64,000 nucleotides of DNA from Thermomonas flagellata (lineage in GTDB: Bacteria; Pseudomonadota; Gammaproteobacteria; Xanthomonadales; Xanthomonadaceae), in NCBI RefSeq assembly GCF_022419185.1, contig NZ_JAJOZK010000007.1, positions 1-64,000 on the forward strand, given 5' to 3'. The notes beneath the pieces are model-generated. The model saw nothing but the letters and a program-made list of their open reading frames with translations. It made no database searches and had not been told where the DNA came from. This document shows positions 1 through 64,000 of the stretch, piece by piece (position 1 is the stretch's first letter; the number at the start of each line of letters is the position of its first letter). Made by a program: the position numbers and the translations under genes.

Positions 1-60
1 TTCGGGCTGCAAGAAAGGACGGTCCGGCACAGGCACCCAGTGCTCAGTCGCGGGCTTCAT
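1..60 (-). CDS. possible N-terminus of a protein running off the left edge
   Basis: Reading leftward from an ATG at 60, an open frame of 20 codons runs off the window edge. It begins MKPATEHWVPVPDRPF. The composition looks protein-like, but there is no clear ribosome binding site upstream and the fragment is too short to assign a family. It could equally be intergenic sequence before the next gene. Confidence 0.25.
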   Translation of the reverse strand, partial: MKPATEHWVPVPDRPFLQPE

Positions 61-133
61 TCACTGGCCCAGAGGCCGCTCGGGCTGCCCGAGCCGGTCC
101 GCGGGCTGAAAGATACAAGGCGCGCCGGCCGGC

Positions 134-1039
134 TCAGGAATTCGCCACCCCGTGCGGGACGTGCCCGGCGGCGACGTGCCGGCGCGCGGAGGCGATGTTG
201 TGCGGCGAATCATCGAAGAAGATGTCCGCGCCGAACGCTTCCAGGAACGGCCCCTTGTCGCGGCCGCCGAGGAACAGCGCCTCGTCCAGGCGCACCCCCC
301 ATTCGCGCAGGGTGCGGATCACCCGCTCGTGCGCCGGGGCCGAGCGCGCGGTGACCAGCGCGGTGCGGATCGGCGCCGCCTCCCCGGCCGGGAACGCCGC
401 CTGCAGGTCATGCAGCGCGGCCAGGAACCCGCGGAACGGCCCGCCCGACAGCGGCTCGCGCGCGCGCTCGCGCTCGTGGCGGCCGAACGCCTCCACCCCC
501 TGCTCGCGCGAGACCCGCTCGCTCTCGTCGCCGAACAGCACCGCATCGCCGTCGAAGGCGATCCGCAGCTGGTCGTGGCGCGGCTCGCCGGCGCGCGCCG
601 GCAGGATGGTGGCCGCCGCCACCCCGGCCTCCAGCGCCGCGCGCACCGAGTCCGGGTTGGCCGACAGGAACAGCTGCGCGCCGAACGGGCGGATATAGGG
701 CCAGACCGGCTCGCCGGAGGTGAAGGTCGCGCGCCGGATGTCCAGCCCGTGGTGCTGGATCGAATTGAACACCCGCAGGCCGGTGTCCGCGGAATTGCGC
801 GACAGCAGGATCACCTCCACCTGCGGCGCGTGCGCCGGGTTGAGCCGGTTCAGCGCCAGGAGCTTGCGCACCAGCGGGAAGGCGATCCCCGGCTCCAGCG
901 GCACGTCCTCGTGCCGGCGCTGGTACTCGGCGAAGGCCTCGATGCCCTGCTGCTCGAACAGCGCGTGGCTGTCCTCCATGTGGAACAGCGCGCGGGTGGT
1001 GATCGCCACCACCAGCGGCGGGGGGATGCGGTCGTCCAT
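134..1039 (-). CDS. 5'-nucleotidase (cytosolic 5'-nucleotidase family)
   Basis: A 301-residue cytoplasmic protein that resembles the 5'-nucleotidase family related to eukaryotic cytosolic 5'-nucleotidase I (PF06189). Such enzymes dephosphorylate nucleoside 5'-monophosphates. FDGDAVLF at residues 162-169 and FFDDSP at 274-279 are the acidic HAD-like blocks that bind phosphate and magnesium. There is no signal peptide, so salvage or pool control in the cytoplasm is expected rather than a surface role. The gene follows NAD kinase on the same strand, 144 bases downstream. Family assignment is strong; nucleotide preference is not visible in the sequence. Confidence 0.85.
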   Translation of the reverse strand: MDDRIPPPLVVAITTRALFHMEDSHALFEQQGIEAFAEYQRRHEDVPLEPGIAFPLVRKLLALNRLNPAHAPQVEVILLSRNSADTGLRVFNSIQHHGLDIRRATFTSGEPVWPYIRPFGAQLFLSANPDSVRAALEAGVAAATILPARAGEPRHDQLRIAFDGDAVLFGDESERVSREQGVEAFGRHERERAREPLSGGPFRGFLAALHDLQAAFPAGEAAPIRTALVTARSAPAHERVIRTLREWGVRLDEALFLGGRDKGPFLEAFGADIFFDDSPHNIASARRHVAAGHVPHGVANS

Positions 1040-1183
1040 GCCGCCAGTGTGCCGGATGCCGGCGCGGCTGTCGCCGGCGCACGCAAGCCCGTGCCGGGCG
1101 CCCCCGCGGACGTTGCATGCCGGCGGTACGGTGGCGGCGCGCGGCTCTGTTCTGGCGGCCGCGCGGGACCGGCCGCCCGGCCC

Positions 1184-1954
1184 TCAGCTCATGAACTGCT
1201 CGCTGAGGATGCGCTCCTCGAGGTTGTGCTCGGGGTCGAACAGCAGGGTCACGCGGCGCTGGCGGCATTCGCGCACGCTGACTTCGATCACGTCGCGCAC
1301 CTCGTGCGAGTCCGCGGTGGCGCTGACCGGGCGCTTGTGCGGGTCGAGCACGCGGAAACGCACTTCGGTGCCCGACTTGAGCACCGCGCCGCGCCAGCGC
1401 CGCGGGCGGAACGGCGCGATCGGGGTCAGCGCCATCACGTTGGCGCCGAGCGGCAGGATCGGGCCGCCGGCGGAGAAGTTGTAGGCGGTGCTGCCGGCCG
1501 GGGTGGCCACCATCACCCCGTCGCAGATCAGCTCGTCCAGCCGGCGCTGGCCGTTGAGCTCGATGCCCAGGTGCGCGGCCTGCCGGGTCTGGCGCAGCAG
1601 CGAGACCTCGTTGTAGGCGAGCGAGCCGACGCTGGCGCCGGACTCGGTCTGCGCCAGCATCTCCAGCGGATGCAGCACCGCTGGCTCGGCCGCCGCGATG
1701 CGCGCCAGCAGGTCGTCCTCGGGCCGGTAGTGGTTCATCAGGAACCCGACCGTGCCGAGCTTCATGCCGTACACCGGCCGCCCGAGCGCGCCGTGGCGGT
1801 GCAGGGTCTGCAGCATGAAGCCGTCGCCGCCGAGGGCGACCAGCACCTCGGCCTCCTCCGGCGGCACGTGGCCATGGCGCGCGGCCAGCGCCGCCTGCGC
1901 GGCGCGGGCATCGTCGGTCGGGCTGGCGAGGAAGGCCAGGCGCGGGCGGTCCAT
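1184..1954 (-). CDS. nadK: NAD kinase
   Basis: A 256-residue ATP-NAD kinase that phosphorylates NAD to NADP in the cytoplasm. The diagnostic GGDG motif is at residues 42-45, the NE pair (NEVS) at 115-118, and the glycine-rich substrate loop [16 protein letters not shown] at 151-166. At 256 residues it belongs to the short form of the family, shorter than the enterobacterial enzyme of about 290. It lies between glutamate dehydrogenase (68 bases upstream) and 5'-nucleotidase, all on the minus strand. The start is the ATG at 1952-1954, which places the beta-strand RLAFLAS directly at the N-terminus as expected. Confidence 0.93.
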
Positions 1955-2022
1955 GCGCCGAGCTTACCCGCGATCGCGCCGCCGCGGCAGCCGGCCGCGA
2001 CGGCGCTGCGCCGCCCGGCGGC

Positions 2023-5000
2023 TCAGCCGCGGCTGGCCAGCTGGGCCAGCCGCTGCACCGCGACCGAGGCGATCGGGTAGTCGAGGGTCTTCTGCGCCGC
2101 CAGCTCCGCCAGCATGGCCAGGGTGAAGCGCAGGCTCTGGTCGTCACGCGCCATCCACGCGCCGACCTTGGCATCCGCGTCCTTGCCCGGCATCTGCAGG
2201 ACCTGGCCGGTGAGGACGCGCATCTGCGCCGCCAGTTCGTCGCGCAGCACGCCGCGCGCGACCGCGTGCCAGCGGCCCTCCACGTTCAGCGCCTCGATCT
2301 GCGCGCGCAGCCACGGCAGGCGCAGGGCGTCGCCGAGGCGGAAGTAGACCTTGGCCACCTCGACCGCGCGCAACCGGCGCTCGCGCGCCAGCTCGATGAT
2401 GTCCGGGCTGGCATCCAGGTAGGGCAGCGCCGCCAGCTGGTCGGCCAGCGCGTCCGGCACCCCGACCTCGCGCCAGTGGCGGCGGCTGGCCTCGTACGCC
2501 GGCCGCTGCGAGTCCGGCAGGATGCCGGCGCCGGCGCGGATGTCGCGGAAGCCGTCGTGATAGCGCTCGACCGCGGTGGCGATGTCCGGGATCGCGCCCG
2601 GGCGCGCCAGCAGCCAGCGGGTGAAGCTGCGCTGCAGCTCCCAGATCACCTGCAGGGCATCCACCTGCACCGACTCGGCGACCTTGCCGTCGAGCGCGTC
2701 GATCTGCGCCCACAGCTCGCGCGCATCCAGCGTCTCGCGGGTGATGGTGTAGGCCTTGGCCACCTCGCCCGGGGTGCGTCCGCTGTCCTCCTGCATGCGC
2801 AGCAGGAAGGTGGCGCCCATGCGGTTGATCGTGGAGTTGGTCACCGCGGTGGCGATGATCTCGCGCTTGAGCCGGTGCTGCTGCATCGCGGCGGCGTACT
2901 TCTTCTGCAGCGGCTGCGGGAAATAGCGCTCCAGCTCCTTGGACAGGTAGGGGTCCTCGGGCACGTCGGAATCGAGCAGTTGCTGGTACGCGACCAGCTT
3001 GGAATAGGACAGCAGCACCGCCAGCTCCGGCCGGGTCAGGCCCTGCCCGCGCGCCTTGCGCTCGGCGATCTCGGCGTCGCTTGGCAGGTACTCGATCTGG
3101 CGGTCGAGCAGGCCCTGCGCCTCCAGGGTGCGGATGAAGTGCTGCTTGGAGCCGAGCCGGGTGGTGCTCATGCGCTCCATCAAGCTCAGCGCCTGGTTCT
3201 GGCGGTAGTTGTCGTTGAGCACCAGCTGCGCGACCTCGTCGGTCATCGCCGCCAGCAGCTTGTTGCGCTCGGCCAGCTTCAGGCGCTTCTTCTGCACCTC
3301 GCCATTGAGCAGGATCTTGATGTTGACCTCGTGGTCGGAGGTGTCCACCCCGGCCGAGTTGTCGATGAAGTCGGTGTTGAGCAGCACCCCGTGCAGCGCC
3401 GCCTCGACCCGCCCGAGCTGGGTCAGGCCGAGGTTGCCGCCCTCGCCCACCACCTTGCAGCGCAGCTGGCAGCCGTCCACCCGCAGCGCGTTGTTGGCGC
3501 GGTCGCCGACATCGGCGTGGCTCTCGCGGCTGGACTTGACGTAGGTGCCGATGCCGCCGTTCCACAGCAGGTCCACCGGCGCGCGCAGGATCGCGCTGAT
3601 CAGCTCGGTCGGGCTGAGCGCGTGCACCTCGCCGGCGATCCCCAGCGCCTGCCGCATCTGCGGCGAGACCGGGATCGACTTGGCGCTGCGCGGCCACACC
3701 CCGCCGCCGGCGCTGATCAGGGACTTGTCGTAGTCGTCCCAGGACGAGCGCGGCAGCCGGAACAGGCGCTCGCGCTCGCGGAACGAGCGCTCGGCATCCG
3801 GATCCGGGTCCACGAACACGTGGCGGTGGTCGAACGCGGCCACGAGCCGGATGTGGCGGCTGAGCAGCATGCCGTTGCCGAACACGTCGCCGGACATGTC
3901 GCCGATGCCGACCACGGTGAAATCCTCGTTCTGGCAGTCGCGGCCGAGCGCGCGGAAGTGGCGCTTGACCGACTCCCACGCGCCGCGCGCGGTGATGCCC
4001 ATGCCCTTGTGGTCGTAGCCGACCGAGCCGCCGGAGGCGAACGCGTCGTCCAGCCAGAAACCGTGCGCCTGGGCGATGCCGTTGGCGATGTCGGAGAAGG
4101 TCGCGGTGCCCTTGTCGGCCGCCACCACCAGGTACGGGTCGTCGCCGTCGTGGCGCACCACCCCGGCCGGCGGCAGCACCTTGCCGTCGGCGGACAGGTT
4201 GTCGGTGAGGTCGAGCAGGCCGTTGATGAAGCGCTGGTAGCAGGCCACGCCCTCGGCGAACCAGGCCTCGCGGTCCTGCGCCGGGTCGGGCAGCTGCTTG
4301 CAGTAGAACCCGCCCTTGCTGCCGACCGGCACGATCACGGTGTTCTTCACCATCTGCGCCTTGACCAGGCCCAGCACCTCGGTGCGGAAGTCCTCGCGGC
4401 GGTCGGACCAGCGCAGGCCGCCGCGCGCGACCGGCCCGAAGCGCAGGTGGATGCCCTCCACGCGCGGGCCGCACACCCAGATCTCGCGGTACGGGCGCGG
4501 CTTGGGCAGGTCCGGCACGCGCGCCGAATCCAGCTTGAACGCGAGGTAGTCGGCCGGGCCGCCGTCCTTGCGGCGGCCGCCGGGGTAGTCGATGTAGTAG
4601 TTGGTGCGCAGGGTGGCGTCGATCACCCCGATGAAGCTGCGCAGGATGCGGTCCTCGTCGAGGCTGGCGACCCGGTCGAGCAGCCCGAGCAGGGCGCCGC
4701 GCGCGGCTTCGACCTGCTGCGCGCGGTCCTGCCGGCGCGCCGCGACCAGCGCGCGCAGGGCCGCCATCGCCGCCTCGTCGCCGGCGGCCAGCGCCTGTAG
4801 CTGGGCACCGAAGCGCTGCATGCCCTGCTCGATCTCGGCCGCGCTCTCCTGCCCGGTCGCCGGGTCGAAGCGCGCCTCGAACAGTTCGATCAGCAGGCGC
4901 GCCAGCAGCGGATAGCGCGCCAGGGTGGCCTCCATGTAGCTCTGCGAGAACGGCACCCCGACCTGCAGCAGGTACTTGCAGTAGGCGCGCAGCACCGCGA

Positions 5001-6945
5001 CCTGGCGCCAGGACAGGCCGGCGCCCAGAACCAGGCGGTTGAAGCCGTCGTTCTCGGCCTCGCCGCGCCAGACCCGCGCGAACGCCTCCTCGAAGGTGTC
5101 GTCGACCGCCTCCACGTCGAAGCCGGCGGCGAACATCGGCTCGACCTCGAAGTCCTGGATGTAGGCGACCTCGCCGTCGGCCTCGACCCGGTACGGGTGC
5201 TCGGAGATCACCCGCAGGCCCATGTTCTCCATCATCGGCAGCGCGTCCGACAGCGGGATGTCGTCGTCGCGCCGGTACAGCTTGAAGCGCAGCCCGCCGT
5301 CGCGGCGGCGGTACAGCGCGCGCCGCAGGTCGTCGGCGCCGGCCAGCGCGGCCAGGTGCTCGACGTCGTCGGCGGCGACCTCCGGGCTGACCTCCTCGAT
5401 GTAGCCGGCCGGCAGCGCGCGGCCGTAGCGCTCCAGCAGGCGCAGCCCGGCTTCCTCGCCGTGGCGGGCCACCAGCTGCTCGCGCAGGCCGTCGCGCCAG
5501 TCGCGCACGATCTCGGCCAGCTGCGCCTCGAGCGCGCCGAGGTCGGGCTCGACCGCGGCGCCCTGCGGCGGGCGCACCACCATGTGCAGCTGCGCCAGCG
5601 GGGATTCGCCGATCTGCACGGTGGTGTCCACCTGGCCGCCGCCGAGCGCGTCGCGCAGCATCGCCTCGATCCGCTGCCGCACCTGTGTGCTCATGCGGTC
5701 GCGCGGCACGTAGGCCAGCGCCGAGTAGTGGCGGCCGTAGCGGTCGCGGCGCACGAACAGGCGGCTGCGCACCCGTTCCTGCAGCCCGAGGATGCCGAGC
5801 GCGGTCTGCGCCAGCTCCTCGCGGCTGGACTGGAACAGCTCGTCGCGCGGCAGGGTCTCCAGGATGTGGCGCAGGGCCTTGCCGCTGTGGCTGGCCGGGT
5901 CCAGCCCGGACTGCTGCATCACGTGCTCGTGGCGCTGGCGCACCAGCGGGATGTCCCACGGGCGGCGGCGGTAGGCGCTGGAGGTGTACAGGCCGAGGAA
6001 GCGCTGCTCGCCGACCGCGCGGCCCTTGGCGTCGTACTGCAGCACCCCGATGTAATCCATGTAGCCGCGCCGGTGCACGGTGGCGCGCGCGTTGGTCTTG
6101 GTCAGGATCAGCACGTCCTGGGCGCCGCTGCCGCTGCCGGCGAGCGCGTCCAGCGGGCGCGGGGTGGAGGGCGCCGCGCGCAGCAGGCCGAGGCCGCTCT
6201 CCGGGTCGGCCACCAATACCGCCTGGCGGCCGCGCTTCTCGACCCGGTACTCGCGGTAGCCGAGGAAGGTGAAATGGTCGTCCGCGGCCCAGCGCAGGAA
6301 TTCCTGCAGCTCGCGGCGGGTGTCGGCATCGACCGGCAGCAGGCGGCGGCCGAGGTCCTCGGCGAGCTGCTGCATGCGCGCGCGCATCGGCTCCCAGTCC
6401 TCGACGATCGCGCGCACGTCGGCCAGCACCGCCTCGATCGCTGCCTTCAGCGCCGGCAGCGCGGAGGCCGGCTGGCGGTCCAGCTCCAGGTGCATCAGCG
6501 ATTCCGGCGCGCCCTCGCCGACCGCCTGCAGGCGGCCGGCCTTGTCGCGCTGCAGGCGCATCACCGGGTGCCCGAGCACGTGCACCCCGATCCCGCGCTC
6601 GGCCAGGGCCATGCTCACCGAGTCCACCAGGAACGGCATGTCGTCGTTGGCGATCTGCAGCACGGTGTGCGGCGATTCCCAGCCGTGCCCGGCGCGGGTC
6701 GGGTTGAACAGGCGCACCTTGGCCGCGCCGCGGCGGCGGCTGCGCACGAACGCGAGCATGTCGCGCGCCAGCGCCGCCCAGTCGGCGGCCGGGTGCAGGG
6801 CGTACTCCTCGGCGTCCATCCGCCGGTAGAACGCACGCGCGAAGGCCTCCGCCTCGGCGCGCTCGGGTGCGGGCAACTGCTCGGCGAGGGCGGACAGGAT
6901 GGCGCGGAGGAAGGCGGGATCGCCGGGGCGGGTCTGCTTGCTCAT
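2023..6945 (-). CDS. gdhB: NAD-specific glutamate dehydrogenase, large 180-kDa type
   Basis: A 1640-residue member of the very large bacterial NAD-dependent glutamate dehydrogenase family (PF05088), which deaminates glutamate to 2-oxoglutarate and mainly serves amino-acid catabolism. The N-terminal half (about 1-750) contains regulatory ACT-like regions. The catalytic core follows: GGLRWSDRREDFRTEV near residue 841, the lysine-rich MVKNTVIVPVGSKGGF near 865, and the dinucleotide-binding stretch GIGDMSGDVFGNGM near 1010. Length matches the family (about 1600). Its product, 2-oxoglutarate, is the substrate of the sucAB-lpd complex encoded further right. No frameshift or truncation was seen. Confidence 0.95.
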   Translation of the reverse strand: MSKQTRPGDPAFLRAILSALAEQLPAPERAEAEAFARAFYRRMDAEEYALHPAADWAALARDMLAFVRSRRRGAAKVRLFNPTRAGHGWESPHTVLQIANDDMPFLVDSVSMALAERGIGVHVLGHPVMRLQRDKAGRLQAVGEGAPESLMHLELDRQPASALPALKAAIEAVLADVRAIVEDWEPMRARMQQLAEDLGRRLLPVDADTRRELQEFLRWAADDHFTFLGYREYRVEKRGRQAVLVADPESGLGLLRAAPSTPRPLDALAGSGSGAQDVLILTKTNARATVHRRGYMDYIGVLQYDAKGRAVGEQRFLGLYTSSAYRRRPWDIPLVRQRHEHVMQQSGLDPASHSGKALRHILETLPRDELFQSSREELAQTALGILGLQERVRSRLFVRRDRYGRHYSALAYVPRDRMSTQVRQRIEAMLRDALGGGQVDTTVQIGESPLAQLHMVVRPPQGAAVEPDLGALEAQLAEIVRDWRDGLREQLVARHGEEAGLRLLERYGRALPAGYIEEVSPEVAADDVEHLAALAGADDLRRALYRRRDGGLRFKLYRRDDDIPLSDALPMMENMGLRVISEHPYRVEADGEVAYIQDFEVEPMFAAGFDVEAVDDTFEEAFARVWRGEAENDGFNRLVLGAGLSWRQVAVLRAYCKYLLQVGVPFSQSYMEATLARYPLLARLLIELFEARFDPATGQESAAEIEQGMQRFGAQLQALAAGDEAAMAALRALVAARRQDRAQQVEAARGALLGLLDRVASLDEDRILRSFIGVIDATLRTNYYIDYPGGRRKDGGPADYLAFKLDSARVPDLPKPRPYREIWVCGPRVEGIHLRFGPVARGGLRWSDRREDFRTEVLGLVKAQMVKNTVIVPVGSKGGFYCKQLPDPAQDREAWFAEGVACYQRFINGLLDLTDNLSADGKVLPPAGVVRHDGDDPYLVVAADKGTATFSDIANGIAQAHGFWLDDAFASGGSVGYDHKGMGITARGAWESVKRHFRALGRDCQNEDFTVVGIGDMSGDVFGNGMLLSRHIRLVAAFDHRHVFVDPDPDAERSFRERERLFRLPRSSWDDYDKSLISAGGGVWPRSAKSIPVSPQMRQALGIAGEVHALSPTELISAILRAPVDLLWNGGIGTYVKSSRESHADVGDRANNALRVDGCQLRCKVVGEGGNLGLTQLGRVEAALHGVLLNTDFIDNSAGVDTSDHEVNIKILLNGEVQKKRLKLAERNKLLAAMTDEVAQLVLNDNYRQNQALSLMERMSTTRLGSKQHFIRTLEAQGLLDRQIEYLPSDAEIAERKARGQGLTRPELAVLLSYSKLVAYQQLLDSDVPEDPYLSKELERYFPQPLQKKYAAAMQQHRLKREIIATAVTNSTINRMGATFLLRMQEDSGRTPGEVAKAYTITRETLDARELWAQIDALDGKVAESVQVDALQVIWELQRSFTRWLLARPGAIPDIATAVERYHDGFRDIRAGAGILPDSQRPAYEASRRHWREVGVPDALADQLAALPYLDASPDIIELARERRLRAVEVAKVYFRLGDALRLPWLRAQIEALNVEGRWHAVARGVLRDELAAQMRVLTGQVLQMPGKDADAKVGAWMARDDQSLRFTLAMLAELAAQKTLDYPIASVAVQRLAQLASRG

Positions 6946-7006
6946 CGGTGGGGGCCTTGGAAGGACGCCGGCCGCGCGAGGGGCGCGGCCGGACGGGGGT
7001 CGTAGG

Positions 7007-8155
<1,149 letters not shown>

Positions 8156-8187
8156 GCTGCTGCTCCGCTGCCTGGGCGATGCTTGCA

Positions 8188-8193
8188 ATTGTA
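8188..8193 (-). promoter_or_regulatory. possible -10 box for the acyl-CoA dehydrogenase
   Basis: On the minus strand TACAAT lies 33 bases before the GTG start. No convincing -35 is seen at 16-18 bases further up, so this is a tentative promoter. Confidence 0.35.
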
Positions 8194-8276
8194 ACCCTGC
8201 CCCGCGGCGAACCCGCAGCCGCGGCTGGTCTTCTCGCGCCGGTGCTTGACCGCGGCTGCGGCCGCCGCCGAAACTT

Positions 8277-8300
8277 ATCTTTAAATCGCGATGGAAAGAT
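8277..8300 (+). promoter_or_regulatory. inverted-repeat operator over the start of the ArsR-methyltransferase gene
   Basis: ATCTTTAAATCG at 8277-8288 is followed directly by CGATGGAAAGAT at 8289-8300; the halves match at 10 of 12 positions as an inverted repeat. It is an AT-rich island in very GC-rich DNA and ends on the start codon. TTGACC at 8246-8251 could be the -35 of this promoter, although no good -10 is seen at standard spacing. Position and symmetry fit autoregulation by the ArsR-type protein encoded immediately downstream. Confidence 0.6.
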
Positions 8301-9234
8301 GAAAATGGATCTGGAAGGCTGGTCGAGCCGGCTCAAGGTGTTCGCCGATGCCACCCGGGTGCGCCTGCTGGCGCTGTTGGCACGCGAGGAGCTGACCGTG
8401 GCGGAGCTGTCGGCGATCACCCAGTTGGCGCAGCCGCGGGTGTCCACCCACCTGGCCAAGCTCAAGGAGGCGGGGCTGGTGCGTGACCGCCGCGCCGGGG
8501 TCTCGGCCTACTACCGCTTCGACGAGGACGCGCTGGATCCGGCGCAGCGCGCGCTGTGGCAGTCGATCAGCACCGGCAGCGACGACCCGCTGCTGCGCCA
8601 GGACGCCGAACGGGTGCCGGCGGTGCTGGCGATGCGGGCAGCCGACCAGAACTGGGCCGACAGCGTGGCCGGCGACATGGAGCGCCACTACTCGCCGGGC
8701 CGCACCTGGGAGGCGCTGGCGCGCAGCGCGCTGCCGCTGCTGCAGCCCGGGGACGTGCTCGACATCGCCTCCGGCGACGGCGTGCTGGCCGAACTGCTGG
8801 CCCCGCACGCCGGGCGCTACGTGTGCGTGGACGCCAGCCCGCGGGTGGTGGCGGCGGCGCGCGAGCGCCTGCGCCGCTATCCCAACGTCGAGGTGCGCGA
8901 GGGCGACATGCACGCGCTGCCGTTCGCCGACGCCGGCTTCGACCTGGTGGTGCTGATGCACGCACTGACCTACGCCGCCAAGCCGGCGCAGGCGGTGGCC
9001 GAGGCCGCGCGCGTGCTGCGCCCCGGCGGGCGCCTGCTGCTGTCCAGCCTGGCCCGCCACGAGCACCGCAGCGTGGTCGAGGCCTATGGCCACCTCAACC
9101 TCGGCTTCGGCGCGCGCCAGCTGCGCCAGTTCGCCGAGCGCGCCGGCCTGCGCCCGGGCCCGGTGGAGTCGGTCACCCGCGAGCGCCGCCCGCCGCATTT
9201 CGAGGTGATCTCGCTGATCGCGGTGAAGCCGTGA
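8299..9234 (+). CDS. ArsR-family regulator fused to a SAM-dependent methyltransferase-like domain
   Basis: A 311-residue protein with an ArsR winged helix (residues about 5-85, recognition region [20 protein letters not shown]) and a class I methyltransferase fold, motif I DIASGDG at 155-161. The cysteine metal-binding motif of arsenic or zinc sensors is absent; the only cysteine is near residue 177. The gene stands 7 bases before split metH. These points suggest a sensor of S-adenosyl-methionine or S-adenosyl-homocysteine controlling the methionine cycle, as described for SahR-type ArsR regulators. The start is ATG 8299 or ATG 8305; GGAAAG at 8293-8298 spaces better to 8305. The sensing role is inference. 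Confidence 0.85.
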
Positions 9235-9241
9235 GGAACGC

Positions 9242-10341
9242 ATGCCGGTGAACACCCTGCCCTGGCGCGATCCGGCGCGGGTGGCCGCGCTGCACGCCGC
9301 GCTCAAGGCCCGCATCCTGGTGCTGGACGGGGCGATGGGCACCATGATCCAGCAGCACGGCCTGGGCGAGGCCGACTACCGCGGCGAGCGCTTCGCCGAG
9401 GGCTACGACCGCCTGTGGGCGGCGCACGCGCATGCGCACGGCCCCGGCTGCGGCTGCCAGGGCCACGACCAGCGCGGCAACAACGACCTGCTCAGCCTCA
9501 CCCGCCCCGACCTGATCCGCGGCATCCACCGCGCCTACCTGGACGCCGGCGCCGACCTGATCGAGACCAACACCTTCAATTCCACCGCGGTGGCGCTGGC
9601 CGACTACGGCCTGTCCCACCTCGCGCGCGAACTCAACCGCGAAGGCGCACGCCTGGCGCGCGCCGAGTGCGATGCCGCCGAGGCGCGCGACCCCGGCCGG
9701 CCGCGCTTCGCGGTCGGCGTGCTCGGGCCGACCAACCGCACCGCCTCGATCAGCCCGGACGTGAACCGCCCCGGCTTCCGCGCGATCACCTTCGCCGAGC
9801 TCGCCGCGGCCTACCGCGATGCCGCGCGCGGGCTGCTCGAGGGCGGCGCCGACCTGCTGATGGTCGAGACCGTGTTCGACACCCTGAACGCCAAGGCCGC
9901 GCTGTTCGCGATCGACGACGTGTTCGCCGAGGCCGGCGCGCGCCTGCCGGTGATGGTGTCCGGCACGATCACCGATGCCTCCGGGAGGACCCTGTCCGGG
10001 CAGACCGCGGAGGCGTTCTGGTACTCGCTGCGGCATGCCGAGCCGCTCGCGATCGGGCTGAACTGCGCGCTCGGCGCGCGCGAGCTGCGCGCGCATGTGG
10101 ACGTGCTGGCGCAGGTCGCCGATGCCCACGTCAGCACCCATCCCAACGCCGGGCTGCCGAATGCCTTCGGCGGCTACGACGAGACCCCGGAGGACATGGC
10201 CACCACCCTGCGCGGCTTCGCCGAGGCCGGGCTGCTGAACATCGTCGGCGGCTGCTGCGGCACCACCCCCGAGCACATCCGCGCGATCGCGGCGGCGGTG
10301 CACGGCCTGCCGCCGCGGCGCGTGCCCATGCTGGAACCGGC

Positions 10342-10345
<4 letters not shown>
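9242..10345 (+). CDS. metH: methionine synthase, homocysteine-binding half
   Basis: A 367-residue protein equal to the N-terminal homocysteine S-methyltransferase barrel of cobalamin-dependent MetH. The three zinc cysteines are present: C275 in LNCALGA and C338/C339 in [21 protein letters not shown] (residues 28-38) is the usual opening of the barrel. An unusual His/Cys-rich stretch at residues 61-75 ([15 protein letters not shown]) sits just before the conserved GNNDLL. The stop overlaps the start of the second half by ATGA, so translation of the two parts is probably coupled. Separate homocysteine and folate/B12 halves are, as I recall, usual in Xanthomonads and not a broken gene. Confidence 0.93.
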
Positions 10346-13022
<2,677 letters not shown>

Positions 13023-13026
<4 letters not shown>

Positions 13027-14174
13027 ACCTGCCCTCGCCCCTGCCCGGCGCGGACGGCCGCCCGCCGACAGTCGGCATCGTCGGCCATGCCGGCGCCTAC
13101 GGCCGCTGGCTGGCGCGCTTCTTCCGCGAGCGCATGGGGCTGGCGGTGCTCGGCAGCGACCCGGCCGAACCGGGCTCGCCGCCGCCGGGCGAGTTGGCCG
13201 CGCGCTGCCAGGTGCTGGTGTTCAGCGTGCCGATCCGGCAGGCCGCGGCGATCATCGCCGCCACCGCGCAGGCCGCGGGCGGCCGCGAGGCCGGTGCGCT
13301 GTGGCTGGACCTGACCTCGATCAAGCAGGCGCCGGTGGCGGCCATGCTCAGCAGCCGGGCCGAGGTCGCCGGGCTGCATCCGATGGCCGCGCCGCCCAAG
13401 ATCGCGACCTTGCACGGGCGCACGCTCGCCGTCTGCCGCGCCCGCACCCAGCGCTGGGAGGCGTGGCTGGAACAGTTCCTGCAGGCCACCGGCGCGCGCG
13501 TGGTCACGGTCGATCCGGCCGCGCACGACCGCGCGATGGCGCTGGTGCAGGGCCTGGTGCATGCCAGCCACATGGCGCAGGCCGAGGTGCTGGCCGCGCT
13601 CGCCGACGAGGCCGGCGGGCTGGCGCTGCTGGATGCGCTCGGCACCGTGGGCCACGCCCTCGACCTGACCGTGACCGGGCGCATCCTCGCCGGCAACCCG
13701 GCGATCTACACCGACATCCAGTTCGACAACCCGCACGTGGCGGCGGTGCTGGAGCGGCTGGCGCAGGCGCTGGCCGACCTGCGCGCGCAGGTCGCGCGCG
13801 GCGACGATGCCGCGCGCGCGGCGCTGGCCGCACGCTTCCTGGCGGCGCCGGCCGCGGCCTTGGGCGGCACGCGGCTGGCCCGGCTGAGCCACGACTTCGA
13901 CCGCCTCGGCGACCTCCAGGCCGACCTGCGCAGCCCGCGCTACGTCAGCGTGTTCCTGCCCGAGGACCGGCCCGGCGCGCTGCGCCGCCTGCTGGCGGTG
14001 TTCGAGCGGCTCGGGGTCAACCTCGCTTCGATCCATTCCTCGCGCACCCCGGCCGGCGAGCTGCACTTCCGGATCGGGCTAGACCCGCTGCCGCTGCCGC
14101 TGGAGGCGCTGTGCGCGGCGATCGCCGAGGCCGGGATCGGGCGCGTGCTGGAGGCCGCGGACGATGCGGCCTGA
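13023..14174 (+). CDS. tyrA: prephenate dehydrogenase with C-terminal ACT domain
   Basis: A 383-residue enzyme of tyrosine synthesis that oxidises and decarboxylates prephenate to 4-hydroxyphenylpyruvate. The nucleotide-binding start is [13 protein letters not shown] (residues 17-29). HPM at 119-121 and the QGLVHASH block at 176-183 are typical of the prephenate-binding helical domain. Residues about 300-383 form an ACT domain ([18 protein letters not shown]), the likely site of tyrosine feedback. The start overlaps the metH stop, placing it in the same transcript. It converges with the DUF2058 gene, leaving only 3 bases between the stops. There is no chorismate mutase domain, unlike enterobacterial TyrA. 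Confidence 0.88.
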
Positions 14175-14177
14175 GCC

Positions 14178-14786
14178 TCACCAGACCAGGTCGTCCGGCA
14201 CCTGGTAGCGCGGGTCGGCGTACGGGTCCTCGGCGGCCGGCGCCTGCGGGTCCACCTTGAGCGCGACCGCCTCCGGGAACACCGCCTCCGCCTCGGCCAG
14301 GGTGGCCGCGTCCACCAGCAGGTAGCGCCCGTGCAGCTGGACCACCCCGAGCTGGCCAGCGTTGAGCGCCTTGAGCTGCTCGGCGGTCACGTGCACGCGC
14401 TTGATCTTGCCGCCGTATTCGAAATGGCGCACGTGCTCGGCCTCGGCCGCGTTGAGGGCACGCCCCTGCAGCAGGGCCTCCAGCCGCGCGCGCGCCTCGC
14501 GCCGCAGCCGCGCCTGCTCCTGGCGCTGGCGCTCGGCCGCGATCCGCTCCTGCTTCTCCTGCTGCGCGCGCAGGGCATAGGCGCGGGCGAGGTCGATCTC
14601 GCCGGGGGTGCGCGGCCTGCCGGCCGGGCGCGGCTTGCCGGGCTGCGTGGACTTCGACTTCGGGGACTTGCCGGCACCGGCGCCCTGCCCGGCGGGCGGC
14701 GCCCCGGCCGCGGGCGGGCGCCGCGGCTCGCGCGGGGCTTCCTTGAAGCCCAGTCCGAGCAGTTGGTCGCGCAGGGAATGGCTCAT
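14178..14786 (-). CDS. DUF2058 protein (YaiL family)
   Basis: A 202-residue hydrophilic, highly charged protein of the DUF2058 family; its function is unknown. The first 15 residues (MSHSLRDQLLGLGFK) match the typical opening of the family. Then come a Pro/Ala/Lys-rich linker, an Arg/Glu/Gln-rich probably coiled region around 60-105, and a C-terminal part with FEYGGKIKRVHV and a basic/aromatic core. I chose ATG at 14784-14786 over an upstream in-frame ATG at 14807 because it gives the family N-terminus. It follows slyX by 20 bases and is probably cotranscribed with it. Confidence 0.75.
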   Translation of the reverse strand: MSHSLRDQLLGLGFKEAPREPRRPPAAGAPPAGQGAGAGKSPKSKSTQPGKPRPAGRPRTPGEIDLARAYALRAQQEKQERIAAERQRQEQARLRREARARLEALLQGRALNAAEAEHVRHFEYGGKIKRVHVTAEQLKALNAGQLGVVQLHGRYLLVDAATLAEAEAVFPEAVALKVDPQAPAAEDPYADPRYQVPDDLVW

Positions 14787-14806
14787 GGTCGGCTCGCAGC
14801 AAGGCA

Positions 14807-15052
14807 TCAGTAATGCGGGGGCGGCGGCTCGCTGGCGGCATCGCCCACCGCGGGCTGCAGCGCCAGCGCGCGCCGCAATTCTCGCAGCTCCTCCAGCGCG
14901 CGGTGCAGGCGCAAGGCATTGGCCGCCTCCTCCGCGCGCGCCTCGGCCAGCGCCTGGCTCAGCTGCTCCAGCGCGTGCTCCTGGAAGGCCAGGCGTTCCT
15001 CCAGCGCCTGCAGCCGGTGCTCCAGGGCGTGGCTGTCCGATCCGGTGGCCAC
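14807..15052 (-). CDS. slyX: SlyX family protein
   Basis: A short 81-residue protein predicted to be almost entirely coiled coil (ALEHRLQALEERLAFQEHAL...), ending in the proline-rich PPPPHY that is typical of SlyX. The cellular role of SlyX is not known. The start is GTG at 15050-15052, four bases after the ugd stop codon, giving a protein of normal family length; longer in-frame versions would run inside ugd. Probably translated together with ugd and the DUF2058 gene. Confidence 0.8.
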   Translation of the reverse strand: MATGSDSHALEHRLQALEERLAFQEHALEQLSQALAEARAEEAANALRLHRALEELRELRRALALQPAVGDAASEPPPPHY

Positions 15053-15056
15053 CGCC

Positions 15057-16406
15057 TCACTCCGGGCGCCGCAGCGAGCGGCCGCGGCCGATGCCGTAGT
15101 AGGCCAGGCCCGCGGCCTCGACCTCGTCGGGCGCGTACACGTTGCGGCCGTCGAACACCACCGCATCGGCCAGCGCCGCGCGCAGGCGCGCGAAGTCCGG
15201 GCTGCGGAACTGCTTCCACTCGGTCACCACCGCCAGCGCGTCCGCGCCTTCGAGTGCGGCATAGGCGTTGTCGCACAGGCACAGGTCGGCGCGCGCGCCG
15301 TAGATCCGGCGCGCCTCGTCCATCGCCTCCGGATCGAACGCGCGCACCCGCGCACCGGCCTGCCACAGCTGCGCCAGCAGGGTGCGACTGGAGGCCTCGC
15401 GCATGTCGTCGGTGTTGGGCTTGAACGCCAGCCCCCACAGCGCGATGGTCTTGCCGCGCAGGGCCTCGGCGCCGCCGTAGTGGCGCGCCATCAGCGCGAA
15501 CAGGTGCTGCTTCTGGGCGGCATTCACCGCCTCTACCGCGTGCAGCAGGCGCGGGGTCACCCCGTACTGCTCGGCGGTGCGCGCCAGCGCCTGCACGTCC
15601 TTGGGGAAGCAGGAGCCGCCGTAGCCAGCGCCGGGGTAGATGAAGTGCCAGCCGATGCGCGGGTCGGAGCCGATGCCCTTGCGCACCATCTCCACGTCCG
15701 CGCCGACCTGCTCGGCGATGTTGGCGATCTCGTTCATGAAGCTGATCTTGGTCGCCAGCATCGCGTTGGCGGCGTACTTGGTCAGCTCCGCCGAGCGCAC
15801 GTCCATCGCCACGATCCGCTCGTGGTTGCGGTTGAAAGGCGCATACAGCCGGCGCAGGGTGTCCAGCGCCGCCGGGCTGTCGGTGCCGATCACGATCCGG
15901 TCCGGGCGCATGCAGTCCTCGACCGCGGCGCCCTCCTTCAGGAACTCCGGGTTGGAGACCACGTCGAAGCGGAGGTCCGCGCCGCGCGCGGCCAGCTCCT
16001 CCGCGATCGCCGCGCGCACGCGGTCGGCGGTGCCCACCGGCACGGTGGACTTGTCCACCACGATCGCCGGGCGCTGCAGGTGGCGGCCGATGGTGCGCGC
16101 CACCGCCAGCACGTACTGCAGGTCGGCGCTGCCGTCCTCGTCCGGCGGGGTGCCGACCGCGATGAACAGCACGTCGCCGTGTGCGATCCCGGCGCCGGCG
16201 TCGGTGGTGAAGCGCAGCCGGCCGGCGGCGTGGTTGGCCTTGACCATCGGCTCCAGGCCCGGCTCGTAGATCGGCACCACGCCGCGGTTGAGGCCTTCGA
16301 CCTTGGCCGCGTCGATGTCGATGCAGACCACGTCGTGGCCGACTTCGGCCAGGCAGGTGCCGGTCACCAGGCCGACGTAGCCGGTGCCGAAGATGCTCAC
16401 GCGCAT
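15057..16406 (-). CDS. ugd: UDP-glucose 6-dehydrogenase
   Basis: A 449-residue cytoplasmic enzyme that oxidises UDP-glucose twice with NAD to UDP-glucuronate, a precursor for exopolysaccharide and lipopolysaccharide sugars. GTGYVG at residues 7-12 is the NAD loop, and GSCFPKD with catalytic Cys266 is intact. [10 protein letters not shown] in the C-terminal domain is the usual third block. Length is normal. The gene is downstream of two FKBP-type isomerases and upstream of slyX on the minus strand. It is not next to an obvious polysaccharide cluster here, so which glycan uses the product is unknown. Confidence 0.95.
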
Positions 16407-16479
16407 GCGCTGGGAACTCCGTGCGGCGGGTTGCGCGGGGGGCGCACCGCGAGGGTACGCCCGCCCCGCGACGGCGCGG

Positions 16480-17262
16480 TTACTTGGCCGGGGCCTGGCC
16501 CTTCGGCGGCTTGATGATGTCCAGCAACTCGACCTCGAACACCAGCACCTGGTTGGGGCCGATCATCGGCGGCGCCTGCTCGCCGTAGGCCAGCTTGGCC
16601 GGGATCCAGAACTTGAACTTGGAGCCGACCGGCATCAGCTGCAGGCCCTCGCTCCAGCCCGGGATGACGCCCTGCAACGGCAGCACCGCCGGCTCGCCGC
16701 GGTCGTAGGAGCTGTCGAACACCTTGCCGTCGAGCAGGCTGCCCTTGTACTGCACCTTGACCCCGTCGGTTGGGCCCGGCTTGGGGCCCTTGCCCTCGGT
16801 GATCACCTGGTACTCGAGCCCGCTCGGGGTGGTCACCACACCCGGCTTCTTGGCGTTCTCGGCCAGGAACTTCTCGCCGGCCTCGAGGTTGGACTTGGCC
16901 TCGGCCATCATCTTGGCGATCTGCTTGGCCTGCATCTTCTGCGCGAAGGCCTCGAACACCGCCTTGGCCTGCTGGTCGTCGAGCAGCACCTTCTCACCGG
17001 CCAGCTGCGCGCGCATCGCCTTCACCACGGTGTCGACGTTGATCTCGTCCTTGATCTCGGACAGCTGCTTGCCCATCGCCAGGCCGATCGCGTAGCTGAT
17101 CTGCTCCTTCTCGGTCGGCAGGCCGGGATAGGCGCTCTTGCCGGGCTCGGACTTGGCGGCGTCGGCCTTGGCATCGGCCGGCTTGGCGCCCGGCTTGTCG
17201 CAGGCGGACAGGGCCAGCACGCTGGCGAGGGCGACGGCGGTGGCGCGGATGGCGGGTTTCAT
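16480..17262 (-). CDS. FKBP-type peptidyl-prolyl isomerase, lipoprotein
   Basis: A 260-residue FkpA/Mip-like isomerase. Residues 1-20 are a signal peptide with lipobox LSAC (Cys21), so the protein should be lipid-anchored in the periplasm. Residues about 50-135 are the helical FKBP dimerisation domain ([15 protein letters not shown]). Residues about 150-252 are the FKBP domain, with [26 protein letters not shown] and [10 protein letters not shown]. It probably assists folding of envelope proteins. The next gene upstream is a related FKBP, making a tandem pair. The C-terminal lysine/proline tail ([10 protein letters not shown]) is short. Confidence 0.9.
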
Positions 17263-17344
17263 CGGATTGCTTGCTCCGGGATCGGGGGAATCAGGCCCGC
17301 GCGGGGCGCGGGAGGAAGGTGCCGGCGCGGCCGGCGCGGCGGGC

Positions 17345-18268
17345 CTACTGCACGCCCAGCAGTTCGACGTCGAATTCCAGCACGGCGTTGGGACCGATCG
17401 ATCCGTCGGGAGTTCCGCGCTCGCCGTAGGCGAGCTTGGCCGGGATCCAGAACCGGTACTTGCCGCCGACCGGCATCAGGCCGAGGCCCTCGGTCCAGCC
17501 GGGGATGACCTGATTGAGGCCGAACTCGGCCGGCTCGCCGCGCCGGTAGGAACTGTCGAACACCGTGCCGTCCAGTAGCCGGCCTTCGTAGTTCACGCGC
17601 ACGCTCTGGCCCGGCTTGGGGCGCACCCCGTTGCCCTGGCGCAGCACCATGTACTGCAGCCCGCTGGGGGTGGTGAACACGCCCTTGACCGTCTTGTTGC
17701 GGGCCAGGAACTCCTCGCCCGCCTTCTGGTTGGCCTCCGCCTGTGCGCTACGCTGAGCAGCCCGCGCGGCGGCGACCTTGGCCGCCAGCCCGGACAGCAG
17801 CGCGCGCACGCGCGCATCGTCCAGTGCCGGCTTCGCATCGGGGGTGCTAGCTGCGCGCAGGCCGGCGACCAGCATCGGCACGTCGAACTCGGCGCGCACC
17901 GGCGCCAGCTTGCTGCCGACATCGGCGCCGATCAGATAGCCGACCTGCTGGCGATCCGGCGCCGGCGCACTGCCGCCGCTGCGGCGCGCATTGATGCTGG
18001 TCATCAGGGCATTCGCGGTGGCTTTGGCCGCGGCGGGCTCCAGCAGCGGCTTGCCACCGGCCAGCGCGTTTTCCAGCGCGCGCTGGAACGCCGCCATGTC
18101 CATGTCCGGCACTGCCAGCCCAATCGAGCGGCCAACGTCCATGCCGATGGCATAGCCGAGTTGGTCGCGTTCGCTGACGGGCGCCGAAGCCGGGGTCTGG
18201 GCGGCGGCCGGCAGCGCGAGCACGGCGGCGAGCAGCAGCGCGCAAAAGGCGCGCGGGCGGACGATCAT
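17345..18268 (-). CDS. FKBP-type peptidyl-prolyl isomerase, periplasmic
   Basis: A 307-residue paralogue of the next gene. Residues 1-23 form a normal signal peptide (cleavage predicted after AAA at 21-23; no lipobox), so this copy should be soluble in the periplasm. Two stretches resemble the FKBP N-terminal dimerisation domain ([16 protein letters not shown] near 40 and [16 protein letters not shown] near 110). This suggests a duplicated N-terminal domain and explains the extra length compared with the 260-residue neighbour. The FKBP domain occupies about 200-307. The start is ATG at 18266-18268, with GGAG 9 bases upstream; an ATG six codons earlier would disrupt the signal peptide. Confidence 0.86.
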
Positions 18269-18395
18269 GCAGTGACTCCAAGGCATCTGGGAGGGCGGAC
18301 CCGCTCGGCGGGCGCGCGCGCATTGTCGGCCGCCGTCCGCCGGGCGGCAATCCCATGGTGGCCACGCGTATGCCATTGGTTGGGGCGCAGCGGGC

Positions 18396-18423
18396 TTGAC
18401 CGGTGCGATTCTGGTGTTATAGT
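18396..18423 (+). promoter_or_regulatory. sigma70-type promoter of the GntR/ABC operon
   Basis: TTGACC at 18396-18401 and TATAGT at 18418-18423 are separated by 16 bases, close to consensus and the clearest promoter in the window. Transcription should begin near 18430 and read the small secreted protein, GntR regulator and ABC genes. The -10 box lies inside an inverted repeat. Confidence 0.75.
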
Positions 18424-18436
18424 CATCTACAACACC
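18413..18436 (+). promoter_or_regulatory. inverted-repeat operator overlapping the -10 box
   Basis: GGTGTT at 18413-18418 and AACACC at 18431-18436 are perfect six-base arms. Over 24 bases the two halves match at 9 of 12 positions. The arms span the -10 and transcription start, as expected for a repressor site. GntR proteins of the YtrA type act on such GTGT/ACAC-containing palindromes and the regulator gene is in the same transcript, so autorepression is likely. Confidence 0.65.
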
Positions 18437-18461
18437 AATCATGCAAGGCAGGAGGTGCGCG

Positions 18462-18692
18462 ATGCACCGCAGACTCCAGAATGCGCGAACGGGCCTCATC
18501 GCCTGCGGCCTGCTCGGGCTGGCGCTGGCCTCCCTGGCACGACCGCTGCCGGCGGCGGCCGACTTGGCCACGCCCGTGCTCGCGGCCGACGGCCCGGTGG
18601 CGGCCGACGGCGACCACGCGCGCCGCCCGTCGCGCCGCGGCGGGCAGTCGTCGGTCGCCATGCCCTTCTACTCCTTCGCGCGCCGGGGGTGA
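18462..18692 (+). CDS. small secreted protein, first gene of the GntR/ABC operon
   Basis: A 76-residue protein starting at ATG 18462, with a perfect GGAGG at 18451-18455 six bases upstream. Residues 1 to about 33 look like a signal peptide (basic MHRRLQNAR, hydrophobic [15 protein letters not shown], then ARPLPAAAD). The mature part of about 43 residues is Ala/Arg-rich and carries a basic patch [10 protein letters not shown] before the C-terminal end [11 protein letters not shown] do not recognise it. The strong ribosome site and its position four bases before the GntR gene support it as real. It may be a secreted peptide or an envelope accessory of the ABC system. Confidence 0.6.
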
Positions 18693-18696
18693 GGCC

Positions 18697-19068
18697 ATGA
18701 CCGGCGTGGAATGGAGCGAGGGCATCCCGATCTACCGCCAGCTCAAGGAGCGGGTGATCGCGATGCTGCTGGACGGCGCGCTCAAGCCCGGCGACGCCCT
18801 GCCCTCGGTGCGCCAGGTGGCGGCGGAGTACCAGCTCAACCCGATCACGGTCTCGCGCGCCTACCAGGAACTGGTGGACGAGCAGTTGGTGGAGAAGCGC
18901 CGCGGGCTGGGCATGTACGTGACCGAGGGCGCCACCGCGCGCCTGCGCCAGAGCGAGCGCGAGCGCTTCCTGCGCGAGGAATGGCCGCAGGTGCTCGAGC
19001 GCATGCAGCGGCTGGGGCTGGACCCGGCCGAACTGCTCGATCCGCAATCCAAATGGGGGCACAAGTGA
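18697..19068 (+). CDS. GntR-family transcriptional regulator, YtrA subfamily
   Basis: A 123-residue regulator. Residues about 10-78 are the GntR winged helix (PIYRQLKERVIAMLLDGAL, then LPSVRQVAAEYQLNPITVSRAYQEL). The C-terminal tail of about 40 residues is short and helical, which is characteristic of the YtrA subfamily, whose members repress ABC transporter operons. The stop overlaps the ABC ATPase start by GTGA. It is probably the protein that binds the inverted repeat in the promoter upstream. The ligand is unknown; in related systems cell-envelope stress relieves repression. Confidence 0.9.
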   Translation: MTGVEWSEGIPIYRQLKERVIAMLLDGALKPGDALPSVRQVAAEYQLNPITVSRAYQELVDEQLVEKRRGLGMYVTEGATARLRQSERERFLREEWPQVLERMQRLGLDPAELLDPQSKWGHK

Positions 19069-19928
19069 ACACGCACGTGATCCGCGCACGCGGCCTGCGC
19101 AAGGCCTACAAGCACACGCTGGCGCTGGACGGCGCCAGCTTCGAGATCCCCGCCGGGCGGATCGTCGGCCTGATCGGCCCCAACGGCGCCGGCAAGACCA
19201 CCGCGCTCAAGGCCATCCTCGGCCTGATCCCGTTCGAGGGCGAGCTGGACGTGCTCGGGCGCGACCCGCGCACCCAGCGCGATGCGCTGATGAACGACGT
19301 CTGCTTCATCGCCGACGTGGCCGTGCTGCCGCGCTGGATCACGGTGGCGCAGGCGATCGACTTCGTCGCCGGGGTGCACCCGCGCTTCGATGCCGCGCGC
19401 TGCCGGCGCTTCCTGGAAGGCACCCAGCTCACGCCCAAGATGAAGGTGCGCGAGATGTCCAAGGGCATGATCGTGCAGCTGCACCTGGCGCTGGTGATGG
19501 CGATCGACGCCCGCCTGCTGGTGCTGGACGAGCCCACCCTCGGCCTGGACATCCTCTACCGCAAGCAGTTCTACCAGCGCCTGCTGGAGGACTACTTCGA
19601 CGAGCACAAGACCATCCTGGTCACCACCCACCAGGTCGAGGAGATCGAGCACATCCTGACCGACGTGATGTTCATCCGCGGCGGCAAGGTGGTGCTGGAC
19701 GCAGCGATGGACAGCCTCGGCGAGCGCTACACCGAAGTGCTGGTCAACGCCGACCGGCTGGAGGCCGCGCGCGCGCTGCGGCCGATCGACGAGCGCAGCC
19801 TGCCGTTCGGCAAGAGCGTGCTGCTGTACGACGGCGCCGACCCGGCGCGCCTGGCCGAGCTGGGCGAGACGCGCACGCCCGGCCTGGCCGACCTGTTCGT
19901 CGCCACCATGAAGGGGACCTACGCATGA
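19065..19928 (+). CDS. ABC transporter ATP-binding protein
   Basis: A 287-residue ATPase with Walker A GPNGAGKTT at residues 38-46, Walker B LLVLDEPTLGLD at 151-162 and the switch histidine H189. The signature motif is degenerate (MSKGM at 131-135 instead of LSGGQ), as often seen in the YtrB-like branch. The start is GTG 19065, overlapping the GntR stop and preceded by GGGGGC; an ATG at 19053 is possible. With the permease it forms a two-part transporter, most likely an exporter or envelope-stress module. Residues after about 215 form a family-typical C-terminal extension. Confidence 0.9.
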   Translation: MNTHVIRARGLRKAYKHTLALDGASFEIPAGRIVGLIGPNGAGKTTALKAILGLIPFEGELDVLGRDPRTQRDALMNDVCFIADVAVLPRWITVAQAIDFVAGVHPRFDAARCRRFLEGTQLTPKMKVREMSKGMIVQLHLALVMAIDARLLVLDEPTLGLDILYRKQFYQRLLEDYFDEHKTILVTTHQVEEIEHILTDVMFIRGGKVVLDAAMDSLGERYTEVLVNADRLEAARALRPIDERSLPFGKSVLLYDGADPARLAELGETRTPGLADLFVATMKGTYA

Positions 19929-20908
19929 ACACCGCCACCCTCACGGCCTCCGGCCGCTTCAAGACCCTGCTCAAGCGCGAATACTGGGAGAACCGCGGCG
20001 GCTTCCTGTGGGCACCGCTGATCGCCGGCACCGTGGTCAGCACCCTGGCCTTCCTCGGTGCCCTGGCCGGCAGCCTCACCGCCCATCAGAAGGGCGTGCG
20101 CTCCGGCATGGTGATCGACGATGCGAGCCTGCAGGGCGACAAGCTCAACGCCGTCATCGGCGGCATGGGCGACGGCATGCTCATGGCCGGCATGGTGCTC
20201 AGCGCCGTGGTGCTGGCGTTCGTGGTGTTCTTCTATGCCCTCGGCAGCCTGTACGACGAGCGCAAGGACCGCAGCGTGCTGTTCTGGAAGTCGCTGCCGG
20301 TGTCCGACACCGAGACGGTGCTGTCCAAGCTGGCCTGGGCCGTGCTGCTCGCGCCGCTGCTCGCGATCGCGGTCGGGGTCGTGGTGGGCCTGGCGCTGTG
20401 GGTCATCACCGCGCTGACCCTGACCGTGAACGGGCTGCCGGCCGGCTTCGCGGTGTTCACCCACTCCCACCCGCTGCGCGTGATCGGCTACCTGCTCGGC
20501 CTGCTGCCGGTCTACGCGCTGTGGTCGCTGCCGACGGTCGGCTGGCTGATGCTGGTCTCCGCCTGGGCGCGCAGCAAGCCGTTCCTGTGGGCCGTGCTGG
20601 TGCCGGTGCTGGCCGCGGCCACGATCAGCCTGCTCACCGGCATCCTGGGCCTGAACATCGACCTCGGCCGGGTCTGGTACGTGATCTACCGGCTGCTGCT
20701 GAGCGTGGCCATGGGCAGCTGGTTCCCGGCCGCGCGCGGGTTCGACGACCGCGTCCAGATCCAGGGACCGGACGAACTGAGCCGCGTGCTCGACCTGACC
20801 CGCAGCCTGCACGCACTGGCCACCGCCGACCTCTGGATCGGCGCCGCAGTCGGCGTGGGCATGGTCCTGCTCGCCATCCGCCTGCGCCGCTGGCGCGACG
20901 ACGCCTGA
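19925..20908 (+). CDS. ABC transporter permease (ABC-2 like)
   Basis: A 327-residue membrane protein with about six hydrophobic segments: approximately 29-50, 86-108, 138-165, 186-208, 220-243 and 300-318. A soluble loop between the first two contains KGVRSGMVIDDASLQGDKL. Its start overlaps the ATPase stop by ATGA. It lacks the EAA loop of import permeases, which fits an ABC-2 export-type module. The substrate is unknown. Confidence 0.85.
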   Translation: MNTATLTASGRFKTLLKREYWENRGGFLWAPLIAGTVVSTLAFLGALAGSLTAHQKGVRSGMVIDDASLQGDKLNAVIGGMGDGMLMAGMVLSAVVLAFVVFFYALGSLYDERKDRSVLFWKSLPVSDTETVLSKLAWAVLLAPLLAIAVGVVVGLALWVITALTLTVNGLPAGFAVFTHSHPLRVIGYLLGLLPVYALWSLPTVGWLMLVSAWARSKPFLWAVLVPVLAAATISLLTGILGLNIDLGRVWYVIYRLLLSVAMGSWFPAARGFDDRVQIQGPDELSRVLDLTRSLHALATADLWIGAAVGVGMVLLAIRLRRWRDDA

Positions 20909-20942
20909 GCCTGCGCTCCCCCTGCCTTCGAGGAATCCGACC

Positions 20943-21656
20943 ATGCGCCGCACTCCGCCGATTTCCTTCGCCCCATTCGCTCCCTTCGTTCTCGCCGCCG
21001 CCCTGCCGCTGGCCGCCTGCAGCCCCGCGGGCGGCCCGCCCCCGCCGCCCGCGGCCGGCCAGCCCGCCGCCGGCAGTGGCGGATCCTCCAACCTGATTGG
21101 CCGCAAGGTCGAGGAGGCACTGGCACAGGCGCGCAAGGAGCTGCGCGAGGGCAACATCAGCCTCAACGGCGATCTCGCCATCGATGTCAATGGCCACCGC
21201 GTGCGCCGCCCGGACGCGGCGCTGCCGAAGGCCGAGATCACCCCGCAGGGCGACCTGCTGGTGGCCGGCAAGCCGGTGGCGATCGACGCCGCCCAGCGCC
21301 GGCAGCTGCTGGACTACCGCCAGCACGTGATCGCGCTAGCCGAGGCAGGGATGGCGATCGGCGGCAAGGGCGCCGACATCGCCGGCGAGGCGGTCTCCGG
21401 CGCGCTGTCGGCGGTCTTCGGCGGCGAGCAGGCGCGCCAGGACTTCGAGCGCCGGATGCAGGCCAAGAGCGACCAGATCGAAGCCGAGGCACGCAAGCTG
21501 TGCGTGCAGCTGCCGCCGCTGCTGGCGCTGCAGCAGTCGCTGGCGGCCTCGCTGCCGGCGTTCAAGCCCTACGCCACCATGACCCAGTCCGACATCGACG
21601 ACTGCAGCAAGCACGGCAAGGGCAGCGGGGTGGCGGTCACCGCCGCCGGCGGCTGA
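20943..21656 (+). CDS. DUF2884 (YggN-like) lipoprotein
   Basis: A 237-residue predicted lipoprotein: signal peptide with lipobox LAAC (Cys26), then a Gly/Pro/Ala-rich linker, then a DUF2884-like body (SLNGDLAIDVNGHRVRRPDAALPKAEITPQGDLLV). The C-terminal half has two conserved cysteines (KLCVQL and DDCSKH) that could form a disulfide in the periplasm. It lies 34 bases after the permease with GAGGAA before the ATG, so it may belong to the same transcript. Function unknown. Confidence 0.72.
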   Translation: MRRTPPISFAPFAPFVLAAALPLAACSPAGGPPPPPAAGQPAAGSGGSSNLIGRKVEEALAQARKELREGNISLNGDLAIDVNGHRVRRPDAALPKAEITPQGDLLVAGKPVAIDAAQRRQLLDYRQHVIALAEAGMAIGGKGADIAGEAVSGALSAVFGGEQARQDFERRMQAKSDQIEAEARKLCVQLPPLLALQQSLAASLPAFKPYATMTQSDIDDCSKHGKGSGVAVTAAGG

Positions 21657-21689
21657 TCGCGGCGGCAGATGCGGCAGGCGCCGCGGCGG

Positions 21690-23120
21690 TCATCCCCCGC
21701 CGCCGGCGCCGCTGCCGATGCCGCCACGGGTCAGCGCGGCCGGATCCAGCAGCCGGCGCAGGCGGGCTTCGTCCAGCCCGCTGTCCTCCAGCGCCACCGC
21801 CAGCACCGGGCGGCCTTCGGCGTAGGCGCGCTTGGCGATCGCCGCGGCCTTCTCGTAGCCGATCACCGGGTTGAGCGCCGTCACCAGGATCGGATTGCGG
21901 TCCAGCGCGGCGGCCACGACCTCGGTGCGCACCTTCAGCCCGGCGACCGCCTTATCGGCCAGCGCGCGCATGGCGTTGGCCAGCAGCGCCAGCTGCTCGT
22001 CGAGGTTGCAGGCGATCAGCGGCAGCATCACGTTGAGCTGGAAGTTGCCGCTCTGGCCGGCCACCACGATCGCCTGGTGCAGGCCGATCACCTGTGCGCA
22101 GACCATGCACAGCGCCTCCGGGATCACCGGGTTGACCTTGCCCGGCATGATCGAGCTGCCCGGCTGCAGCGCCGGCAGTTCGATCTCACCCAGGCCGGCC
22201 AGCGGCCCGGAGTTCATCCAGCGCAGGTCGTTGCCGATCTTCATCAGCGCCACCGCCAGCGCCGCCAGCTGGCCGGACAGCTCCACCAGGTCGTCCTGCG
22301 CGGCCAGCCCCTCGAAGGTGTTGCCGGCCTGCTCGAACTTGGCGCCAGTGGCGGCCGCCAGGGCCTTGGCCACGCGCTTGCCGAACTTCGGATGGGCATT
22401 GATGCCGGTGCCGATGGCGGTGCCGCCGATCGGCAGCCGGCGCACGCGCTTCAAGCTGTCCTCGATCCGCGCCTGCGCGGAGGACAGTTGCGCCGACCAC
22501 GCCGAGAACTCCTGCGCGAAGGTCAGCGGCATCGCATCCATCAGGTGGGTGCGCCCGGTCTTGACGGTGCCGGCCAGGGCCTTGCCGCGGCGGTCGATGG
22601 TCTTGCGCAGGTGCGCCAGCGCCGGCAGCAGCGCCTGCCGCGCCTCCACCACCGCCATCACCCGGATGCTGGTCGGCACCACGTCGTTGCTGCTCTGGCC
22701 GAGGTTGACGTGGTCGTTGGGATGCACCGCCAGCCCGGTGGCCGCCGCCGCGAGGTGGGCGATCACCTCGTTGGCGTTCATGTTGCTGGAGGTGCCCGAG
22801 CCGGTCTGGTAGCGGTCGATCGGGAACTGGTCGGCATGCGCGCCGGCGGCGATCGCGGTGGCCGCCTGCACGATGGCCTCCGCGCGCGCCGCGTCCAGCA
22901 GCCCGAGGTGGCCGTTGACCACCGCGGCGGCGGCTTTCACCAACGCCAGCGCACGCAGGAACGCCGGCGGCAGCGGCCGCCCGGAGATGTGGAAGTTGTC
23001 GAGCGCGCGCTGGGTCTGCGCGCCCCACAGCGCGGCGGCGGGCACCTGCAGCGGGCCCATGCTGTCGTGTTCGGTGCGCAATCCGCTGCCCGGCTTGCGG
23101 TGGGAAGTGCGGGTGGCCAT
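21690..23120 (-). CDS. fumC: class II fumarate hydratase
   Basis: A 476-residue iron-independent fumarase of the aspartase/fumarase superfamily, converting fumarate and malate in the citric acid cycle. TGSGTSSNMNANEV (about 107-120), HPNDHVNLGQSSND (about 137-150) and GSSIMPGKVNPV carry the substrate-binding and catalytic serine loop residues. The length is slightly above the usual 460-465, owing to a short N-terminal extension (MATRTSHRKPG) and a glycine-rich C-terminus. It converges with the DUF2884 gene and diverges from purB, another superfamily member. Confidence 0.93.
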   Translation of the reverse strand: MATRTSHRKPGSGLRTEHDSMGPLQVPAAALWGAQTQRALDNFHISGRPLPPAFLRALALVKAAAAVVNGHLGLLDAARAEAIVQAATAIAAGAHADQFPIDRYQTGSGTSSNMNANEVIAHLAAAATGLAVHPNDHVNLGQSSNDVVPTSIRVMAVVEARQALLPALAHLRKTIDRRGKALAGTVKTGRTHLMDAMPLTFAQEFSAWSAQLSSAQARIEDSLKRVRRLPIGGTAIGTGINAHPKFGKRVAKALAAATGAKFEQAGNTFEGLAAQDDLVELSGQLAALAVALMKIGNDLRWMNSGPLAGLGEIELPALQPGSSIMPGKVNPVIPEALCMVCAQVIGLHQAIVVAGQSGNFQLNVMLPLIACNLDEQLALLANAMRALADKAVAGLKVRTEVVAAALDRNPILVTALNPVIGYEKAAAIAKRAYAEGRPVLAVALEDSGLDEARLRRLLDPAALTRGGIGSGAGGGG

Positions 23121-23153
23121 GGCCTGCTCCGGTGGACGATGGCCGGAGCATAG

Positions 23154-24569
<1,416 letters not shown>

Positions 24570-24571
24570 GC

Positions 24572-25774
24572 ATGCCTGCCGCCCGCCGCCGGCCACTGCC
24601 GATCGAAATCGACGCCGCCGCCGGCCCCTTCCCGCTGGGCATGCCGCCCGCGCGCTTCCTGCGCGAGTACTGGCAGAAGCGCCCGCTGCTGATCCGCAAC
24701 GCGTTCCCCGGCTATGTCGCGCCGCTGGAACCGGAGGACCTGGCCGGGCTGGCCTGCGAGGAGGGCGTGCTGGCGCGCCTGATCCAGCACGACCGCGCCC
24801 GCGATGGCTGGCGCGTGCGCCACGGGCCGTTCGCCGAGGACGACTTCCCCGGCCTGCCCGACCACGACTGGACCCTGCTGGTGCAGGACATGGACAAGTG
24901 GGACGCCGACCTGCGTGCCCTGCTCGACCACTTCGCGTTCCTGCCGCGCTGGCGGATCGACGACGTGATGGTGAGCTTCGCCGCCACCGGCGGCTCGGTC
25001 GGCGCGCACGTGGACCAGTACGACGTGTTCCTGCTGCAGGCCCGCGGCCACCGCCGCTGGCAGATCGACGCCGGCCCCAACCCGCCGCTGGACTTCCGCC
25101 CGGACGTCGAGCTGAAGCTGCTGCAGCGCTTCACCCCGACCCACGACTGGGTGCTGGCGCCGGGCGACATGCTCTACCTGCCGCCGGGCGTGCCGCACCA
25201 CGGCATCGCCGAGGACCCGTGCCTGACCTTCTCGGTCGGGATGCGCGCGCCGGCCGCCGCGGAACTGCTGGGCGACTACGTGGACACCCTGGCCGCCGAG
25301 GCCCCGGACGACCTGCGCTACGCCGACCCGGACCTCGCCCCGCCGGCGGATCCGTGGGAGATCGACCGCGCCGCCCTGCGCCGCGCGGTGGCCGCGCTGC
25401 AGGCGCTGCGCATGCGCGATCCGGAACAGTTGGCGGACTGGTTCGCGGGCTTCATCACCCGCTATCGCAACGCGATGGAACCGGCCGGCGACGGCGTGGT
25501 ACCGACGCCCGAGACGCTCGCCGCCGCGCTCGCCACGGGCGCGCGGCTGGCGCGCCATCCGTGGTCGCGCATGGCCTGGCGGCGTGCGGCGCGCGACGCG
25601 CGGCTGTACGCCGGCGGCCAGGTGCTGGCGATGGGCGTGCGCGATGCCGCGCGCCTGGCCGCCGCCGACACCCTCGACGGTGCCGACTGGCAGCGGCTGG
25701 GCGCACGCGGGCGCGCTGCGGTGTGCGCCCTGCTCGGCGCCGGCCATTACCGCGTGGACCACGCCCCGGCATGA
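24572..25774 (+). CDS. roxA: ribosomal protein uL16 arginine hydroxylase (JmjC/cupin)
   Basis: A 400-residue 2-oxoglutarate/Fe(II) oxygenase of the YcfD/RoxA family, which hydroxylates a conserved arginine of 50S protein uL16 (Arg81 in E. coli). The iron ligands H146, D148 (GAHVDQYD) and H209 (GVPHHG) are present. YWQKRPLLIRNAFP near residue 32 is the conserved N-terminal motif, and the C-terminal winged-helix region follows the cupin barrel. The length fits the family (373 in E. coli). It is tightly spaced between purB (2 bases) and the GNAT gene (ATGA overlap). Its need for 2-oxoglutarate and oxygen links ribosome modification to metabolism. Confidence 0.9.
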   Translation: MPAARRRPLPIEIDAAAGPFPLGMPPARFLREYWQKRPLLIRNAFPGYVAPLEPEDLAGLACEEGVLARLIQHDRARDGWRVRHGPFAEDDFPGLPDHDWTLLVQDMDKWDADLRALLDHFAFLPRWRIDDVMVSFAATGGSVGAHVDQYDVFLLQARGHRRWQIDAGPNPPLDFRPDVELKLLQRFTPTHDWVLAPGDMLYLPPGVPHHGIAEDPCLTFSVGMRAPAAAELLGDYVDTLAAEAPDDLRYADPDLAPPADPWEIDRAALRRAVAALQALRMRDPEQLADWFAGFITRYRNAMEPAGDGVVPTPETLAAALATGARLARHPWSRMAWRRAARDARLYAGGQVLAMGVRDAARLAAADTLDGADWQRLGARGRAAVCALLGAGHYRVDHAPA

Positions 25775-26682
25775 GCCGCGATCCCGGCCCGGTGCGGGTC
25801 GAGGCGGTGGACTACGCCGCCGCCGCGGCGCTGCGCGCGGTGCGCGAGGAGGTCTTCGTGCGCGAGCAGGGCGTCCCGGCCGCGCTCGAGCACGACGCGC
25901 TCGACCCTGCCTGCCTGCACGTGCTGGCCCGGCTGGAGGACGGCACGCCCGTCGCCACCGGCCGGCTGGCACCGGACGGCCGCATCGGGCGGATGGCGGT
26001 GCGCGCACCCTGGCGCCGCCAGGGCGTCGGCGCGGCGGTGCTGTGGGCGCTGCTGGAGCTGGCGGCGCGTCGCGGCGATGCCGGCGTGCACCTGCACGCC
26101 CAGCGGCCGGCGCAGGCGTTCTACGCCCGCCATGGCTTCCGCGCGCAGGGCGAGCCCTTCCGCGAGGCCGGCATCGACCACCAGGCCATGGCGCTCCGCC
26201 TGGATGGGCCGCTGGCGGTGGCCGATCCGCGGCAGGCGCTGGCGCTGTCGGCGCGGATCGTGCTGTCGGCCCGGCGCGCGCTGTGGATCCGCAGCCACGC
26301 GCTGGATCCGGGGCTGTTCGACCGCCCGCCGCTGCTGGCCGCGCTGCGCCGCTTCGCCACCGCCGGGCGCGGCGGCGAGGTGCGCATCCTGCTGCACGAT
26401 GCCGCCGCCCCGCAGCGCGCGCTGGCGCCGCTGCTGGCGCTGGCGCAGCGGCTGCCGAGCGTGTTCCGCTTCCGCGAGCTGGTCGATCCGGTCGACCGCG
26501 AGGATCCGGCCGCGTTCCTGGCCAGCGATGCCGGCGGCTACTACCTGCGCCGCCGCGGCCAGCCAGTCGAGGGCGAAGCCATGCTCGCCGCGCCCGCGCG
26601 GGTGCGGCCGCTGCAGCTGGCGCATGCCGAGGCCTGGGAGCGCGCGCGCCCGGTCAGCGAATACCGCGCGCTCGGCCTATGA
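25771..26682 (+). CDS. GNAT acetyltransferase fused to a C-terminal domain of unknown function
   Basis: A 303-residue protein. Residues about 8-145 are a GNAT fold of the ElaA type, with the acetyl-CoA loop RMAVRAPWRRQGVG at about 73-86 and the C-terminal FYARHGF motif. Residues about 150-303 form a second domain (ALALSARIVLSARRALWIRSHALDP...) which I recall being annotated as DUF7931; it has no known activity. The start overlaps the roxA stop by ATGA, so the two are translationally coupled. An acetyl acceptor cannot be predicted; the ribosomal oxygenase neighbour makes a ribosomal or small-molecule target possible but unproven. Confidence 0.8.
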   Translation: MSRDPGPVRVEAVDYAAAAALRAVREEVFVREQGVPAALEHDALDPACLHVLARLEDGTPVATGRLAPDGRIGRMAVRAPWRRQGVGAAVLWALLELAARRGDAGVHLHAQRPAQAFYARHGFRAQGEPFREAGIDHQAMALRLDGPLAVADPRQALALSARIVLSARRALWIRSHALDPGLFDRPPLLAALRRFATAGRGGEVRILLHDAAAPQRALAPLLALAQRLPSVFRFRELVDPVDREDPAAFLASDAGGYYLRRRGQPVEGEAMLAAPARVRPLQLAHAEAWERARPVSEYRALGL

Positions 26683-26725
26683 GGGTCGCCAGCCCGTGAT
26701 GGTGCAGTGCGAAAGAGGCAGGGCG

Positions 26726-26731
26726 TATAAT
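26726..26731 (+). promoter_or_regulatory. -10 box of the sucA operon
   Basis: A perfect TATAAT lies in the 140-base gap before sucA. TGCAGT at 26703-26708 could serve as a weak -35 with a 17-base spacer. This would give an mRNA leader of about 85 bases. No clear Shine-Dalgarno precedes the sucA ATG. Confidence 0.6.
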
Positions 26732-26822
26732 GCCGGCCCCTTCACGCACGTATTCATCCGCCTGCGGACGCTCGGCCGAACCCAGCCGGATCAATGCCTT
26801 GCACCAGCCACGCCCCCACGCC

Positions 26823-29657
26823 ATGGCGGATAGCCTCCTGAAGCAGTTTGCGCGGTCCTCCCAGCTCGGCGCCAACGCCGCCTACCTCGAGGACCTCTAC
26901 GAGCAGTACCTGGTCGCCCCCGACAGCGTGGACCCGCAGTGGCGGCGCTACTTCGACGAGCTCAAGGGCCGCGAGGCCGGCGACGTCCCGCATTCGGCGG
27001 TGATCGCGCGGATCGAGCAGGCCGCGCGCGCGGCGGCCAACGGCACCTGCCCGCCCGCCGGCGCTGGCGACGAGCGCGAGCGCGCGGTCGGACGCCTGAT
27101 CACCGCCTACCGCTCGCGCGGGCACCTGGCCGCCAACCTCGACCCGCTGGGCCTGGCCACCAAGCCCGACGCCCCTGACCTCGGCCTGGCCTTCCACCGC
27201 CTCGGCGAGGCCGACCTCGGGGTGGAATTCAGCACCGGCGGCGTGGGCGGGCACGCGCGCATGCGCCTGGGCGACCTCTTGGCGCGCCTGCGCGCGACCT
27301 ACACCGGCAGCATCGGCGCCGAGTTCATGCACATCACCGACGCCGAGCAGCGGCGCTGGATGTACGAGCGCCTGGAGGCCGCCGCCGGCGACTTCGGGCG
27401 CAGCCGCGAGCAGAAGCGGCGCATCCTCGAGCGCCTGACCGCGGCCGAGGGGCTGGAACGCTACCTGCACACCAAGTACGTCGGCCAGAAGCGGTTCTCG
27501 CTGGAGGGCGGCGAGAGCCTGATCCCGATGCTGGACGTGTTGGTGCGGCGGGCCGGCGAGGGCGGGGTCAAGGACGTGGTGCTGGGCATGGCCCATCGCG
27601 GCCGCCTGAACGTGCTGGTCAACACCCTCGGCAAGCCGCCGCGCAAGCTGTTCGACGAGTTCGAGGGCAAGTTCGAGCACGTCCGCGGCGAGGACCACGC
27701 GCACACCGGCGACGTGAAGTACCACATGGGCTTCTCCAGCGACCTCGCCACCCCGGGCGGTCCGGTACACCTGGCGCTGGCGTTCAACCCCTCGCACCTG
27801 GAGATCGTGGACCCGGTGGTGACCGGCAGCGTGCGCTCGCGCCAGCTGCGCCGCGGCGACCAGGCCCGGCGCCAGGTGCTGCCGGTGCTGATCCACGGCG
27901 ATGCCGCGTTCGCCGGGCAGGGCGTGGTGATGGAGCTGTTCCAGATGTCGCAGGCGCGCGGCTTCGCGGTCGGCGGCACCGTGCACATCGTGATCAACAA
28001 CCAGGTCGGCTTCACCACCAGCGCCGCCGAGGACGCCCGCTCCACCCTGTACTGCACCGACGTGGCCAAGATGGTCGGCGCGCCGGTGCTGCACGTGAAC
28101 GGCGATGACCCGGAGGCGGTCGCGTTCGTCACCGAGCTGGCGCTGGATTTCCGCCAGGCGTTCGGCAAGGACGTGGTGATCGACCTGGTCTGCTACCGCC
28201 GCCACGGCCACAACGAGGCCGACGAGCCGGCGGCGACCCAGCCGGTGATGTACCGGAAGATCCGCGCGATGCCGACCACCCGCGAGCTGTACGCGGCGCG
28301 CCTGGACGCGGAGGGCGTGGTGCCCGCGGCCGAGGCGCAAGCGATGGTCGAGGCCTACCGCGCGCGCCTGGACGCCGGCGAGGTCACCACCGAGCTGGCG
28401 CCGCCGCAGCCGGATGCCCTCACCGTGGACTGGACGCCGTACCTGCGCGCGCACCTGTCCGACCCGGTCGACACCCGGGTGCCGCGCGCGCGCCTGGACG
28501 CGCTGGCGCAGCAGATCAACGCCATCCCCGACGGCATCCGCCTGCACCCGCGGGTGGCCAAGATCTACGAGGATCGCCGCAAGATGGCCGCCGGCGAGCT
28601 GGCCGGCGACTGGGGCTTCGCCGAGAACCTGGCCTACGCCACCCTGCTCGACGAGGGCTACCGCCTGCGCCTGGTCGGGCAGGACAGCGGGCGCGGCACC
28701 TTCTTCCACCGCCATGCGATCCTGCACGACCAGGACACCGACGCCTATTACCTGCCGCTGCGGCAGCTGGTGCAGAACCCGGAGGACGTGACCATCATCG
28801 ACTCGCTGCTCAGCGAGGAGGCGGTGATGGCCTTCGAATACGGCTACGCCACCGCCGACCCGATGACGCTGGACATCTGGGAGGCGCAGTTCGGCGACTT
28901 CGCCAACGGCGCGCAGGTCGTGATCGACCAGTTCCTCGCCGCCGGCGAGGCCAAGTGGGACCGCCTGTGCGGGCTGGTGCTGTACCTGCCGCACGGCTAC
29001 GAGGGCCAAGGCCCCGAGCACAGCTCGGCGCGCCTGGAGCGCTTCCTGCAGCTGTGCGCGCTGGAGAACATGGTGGTGTGCGCGCCGACCACCCCGGCGC
29101 AGGACTTCCACATGATCCGCCGGCAGATGCGGATGGGCACCCGCAAGCCGCTGGTGGTGATGACGCCCAAGTCGCTGCTGCGCCACAAGCTGGCGGTCTC
29201 CAGCCTCGACGAGTTGGCCAACGGCCAGTTCCAGCGCCTGATCCCGGACACCACCGCGACCGCCAAGAAGGTGCGCCGGGTGGTGCTGTGCTCGGGCAAG
29301 GTCTACTACGACCTGCTGGAGGAGGCGCAGAAGCAGGGCATCAAGGACGTGGCGCTGGTGCGGGTGGAGCAGCTGTATCCGTTCCCGCGCCCGGAGCTGG
29401 CCGCCGAGCTCAAGCGCTTCGCCTCCGCCACCGAGGTCGTGTGGTGCCAGGAGGAGCCGCAGAACCAGGGCGCGTGGTACCAGATCCAGCACCACCTGCG
29501 CGCCTGCCTGCAGCCCAAGCAGACCCTCAGTTACGCCGGGCGCGCGCGCTCGCCCTCGCCCGCCGCCGGCCACCTGGCCGAGCACCTGGCCGAGCAGATC
29601 CAGCTGGTCGCCGACGCCCTGGTCAATCCGCTGGCCACACAGCACGCCGCCGAATAA
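26823..29657 (+). CDS. sucA: 2-oxoglutarate dehydrogenase E1 component
   Basis: A 944-residue thiamin-diphosphate enzyme, the E1 of the 2-oxoglutarate dehydrogenase complex, which decarboxylates 2-oxoglutarate and succinylates the lipoyl group of E2. The N-terminal E2-binding segment (LLKQFARSSQLGANAAYLEDLY) is present. The thiamin motif runs from GDAAFAGQGV to INNQVGFTT, and AHRGRLNVLVN and RRHGHNEADEP are active-site blocks. The start at ATG 26823 gives the usual MADSLLKQF; an upstream in-frame ATG at 26730 falls on the promoter. It is 33 bases before sucB. Confidence 0.96.
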   Translation: MADSLLKQFARSSQLGANAAYLEDLYEQYLVAPDSVDPQWRRYFDELKGREAGDVPHSAVIARIEQAARAAANGTCPPAGAGDERERAVGRLITAYRSRGHLAANLDPLGLATKPDAPDLGLAFHRLGEADLGVEFSTGGVGGHARMRLGDLLARLRATYTGSIGAEFMHITDAEQRRWMYERLEAAAGDFGRSREQKRRILERLTAAEGLERYLHTKYVGQKRFSLEGGESLIPMLDVLVRRAGEGGVKDVVLGMAHRGRLNVLVNTLGKPPRKLFDEFEGKFEHVRGEDHAHTGDVKYHMGFSSDLATPGGPVHLALAFNPSHLEIVDPVVTGSVRSRQLRRGDQARRQVLPVLIHGDAAFAGQGVVMELFQMSQARGFAVGGTVHIVINNQVGFTTSAAEDARSTLYCTDVAKMVGAPVLHVNGDDPEAVAFVTELALDFRQAFGKDVVIDLVCYRRHGHNEADEPAATQPVMYRKIRAMPTTRELYAARLDAEGVVPAAEAQAMVEAYRARLDAGEVTTELAPPQPDALTVDWTPYLRAHLSDPVDTRVPRARLDALAQQINAIPDGIRLHPRVAKIYEDRRKMAAGELAGDWGFAENLAYATLLDEGYRLRLVGQDSGRGTFFHRHAILHDQDTDAYYLPLRQLVQNPEDVTIIDSLLSEEAVMAFEYGYATADPMTLDIWEAQFGDFANGAQVVIDQFLAAGEAKWDRLCGLVLYLPHGYEGQGPEHSSARLERFLQLCALENMVVCAPTTPAQDFHMIRRQMRMGTRKPLVVMTPKSLLRHKLAVSSLDELANGQFQRLIPDTTATAKKVRRVVLCSGKVYYDLLEEAQKQGIKDVALVRVEQLYPFPRPELAAELKRFASATEVVWCQEEPQNQGAWYQIQHHLRACLQPKQTLSYAGRARSPSPAAGHLAEHLAEQIQLVADALVNPLATQHAAE

Positions 29658-29690
29658 CCCCCGCCACCCGCCTTCCGACAGGACGCCCGC

Positions 29691-30899
29691 ATGGCCACCG
29701 AAGTCAAAGTTCCGGTCCTCCCCGAATCCGTCTCCGACGCCGTGATCGCGGCCTGGCACAAGAAGGCCGGCGAGGCGGTCAAGCGCGACGAGAACCTGCT
29801 CGACCTGGAGACCGACAAAGTCGTGCTCGAAGTGCCGGCGCCGGTGGACGGCGTGCTCAAGGAGATCAAGTTCGACACCGGTGCCACCGTCACCAGCCAG
29901 CAGGTGATCGCGGTGATCGAGGAAGGTGCCGTGGCCGCCGCGCCGGCGGCCACGGCCGCGACCGCCGCCCCCGCCGCGCAGGAGCCCCCCAAGGCCGCGG
30001 CTCCGGCCCCGGCGCCCGCGGCCCCGGCCAAGGCGGCGCCCGCCGCTGCCGCGGAGCTGCCGCCGGGCGCGCGCTTCGCCGCCGCCACCAGCGGCGTGGA
30101 CCCGGCCGAGGTGACCGGCACCGGCCGCCGCGGCATGGTCACCAAGGAGGACATCGTCAACTACGCCAGCGGCAAGACCGCAGGCATCGCCGGCGGCGCC
30201 CGCCCGGAGGAGCGGGTGCCGATGACGCGCATGCGCGCGCGCATCGCCGAGCGCCTGATGCAGTCCAAGAACTCGATCGCCATGCTGACCTCGTTCAACG
30301 AGGTCAACCTCGGCAAGGTCATGCAGATGCGCAAGGAGCTGGGCGAGCAGTTCGAGAAGGCCCACGGCATCAAGCTCGGCTTCATGAGCTTCTTCGCCAA
30401 GGCCGCCGCCAACGCGCTGCAGAAGCACCCGATCATCAACGCCTCGGTGGACGGCAACGACATCATCTACCACGGCTACGCCGACATCAGCGTAGCGGTG
30501 GCGACCGACAAGGGGCTGGTGACGCCGGTGCTGCGCAACGTCGAGCGCATGGGCTTCGCCGAGATCGAGAAGGGCATCGCCGGCTTCGCCAAGGCCGCGC
30601 GCGAGGGCGGGCTGAAGCTGGAGGATCTGCAGGGCGGCACCTTCACCATCACCAACGGCGGCACCTTCGGCTCGCTGATGTCCACTCCGATCGTGAATCC
30701 GCCGCAGAGCGCCATCCTCGGCATGCACGCGATCAAGGAGCGCCCGATCGCGGAGAACGGGCAGGTGGTGATCGCGCCGATGATGTACATCGCGCTGAGC
30801 TACGACCACCGCATCATCGACGGAAAGGACGCGGTGTTGTTCCTGGTGGACATCAAGAACCAGCTCGAGAACCCGCACCGCATGCTGCTCGGCATGTGA
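29691..30899 (+). CDS. sucB: dihydrolipoyl succinyltransferase (E2 of 2-oxoglutarate dehydrogenase)
   Basis: A 402-residue E2. Residues 1-77 are one lipoyl domain with the lipoylated Lys43 in ETDKVVLEV. An Ala/Pro-rich flexible linker (about 80-120) follows, then the peripheral-subunit-binding domain (about 121-157, [17 protein letters not shown]). The catalytic acyltransferase domain ends with [10 protein letters not shown], containing His373 and Asp377. A single lipoyl domain and the length are normal for SucB. It is separated from lpd by a perfect hairpin. Confidence 0.96.
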
Positions 30900-30905
30900 C
30901 CGCGC

Positions 30906-30935
30906 GAAGCCCCGCCCAGCGGGGCTTCCTGTTTG
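30906..30935 (+). terminator. hairpin between sucB and lpd (terminator or attenuator)
   Basis: A perfect 10-base stem, GAAGCCCCGC at 30906-30915 and GCGGGGCTTC at 30919-30928, with loop CCA, followed by CTGTTTG. The T-tract is short, so it may be a partial terminator that lowers lpd relative to sucAB, or an mRNA-stabilising end. It begins 7 bases after the sucB stop. Confidence 0.65.
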
Positions 30936-30954
30936 CAACGAAGGATCATCCGCA

Positions 30955-32388
30955 ATGAGCCAAGCACAGAATTTCGACGTCGTCGTGATCGGCGCCGGCC
31001 CCGCCGGCTACCACGCCGCCATCCGCGCGGCGCAGCTGGGCATGAAGGTCGCCTGCATCGACGTCGCCCTGGGCAAGGACGGCAAGCCGGCGCTCGGCGG
31101 CACCTGCCTGCGCGTGGGCTGCATCCCGTCCAAGGCGCTGCTGGATTCCAGCCGCCAGTTCTGGAACATGGGCCACCTGTTCGACCAGCACGGCATCCGC
31201 TTCGAGAAGCCGGCGATCGACGTGGCCAAGATGGTCGCCCGCAAGGACGCCATCGTGAAGCAGTTCACCGGCGGCATCGCGGCGCTGTTCAAGGCCAACA
31301 AGATCACCGCGTTCCATGGCTTCGGCCAGCTGCAGCCGGGCAACGTGGTGAAAGTGAAGCAGCACGACGGTTCCGAAGTGGAGTTGAAGGGCACCAACGT
31401 GATCCTCGCCGCGGGCTCGGACTCCATCGAGCTGCCGTTCGCCAAGTTCGACGGCGAGCACATCGTGGACAACGTCGGCGCGCTCGACTTCACCGCGGTC
31501 CCCAAGCGCCTGGGCGTGATCGGCGCCGGCGTGATCGGGCTGGAGCTGGGCAGCGTGTGGAACCGCCTGGGCGCCGAGGTCACCCTCCTCGAGGGCCTGC
31601 CCACCTTCCTCGCCGCCGCCGACGCCGAAGTCAGCAAGGTCGCCGCGCGCGAGTTCAAGAAGCAGGGCCTGGACATCCGCCTGGGCTGCCAGGTCAGCAA
31701 CACCGAGGTGAAGCAGGACGGGGTGCACGTCCACTACACCGACGCCACGGGCGCCGCGCAGGAACTGGTGGTGGACAAGCTGCTGGTGGCCGTGGGCCGC
31801 CGCGCCGCCACCTCCGGCCTGCTGGCCGAGGGCACCGGCGTGCAGCTCGACGAGCGCGGCCGGATCGTGGTCGATGCGCACTGCCACACCGGCGTGGACG
31901 GCGTGTGGGCGGTCGGCGACTGCGTGCGCGGCCCGATGCTGGCGCACAAGGGCTTCGAGGAAGGCATCGCGGTGGCCGAGCTGATCGCCGGCCTGCCCGG
32001 CCACGTCAACTTCGACACCATCCCGTGGGTGATCTACACCGAGCCGGAGATCGCCTGGGTCGGCAAGACCGAGGAGCAGCTGAAGGCCGAGGGCATCCCG
32101 TACAAGGCCGGTAGCTTCCCGTTCGCGGCGGTCGGCCGCGCGGTGGCGATGGCCGAGCCGGCGGGCTTCGTGAAGGTGCTGGCGCATGCCGAGACCGACA
32201 CCATCCTCGGCATGCACCTGGTCGGCGCCAACGTCTCCGAGCTGGTGCACGAAGGCGTGCTGGCGATGGAGTTCAAGGGCAGCGCCGACGACCTGGCGCG
32301 CATCTGCCACGCCCACCCGTCGCTGAGCGAAGCCGTGCACGACGCCGCGATGGCGGTGCACAAGCGGGCGATCCACAAGGCCAACTGA
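30955..32388 (+). CDS. lpd: dihydrolipoyl dehydrogenase (E3)
   Basis: A 477-residue flavoprotein that reoxidises the dihydrolipoyl groups of 2-oxo acid dehydrogenase complexes with NAD. The FAD loop GAGPAG is at residues 13-18. The redox disulfide pair C51 and C56 is in GGTCLRVGCIPSK. The NAD-binding VIGAGVIGLELG lies near 182-193, and the C-terminal HAHPSLSEA supplies the catalytic histidine-glutamate pair. The ATG at 30955 is preceded by AAGGA. A strong terminator follows the gene. Confidence 0.96.
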   Translation: MSQAQNFDVVVIGAGPAGYHAAIRAAQLGMKVACIDVALGKDGKPALGGTCLRVGCIPSKALLDSSRQFWNMGHLFDQHGIRFEKPAIDVAKMVARKDAIVKQFTGGIAALFKANKITAFHGFGQLQPGNVVKVKQHDGSEVELKGTNVILAAGSDSIELPFAKFDGEHIVDNVGALDFTAVPKRLGVIGAGVIGLELGSVWNRLGAEVTLLEGLPTFLAAADAEVSKVAAREFKKQGLDIRLGCQVSNTEVKQDGVHVHYTDATGAAQELVVDKLLVAVGRRAATSGLLAEGTGVQLDERGRIVVDAHCHTGVDGVWAVGDCVRGPMLAHKGFEEGIAVAELIAGLPGHVNFDTIPWVIYTEPEIAWVGKTEEQLKAEGIPYKAGSFPFAAVGRAVAMAEPAGFVKVLAHAETDTILGMHLVGANVSELVHEGVLAMEFKGSADDLARICHAHPSLSEAVHDAAMAVHKRAIHKAN

Positions 32389-32409
32389 GAGCAAGGCCTG
32401 TTGTCTGCC

Positions 32410-32440
32410 AAACGGCGCGCTTCGGCGCGCCGTTTCGTTT
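32410..32440 (+). terminator. rho-independent terminator after lpd
   Basis: AAACGGCGCGC (32410-32420) pairs perfectly with GCGCGCCGTTT (32425-32435) around the stable tetraloop TTCG, followed by CGTTT. It lies 22 bases after the lpd stop and closes the sucAB-lpd unit. Confidence 0.8.
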
Positions 32441-32459
32441 CCGGGAGGATAATGGCGAG

Positions 32460-33071
32460 ATGAAGACGATTTGCGTCTATTGCGGTTCCAATGCCGGCGG
32501 CGATCCGGCCTATGCCGGGCTGGCCCGCGCCCTCGGCGCGCGCCTGGCGCGCGACGGCATCGCGCTGGTGTACGGCGGCGGCAACGTCGGCCTGATGGGC
32601 ACGGTGGCCGACGCCGTGCTGGCCGGCGGCGGCGAGGTGGTCGGCGTCATCCCGCAGCAGCTGGTGGACTGGGAGGTGGCGCATACCGGCGTCACCCGGC
32701 TGGAGGTGGTGGACTCCATGCACACCCGCAAGGCGCGCATGTTCGAACTGGCCGACGGCTTCGTCGCCCTGCCCGGCGGCTTCGGCACGCTGGACGAGAT
32801 GTTCGAGATGCTGACCTGGCGCCAGCTGGGCCTCGGCAAGAAGCCCTGCGCCTTCCTCGACGTGAACGGCTTCTGGCAGCCGCTGATGGCGATGCTGGAC
32901 ACCATGGTGCGCGAGCGCTTCCTGCACCCCGAGCAGCGCACCGACATGTGGCACGGCAGCGACATCGACGCCCTGCTCGCGTGGATGCAGGCCTACGTGC
33001 CGGCGCAGGCCGACAAGTGGCTGGACGAGAAGCGCCGCGCGCAGCTGAAGCTCACCCCGGAGAACGTATGA
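32460..33071 (+). CDS. LOG-family protein (cytokinin riboside 5'-monophosphate phosphoribohydrolase type)
   Basis: A 203-residue protein of the LONELY GUY family, nucleotide hydrolases that release a base from ribose 5-phosphate. The nucleotide loop YGGGNVGLMG (38-47), MHTRK (87-91) and PGGFGTLDE (105-113) are complete, including the active-site arginine and glutamate. In bacteria the physiological substrate is often AMP or another monophosphate rather than a plant-type cytokinin. The start ATG 32460 is preceded by GGGAGG at 32443-32448. Its stop overlaps the start of the next gene by ATGA. Confidence 0.88.
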   Translation: MKTICVYCGSNAGGDPAYAGLARALGARLARDGIALVYGGGNVGLMGTVADAVLAGGGEVVGVIPQQLVDWEVAHTGVTRLEVVDSMHTRKARMFELADGFVALPGGFGTLDEMFEMLTWRQLGLGKKPCAFLDVNGFWQPLMAMLDTMVRERFLHPEQRTDMWHGSDIDALLAWMQAYVPAQADKWLDEKRRAQLKLTPENV

Positions 33072-34078
33072 GCATCCCGACCCGGTTCCGCGCGTTCCGC
33101 ATCCACGGCGACGATGGCCACGGCGGCTACCGCAGCGGCCTCGAATCCATTGCGCTGGACGACCTCAATCCCGGCGAGGTGGTGGTCAAGACCGCCTATT
33201 CCTCGGTGAACTACAAGGACGCGCTGGCCGGCACCGGCCAGGGCAAGATCCTGCGCCGGTTCCCGCTGGTCGGCGGGATCGATGTGGCCGGCCACGTGGT
33301 CGCCTCCACCGATCCCGCCTTCAAGGAGGGCGATGCGGTGCTGGTGACCGGCAGCGGGCTGTCGGAAACCCGCGATGGCGGCTACGCGGAGTACGCGCGG
33401 CTGGAATCGAAATGGGTCATCGCCCTGCCTGCCGGGCTCACCCTGCGCGAGGCGATGATCCTCGGCACCGCCGGCTTCACCGCCGCGCTGGGCCTGCTGC
33501 GCATGGTCGAGAACCGGCAGACGCCCGACCTGGGGCCGCTGGCCGTCACCGGCGCCACCGGCGGCGTGGGCTCGCTGGCGATCGCGATCTTCCGCAAGGC
33601 CGGCTACGAGGTGCACGCGATCAGCGGCAAGCCGGAGCACGCCGACTACCTGAAGTCCCTGGGCGCCAGCGCCGTGCTCGGCCGCGACGCGCTGTCGACC
33701 ACCCGGCCGCTGGACAGCGCCCGCTTCGGCGGCGGCCTCGACAACGTGGGCGGGCCGATGCTCGCGAGCCTGCTGGCGCAGACCGCGCCCTACGGCAATG
33801 TCGCCAGCTGCGGGCTGGCGGCCTCGCCGGAGCTGCACGCCACGGTGATGCCCTTCATCATCCGCGGCGTGTCGCTGCTGGGCGTGGCCTCGGCCGGCAC
33901 CGCGCGTGCCATCCGCGACGAGGTCTGGCGGCGCCTGGCCGGCGACTGGAAGCCGGACCGGCTGGAGGCGATCTGCACCCGCGAAGTCGGCCTGGACGGC
34001 CTGCCGGAGGTCTTCGCCGGCATGCTGGCCGGCGGCTCGCTGGGGCGCACCCTGGTCCGGATCGGCGTGCCGGCGTGA
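33068..34078 (+). CDS. YhdH/AcuI-type quinone oxidoreductase (acryloyl-CoA reductase family)
   Basis: A 336-residue zinc-free medium-chain reductase. SSVNYKDALAGTGQGKI (about 45-61) is the signature of the YhdH/AcuI group, whose characterised members reduce acryloyl-CoA with NADPH. The nucleotide-binding loop is TGATGGVGS near 158-166, and GGLDNVGG is typical of the second domain. No zinc-binding cysteines are present. Start and stop are overlapped or closely packed with the LOG gene, so the two are cotranscribed. The actual substrate here is not known. Confidence 0.85.
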   Translation: MSIPTRFRAFRIHGDDGHGGYRSGLESIALDDLNPGEVVVKTAYSSVNYKDALAGTGQGKILRRFPLVGGIDVAGHVVASTDPAFKEGDAVLVTGSGLSETRDGGYAEYARLESKWVIALPAGLTLREAMILGTAGFTAALGLLRMVENRQTPDLGPLAVTGATGGVGSLAIAIFRKAGYEVHAISGKPEHADYLKSLGASAVLGRDALSTTRPLDSARFGGGLDNVGGPMLASLLAQTAPYGNVASCGLAASPELHATVMPFIIRGVSLLGVASAGTARAIRDEVWRRLAGDWKPDRLEAICTREVGLDGLPEVFAGMLAGGSLGRTLVRIGVPA

Positions 34079-34092
34079 GCGGCAGGCGACGA

Positions 34093-34120
34093 TTGCGCCC
34101 CCGCCGGCCGCCGCTACAAT
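34093..34120 (+). promoter_or_regulatory. possible promoter of the PilH-like receiver gene
   Basis: TTGCGC at 34093-34098 and TACAAT at 34115-34120 with a 16-base spacer. The -10 is good and the -35 moderate; the start codon is 30 bases downstream. Confidence 0.5.
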
Positions 34121-34150
34121 CTGCGCAATCCCCGGGGACCCCGAGCGCGC

Positions 34151-34525
34151 ATGGCCCGCATCCTGATCGTCGATGATTCCCCCTCGCAGCTGATGGGCAT
34201 CCGCCGCATCGTGGAGAAACTGGGCCACGAGGCGCTGACCGCCGAGGATGGCGCGGCCGGGGTCGAGATGGCCCGGCGCGACCTGCCGGACCTGATCCTG
34301 ATGGACGTGGTGATGCCCAACCTCAACGGCTTCCAGGCCACCCGCTCGATCACCCGCGATCCGGCGACCAAGCACATCCCGGTGATCCTGGTGACCACCA
34401 AGGACCAGGACACCGACCGCGTGTGGGGCATGCGCCAGGGCGCCAAGGCCTACATCACCAAGCCCTTCAGCGAGGCCGAGCTGGCCACCCTGATCGTGCA
34501 GCACCTGGGCGGCGCCCCGGCCTGA
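34151..34525 (+). CDS. single-domain response regulator, PilH-like
   Basis: A 124-residue receiver domain with no output domain. The acidic pair D8-D9, phosphoacceptor D52 (LMDVVMP), the T82/T83 switch and K104 are all present. The stretches NGFQATRSITRD and TTKDQDTDRVWGMRQGA closely resemble PilH of the type IV pilus chemosensory (Pil-Chp) pathway, which controls twitching motility through retraction. No pil genes are nearby, so the pathway assignment rests on similarity only. The gene converges with cbpA. Confidence 0.82.
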   Translation: MARILIVDDSPSQLMGIRRIVEKLGHEALTAEDGAAGVEMARRDLPDLILMDVVMPNLNGFQATRSITRDPATKHIPVILVTTKDQDTDRVWGMRQGAKAYITKPFSEAELATLIVQHLGGAPA

Positions 34526-34551
34526 GCCCGGGCGCCCCCGGCGCGCAGCGC

Positions 34552-35445
34552 TCAGCCGCGCCGCCAGTCGTCCCCGAACGCCTCGCGCATGCGCGCATAG
34601 GCCTCGCGCTGCGCGGCGGTGTGTGCCCGCGGGGCGAGGATCTCCAGCTCCACGATCTGATCGCCGGCCGGCGCGCCGCCAGTGCCCGGCAGCCCGCGCC
34701 CGCGCAGGCGCAGCTTGCGTCCGGCCTCCGAATCGGCCGGGATCTTCAGCTCCACCGGGCCACCGAGGGTCGGCACGCTGACGGTGGCGCCCAACGCGGC
34801 CTCCCACGGCGCCACCGGCAGGGTGTAGAGGATGTTGCGGCCGTCGACCTCGAATTGCGGGTCCGCGGCGTACTCGATCTCCAGCAGCAGGTCGTTGCCG
34901 GCGCCGCCCTGGCCGGCCAGCCGGATCGCCTGGCCGGGACGGATGCCGCGCGGGATCTTCACGTCCAGGGTGCGTCCGCCGACCCCGATGCGCACGCTGC
35001 TGCCGGCATACACCGCGCTCAGCGGCACCGCCAACCGCGCGCGGGTCGGGCCGGCCGGCGCCGCGCCGCGGCGCCCGGCGTGTGCGCGCCGGCCGAGCAG
35101 GCTCTCGAAGAAGTCCGAGAACCCGCCGCCGGGGCCGCCGCCGGCGAAGATCTCCTCGAAGTCGAAGTCCTGGCCGCCCGCGCCGGGCGGGACGCCGCCC
35201 GGAGGCCTGACCTCGTCGCCGGGCCGGTAGCCCTGCGCACGCAGCTGGTCGTAGGCGGCGCGCTTCTGCGGATCGCGCAGGGCCTCGTAGGCCTCGTTGA
35301 CGGCTTTGAACTTCTCCTCGGCCCCCGGCTCCTTGCTCACGTCGGGGTGGTACTTGCGCGCCAGGCGGCGGTAGGCGCCCTTGATCTCGGCCTCGCCGGC
35401 GCTGGGCTCCACGCCGAGGATCTCGTAGTAGTCCTTGAATTGCAT
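34552..35445 (-). CDS. cbpA: DnaJ-family co-chaperone, CbpA type
   Basis: A 297-residue J-domain protein. The J domain (1-70) contains the HPD motif at 33-35, which stimulates DnaK ATPase. Then come a Gly/Phe-rich region (about 85-130: GGGPGGGFSDFFESLLG) and two beta-sandwich substrate-binding domains. The zinc-finger cysteines of DnaJ are absent, which defines the CbpA class. It lies downstream of hsp20 on the same strand (107-base gap with two hairpins), suggesting shared heat-shock transcription. Confidence 0.88.
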   Translation of the reverse strand: MQFKDYYEILGVEPSAGEAEIKGAYRRLARKYHPDVSKEPGAEEKFKAVNEAYEALRDPQKRAAYDQLRAQGYRPGDEVRPPGGVPPGAGGQDFDFEEIFAGGGPGGGFSDFFESLLGRRAHAGRRGAAPAGPTRARLAVPLSAVYAGSSVRIGVGGRTLDVKIPRGIRPGQAIRLAGQGGAGNDLLLEIEYAADPQFEVDGRNILYTLPVAPWEAALGATVSVPTLGGPVELKIPADSEAGRKLRLRGRGLPGTGGAPAGDQIVELEILAPRAHTAAQREAYARMREAFGDDWRRG

Positions 35446-35487
35446 GTGCTGTCCTGTCGGGTGCGTGCGGGTCGGCCCGCAACGACG

Positions 35488-35541
35488 GCGGCCCGCGCAT
35501 GGGCGGGCCGCAGTCTAGCCGGCGGGCGCGTCATGCGCCCG
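35488..35541 (-). terminator. two hairpins between hsp20 and cbpA
   Basis: Stem 1 is CGGGCGC/GCGCCCG at 35523-35541 (7 bases, loop of 5). Stem 2 is GCGGCCCGC/GCGGGCCGC at 35488-35511 (9 bases, loop of 6). Neither is followed by a T-tract on the minus strand, so they may act as weak terminators or processing hairpins that set the hsp20:cbpA ratio. Confidence 0.45.
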
Positions 35542-35552
35542 TGCAGGCGGCC

Positions 35553-36035
35553 TCAGCCGGCCGCGCGCGCGCTGCCGACCGGGATCCGCCGCGGGGTGGT
35601 CTCCGGGCGCTTGGGGATGCGGATCTCGAGCACCCCATCCTTGCCGCTGGCGGTGATGCCGTCGGCATCGGCGCTGTCGGGCAGCGCGAAGCGGCGGTGG
35701 AAGGTGCCGTGGCGGCGCTCGCTGCGGCTGAAGCGTTCGCCCTCGCCGCGGCTCTCCTCCTTGCGCTCGCCCTTGATCGACAGGATGCCCTTGTCCATCA
35801 GGATCTCGACCGCATTCGGGTCGATCCCCGGCAGGTCGGCGAGAATGGTGAAGCCGGTCGCGTCCTCGCGGATGTCCACCGGCGGGATCCACTGGCTGGT
35901 CACCACCGAGGAGGCGTCGGCGTCCTCTCCGACCTGGAAGAAGCGCTCGAACAGCTGGCGGAACTCGTCCTGGGCCGCCTGCGCGGCGGCGATGCCGCGC
36001 TGCACCGCGGCACGGTTGGGATAGTAGGTGGTCAT
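35553..36035 (-). CDS. small heat shock protein, Hsp20/alpha-crystallin
   Basis: A 160-residue small heat shock protein. The alpha-crystallin domain spans about residues 50-142 (VDIREDATGFTILADLPGI ... DGVLEIRIPKR), and the C-terminal I-x-V anchor is RRIPVG near 150. Such proteins hold unfolding proteins for DnaK/DnaJ. The start is ATG at 36033-36035, seven bases after GGAG; an in-frame ATG two codons earlier is too close to it. A sigma32-like promoter lies upstream, and the downstream neighbour is a J-domain co-chaperone. Confidence 0.9.
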   Translation of the reverse strand: MTTYYPNRAAVQRGIAAAQAAQDEFRQLFERFFQVGEDADASSVVTSQWIPPVDIREDATGFTILADLPGIDPNAVEILMDKGILSIKGERKEESRGEGERFSRSERRHGTFHRRFALPDSADADGITASGKDGVLEIRIPKRPETTPRRIPVGSARAAG

Positions 36036-36105
36036 GGTCATGCTCCTGGCAAACACTGGTGGGTTCACGTCTGGGTCGCGGCCCGGGCCCGGGGCCATGC
36101 CTGCC

Positions 36106-36134
36106 AGATGGGTCTGCGCAACCGCGCGATCAAG
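36106..36134 (-). promoter_or_regulatory. sigma32-like heat-shock promoter of hsp20
   Basis: On the minus strand CTTGATC (36134-36128) and ACCCATCT (36113-36106) are separated by 14 bases, close to the sigma32 consensus CTTGAAA/CCCCATNT. The start codon is about 70 bases downstream. The match is to two boxes only, and the functional assignment is inferred from the gene. Confidence 0.55.
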
Positions 36135-36197
36135 GCGTTGATTGCCTGTGCATGCGCCACCATTAGGATGGATTCAGTCCAGGCGAGGGCAGCGGCG

Positions 36198-36683
36198 ATG
36201 CAGATCCAGATCGGCCAGCGGGTGCCGGAGGCGACCCTGCAATACATCGACGGCGGCGTGCACCGGATCGACACGCCCACCCTGTTCGGCGGCCGCCGCC
36301 TGCTGCTGTTCGCGGTCCCCGGCGCGTTCACCCCGACCTGTTCGGAACACCACCTGCCCGGCTACGTGCAGCACTTCGAGGAGTTCCGCCGGCGCGGCAT
36401 CGAGGTCGCCTGCATGGCGGTCAACGATCCGTTCGTGATGCAGGCCTGGGGCGCGCAGCAGGGCGTGCCGGCGGGGCTGCGCATGCTCGCCGACGGCAAT
36501 GCCGAGTTCACCCGCGCACTCGGGCTGGAGCTGGACGCCAGCGGCTACGGCATGGGCCTGCGCAGCCGCCGCTTCGCGCTGTACGCGGTGGACGGCGTGG
36601 TGCGCGGGCTGTGGGTGGAGGCGCCCGGCGAGTTCCGGGTGTCCGCCGCGGACTACGTGCTGGCGCACCTGCCGCCGGACTGA
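36198..36683 (+). CDS. peroxiredoxin, Prx5 type
   Basis: A 161-residue thiol peroxidase. PGAFTPTC at residues 41-48 holds the peroxidatic Cys48 with the conserved Pro and Thr; ACMAVNDPFVMQAW (about 70-83) and RSRRFALYAVDG are typical of the Prx5 group, which reduces peroxides at the expense of glutathione/glutaredoxin or thioredoxin. A further cysteine is near residue 71. There is no glutaredoxin fusion domain. The start ATG 36198 aligns with the family; an in-frame ATG 10 codons upstream is possible. It diverges from the hsp20 promoter and converges with gyrA. Confidence 0.87.
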   Translation: MQIQIGQRVPEATLQYIDGGVHRIDTPTLFGGRRLLLFAVPGAFTPTCSEHHLPGYVQHFEEFRRRGIEVACMAVNDPFVMQAWGAQQGVPAGLRMLADGNAEFTRALGLELDASGYGMGLRSRRFALYAVDGVVRGLWVEAPGEFRVSAADYVLAHLPPD

Positions 36684-36698
36684 CCGGCGGCCGGGCTT

Positions 36699-39314
<2,616 letters not shown>

Positions 39315-39393
39315 CGTGGGTCCGGTCGGGTCGGCGGCGGCTCCCGCGGGCAGGCCCCGAGCGGGCGCCGCGGAAGGGTTTCAGGAACGTGAA

Positions 39394-39402
39394 ATCATAC
39401 CA
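39394..39402 (-). promoter_or_regulatory. extended -10 promoter of gyrA
   Basis: On the minus strand TGGTATGAT (a TGn-TATGAT extended -10) is 80 bases upstream of the gyrA ATG. No -35 is visible, as is common with extended -10 promoters. It lies in the 197-base gap between mtnA and gyrA, which holds nothing else except short palindromes such as CCCCA-CTT-TGGGG. Confidence 0.5.
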
Positions 39403-39511
39403 TCCGGCGCCCCCCGACGCACGCCGGATTTCCACGAAGAAACAAGCACTTGCACCCCACTTTGGGGCCCGCACGCGGGTCTTTCCGGCAGCGCCCGCGG
39501 AGCGCGCGGGC

Positions 39512-40591
39512 TCAGCCCGCGGCGAAGGCCTGCATGCGCGCCGCATCCGGGCGCTCGAGCACCCCGCGCTCGGTGACGATGGCGTCGATCAGGGCATGCG
39601 GGGTGACGTCGAATACCGGGTTCCACGCCTGCACGCCGTCGGCGACCACGCGTTCGCCGCGGAAGCGCAGCAGCTCGCCCGGATCGCGCTCCTCGATCTC
39701 GATGCCGTCGCCGCTGGCGGTGGCCATGTCCACGGTCGAGGACGGCGCCACCACCATCACCTTCACCCCGTGGTGGCGGGCGGCGATCGCCAGCGGGTAG
39801 GTGCCGATCTTGTTGGCGGTGTCGCCGTTCGCGCAGATGCGGTCGGCGCCCACCACCAGCCACTGCACCCGGCCCGAGCGCATCAGGTGGGCGCCGGCGG
39901 AGTCGGCGATCAGGGTCGGTGCGATCCCGTCCTGCGCCAGCTCCCACGCGGTCAGGCGCGCGCCCTGGTTCCACGGTCGGGTCTCGGTGGCGAACACGCG
40001 CGCGATGCGGCCGGCGGCGACGCCTGCGCGGATCACCCCGAGCGCGGTGCCGAACCCGGCGGTCGCAAGCGAGCCGGTGTTGCAGTGGGTCAACACGCCG
40101 CTGCCGGGCGCGATCAGGGCGGCACCGAGCGCGCCCATGCGGCGGTTGGCGGCCAGATCCTCGCGCGCGATCGCCTCCGCCTCGCGCTCCAGCGCCGCAC
40201 GCCAGTCAGCACCGGCGGTGGCGAGCACGCGCCGCATCCGCGCCAGCGCCCAGCGCAGATTGACTGCAGTCGGGCGCGCCGCATCCAGCCGCTGCAGCGC
40301 CGGTTCCAGCCGGCTGGCGGCCTCTGCCGCCTGCGTGACCGAGGCCGGCAGCGCGCGCGCCGCCAGCACCACCCCCCAGGCCGCGGCGATCCCGATCGCG
40401 GGGGCCCCGCGCACGATCAGATCCCGGATTGCCGCGGCCACCGCATCGCTGTCGGTGCAGGCCAGGTAGTCGACCGCGAACGGCAGCCGGCGCTGGTCGA
40501 GCAGTTCCAGCGCCTGCCCGGTCCAGCGCAGCGGGCGCACGCGATCGTAGCGGTCGAAGTCGAGGGCGGTGGCGTCGGGGGCGGTGTGCAT
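39512..40591 (-). CDS. mtnA: S-methyl-5-thioribose-1-phosphate isomerase
   Basis: A 359-residue enzyme of the methionine salvage pathway, converting methylthioribose 1-phosphate to methylthioribulose 1-phosphate. RGAPAIG (61-67), the catalytic Cys170 in [10 protein letters not shown] and Asp250 in VVGADRI are intact. The start ATG at 40589-40591 has no Shine-Dalgarno and follows a palindrome containing a -10-like GATAAT; GTG at 40610-40612 is an alternative in-frame start. Other mtn genes are not in the window. It joins metH in methionine economy, though the two loci are 25 kb apart. Confidence 0.92.
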
Positions 40592-40592
40592 C

Positions 40593-40607
40593 CGCGGATT
40601 ATCCGCG
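40593..40607 (-). promoter_or_regulatory. 15-base palindrome directly upstream of the mtnA start
   Basis: CGCGGAT-A-ATCCGCG is a perfect 7-base inverted repeat ending one base before the ATG on the minus strand. It contains GATAAT, six bases before the ATG, so a transcript could begin at the start codon (leaderless). It could also be an operator or a hairpin hiding the start. Confidence 0.4.
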
Positions 40608-40628
40608 ATCACGCACCGCGCGGCCGCC

Positions 40629-41444
40629 TCACCAGCGGCGACCGACGCCGGTCTGGAACTCCGCGCGGCAGCCGCCGTCCACCCACAGCCCGCGCCGGCT
40701 CACGCCCCAACTGCGGCCCTCGAGGCAGGGCGCGCGCGAGAGCTGGCGCACCAGCACCACCCCGCCGCGGACGTCGGCCGCGCACTCGCGGTAGCGGCCG
40801 TCCCGCGATTCGCAGCGGACCCGCTCGCTCCAGCCGCGGTCGTCGTCCCAGCGCCCGCGCCCGGGCAGGCGCGCGAACTCGGCGCGGCACCCGCCGTCCA
40901 CCCACACTCCGCCGCGGTCCTGGCCCCAACTGCGACCTTCGATGCACGGCGCACGCGACAGCTGGCGCACCAGCACCACCGCGCCGCGGCCGGGCACACC
41001 ACACCGTGCCGGACGGCCATCGCGCGATTCGCAGCGGAAGCGCTCGCCCGGCGCATCCGCCCAGTCGCCCGGATACCCGGGATAGGTCGGATACCCGGGA
41101 TAAGTCGGATACCCCGGAAAGCCGCCATCGCCCAGCACCCTGAAATCGGCGCGACAACCGCCATCGACCCACACCCCATCCGGCAACCGGCCCCAGCTGC
41201 GGCCCTCGATGCAAGGCGCGCGCGAGCGCTGCCGCTCCAGTTCGACCCAGCCGCCGCCGGTGCGGCACTGCCGGTAGCGCCCGTCGTTGGATTCGCAGCG
41301 CACCCTGGCCACCGGCCCGCTGCCCCAGCCCGATTGCCAACCGCCCTCGCCCGGCCACGCCTGTGGTGCGGCCTGCACCGCCCCGGCCGCCATGCCCAGC
41401 CCTGCGAATGCGCCCAACACCCACGCCGTCCCGATCCGCCGCAT
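40629..41444 (-). CDS. secreted protein with three DUF3011 repeats
   Basis: A 271-residue exported protein: signal peptide 1-25 (cleavage after AVQA), then three homologous units of roughly 55 residues at about 45-100, 135-190 and 207-262. Each unit follows the pattern RCES-DGR-C, then a valine-rich strand, RQ-SRAPC, EGRSWG and [10 protein letters not shown], with four cysteines that probably form two disulfides in the periplasm. Between units 1 and 2 is a Tyr/Pro/Gly linker encoded by an 18-base tandem repeat. Function of DUF3011 is unknown. It sits between epmA and mtnA on the same strand. Confidence 0.75.
41070..41123. repeat. 18-base tandem repeat inside the DUF3011 gene
   Basis: Copies at 41070-41087 and 41088-41105 differ at one base (CGGATACCCGGGATARGT); 41106-41123 is a diverged third copy. 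It encodes the hexapeptide repeat of the Tyr-Pro-Gly linker and could vary in copy number between strains. Confidence 0.75.
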
Positions 41445-41593
41445 CGTCCCGTCTCCTCGTCCCGGCCCGGAGGGGCCGCCCGCCTGGCAGCATGCGCAGG
41501 CCCGATGAATCGCGGCCGAAAATCACCCCCGATGCGGCGCGGCAGGCGCGCGCGTTCAGCGCGCAGCGGGCGTACGCACCAACCTGCGGCGGC

Positions 41594-44703
<3,110 letters not shown>

Positions 44704-45414
44704 CTACCAGCGGGCGCCGCGGCCCAGCGGCGGCGCGGCGTGCTGGCGGTCGTACTGGCGCAGCTCCTCGCGGATGTGCTGGATGCGCTGGCGCCCGAGT
44801 GCGTTGCGATCCTCGTCCAGCACCAGCCCGCCGAGCAGCTGCGCGATCCGCTGCGCGGCCGGCTCCATCGTCTCCCAGGCTTCCAGCGCTGGCACCGGCG
44901 CCGGCAGGGTCAGGAAGAACGCGATCGCCGGGGTCTGCAGCTCGCCGATCCGCGCCAGGTCGAAGCTGCCCGGGCGCAGGATGTTGGCCACGCTGAACAC
45001 CGGGCCCAGCTCCGGGCGGCCATCGACCAGGCGGTGGAAGATCCCCATGTGGCCATAGACCAGGCCGGCCTTCTCGGCCGCGACCACGATGTCCTCGCCG
45101 CGCAGCTGGTGGCCGGCGGTGGCGGCCACGTACAGGGTCACGATGCGGTCGAACGCCTCGTTCGGGCGGCGCCCCAGCTCCGCCTGCGGAGCCGGCAGGG
45201 GCAGGTCCTGCTGGGTGCCGTCCCCGACCTCCCGAACCTCGTCGGCGCCCGCGCCGGCAGGTGTGGCCTCGCCACCGGCGGCCGCCGGCGGCGGCGTCCC
45301 GCGCACGCGCCGGCCCTGGCCGCCGCGGCCGCTACGCCCGAAATAGATGATCGCGCCGAACAGCAGCGACAGCGCGATGGCGATCCCGATCCGCAGCCAG
45401 GCGACGTCCGACAT
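44704..45414 (-). CDS. zipA: cell division protein ZipA
   Basis: A 236-residue inner-membrane protein that tethers FtsZ to the membrane. One transmembrane segment at the N-terminus (about 6-26, LRIGIAIALSLLFGAIIYFG) is followed by basic residues, then a short Pro/Ala/Gly linker (about 35-85), then the ZipA C-terminal FtsZ-binding domain (about 95-215: DRIVTLYVAA...GYGHMGIFHRL-type strand order). It is shorter than E. coli ZipA (328) because of the linker. The start ATG at 45412-45414 follows GGAGGAGG. Gene order smc-zipA-ligA is the classic one. Confidence 0.88.
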   Translation of the reverse strand: MSDVAWLRIGIAIALSLLFGAIIYFGRSGRGGQGRRVRGTPPPAAAGGEATPAGAGADEVREVGDGTQQDLPLPAPQAELGRRPNEAFDRIVTLYVAATAGHQLRGEDIVVAAEKAGLVYGHMGIFHRLVDGRPELGPVFSVANILRPGSFDLARIGELQTPAIAFFLTLPAPVPALEAWETMEPAAQRIAQLLGGLVLDEDRNALGRQRIQHIREELRQYDRQHAAPPLGRGARW

Positions 45415-45436
45415 GCATCCTCCTCCCATTCCCCGG

Positions 45437-48400
45437 TCAGGCCACCCCGGCCAGGCGCGCGGCCTCGGCCAGGTCGACCGACACCAGCCGGCTCACGCCG
45501 GGCTCGCGCATGGTCACGCCCGACAGCTGGTGCGCGGCCTCCATCGTGACCTTGTTGTGGGTCACCACCAGGAACTGCACCTTCTCGCTCATCTCCGCCA
45601 CCAGCTGGGTGTAGCGGCCGACGTTGGCCTCGTCCAGCGGCGCGTCCACCTCGTCGAGCAGGCAGAACGGCGCCGGGTTGAGGCGGAAGATCGCGAACAC
45701 CAGCGCGACCGCGGTCATCGCCTTCTCGCCGCCGGACAGCAGCGAGATGTTCGCCACCCGCTTGCCCGGCGGGCGCGCCATGATGGTCACGCCGGCGTCC
45801 AGCAGGTCCTCGCCGCTCAGCTCGAGGTAGGCGTGGCCGCCGCCGAACAGGCGCGGATACAGCTCCTGGAAGCTGGCGTTGACGCGGTCGAAGGTGTCCT
45901 TGAAGCGGCCGCGGGTCTCGCGGTCGATCTTGCGGATCGCCTCCTCCAGGGTCTCCAGCGCGGCGGTCAGGTCGGCATGCTGGGCATCGAGGTATTCCTT
46001 GCGCTGCACGGCCTCGGCGTGCTCGGCGATCGCGGCCAGGTTGACCGGCTCCAGCCGGCGCAGGCGCGCGTCCAGCTCGGCCACCTCGCGCGCCCACTGC
46101 ACCGGGTCGGCATCCTTAGGCAGCGCGGCGACGACCTCCTCCAGCACGAAGCCGGCAGTCGCGACCGCGGCGGCGTACTGTTCGGCCTTGAGCGCGAGTG
46201 CCTGCAGCTCCAGCCGGCGCTGCGCGATCGCCTCGCGCTGCGCGATCGCCTCGGCATCGCGCTGCTGGCGCTGCTGCTCGTGCTGGCGCAGGTCGGCGTC
46301 GATCCCGTCGAGCACGCTGCGCGCCTCCGCCAGCGCGCGCTCGCTGCGCACCCGCTCGGCGAGCGCGGCCTGGCGCTGCTGCTCCAGCGCCTGCACCGGG
46401 GCATCGCCGTCGGCCAGCTGCGCCGCCAGTTCGCCCAGGCGCGCGTCCAGCTGGCCGCGCTGGCTGCCCATGCGCTCCAGCGCCTGCGCCAGCGCCGCCG
46501 CCTGCACCCGCTGCGCCTCCAGCGCCAGCGCCAATGCGTGCGCGGCCTCGCGCGCGCTGCGCGCGGCGCCACGGGCGGCCTCGCGCGCGGCGGTCAGGGC
46601 GTGGCGGTCCTGTTCCAGCGCATGGCGGGTGGATTCGAGCGCGGCCATGCGCTCGAGCGCCTCCTCCAGGCGCAGGCGCGCCTCCGCCGCCTGCTCCTTG
46701 TTCGCCTCTAGCGCCTCGCCGATCTGCGCCAGCTCGGCGTCGATCCGCGCGATCCGGCTGCGCGCGCCGTCCAGCCGGCCCTGCTGGCCCTGCAGCTGCC
46801 CGGCCAGTTCCGACACGCCGCGGTGGGCGAGGTAGAGCTGGCGCTGCGCGTCCTCGCGCTGCTGCTCGGCGGCGAGCTGCGCCTGCCGCAGTTCGGCCGA
46901 CTGCGCTTCCAGCGCCTGTTCGCGCTGCTGGTGCGCGGCGATCTCTGCGCGCAGGGCCTGCAGCTCCTTCTCGCGCAGCAGCGCGCCCTGGCGGGCGGCG
47001 CCGGAGCGCGCGATCCGCACCCAGCCGGCGCCGAGGCGCTCGCCGCCGCGGGTGATGACCGACTCGCCCTCGCCCAGCGTGGCCTGCAGCGCGCGCGCGG
47101 CGGCCAGGTCCTCGGCCACGTGCAGGCGCGCCAGCAGGCGCCGGATCGCGCGTGGCCCCTGCACTCTGGCCGCCAGCGAAGTGGCCGGATAGGCACCGGC
47201 ATCGTCCGCGGCCGCCACCAGCGCCAGCCGGCCCTCGCCGAACTCGGCGAGCGCCTCCACCAGCTGTTCCGGCGCGTCCACCAGCACCGCTTCGATCAGC
47301 TGGCCCAGCGCGGCCTCGACCGCGTTCTCCCAGCCCGCCTCCACCTGCAGGCGCTCGCCCACCCGCGCGGCGTCCAGCAGGCCCTGCGCCTGCAGCCAAT
47401 CGCGCGCGGCGCCCTGCTCCTGCCCGAGCGCCGCCGCCTGCAGGGTCTCCAGCGAGGCCAGCCGGCCGCGCGCGGCCTGCGCCTGCTTGCGCAGCTCGGC
47501 CAGCTCGGCCTGCACCTGACGCTGGCGCTCCTGCACCTCGGCGCTGGCCTGCTTGCGCGCCTCGACCTCGACGGTCAGCGCCTCCAGCGATTCCTTCTGG
47601 GTCGCGTGCTGCAGCTGCAGCTGCTCGAAGGCCTCCGCCAGCGCGTCGAGGTCGAGCCCGGCGCGCTCCTCGCGCAGCTGCTGGCGGCGGCGGTCGGCGT
47701 CCAGGATCTGGCGGTCGAGCTGCTCGATGCGGGTGCGCTCCACTTCCCCGGCGCGCGCGGCGTCGGCCTGGTCGCGGCTGTAGGCGTCCCAGCGCTGCTG
47801 CCACTCGGCCAGCCGCGCCTCCGCCTCGCGCAGGGCGTCCTGGCGCTGCGCGTCCTCCTCCTGCAGGGCCAGCAGGCGCGGCTCGGCCTCAGTGAGTGAC
47901 GCGCGCAGCGTCTCCAGCTTCTGCTGGTCGTCCTGGATGTGGCCGCCGATCTCGGCCAGCGCCGCCTGCGCCTCGTCGCGCGCGCGCAGCAGGCGCTGCG
48001 CCAGCTCGCGCTGGTGCGCGATCTGCTGCTCGACCCGCGCCAAGGCGGCGCTCACCTCATAGACCGCGGCCTGCGCCGCCGCGAGCGCGTCCGCCGCGCC
48101 CTGGCGCTGCGCGCGGCCGGTCTCCAGCGCGCGCTCGGCATGGCGCTGCTCGGCCACCAGCTGCTCGAGCCGGGTCTCCTCGCGCGCCAGCGCCTCGCGC
48201 AGCGTGCGCAGGCGCGCGTCCAGCGCGCGGAACTCGAGCGCCTGCCACTGCGCGTCCTTGTGCCGGCGTTCCTCCTGCAGCGCGGTGTACTGCTCGGCCT
48301 GGCGCGCCTGCCGCGCCAGGTGCTGCAGCTGCTTGCCGACCTCCTCGCGCAGGTCGTTGAGACGGTCGAGGTTCTCGCGGGTGTGGCGGATGCGGGTCTC

Positions 48401-48940
48401 GGTCTCGCGGCGGCGCTCCTTGTACTTGGAGATGCCGGCCGCCTCCTCGAGGTGGACGCGCAGCTCCTCCGGCTTGGCCTCGATCACCTGGGTGATCATG
48501 CCCTGCTCGATGATCGAGTAGCTGCGCGGGCCGAGCCCGGTGCCGAGGAACAGGTCGGTGATGTCGCGCCGGCGGCACTTGCTGCCGTTGAGGTAGTACT
48601 GGCTCTGGCCGTCGCGGCCGGCGGTGCGCTTGACCGAGATTTCGTTGTAGGCGGCGTACTCGCCGACGATGGTGCGGTCGCTGTTGTCGAAGATGAGCTC
48701 GACCGAGGCCTGCGAGACCGGCTTGCGCGCCGAGCTGCCGGAGAAGATCACGTCCGCCAGCGAATCGCCGCGCAGGCGGCTGGCGGCGTTCTCGCCCATC
48801 ACCCAGCGGATGGCGTCGATGATGTTGGACTTGCCGCAGCCGTTCGGCCCGACGATGCCGGTGAAGTTGGTCGGCAGGTGCAGGGTGGTCGGATCGACGA
48901 AGGACTTGAAGCCGGACAGCTTGATGGTGGACAGGCGCAT
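45437..48940 (-). CDS. smc: chromosome segregation protein SMC
   Basis: An 1167-residue condensin ATPase. Walker A GPNGCGKSN is at residues 31-39; two long coiled coils (about 165-500 and 660-1000) flank a hinge domain near 510-640; the C-terminal half-head carries LSGGEKA and the Walker B FCLLDEVDAPLD. It organises and separates chromosomes with ScpA/ScpB, which are not in the window. The start ATG at 48938-48940 gives the family N-terminus MRLSTIKLSGFKSF. It heads the zipA-ligA-epmA run, 22 bases before zipA. Confidence 0.96.
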   Translation of the reverse strand: MRLSTIKLSGFKSFVDPTTLHLPTNFTGIVGPNGCGKSNIIDAIRWVMGENAASRLRGDSLADVIFSGSSARKPVSQASVELIFDNSDRTIVGEYAAYNEISVKRTAGRDGQSQYYLNGSKCRRRDITDLFLGTGLGPRSYSIIEQGMITQVIEAKPEELRVHLEEAAGISKYKERRRETETRIRHTRENLDRLNDLREEVGKQLQHLARQARQAEQYTALQEERRHKDAQWQALEFRALDARLRTLREALAREETRLEQLVAEQRHAERALETGRAQRQGAADALAAAQAAVYEVSAALARVEQQIAHQRELAQRLLRARDEAQAALAEIGGHIQDDQQKLETLRASLTEAEPRLLALQEEDAQRQDALREAEARLAEWQQRWDAYSRDQADAARAGEVERTRIEQLDRQILDADRRRQQLREERAGLDLDALAEAFEQLQLQHATQKESLEALTVEVEARKQASAEVQERQRQVQAELAELRKQAQAARGRLASLETLQAAALGQEQGAARDWLQAQGLLDAARVGERLQVEAGWENAVEAALGQLIEAVLVDAPEQLVEALAEFGEGRLALVAAADDAGAYPATSLAARVQGPRAIRRLLARLHVAEDLAAARALQATLGEGESVITRGGERLGAGWVRIARSGAARQGALLREKELQALRAEIAAHQQREQALEAQSAELRQAQLAAEQQREDAQRQLYLAHRGVSELAGQLQGQQGRLDGARSRIARIDAELAQIGEALEANKEQAAEARLRLEEALERMAALESTRHALEQDRHALTAAREAARGAARSAREAAHALALALEAQRVQAAALAQALERMGSQRGQLDARLGELAAQLADGDAPVQALEQQRQAALAERVRSERALAEARSVLDGIDADLRQHEQQRQQRDAEAIAQREAIAQRRLELQALALKAEQYAAAVATAGFVLEEVVAALPKDADPVQWAREVAELDARLRRLEPVNLAAIAEHAEAVQRKEYLDAQHADLTAALETLEEAIRKIDRETRGRFKDTFDRVNASFQELYPRLFGGGHAYLELSGEDLLDAGVTIMARPPGKRVANISLLSGGEKAMTAVALVFAIFRLNPAPFCLLDEVDAPLDEANVGRYTQLVAEMSEKVQFLVVTHNKVTMEAAHQLSGVTMREPGVSRLVSVDLAEAARLAGVA

Positions 48941-49032
48941 GCGCGTCGTGGGACCCCGCGGCGGCACGCCGCTATGAAACCTCAAGGCGGGACCTCCCTC
49001 GCGCAAGTGCCTGATCCGGCAGGCGATGGAAG

Positions 49033-49063
49033 GCCGCGGCCGGGGGGCCGCGGCGGCAGTATA
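49033..49063 (-). promoter_or_regulatory. hairpin and -10-like box between the ABC ATPase and smc
   Basis: GCCGCGGCC/GGCCGCGGC at 49033-49054 form a perfect 9-base stem with a four-base loop just after the ATPase stop; the following T-tract is poor. On the minus strand TATACT at 49063-49058 could be a -10 for smc, giving a leader of about 110 bases. The remaining gap to 48941 shows nothing else. Confidence 0.4.
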
Positions 49064-49070
49064 GCGAGCC

Positions 49071-50150
<1,080 letters not shown>

Positions 50151-50220
50151 GGCCTCCCCTCACGATCGGATTCGGCTGCAACCGGCAGGTGCAAACCGCC
50201 GAAAGCCCGGCTATTCTGCC

Positions 50221-50236
50221 ATGTAACCGTTTACAT
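50221..50236. promoter_or_regulatory. LacI-type operator between the ATPase and GH1 genes
   Basis: ATGTAACC-GTTTACAT is a 16-base palindrome with 7 of 8 matching positions and the central CG typical of LacI-family operators. It is 15 bases before the GH1 GTG and about 70 bases before the ATPase ATG, well placed to control both. TATTCT at 50212-50217 could be a -10 for GH1. No LacI-family gene is in the window. Confidence 0.65.
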
Positions 50237-50251
50237 GCCAGCCCGCCGCCC

Positions 50252-51646
50252 GTGACCGCCGCGCCCGCCGAGACCTGTGACTTCCGCTTCCCCGACGGCT
50301 TTTTGTGGGGCGCGGCCACCGCCGCCCACCAGATCGAAGGCTCGCCGCTGGCCGACGGGGCCGGCCCGAGCATCTGGACCCGCTTCGCGCACACGCCGGG
50401 GATGATGCTCAACGGCGACACCGGCGACGTGGCCTGCGACCACTACCGGCGCTGGCGCGAGGACGTGGCGCTGATGAAGTCGCTCGGGCTGCAGGCCTAC
50501 CGCTTCAGCGTGTCGTGGTCGCGGGTGCTGCCGGAGGGCACCGGACGGGTCAACCCGAAGGGGTTGGACTTCTACTCGCGGCTGGTCGATGCCCTGCTCG
50601 AGAACGGCATCGAGCCGCTGCTCACGCTCTACCACTGGGACCTGCCGGCGGCGCTGGACGACCGCGGCGGCTGGCTCAACCGCGACTGCGCGGACTGGTT
50701 CGCCGAGTACGCCTCGGTGCTGTACCGCGCGCTCGACGGCCGGGTGAAGACCTGGGTCACCCTCAACGAGCCGTGGGTGATCACCGACGGCGGCTACCTG
50801 CACGGCGCGCTCGCGCCCGGCCACCGCAGCCGCTACGAGGCGCCGATCGCCAGCCACAACCTGATGCGCGCGCACGGCGCGGCGGTGCAGGCCTACCGCG
50901 CGCTCGGCCGGCACCGGATCGGGCTGGTGGTGAACATCGAGCCCAAGTACCCGGCCAGCGACAGCGCCGCGGACGCCGCCGCCACCCGCCGCGCGCATGC
51001 CTACATGAACGAGCAGTACCTGCATCCGGCGCTGCTCGGCCACTACCCGCCGGAGCTCAAGGAAATCTTCGGCGACGCCTGGCCGGACTGGCCGGCGGAG
51101 GACTTCGCGCTGATCCGCCAGCCGCTGGACTTCGTCGGCATCAACTACTACACCCGCAGCGTGACCCGCGCGCAGGAGAGCTACCCGCTCAACGCCGGGG
51201 CGGTGCGCCAGCCGCAGTCCACCTACACCGAGACCGGCTGGGAGGTGTACCCGCAGGCGCTGACCGAGCTGCTGCTGTGGTTCCGCCGCACCTACGGCGA
51301 GATCCCGGTCTACATCACCGAGAACGGCGCCGCGTTCTACGACCCGCCGCAGGCGCGGATCGAGGAGGACGGCCGCCGGCGCGTGCGCGATCCACTGCGG
51401 ATCGACTACCTGCACCGCCACCTGCGCGCGGTGCATGCGGCGATCCAGGCCGGGGTGGACGTGCGCGGCTACATGCTGTGGTCGCTGCTGGACAACCTCG
51501 AGTGGTCGCTGGGCTATTCCAAGCGGTTTGGCATGGTGCACGTGAACTATGCGACCCAGGAGCGCACCCCGAAGGACAGCGCGCTGTGGTACGCGAAGGT
51601 GATCGCCAGCCACGGCCGCAGCCTGGCCGATCCGCTGCCCGACTGA
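50252..51646 (+). CDS. GH1 beta-glucosidase
   Basis: A 464-residue glycoside hydrolase family 1 enzyme. The acid/base Glu173 is in TLNEP and the nucleophile Glu357 is in YITENG; the N-terminal FRFPDGFLWGAATAAHQIEG is the family signature. There is no signal peptide, so it should act in the cytoplasm on imported oligosaccharides, releasing glucose. I chose GTG 50252 because the upstream in-frame ATG (50189) would put the operator inside the coding region. A strong terminator follows. Linkage preference cannot be read from sequence. Confidence 0.92.
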   Translation: MTAAPAETCDFRFPDGFLWGAATAAHQIEGSPLADGAGPSIWTRFAHTPGMMLNGDTGDVACDHYRRWREDVALMKSLGLQAYRFSVSWSRVLPEGTGRVNPKGLDFYSRLVDALLENGIEPLLTLYHWDLPAALDDRGGWLNRDCADWFAEYASVLYRALDGRVKTWVTLNEPWVITDGGYLHGALAPGHRSRYEAPIASHNLMRAHGAAVQAYRALGRHRIGLVVNIEPKYPASDSAADAAATRRAHAYMNEQYLHPALLGHYPPELKEIFGDAWPDWPAEDFALIRQPLDFVGINYYTRSVTRAQESYPLNAGAVRQPQSTYTETGWEVYPQALTELLLWFRRTYGEIPVYITENGAAFYDPPQARIEEDGRRRVRDPLRIDYLHRHLRAVHAAIQAGVDVRGYMLWSLLDNLEWSLGYSKRFGMVHVNYATQERTPKDSALWYAKVIASHGRSLADPLPD

Positions 51647-51672
51647 CGCCACCCCTCCCCCGCGTCGGCGTG

Positions 51673-51701
51673 CGGGCCGCGCAGTGCGCGGCCCGTTTTT
51701 T
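51673..51701 (+). terminator. rho-independent terminator after the GH1 gene
   Basis: CGGGCCGCGC (51673-51682) pairs perfectly with GCGCGGCCCG (51686-51695), loop AGT, followed by six T residues (51696-51701). This is the best terminator in the window and separates GH1 from the convergent operon. Confidence 0.9.
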
Positions 51702-51707
51702 GCGCGC

Positions 51708-54700
51708 TCAGTCCGCGGCGCCGGGCAGGATGGCCAGGCGCGCCGGCAGGCGGTCGATCCGCAGTTCGCCACCGACCAGCGGCGGGCCGCCTTCCACCTG
51801 GCCCCGGGCCCACGGCGCCGGCGGCGCCAGCACCAGGCCGCCGCGCGGCAGCTGCAGGCCGGCGGCGATCTCCACCTGCAGCACCCCGCCCTGCGCGTGC
51901 AGGCGGTAGCTGAGCTCGCCCTGCGGCGTGCGCAGCCGGCGCACCGCCACGCCCTCGCCCTGCAGCCACTGCGCCGGCAGGCCGGCGGCGAGCACCAGCG
52001 CGTCGTCCTGCTCGCGCGGATAGGCGAACAGGTCGAGCGCGGCGCGAATGTAGTCCGACTCCACCCAGGCATGCGGCAGGTCGCCGAGGAAGAACGGCAC
52101 CCGCGGGGTGGCCGAGACCACCTCGGCCCACTGGTTCCAGCCCGGCGGCTGCTGGTCGCGCAGGAAGAAGGCCAGCGCCTGCAGCGCGCGCTCGCGCCAG
52201 CCCAGGCGGACCATGCTGCCGACCGTGCGCAGCTCGTAGGGGGTGTAGTCCTTCCACGCGCGGGTGCCGTCGCGGCGGGCGACGAACTGCGCCCAGTAGC
52301 GCTCGAAGGTGGCTGCGAGCGCGTCCTGCGGCAGCCGTGCCTGCTCGCCCCCGGGCGCGAGCCAGGCCGTGCTGGAGGTGGCGTCGAAGTCGCCCAGTTC
52401 GGCCGCGCCGGGCAGGTAATCGATGCCGTGCCGCGCCATTGCCAGCCGCAGCGAGGCCAGCACGTCGGCGCGGAACTCGTCGCGCGCGGCCGCATAGCGC
52501 GCGGCGGCGTCGGCATGCCCGAGCCAGCGCGCGATCTCCACCGCGTCCTTGTAGCCGCGCAGCGCCCAGGCGTCGTCCCAGTAGGAATGCATGGGCTTGG
52601 CGGAATAACCCTCGTGGCTGATCGAGGCCGGCATCAGCCCGTAGAACGCAGGGTCGCGCGCGCGGTTGGCCTCGGTGCGCTCGCTCTGGCGCAGCTGCTC
52701 CATGTACGCCACCGCGCCCTGCACGTGCGGCCACATCGCCGCGAGGAAGGCACGATCGCCGGTGTAGCGGTACACCTCGGCGATGGCGTGGATCAGCTGG
52801 CCGTGGCTGTCGTTCTCCGGCACCGGGTCGCTGCCGCGGTCGTCCACGCAGCAGGGCACCTTGCCGCTGGTGAACTGGTAGGGCGCGAACCAGCGCACGA
52901 AGTCCTCGGCGACCTGGGCATGCCCCAGCCGCAGCAGGGCCTCGTCGATCATCGCGCCATCGCGGATCCAGGCCCGCGCGTAGGAGCGCGTGCCGGGCTG
53001 CAGGCGCGGTCCGCTGCGGCTGATCAGGATGTGCGCCAGCGCGGTGCGCAGGGTGTCCACCAGCTTGCGCGCCTCTGGCGGCACCGCGAACCCGACCCGG
53101 TCCAGCCGCGCGCGCCAGGCCGCGGCGACCTCCGCCTGCACTTGGGGCACCGGCGGCCCGGCGGGCGGGCGGGCCGGCATCGGACCTTCCAGCCGGCTGC
53201 GCCAATCGATCTCGCGTGCCTCTCCCGGCGCCAGGCGCAGGCGGTACACCACCGCCGCGCTGGCCAGTCCCTGCGGGTCGTGCAGGCGGCGCGGCGGCGC
53301 CCCGATGGCGGCCACGGCGCCCGGCGCGGCCAGCCGCGCGCGCAGCAGCGGCACCAGCTCGCCGCGGTCGAGGGTGGTTGCGAGGGTCGCGCTGGCCGGC
53401 TGCCCCAGCCACACCTGCCAGCGGTCGCCGGCGAGGCGGTCGCGCCCGGCGGACACCGCATGCAGCGGGCTGACCCCGCCCTGCACGGCCAGGAACTGGC
53501 GCGGCGGGTTGACCTGCAGCGGCCGCAGCGCCAGCACCAGTGCGAATTCGCGCGCTGCAGGCCCGGTGTTGGCCAGGCGGTAGCGCGCGTGCAGCCAGGC
53601 ATCGCCCGGGCGGCCGCTGGCGAACGTGGTGATCCGTAGCCGCAGGTCCGGATGCGCCCACTCCACCGACGGGATCGGCAGGTCGCCGTCCTGCAGCGAC
53701 TGCGTGGTCTGCACGTCCGCCCAGGTCAGCAGGCGGCCATCGACCGCGAGGAACGGCTCCACCCGCGGCCCGCCCTTGCCCAGTTCGATCGCGCCGTCCT
53801 CGTCGATCAGCCCCTGCTCGCGGCCGCCGTCGATGCCGACGATCGTCCAGTAGGGCTGCTCGCCCGAGAACCCGCGCGGCCAGGTGCCGCGCGGGTCGCG
53901 CTGCGCCAGCGCCTGCAGGAACGCGTTCGGGCTGGCGCCGAACGCGAGCGGCTGCACCTCCACTGCGCGCAGGGCCGGCCCGGCCGCCGCGGCCGGCACC
54001 ACGCGCAGGTAGCGCGCCTCGCTGTCGGGCAGCGCCAGCGCGTCCTCGCCGCCGTCGCTGGCGATCACCCGCCGCAAGGTGCGCCAATGCCGGCCATCGT
54101 CAGACCCCTCGACCCGGTAGTCGCCGGCGGCGGCGCCCGGCGCCCACTGCAACCGCACGCCGCCGAACTCGCGCACCCGGCCAAGGTCGTATACCCCGCC
54201 GCGGCCGGCGGGCCGCAGCTGGCCGGTGAGCGGCGAATCGTCGCGCGGCGGGAGCGTGCGCAGGCGCAACGCATCGAAGCAGAGCCGGCCCTTGCCGCCC
54301 TCGCCGCTGGCGAGGGTGATCTCGAGGCTGGCGCTCGCGTCCAGTTCGGCCTGTGGCGATGGGCCCCAGGCCTTCTCCACCTCGCGCCGGCGCAGCACCA
54401 GGTCGGTCCACGCCGCCGGTGGCGAAAAGCCTGGCCTGCGCACCCACCACACATTGTCCCCGCTGGCATCCACCAGCTTGAACTGCAGCTCGTTGCGCGC
54501 ACCGCTGCCGCGCAGGCGCAGGTCGAAGGCATAGTTCGGCGGCAGCGCCAGCGGCAGCGCGCGGCGCAGGCCCACATAGCCGGACACGCCGTGGAAGTCG
54601 TAGACCAGGCACACCGCGCGGCCGTCGCCACCCGCCTCCGGCTGCAGCCGGCCCTCGACCTGATCGGAGGCCACCACCTGCCACGCAGCGGCCTCGGAAA

Positions 54701-54800
54701 ACCCGTCCAGCCGCCGCGCCGGCTCCGCCGCGGCCGCCGGCAGCGCCCACAGTGCCGCCAGCGCCAGCGCGCCCAGCCGCCTGCCCCACGTCGATCGCAT
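51708..54800 (-). CDS. large secreted discoidin-domain protein with a six-hairpin glycosidase-like region
   Basis: A 1030-residue protein with a signal peptide (1-24, cleavage after PAAAA). Residues about 30-180 form a beta-rich carbohydrate-binding-like region, and about 185-290 a discoidin (F5/8 type C) domain. The rest contains a beta-sandwich and then an (alpha/alpha)6 barrel (about 590-930), with acidic clusters RSYARAWIRDGAMIDE, CVDDRGSDPVPENDSHGQ and SYWDDAWALRGYKD that could hold catalytic residues. This architecture is typical of inverting glycosidases or phosphorylases, but I cannot name the CAZy family. It is last in the operon, 38 bases after the permease; GAGGAGGA precedes the start. 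Confidence 0.75.
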   Translation of the reverse strand: MRSTWGRRLGALALAALWALPAAAAEPARRLDGFSEAAAWQVVASDQVEGRLQPEAGGDGRAVCLVYDFHGVSGYVGLRRALPLALPPNYAFDLRLRGSGARNELQFKLVDASGDNVWWVRRPGFSPPAAWTDLVLRRREVEKAWGPSPQAELDASASLEITLASGEGGKGRLCFDALRLRTLPPRDDSPLTGQLRPAGRGGVYDLGRVREFGGVRLQWAPGAAAGDYRVEGSDDGRHWRTLRRVIASDGGEDALALPDSEARYLRVVPAAAAGPALRAVEVQPLAFGASPNAFLQALAQRDPRGTWPRGFSGEQPYWTIVGIDGGREQGLIDEDGAIELGKGGPRVEPFLAVDGRLLTWADVQTTQSLQDGDLPIPSVEWAHPDLRLRITTFASGRPGDAWLHARYRLANTGPAAREFALVLALRPLQVNPPRQFLAVQGGVSPLHAVSAGRDRLAGDRWQVWLGQPASATLATTLDRGELVPLLRARLAAPGAVAAIGAPPRRLHDPQGLASAAVVYRLRLAPGEAREIDWRSRLEGPMPARPPAGPPVPQVQAEVAAAWRARLDRVGFAVPPEARKLVDTLRTALAHILISRSGPRLQPGTRSYARAWIRDGAMIDEALLRLGHAQVAEDFVRWFAPYQFTSGKVPCCVDDRGSDPVPENDSHGQLIHAIAEVYRYTGDRAFLAAMWPHVQGAVAYMEQLRQSERTEANRARDPAFYGLMPASISHEGYSAKPMHSYWDDAWALRGYKDAVEIARWLGHADAAARYAAARDEFRADVLASLRLAMARHGIDYLPGAAELGDFDATSSTAWLAPGGEQARLPQDALAATFERYWAQFVARRDGTRAWKDYTPYELRTVGSMVRLGWRERALQALAFFLRDQQPPGWNQWAEVVSATPRVPFFLGDLPHAWVESDYIRAALDLFAYPREQDDALVLAAGLPAQWLQGEGVAVRRLRTPQGELSYRLHAQGGVLQVEIAAGLQLPRGGLVLAPPAPWARGQVEGGPPLVGGELRIDRLPARLAILPGAAD

Positions 54801-54838
54801 CCGTCCTCCTCGTCCCGCACCTGCGGCCCGGCGGCCGC

Positions 54839-55666
54839 TCAGCCCTTGACGCTGCCCAGCAGCAGCCCCTGCAGGTAATGCCGCTGCAGGGCCAGGAACA
54901 GCAGCAGCACCGGCAGCACGGTGACCACCGCGCCGGCCATCATCAGCTCGTTGTCCTGCACGTGCTCGCGCGACAGCCCGGCCAGCGCCACCGGCAGGGT
55001 CTGCAGGCGGTCCTCGCTGAGCACGATCAGCGGCCACATGAAGTCGTTCCAGGCGCCGAGGAAGCTGAACACCGCCAGCGTCACCAGGATCGGGCGCAGC
55101 ACCGGCAGCACAATCTGCACGAAGATCCGCCACTCGCCGGCGCCGTCGATCCGCGCCGCGTCCAGCAGGTCGTCGGGGATCGCGCGCGCATACTGGCGCA
55201 CCAGGAAGATGCCGAACACCCCGGCCAGCCCGGGCACCATCGCCCCGAGGTAGGTGTTGATCAGGCCCAGCGGCTTGAGCATCAAAAACAGCGGCATCAT
55301 CGCCACCTGCCCCGGGATCACCAGCACCGCCAGCAGCAGGCGGAACACCCGCTCGCGGCCGGCGAAGCGCAGCTTGGCGAAGGCGTAGCCGGCCATGGTG
55401 TTGAGCAGCAGCGAGATGACGGTGACCCCGCCGGCCACCACCAGGCTGTTGAGGAAATGCCGGCCCATGCCGGCGCGCAGGAACAGCGCGCGGTAGTTGT
55501 CCCAGGTCGGCGCCTGCGGCAGCAGCGGCGGCGGGAAATGGCTGGCCGCACCCGCGGGCATGAACGAGACCGACAGCATCCACAGCAGCGGCAGCAGGCT
55601 GAAGGCCGCCAGCGCCAGCAGCAGGCCGTTCACTACGATCGCGGGCAGCACGCGCGGCAGGCGCAT
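54839..55666 (-). CDS. sugar ABC transporter permease (MalG type)
   Basis: A 275-residue inner-membrane permease with six hydrophobic segments and the EAA loop DDLLDAARIDGAGEWRIFVQIVLP at about 180-203, where the ATPase docks. CUT1 permeases of the second (MalG-like) kind end with a short basic tail (LLLGSVKG), as seen here. The start ATG overlaps the stop of the partner permease by ATGA. The substrate is probably an oligosaccharide made by the glycosidases of the locus. Confidence 0.92.
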   Translation of the reverse strand: MRLPRVLPAIVVNGLLLALAAFSLLPLLWMLSVSFMPAGAASHFPPPLLPQAPTWDNYRALFLRAGMGRHFLNSLVVAGGVTVISLLLNTMAGYAFAKLRFAGRERVFRLLLAVLVIPGQVAMMPLFLMLKPLGLINTYLGAMVPGLAGVFGIFLVRQYARAIPDDLLDAARIDGAGEWRIFVQIVLPVLRPILVTLAVFSFLGAWNDFMWPLIVLSEDRLQTLPVALAGLSREHVQDNELMMAGAVVTVLPVLLLFLALQRHYLQGLLLGSVKG

Positions 55667-56547
55667 CACTCCACCCCGCGCCGGCGCGCCCACCACAGCA
55701 GCAGGCTGGTGCTCGCGCTCATGATCAGGAACAGCAGGAAGGCGACCGCCGAGGCGCTGCCCAGGTTCCACCACTTGAAGCCCTGCTCGTACATCAGGTA
55801 CAGCACGCTCACGGTGCTCTGCAGCGGCCCGCCCTGGGTCATCACGTAGGGCTCGGCGAACAGCTGGAAGTAGCCGGCCATGGTCAGGATGCCGACCAGC
55901 AGCAGCACCGGCCCGAGCTGCGGCAGGGTGATGTGCAGGAACTGCCGCCAGCGCGAGGCGCCGTCGATCCGCGCCGCCTCGTACAGGTCCTCGGGGATGC
56001 CCTGCAGCCCGGCCAGCAGGATGACCATGTTGTAGCCGAAGTTCTTCCACACCGCGAACAGGATGATGGTGGGCATCGCCCAGCGCGGGTCGCCCAGCCA
56101 GTCCACCGGCGCGATCCCGAGCGCCCCGAGCAGCCAGTTCACCAGCCCGTACTGGGTATGGAACAGGTAGCGCCAGATCAGCGCCACCGCGACCACCGTG
56201 GTCACCACCGGCGCGAACAGCGCGGTGCGGAAGAACGCCTTGCCGCGCGCCAGCGCCGAGTGCAGCAGCAGCGCGGCCAACAGCGACAGCGCGATCGACA
56301 GCGGCACCCCGGCCAGCACGAAGTAGAACGTGTTGCCCAGCGCCTTCCAGAACAGCGGGTCCTGCAGCAGGGCCAGGTAGTTGCCGAGGCCGACGAAGCG
56401 CAGGTTGCGCAGGTCCGCGAGCGCATAGATGTCGAAGTCGGTCAGGCTCAGCGCCAGCCCGGCCAACACCGGCAGCCCGAAGAACAGGCCGATCACCAGC
56501 AGCGCCGGCGCCGCGAACAGCCAGCCGGCCAGCGCGCGCGCGCTCAC
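55666..56547 (-). CDS. sugar ABC transporter permease (MalF/UgpA type)
   Basis: A 293-residue inner-membrane permease with about six membrane segments and the EAA loop EDLYEAARIDGASRWRQFLHITLP near 198-221. It follows the binding protein with a GTGA overlap (GTG start at 56545-56547) and overlaps the next permease by ATGA, so the three are stoichiometrically coupled. Family CUT1; no ATPase gene is in the same strand run, but the one at 49071-50150 is suitable. Confidence 0.92.
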   Translation of the reverse strand: MSARALAGWLFAAPALLVIGLFFGLPVLAGLALSLTDFDIYALADLRNLRFVGLGNYLALLQDPLFWKALGNTFYFVLAGVPLSIALSLLAALLLHSALARGKAFFRTALFAPVVTTVVAVALIWRYLFHTQYGLVNWLLGALGIAPVDWLGDPRWAMPTIILFAVWKNFGYNMVILLAGLQGIPEDLYEAARIDGASRWRQFLHITLPQLGPVLLLVGILTMAGYFQLFAEPYVMTQGGPLQSTVSVLYLMYEQGFKWWNLGSASAVAFLLFLIMSASTSLLLWWARRRGVE

Positions 56548-57827
56548 GGCAGCGCCCCGCGGCGGTGGTCGAGCATCCAGCGCCGCTTGGCGAGGATGGC
56601 GTCGGTGCGACGGTCCATCTCCGCGGCCGCCTGCGCCACGCTCAGGCGGTCGTTGGCCAGCTGCTCGCCGACGATCCGCAGCTCCTGCGCGATGCGCTCC
56701 CATTCCGGCACCTTCGGCGCCGGCACCGCGCGCTCGAGCTGGGCGCGGAAGGCCTGCGCGTTGGGATCTCGCGCCAGCGCCGGCGTGTCCCATGCCGAGC
56801 GCCGCGGCGGCAGGTCGCCGGTGAGCGCGTGCAGGCGGATCTGCTGCGCCGGCTGCGACAGCCAGGCCACCAGCGCCCACGCCGCCGGCTTGTCGCGCGC
56901 GCTGCGGAACACCACGAAGCTGGTGCCGCCGGCGACCGAGGCGCCCGGCCCGCGCGGGCCCGGCAGCGGCATCGTGCCCCAGGCCGACTGCAGCCGCGCC
57001 GGCAGGCGCGCGCGGAACTCGGCGATGTTCCACGGGCCGCTGATGTAGTAGCTGAAATAGCCGCGCCCGAATTCGTCCCACACGTTGGAGATGCGGGTGT
57101 TGTCGACCCGCGGCGCCAGCCCGGCGTCGAACAGGCCGCGGTAGAACCCCAGCGTCTGCACGAAGCCGGGGTTGCGGAAGTTGCCGTAGCGCCCGCCGTC
57201 GCGCAACAGCGGCTCCGGCTGCTGCACGGCGAGGTTGAGCAGCGGCTCGAACTCGTTGAGCGGCAGCAGGATGGCGAAGCGGTCCGCGCCGACCTGACGC
57301 TTGACCGCCTGCATGGCCGTCCGCCACTCGGCCCAGTCGCGCGGCGGGCGCGCCACCCCGGCGGCGGCCAGCAGATCCTTGCGGTAGTACGGCAGGCGCG
57401 TCTCGACGTACCACGGCACCGCGTAGGTCACCCCATCGATCACCCCGGCATCCCAGGCGCCGCGGAAGTAGTCGCCGGGATCGATCCCGCCCGGCCGCCG
57501 CAACCACGGATCCAGCGGTTCGAGCGCACGCAGCGCGGCGAACTCGGCGATCCAGGTGTTGCCGAGCGGCACCACGTCCGGCAGCGCGTCGCCCGCGAAG
57601 GCGGTCAACAGCTTTTCGTGTGCGGCGGTCCACGGCAGCTGCTGCAGCTTGACCCGAATGCCCGGATGCGCGCGCTCGAACTCCGGCAGCAGGCGCGCCA
57701 CCACCTCGCCCTCGTAGCCCATCGCCCACAGCCGCACCACCCGCCGGCCGTCGCCCTCGCGCGCGCAGCCGGCGAGGACCAGCAGCAGGCCGAGCAGCAG
57801 CCAGCGCGGGCACAGGCGCGCGCGCAT
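56544..57827 (-). CDS. sugar ABC transporter substrate-binding lipoprotein
   Basis: A 427-residue extracellular solute-binding protein of family 1. The signal peptide ends in lipobox LAGC (Cys21), so it is anchored in the periplasm. VRLWAMGYEGEVVARLLPEFERAHPGIRV is the typical first strand and helix, and the length suits maltose/oligosaccharide binding proteins. Tryptophan and tyrosine residues such as PWYVETRLPYYRKDLL are likely sugar-stacking positions. It starts two bases after the glucanase stop. The C-terminal helix (RRTDAILAKRRWMLDHRR) is basic. Confidence 0.9.
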   Translation of the reverse strand: MRARLCPRWLLLGLLLVLAGCAREGDGRRVVRLWAMGYEGEVVARLLPEFERAHPGIRVKLQQLPWTAAHEKLLTAFAGDALPDVVPLGNTWIAEFAALRALEPLDPWLRRPGGIDPGDYFRGAWDAGVIDGVTYAVPWYVETRLPYYRKDLLAAAGVARPPRDWAEWRTAMQAVKRQVGADRFAILLPLNEFEPLLNLAVQQPEPLLRDGGRYGNFRNPGFVQTLGFYRGLFDAGLAPRVDNTRISNVWDEFGRGYFSYYISGPWNIAEFRARLPARLQSAWGTMPLPGPRGPGASVAGGTSFVVFRSARDKPAAWALVAWLSQPAQQIRLHALTGDLPPRRSAWDTPALARDPNAQAFRAQLERAVPAPKVPEWERIAQELRIVGEQLANDRLSVAQAAAEMDRRTDAILAKRRWMLDHRRGALP

Positions 57828-57829
57828 GC

Positions 57830-59320
57830 TCAGCCGCCCGTACTCCGGGCCGCGCCGGCAGGCGCGGCGGCCGCCTGCAGCCAGCCGCCGCGGAAGCCGG
57901 CGCGCTCCAGCCCGCGCCGGATGTGGGGATTGCGCCGCATCACCTCCCACACGAAGCCGCTGCGGTAGTTCTCGATCATCAGCACGATCGGGCCCTGGTC
58001 GATCCCGAGGTAGTCGGTGTCGACCCAGCCACTGGGCGTCAGCCGGCCGTGCTTGAGGGTCGCGCCGGCGAAGGTGAAGCTGGGGTTGAAGGCGTCGAGG
58101 AAGCCGTACTCGCCGTAGATGTCGCGGCCGTAGCGTTCGTGCATGGCGGTGATCGCCGGGATCACGATCTCCGGCGCGAACGCGATCGAGCCGGCGGCCG
58201 CGGTCGGCGCCAGGGTGCCGTCGTCGAGCACGTACTCGATGCCGGCGCCGCGCGCCGAGTAGCTGTGGAACAGGCGGGTGCTGCCGGCATAGTCGAAGCT
58301 GGCATCGGTCGGCCCGTCGCAGGCGGTCAGGCCCCACACGTGCTTGCCGTAGCCGGCCCAGCCGCCGGGGTTGGCGGTCGCGTAGGCCTGCTGCGAATAG
58401 GTCGCGCGGCGGCTGTTCTCGAAGTAGTCCAGCCCGCGCCGGCGCATGTAGTCGTCCTGGATGCCGCGGAAGTCGATCCAGATGTGCGAGTACTGGTGCC
58501 CGAACAGCGGCGGGAAGCTCAGGTGCTGCTGGCCGTAGAAGGTGCCCCAGGTGCGGTCGTAAGTGGAGGTCCACGCCTGCCAGGCATCGGTTCCGACCGG
58601 GTGGGTCGGCGAGCCCAGCGCCAGCACGTACACCAGGATCGCCTCGTTGTAGCCCTGCCAGTCGTGCTTGAGCATGCCCTCCTCCGGCTTCCAGCCCATC
58701 GCGATCCACGGCGGGCGCGCCTGCATCCAGGTCCAGTCCACCCGCCGGTAGATCTTCTCGGCCAGGCGGCGGATCTCCGCCTCCTTGCGGTCCTCGCGAT
58801 CGTAGTAGCTCTGCGCGAACAGCACCCCGCCCAGCAGCAGCGCAGTGTCCACGCTCGACAGCTCGTTGCTGCCGGCGCGGGTGCCGGTGTCCATGTCGAG
58901 GAAATGGTAGAAGAAGCCGCGGTAGCCGGCGGCGCCGCTCGCATTCGGCCCCTGCGGCGCGCGCGCGAAGAAGCGCAGGGTGGCCAGGGTGCGCTCCACC
59001 GCCTCGGCGCGGGTGATCCAGCCGCGCTCGACCCCGACCCCGTACGCGGTCAGGCCGAAGCCGACCGCGGCGATGCTGGACGCCGAGGGCGTCGGCCAGC
59101 GGTCGGGCACCAGACCGTTGTCCGGATTGCCCAGTTCCCAGAACCAGTCGAAAGTCCTGCGCTCCAGATCCTCCACCAGCGGCGGCAGGGCCTGCACCGC
59201 GCGCGCCGGCGCGGGGTCGGCCGCCGCCGGCGGCGCCGGGGAACGCCCGCACCCGCCCAGCAGCAGGGCCAGGGCGAGGGCGACGGGCATCCCCAATCGC
59301 CGCGCCAGATGCCCGATCAT
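57830..59320 (-). CDS. glucoamylase-like/GH144-type glucanase lipoprotein
   Basis: A 496-residue predicted lipoprotein (LGGC, Cys24) of the glycoamylase-like family PF10091, which includes GH144 endo-beta-1,2-glucanases. Recognisable blocks are RTFDWFWELGNPDNGLVPDRWP near 53-74, FYHFLDMDTG, MGWKPEEGMLKHDWQGYNEA, DFRGIQDDYMR and GEYGFLDAFNPSF. The fold is an (alpha/alpha)6 barrel. The start overlaps the halogenase stop by ATGA. With the ABC importer and a cytoplasmic GH1 enzyme it suggests use of a beta-glucan, possibly beta-1,2-linked. Exact specificity is inference. Confidence 0.82.
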   Translation of the reverse strand: MIGHLARRLGMPVALALALLLGGCGRSPAPPAAADPAPARAVQALPPLVEDLERRTFDWFWELGNPDNGLVPDRWPTPSASSIAAVGFGLTAYGVGVERGWITRAEAVERTLATLRFFARAPQGPNASGAAGYRGFFYHFLDMDTGTRAGSNELSSVDTALLLGGVLFAQSYYDREDRKEAEIRRLAEKIYRRVDWTWMQARPPWIAMGWKPEEGMLKHDWQGYNEAILVYVLALGSPTHPVGTDAWQAWTSTYDRTWGTFYGQQHLSFPPLFGHQYSHIWIDFRGIQDDYMRRRGLDYFENSRRATYSQQAYATANPGGWAGYGKHVWGLTACDGPTDASFDYAGSTRLFHSYSARGAGIEYVLDDGTLAPTAAAGSIAFAPEIVIPAITAMHERYGRDIYGEYGFLDAFNPSFTFAGATLKHGRLTPSGWVDTDYLGIDQGPIVLMIENYRSGFVWEVMRRNPHIRRGLERAGFRGGWLQAAAAPAGAARSTGG

Positions 59321-60837
59321 GCGGCCTCCGGCGCGCGGCAGTGGCGGTCGATGAAGGCCTGCTGCGGCGGCATGGCCTCCACGCAGTTGCGGATCACCGC
59401 GTGCACGTGCTGCAGGAACTGCACCAATTCCTCCTCCGGCATCTGGTCGGCGAACGGGTGCCAGCGCTCCGGCAGCAGGCGTTGGCCGACCATGACCTGC
59501 ACCCAGCTCTGCAGCGCGAAGAACTCCTCGCCGTTGCGGTAGAACCTGCCCGTGCGCCGGAACAGGTCGATGGTCTCCTGCAGGCCATCCGGCACCGGCA
59601 TGTGCCGGCAGTCGCGCCAGAACGGGCTGTCGTCGCGCTGGTTGGCCTTGTAGTGCAGGATGATGAAATCGCGGATGCGCTCGTACTCGAAGATCGTCGC
59701 CGCGTTGTAGCGCGCGACCAGCACCGGGTCGCAGGCGCGCGTCGGGAACATGTCCAGCAGGCGCAGGATCGCGGTCTGCACCAGCAGCAGGCTGGTCGAT
59801 TCCAGCGGCTCCATGAACCCGCTGGCCAGCCCCACCGCGACCACGTTGCGCTCCCAGAACCGCTCTCGGCGGCCGGTGGTGAAGCGCAGCGGGCGCGGCT
59901 CGGCGAGCGCGGCGCCGTCGAGGTTGCCGAGCAGGCGCGCGGCGGCCTCGTCGTCGCTCAGGTAGCGGCTGCAGTAGACATGGCCGTTGCCGGTGCGGTG
60001 CTGCAGCGGGATCCGCCACTGCCAGCCGGCCTCCAGCGCGGTCGAGCGGGTGTACGGCGCCAGTTCCGGCGCGCGCGCGCTGGGCACCGCCAGCGCGCGG
60101 TCGCAGGGCAGCCAGTGGCTCCAGTCCTGGTAGCCGACGCCCAGCGCCTGCCCGATCAGCAGGCCGCGGAAGCCGGAGCAGTCGAGGAACAGGTCGCCCG
60201 CGATGCGGCGGCCGTCCTCCAGTTGCAGCGCGGCGACGAAGCCGTCCTCGCCGCGCTGCTCGACCCCGACGATCCGCCCTTCGTGCCGGCGCACCCCGCG
60301 CTGCTCCGCGTAGCGGCGCAGGAAGCGCGCGTACAGGCCGGCGTCGAAGTGGTAGGCGTAGGCCACCGCGGCCAGCGGCGAGCCGGCCGGCGCGTCCGCG
60401 GCGCCGGGCAGGAACCGCCCCTGCGCGGCGGCGCTGGCCTGCAGCGCGTACTCGCCGAGCGGCCGGGCCAGCCCGTGCCGGTGCGCGCGCAGCCAGTAGT
60501 GGTGGAACGCGACCGGCCCGAGGTCGAGCCCGACGCTGCCGAAGCCGTGGAAATAGGCATCGCCGCGGCGGCCCCAGTCGCGGAACTGGATGCCGAGCTT
60601 GAACGTGCCCTGGGTGGCGCGCACGAACTCGGCCTCGTCCAACCCCAGCACCTGGGTGTTGAAGGTGCGGATGTGCGGGACGGTGGCCTCGCCCACCCCG
60701 ACCGTGCCGATCTCCTCGGACTCGACCAGGTGCACCTCGCAGGCCGGCGCGAGGTGGCGGATGCAGGCCGCCGCCGCCATCCAGCCGGCCGAGCCGCCGC
60801 CGACCACCACCACCCGCCGGATCGCGCCGTCGTCCAT
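59317..60837 (-). CDS. flavin-dependent tryptophan-halogenase family protein
   Basis: A 506-residue FAD-dependent halogenase homologue (PF04820). The FAD loop GGGSAG is at 13-18; the lysine that carries the haloamine is Lys80 (GTFKLGIQF); the W-x-W-x-I-P motif is W272, W274, I276, P277; and Glu346 in EPLESTS matches the catalytic glutamate of PrnA. All key halogenase residues are therefore present. I chose ATG at 60835-60837, preceded by GGAGG, over one five codons earlier. It lies between a TonB receptor and a glucanase, like other Xanthomonad family members. Such homologues have been reported to brominate indoles in vitro; the natural substrate is unknown. Confidence 0.9.
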   Translation of the reverse strand: MDDGAIRRVVVVGGGSAGWMAAAACIRHLAPACEVHLVESEEIGTVGVGEATVPHIRTFNTQVLGLDEAEFVRATQGTFKLGIQFRDWGRRGDAYFHGFGSVGLDLGPVAFHHYWLRAHRHGLARPLGEYALQASAAAQGRFLPGAADAPAGSPLAAVAYAYHFDAGLYARFLRRYAEQRGVRRHEGRIVGVEQRGEDGFVAALQLEDGRRIAGDLFLDCSGFRGLLIGQALGVGYQDWSHWLPCDRALAVPSARAPELAPYTRSTALEAGWQWRIPLQHRTGNGHVYCSRYLSDDEAAARLLGNLDGAALAEPRPLRFTTGRRERFWERNVVAVGLASGFMEPLESTSLLLVQTAILRLLDMFPTRACDPVLVARYNAATIFEYERIRDFIILHYKANQRDDSPFWRDCRHMPVPDGLQETIDLFRRTGRFYRNGEEFFALQSWVQVMVGQRLLPERWHPFADQMPEEELVQFLQHVHAVIRNCVEAMPPQQAFIDRHCRAPEAA

Positions 60838-60853
60838 CCCCGCCTCCCTCATG

Positions 60854-60879
60854 CCGGGGCCCGCTCGCGCGGGCCCCGG
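60854..60879 (-). terminator. intercistronic hairpin between the TonB receptor and halogenase genes
   Basis: CCGGGGCCCGC (60854-60864) and GCGGGCCCCGG (60869-60879) form a perfect 11-base GC-only stem with a four-base loop in the 67-base gap. It is not followed by a T-tract, so it probably protects the receptor mRNA end or reduces read-through, allowing high receptor and low enzyme levels from one promoter. Confidence 0.6.
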
Positions 60880-60904
60880 TGGCGTGCTGCGGCCGGGATC
60901 GCCA

Positions 60905-63900
60905 TCACCAGCTCAGGCGCCCGGAGAGGAAGTAGGTGCGCGGCGTGGTGTAGCTGTTCACGCCGCCGCCGGTGGTGATCAGGTCGATCACGGGGTTGTA
61001 GATCCCGTTGCTGCCCCAGTTGATGTTGTAGGAGTTGTAGTTCTTGTTGTTGAACACGTTGATTGCGTCCGCGCGCAGCTGGAAGGTCATCCCCGCGAAC
61101 AGGCGGAAGTCCTTGGACAGCGCCAGGTCGAGCTGCTTGGTGCCGATGCTCTGCGGCGGGAACGCGGCCACGATCAGCGGCGGGCGCGGGCTGGCGCCGT
61201 ATTCCCACCAGCCCACGATCGCGTTCAGCGGCGGCGGCGAGGCCAGGGTCAGCTTGGCCGACAGGGTCACATCCCAGGGCAGGTCGCGGATCGCGGTCGC
61301 CACCAGGCGGTGCTTGGGCACCACGCTGAGGTAGATGAACGGGTAGTCGGCGATGGTCGGCGCGTCGAACGAATAGTGCTCGTCGCCGCCGCGGTTGCCC
61401 TTGGCATGGCTGTAGGTGTAGGCGACCGTGACGCCCCAGCCGGAGGCCTTGTCGTACGGCTTCTCCGCGCTCAGCAGCAGCTGGCTGGTCTTGGTCTCGA
61501 TCCCGTTGTTGCCCAGGATCAGCGGCCCGAAGCCCGGCGGTGCGTGCTCCCACGGCTGCGCCACGTCGTTCGCGTTCCACGACGGCGCCGACCAGAACTT
61601 GCCGTCCGGGTAGCGGTTGCCGAGGGTGAACACGAAGCCTTCCTTGCTGTGCACGTTGCTCAGCGCGGCCGAGACGTTCCAGTCCACCAGGCGCGCGCGC
61701 AGGCCGAGCGACATCTGGTCGGAATACGGCGTCTTCAGGTTGTTGTTGAGCAGGTCGATCTCGCCGTTGCGCACCCGCGAGGTCACCAGCGCCTGCAGGT
61801 TCTCGACCCCGTTGAGGTACTTCGGATCCCAGTTCACGCAGGAGCCGGGCGCCGGGGTGCAGCCGGTGCTCTGCACGAACTGGATCTGGTAGGAGGCCAG
61901 CGCCGACTTGACCTGCTCCAGGCCCATGTAGTCGTACAGGTTGCGGTCGTAGCTGCGGCCGAAGCCGCCGAAGAACACCAGGCTCTCGTCGCCGTTGATG
62001 TCGTAGGAGAAGCCCAGGCGCGGGGCGAAGTTGTTCTTGTCGACCTTGCGGTTATGGCCGTTGCTGATGTAGTCGTTGATGTTGATGCCGCCCTTGGCCA
62101 GCTGCTGCGCGTAGGTCGCGGACACCGCCGGGTTGGTGCCCGGCCCGGTCAGCGCGGCCACCACCTCCGGCGGGGTCACGTAGTCCACGTAGGAGGGGAT
62201 CTTCTCGTAGTCCCAGCGCACGCCGATGTTCAGCTGCAGCTTGTCGGTCACGTCCCAGTCGTCCTGCACGTACAGCCCGATCTGCCGGCTCTTGGTGGTC
62301 ACGATCGGCGCGGCCCCGGCGAACGGCGCGTTGAAATTGACCTGGTAGGGGATCGCGTTGGTGCCGACCGGGGTGTACGGGCTGGGCGGCAGGCTGCCGT
62401 CGTTGACCGCGTAGCGGAACGACGGGATCAGGTCGGAGTTCTCGCTCTGGATCAATTCGACGTGCTTGATCTTGACGCCGGCCTTGATCACGTGGCTGCC
62501 GTGCCAGTCGAAGCTGTTGAAGGTGATGTCGTTCTGGAACGCCGGGCCCTTCTGCCCCTTGCGCTGGATCGCCAGCGCGCTGGTGGCGTCGGCGAACAGC
62601 AGCACGTTGTTGGGATTGATGCCGACGGTGTAGATCGACTGGTTGCCGATCCGGTACGGGCGCGGATTGAACAGCGCGTCCTCGTAGGTCAGCCGCGCCT
62701 CGTTCATGAACGCCGCGCCGTAATGGGTCCAGCGCAGGTCGTAGCGATCTTCGGTGTTGTAGTTGATCTTGGAGGCCGAGGCGGCAGTGATGCCGCCGAC
62801 GTCGGTGCGTCCGTTCTCGTCGCGGCGCTTGAACGACAGCTCGATGCGGTCGTCCATCCCGAGGTCCCAGTCGAACTTGGCGAAGTACAGGTCCTCCTTG
62901 AACGGCGCGGTGGCCGGGCCGAGCTGGTCCTTGGCCGCGGCCGGCAGGAAGCCCGCGAACGAGGCCCACTGGTTGGGCACCGCGACCGGCGGCATCGACA
63001 CCACGAAGTCCTTGGCCTCGTAGCTGACGAAGTAGTGCATGCGGTCGCGGATGATCGGGCCGCCGAGCGCGACCCCGTATTCCTTCTGCTCGGTCTTCTG
63101 CTTGGCCGCGCCGGCGCCGACCTCCGACACCGTGCGCGAGCGCAGGCCGGTATCGGTGTAGCGGCCGAAGATCTCGCCGGAGAACTCGTTGGTGCCGGAG
63201 CGGGTGGCGGCGATCACCACCGCCGAGGCGACCTGGTCGTACTCGGCCTTGTAGTTGGAGGTGATGACCTTGTACTCGCCGATCGCCAGCTGCGGGAACG
63301 GGTTGCCGCGGCTCTGGTCCTGGCCGGTGATACCGCCGGTGAGGACGTAGTTCTTCTGGCCCACGCCGTCGATGAAGACGTTGATCGCGCTGGTGGTCTG
63401 GGCGCCGCCACGCAGCTGGGTGGTGCCGTTCGGGTTGGCCTCGAACTGCATGCCGGGCACGGTGTCGGCGAACTCGAGGAAGTTGCGCGACACCTGCGGC
63501 AGGGTGCTGATGGTCTTGAGCGAGACGTTGTTGCCGACCTCGGAGGTCTTGACCTCCTGCAACGCCACCCCGGTCGCGGTGACCGTGTCCAGGGTCTTGA
63601 CCCCGCCCTGCCCCGGCGGCAGCAGGTCGAGGTTGACCGAGGTCGCCACCGCCAGGGTCACGGTCTTCTCGGTGCCAGGGCCGGCCTCGACCTTGTAGGT
63701 GCCCGGCGGTAGGCCGGTGAGCGCGAAGCTGCCGTCGGCGGCGACCTTGACCTTGCGCACCTGCCCGGTGGCGGTGTTGACCGCGGTGACCTCGGCGCCG
63801 GCCGGCGCCTTGCCGCGCAGGGTGGCGTTGGCGGACTGCGCCAGCGCCGGGGCGCCCCCCAGCATCAGGCAGCTGGCCAGCGCGCAGGCCAGCAGGGTGC

Positions 63901-63946
63901 GATGCGGCGTGGACCGCGGCGTGGTGGACCGGTGCGTGCGTTGCAT
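60905..63946 (-). CDS. TonB-dependent receptor with N-terminal carboxypeptidase-regulatory-like domain
   Basis: A 1013-residue outer-membrane receptor of the Oar/SusC-like kind. Residues 1-37 are a signal peptide (cleavage after PALAQ), about 38-105 a carboxypeptidase-regulatory-like beta-sandwich (ATLRGKAPAGAEVTAVN ... LPPGTYKVEAG), then the plug (about 115-300, RGGAQTTSAINVFIDGV) and the 22-strand barrel, ending on the aromatic SGRLSW. The start ATG at 63944-63946 has GGAGGGGA upstream. No classic TonB box was identified with confidence. As first gene of the run it probably imports the oligosaccharide handled downstream. The promoter lies beyond 64000. Confidence 0.93.
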   Translation of the reverse strand: MQRTHRSTTPRSTPHRTLLACALASCLMLGGAPALAQSANATLRGKAPAGAEVTAVNTATGQVRKVKVAADGSFALTGLPPGTYKVEAGPGTEKTVTLAVATSVNLDLLPPGQGGVKTLDTVTATGVALQEVKTSEVGNNVSLKTISTLPQVSRNFLEFADTVPGMQFEANPNGTTQLRGGAQTTSAINVFIDGVGQKNYVLTGGITGQDQSRGNPFPQLAIGEYKVITSNYKAEYDQVASAVVIAATRSGTNEFSGEIFGRYTDTGLRSRTVSEVGAGAAKQKTEQKEYGVALGGPIIRDRMHYFVSYEAKDFVVSMPPVAVPNQWASFAGFLPAAAKDQLGPATAPFKEDLYFAKFDWDLGMDDRIELSFKRRDENGRTDVGGITAASASKINYNTEDRYDLRWTHYGAAFMNEARLTYEDALFNPRPYRIGNQSIYTVGINPNNVLLFADATSALAIQRKGQKGPAFQNDITFNSFDWHGSHVIKAGVKIKHVELIQSENSDLIPSFRYAVNDGSLPPSPYTPVGTNAIPYQVNFNAPFAGAAPIVTTKSRQIGLYVQDDWDVTDKLQLNIGVRWDYEKIPSYVDYVTPPEVVAALTGPGTNPAVSATYAQQLAKGGININDYISNGHNRKVDKNNFAPRLGFSYDINGDESLVFFGGFGRSYDRNLYDYMGLEQVKSALASYQIQFVQSTGCTPAPGSCVNWDPKYLNGVENLQALVTSRVRNGEIDLLNNNLKTPYSDQMSLGLRARLVDWNVSAALSNVHSKEGFVFTLGNRYPDGKFWSAPSWNANDVAQPWEHAPPGFGPLILGNNGIETKTSQLLLSAEKPYDKASGWGVTVAYTYSHAKGNRGGDEHYSFDAPTIADYPFIYLSVVPKHRLVATAIRDLPWDVTLSAKLTLASPPPLNAIVGWWEYGASPRPPLIVAAFPPQSIGTKQLDLALSKDFRLFAGMTFQLRADAINVFNNKNYNSYNINWGSNGIYNPVIDLITTGGGVNSYTTPRTYFLSGRLSW

Positions 63947-64000
63947 GGGACTCCCCTCCGGATGGCGATCAGCGTTTGGCAACAGTGGATGCAGTGGAGC

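Follow-up and report, generated by a model that had tools for sequence, protein, structure and literature searches.

Gene content of the locus

The window analysed here, a 64,000-nucleotide stretch of the genome of Thermomonas flagellata, carries a gene coding for a flavin-dependent halogenase (FDH) inside a glycan-uptake operon (Table 1). By Pfam domains and synteny, its neighbours are a TonB-dependent receptor (TBDR) on one side and a GH144 glucanase on the other, as the preliminary description of this DNA had proposed. The FDH reading frame starts with an ATG at 60837, 5' of which an AGGGAGG-like ribosome site can be read from the sequence, and ends with a TGA at 59319-59317. Its stop overlaps the start of the glucanase gene as ATGA, an overlap noticed in the same description and found again here.

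Table 1. Features of the glycan-uptake operon and its surroundings (window positions unless stated otherwise)
Feature	Position	Strand	Remarks
LacI-family regulator	genome contig, about 63969-65105	-	directly upstream of the TBDR gene, almost wholly beyond the window
TonB-dependent receptor, Oar-like	60905..63946	-	1013 aa; CarboxypepD_reg and OMP_b-brl_4; PF25183, PF00593
G+C-rich hairpin	60856..60877	-	stem of 9 bp, loop of 4 nt; lies in the 67 bp that separate the TBDR and FDH genes
Flavin-dependent halogenase, BrvH/Xcc4156-type	59317..60837	-	506 aa; catalytic K80 and E346
GH144 beta-1,2-glucanase homologue	57830..59320	-	PF10091; N-terminal lipobox-like sequence read by eye
ABC sugar-binding lipoprotein	56544..57833 (start approximate)	-	best solved match 3uor, second Lin1841
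Two ABC permease genes	54839..56570 (boundaries approximate)	-	by sequence reading and clustering, not Pfam
Large six-hairpin-type glycosidase, F5/8 domain	51708..54800 (start approximate)	-	
GH1 beta-glucosidase homologue	50189..51646	+	
MalK/MsmK-like sugar ABC ATPase	49071..50150	-	

The receptor, the regulator, the glycosidases and an inner-membrane transporter (its permeases recognised by clustering only) lie together, the composition of a TBDR carbohydrate-utilisation locus. By gene annotation and synteny, the operon showed no further biosynthetic gene. At E 0.001, neither a Plug domain in the window TBDR nor a solved relative of the six-hairpin-type glycosidase was found. The gap hairpin folds at -45.2 kcal/mol over 76 nt (z -2.58; an equally stable fold was reached by 2 of 200 shuffled sequences), and its identification as a classic terminator was rejected, no T run following it. 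The best solved match of the glucanase is XCC2207, also called XcSGL, which a 2025 paper places in GH144 and describes as active on beta-1,2-glucan; judged from sequence, the glycan of the window operon is most likely beta-1,2-glucan.

The halogenase and its known relatives

Residues 8-468 of the FDH match the Pfam family Trp_halogenase (PF04820) with an E-value of 2.3e-197 and 656.8 bits against a cut-off of 21. All the catalytic residues listed in the preliminary description are in place: the FAD loop (GxGxxG) keeps G13, G15 and G18, the WxWxIP motif is formed by W272, W274, I276 and P277, and the catalytic K80 and E346 are kept, together with the neighbouring S347. The AlphaFold model (mean pLDDT 85.7) superposes on Xcc4156 of Xanthomonas campestris (PDB 6y1w) with Z 52.8 and rmsd 1.7 A over 491 residues, compared with the 493 residues of chain 6y1w_B. 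In view of its length, of the 48-52% identity that it shares with three solved halogenases in structural alignment and of the conserved synteny, the gene is not a product of chance, and the early view that a complete FDH lies here holds in full. No N-terminal signal sequence is apparent, the FAD-binding strand already starting at residue 8, and the protein probably resides in the cytoplasm.

K80 and E346 are both intact in 170 of the 178 rows of an FDH alignment that contains the window protein twice and one repeated locus; the eight remaining rows all come from stretches holding 2-4 FDH genes. The window FDH is a real and apparently working halogenating enzyme. A non-halogenating flavin role had been considered from the start; the corresponding rival is a monooxygenase or oxidase resembling QhpG on a halogenase fold. 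QhpG, which we take to be the flavoprotein that dihydroxylates peptidyl tryptophan, defines a family (NCBIfam NF049967) that the window FDH matches weakly, at 29.2 bits, below the 240-bit cut-off. Such hydroxylation of protein tryptophan by a flavoprotein is described in PMC7876137. Against this reading stand the conservation of both halogenation residues and the halogenating activity of the close relatives Xcc4156 and BrvH, as reported in PMC5945002 and PMC7336383. These weaken it to the point where we regard it as very improbable.

The window FDH groups with BrvH and Xcc4156, apart from the true tryptophan halogenases. Nearly full-length matches were obtained with Xcc4156 (551 bits), with the FDH of Pseudoalteromonas L11 (9luq; 543 bits, Z 50.7) and with BrvH of Brevundimonas (PDB 6frl; 512 bits, Z 49.3), and the alignment shows the catalytic residues to be common to all four proteins. 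BrvH has been placed in group C of the FDHs (PMC8269204), to which Xcc4156 and the 9luq enzyme presumably belong as well; short substrate loops and a preference for bromination count among the traits of this type. PrnA, RebH, PyrH and Thal share the fold (best Z 42-46), the FAD loop, the catalytic lysine, the WxWxIP motif and the catalytic glutamate, and the sequence alignment with PrnA stops at residue 427 of the window FDH. The Trp4 substrate motif (PMC8269204), searched in both forms with any residue allowed at one position of the group A form, occurs in 0 of the 178 rows, window FDH included; a free-tryptophan halogenase of groups A/B (PrnA, RebH, PyrH) was therefore rejected. The phenol FDH motif Fx.Px.Sx.G (PMC12645471), searched as F-xx-P-xx-S-xx-G with a spacing derived from residue numbers, is likewise complete in 0 of the 178 rows; the window FDH has F341, P344 and S347 and lacks the glycine three residues further. 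The lanthipeptide tryptophan halogenase MibH is more distant (Z 38.8, 31% identity); MibH and QhpG are both flavoenzymes that work on tryptophan within a peptide or protein.

PMC7336383 reports that the X. campestris FDHs, like BrvH, use indole derivatives and not free tryptophan, and that the native substrates of BrvH and three X. campestris FDHs remain unknown, in agreement with what had been said at the outset of the xanthomonad homologues. The same source describes the substrate site of Xcc4156 and BrvH as open and the lysine as solvent-accessible, so that a bulky substrate would suit these enzymes, and PMC5945002 gives the activity of BrvH on indole as low.

Association with TonB-dependent receptors

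A TBDR gene lies directly upstream of the FDH gene in 60 of 80 loci from named genomes, taken from the top of a list of at least 595, so that the counts apply to close relatives. Six further loci of this set have a TBDR upstream with genes between, and in five no TBDR was seen, the upstream neighbour being a pullulanase or GH97 gene in three of them. A second set of 62 loci, picked by similarity to the window FDH and overlapping the first (L128 apparently coincides with L056), holds 76 FDHs: 39 lie no more than 400 bp behind a TBDR, 12 more are downstream on the TBDR strand, 11 were classed as other and 12 had no detected TBDR, a class in which two loci (L080 and L094) do hold one by Pfam. Locus genes were mechanical ORF choices with phmmer labels, whose starts are often too long, hence some negative gaps. 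By comparison, the whole 2.5-Mb genome of T. flagellata has 22 TBDR matches. The second FDH of this genome and its TBDR lie on opposite strands, separated by about 3 kb and a pullulanase-like gene.

A TBDR-type gene is the most constant neighbour, while the sugar genes downstream of the FDH change among loci (GH144, GH13, GH30, GH2, GH3), and the arrangement recurs with such differing sugar genes in alpha-, beta- and gammaproteobacteria. In Caulobacter vibrioides DSM 9893, for example, the order is LacI, TBDR, FDH, GH3. Because in many proteobacteria these close relatives adjoin a TBDR whatever the sugar, the survey suggests that the FDH family does a job linked to the receptor rather than to the sugar. 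A survey of whether this halogenase clade always accompanies the same receptor and GH144 gene had been suggested at the outset, and its answer is mixed: the FDH is very often found with a TBDR, but neither the TBDR type nor GH144 is always the same, and the link with sugar genes in relatives is partial where that with the receptor is strong. FDH-linked TBDRs have two architectures, Oar-like in the window and Plug-type in nine others tested.

Cupin_8 and SapC proteins accompany the TBDR-FDH set in some loci. In stretches centred on SapC, TBDR, Cupin_8 and FDH were all present in 6 of 20, and none of the three was detected in the other 14, three of which were shortened. SapC was accordingly rejected as a general TBDR partner.

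Among the papers listed in full-text searches, we recognised none as describing the FDH-TBDR pairing; Ismail et al. 2019, on X. campestris FDHs, may give gene context. The words TonB and operon are absent from the BrvH and Xcc4156 papers, as is the word halogenase from the Shewanella sugar paper (PMC2996990).

Operons without the halogenase and co-divergence

Twenty homologous loci were selected for having no FDH match beside the TBDR, and therefore prove the existence of such operons and not their frequency. The TBDR is followed by an adjacent GH144 gene in 17 of them, so that the FDH appears as an add-on to this operon. Eight of the 20 genomes are without any FDH match at E 1e-60, with at most five candidates scored per genome. 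Within the genus, an FDH match at this same threshold was found in only 4 of 25 genomes, that of T. flagellata among them. On the TBDR tree, with loci L054, L055 and L096 counted as lacking the FDH, its presence and absence changed nine times, seven changes being forced by supported branches. With these three removed, seven independent pairs lie on supported branches and nine on all branches.

These changes, and the few FDH-bearing genomes in the genus, are what would be expected of a neutral passenger or mobile gene landing behind TBDRs by chance. The long conservation of the catalytic residues, the start/stop overlap with GH144 in the window operon and the repetition of the arrangement in three proteobacterial classes with different sugar genes speak against it, as does co-divergence. 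Over 18 loci, FDH distances correlate with TBDR distances when GH144 is controlled for (partial r 0.50, p 0.0005), and to a lesser degree with GH144 distances when the TBDR is controlled for (partial r 0.18, p 0.037); FDH divergence follows the TBDR better than the glucanase. The absence of any functional tie is, in our judgement, improbable, and a partnership of TBDR and FDH that goes beyond mere position is fairly probable.

A search for alignment columns of W, Y, F or H that track FDH presence found none in the TBDR (23 rows with and 19 without FDH) and none in GH144 or the binding protein (18 against 17 rows each). Distal tandem copies in FDH-holding operons (L054, L055) and a locus near a contig end (L096) were dropped from the TBDR rows before counting, and the paired test, limited to mostly filled columns with a frequency difference of at least 0.25, comprised 56 TBDR, 8 GH144 and 6 binding-protein tests. 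The best TBDR columns showed the expected change in a median of three of seven independent pairs, and one column showed the opposite in four.

In the FDH itself, 27 of 28 rows from GH144 settings have V at residue 53, where 19 of 20 rows from GH31 settings have I. At residue 55, H occupies 27 of the 28 GH144-setting rows, and mostly other residues occur elsewhere. Both are on the substrate side, in a region named Trp1 in PMC8269204, and their differences may reflect a clade signal or a setting-specific target.

Proposed role

The glycan-uptake setting is real, and the first explanation offered for this gene was that the FDH acts on an aromatic aglycone or lignocellulose phenolic imported with the glycan. 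Such a glycan-specific substrate could also cause the differences at residues 53 and 55. However, the glucanase is homologous to a beta-1,2-glucanase, and beta-1,2-glucan is not known to carry an aryl group; FDH relatives accompany unrelated sugar enzymes, and the same operon occurs intact without FDH in many genomes. We consider this explanation the hardest of all to credit.

The FDH could instead brominate or chlorinate a diffusible indole-like or phenolic metabolite, perhaps a ligand that the TBDR system carries or that acts on it as a signal, and its linkage to the TBDR would reflect co-regulation. The use of indole derivatives by BrvH and the X. campestris FDHs is in line with this, no protein residue tracks FDH presence, and one common metabolite would fit the core residues kept in all settings as well as one protein would. 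The low activity of BrvH on indole and the lack of another biosynthetic gene in the operon are less easily accommodated, and a general metabolite leaves the frequent TBDR pairing unexplained, so that we see this as a possible but doubtful reading.

We tentatively prefer, at a little short of an even chance, to see the FDH as a catalytically competent, cytoplasmic and optional accessory of its neighbouring TBDR in a LacI-controlled beta-1,2-glucan uptake operon, with a receptor-linked target. By analogy with its family, a general reductase would supply FADH2, which with O2 and halide would give HOX at the FDH; HOX would reach K80, which with E346 would direct the halogen onto an electron-rich indole or phenol ring. 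Since the FDH stays with TBDRs while the sugar genes change, its target would more likely be receptor-linked than the glycan. The preferred candidate would be an aromatic side chain of an operon-encoded protein, in the first place the TBDR precursor before export. Flavoenzymes that act on tryptophan within peptides or proteins, such as QhpG and MibH, offer precedents, and the open substrate site of the relatives would suit so bulky a substrate. That the substrate is a protein at all is speculative and rather doubtful, and because FDH-linked TBDRs have two architectures, a shared modification site is not obvious. It is less likely still that BrvH/Xcc4156-type FDHs in general are protein-modifying enzymes that put bromine or chlorine on an aromatic side chain in the TBDR, or in a co-exported protein, before export, as an optional modification of the importer.

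This family has been studied for its biocatalysts, and structures of it have been solved. If the TBDR is the true partner, the search for the native substrate shifts from secondary metabolism to receptor biology and to few proteins, and the natural occurrence of the operon with and without FDH offers a clean comparison. A known likeness is found in Caulobacter, where, according to PMC11870441, the receptor CciT strictly needs CciO, a cytoplasmic dioxygenase whose gene adjoins its own. Both systems pair a receptor with a co-encoded and co-conserved cytoplasmic oxidative enzyme, but CciT-CciO serves iron uptake with an Fe(II)/2OG dioxygenase, whereas the window has a halogenase in a glycan operon. 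A conserved gene pairing of that kind is found at 60 of the 80 loci, yet it is optional in GH144 operons, and the operons without FDH speak against strict dependence of the receptor on the FDH in the TBDR family of the window. Should the proposed role be correct, the FDH would add to CciT-CciO a further example of an oxidative enzyme in the cytoplasm that serves an importer of the outer membrane.

The window halogenase and its operon

The flavin-dependent halogenase (FDH) of the window, a 506-amino acid protein, is a full-length and ordinary representative of a known family, Trp_halogenase (PF04820, 656.8 bits; Pfam); every catalytic feature claimed for it in the preliminary description was found. 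Among solved proteins, the window FDH matches Xcc4156 best (551 bits), followed by a Pseudoalteromonas FDH (9luq, 543 bits) and BrvH (512 bits); the tryptophan halogenase PrnA scores far lower (307 bits). The AlphaFold model concurs. True tryptophan halogenases carry a Trp4 substrate motif, which was found in none of the 178 rows of our FDH alignment, in which the window FDH stands twice. Since this motif is missing, sequence classes the window protein as a BrvH-like, non-tryptophan FDH. An excerpt of PMC8269204 reports no Trp4-like motif for group C, which includes BrvH. PMC7336383 describes the site of Xcc4156 and BrvH as open, its lysine being accessible, and states that it is unknown which substrates BrvH and three X. 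campestris FDHs use in nature.

On the minus strand, the gene order is LacI regulator (almost wholly beyond the window), TonB-dependent receptor (TBDR), FDH, GH144, sugar-binding protein, ABC permeases and a large glycosidase, past which lie a GH1 gene on the opposite strand and then a MalK-type ATPase gene. The described overlap of the FDH stop with the start of the downstream gene was confirmed as ATGA. The second match of the sugar-binding protein is Lin1841, which we take to be a sophorooligosaccharide binder of Listeria. The closest match of the GH144 protein is XCC2207 (636 bits), that is XcSGL, which an excerpt of PMC12102758 assigns to GH144 and describes as hydrolysing beta-1,2-glucans. 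These two matches make beta-1,2-glucan the most likely imported glycan.

A strong G+C-rich hairpin without a T run, within the 67-bp TBDR-FDH gap, may control how strongly the downstream genes are expressed relative to the receptor. Two sites noticed by eye ahead of the LacI gene are putative LacI operators. No solved relative of the large glycosidase was found at E 0.001; it is possibly a new beta-1,2-glucan enzyme.

The genome holds two FDHs and 22 TBDR matches. The second FDH lies in an alpha-glucan-type locus with TBDR, pullulanase-like, GH13-like, MFS transporter and LacI genes, named from sequence (pullulanase by cluster, TBDR by domains). In the mechanical gene calls, this FDH overlaps the pullulanase-like ORF, antisense to it, at the latter's 5' part.

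Coordinates of features in the window and in two genome stretches (L003, L004)
Feature	Sequence	Positions	Strand	Remark
FDH ORF	window	59317-60837	-	
Hairpin	window	60856-60877		
Large glycosidase	window	51708-54800	-	F5/8 and six-hairpin domains
Second FDH	L003	7929-9521		mechanical call, start provisional
Pullulanase-like ORF	L003	5216-8050		mechanical call, start provisional
Two GTAAACGTTTCC/GGAAACGTTTAC-like sites	L004	about 9080-9195		

Association with TonB-dependent receptors

Within the Xanthomonadales, FDHs occur at E 1e-60 or better in 155 of 299 genomes, and in 4 of 25 Thermomonas genomes. Sixty stretches fetched around matches similar to the window FDH, together with two from its own genome, contained 76 FDHs. 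Of these, 39 follow a TBDR within 400 bp, 12 lie farther downstream but on the TBDR strand, two adjoin it in another orientation and 11 are otherwise placed. No TBDR was detected for the remaining 12, although Pfam applied to four such loci recovered one in two (L080 and L094).

A second set, the best 80 of at least 595 named-record loci, covers alpha-, beta- and gammaproteobacteria and one record titled Bacillus, and overlaps the first in at least one place (L128/L056). Here the TBDR lies directly upstream of the FDH in 60 loci and upstream with intervening genes in six; five show other arrangements, four contigs are too short and no TBDR was seen in five. The record titled Bacillus sp. 2B10 (L141, RPSH01000004.1) carries a TBDR-FDH pair. 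Since Bacillus is not, to our knowledge, expected to have TBDRs, the record is probably mislabelled or contaminated. Two tandem TBDRs of the same family as the window TBDR precede the FDH in L054, L055, L132 and L142 (Xanthomonas and related genomes), and likewise in L127, where the second ORF is split.

The co-occurrence survey proposed in the preliminary description thus upheld the TBDR pairing among these best 80 of at least 595 loci, but neither a constant GH144 gene (near the FDH in 9/80) nor a uniform receptor, the linked TBDRs having two architectures. Among the same best 80, the first three called genes downstream included alpha-amylase-family clusters in 12 loci, GH30 in seven and GH2 mannosidase-like in four, and GH3 was likewise found; families were assigned by Pfam on cluster representatives only. 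Optional attachment of a halogenase to a TBDR proves general among FDH relatives across proteobacteria, and the partner of the FDH is likely the receptor, not the glucan.

An optional gene in the GH144 operon

The FDH is optional in the GH144 operon. With the TBDR as query, 299 genomes were searched and 20 places were chosen for having no adjacent FDH match; no FDH was detected in any of these stretches. GH144 follows the TBDR on the same strand in 17; it was not detected in L095 and L109, and L096 is truncated by the end of its contig. The 155 genomes with an FDH match do not include eight of these 20 (G220, G240, G257, G261, G269, G300, G308, G318). Mapped onto a tree of 45 TBDRs, the presence of an FDH requires nine changes, seven forced by supported branches. 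Because GH144-locus FDHs cluster beyond chance (four changes versus a shuffle mean of 17), the pattern is consistent with an ancient association followed by repeated losses, to which FDH gains may be an alternative.

In 18 loci holding all three genes, FDH distances follow TBDR distances with GH144 accounted for (partial r 0.50, permutation p 0.0005), and GH144 distances only weakly with the TBDR accounted for (0.18, p 0.037); dropping three loci gave 0.41 (p 0.0005) and 0.20 (p 0.057). Linkage alone can explain part of this co-divergence.

Conserved residues and possible targets

K80 and E346 are both kept in 170 of 178 FDH rows. The eight copies without the catalytic Lys and/or Glu (L071, L083, L088, L089, L143, L172, L181, L185) all sit in stretches where two to four FDHs are encoded, which may point to a degenerate copy working beside an intact one. 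The 169 other rows with intact K80/E346 show no variation at H97, F99, W272, W274 and G451 and hardly any at W445 (166/169) and Q452 (162/169); by comparison with the location of the Trp4 region in PrnA, we infer that residues 438-456 belong to the substrate site. This core is common to GH144, GH31, SapC/Cupin_8 and other settings, which suggests one common kind of target. That reading is weakened by residues 53 and 55, which differ by setting and fall in the region named Trp1 in an excerpt of PMC8269204: residue 53 is V in 27/28 GH144-setting rows versus I in 19/20 GH31-setting rows, and residue 55 is H in 27/28 GH144-setting rows versus mixed elsewhere (ATVPH versus ATIP plus varied residues). 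The differences may be clade signal or substrate tuning. Candidate substrates are few and testable.

If a fixed residue of the TBDR, GH144 or binding protein were modified, the presence of the FDH should be mirrored by at least one aromatic position. No such position was found in these three proteins; the best TBDR columns track the FDH in a median of three of seven independent pairs, and others are equally strong in reverse. Targets could be positions conserved in both FDH-bearing and FDH-less groups, so the protein-target idea may hold, but this comparison gave it no residue-level support.

A recurring set, TBDR-(FDH)-SapC-Cupin_8-FDH (L084, L086, L090-L093, L198, L206, L211-L214), brings a JmjC-like cupin and SapC together with receptor and halogenase. 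All partners were present in six of 20 SapC-centred stretches and none was detected in the other 14.

One known case of protein modification is a flavoprotein, presumably QhpG. It modifies tryptophan within a protein, according to an excerpt of PMC7876137. Finally, CciT requires the cytoplasmic dioxygenase CciO (excerpt of PMC11870441), a precedent in which a receptor needs a cytoplasmic oxidative enzyme.
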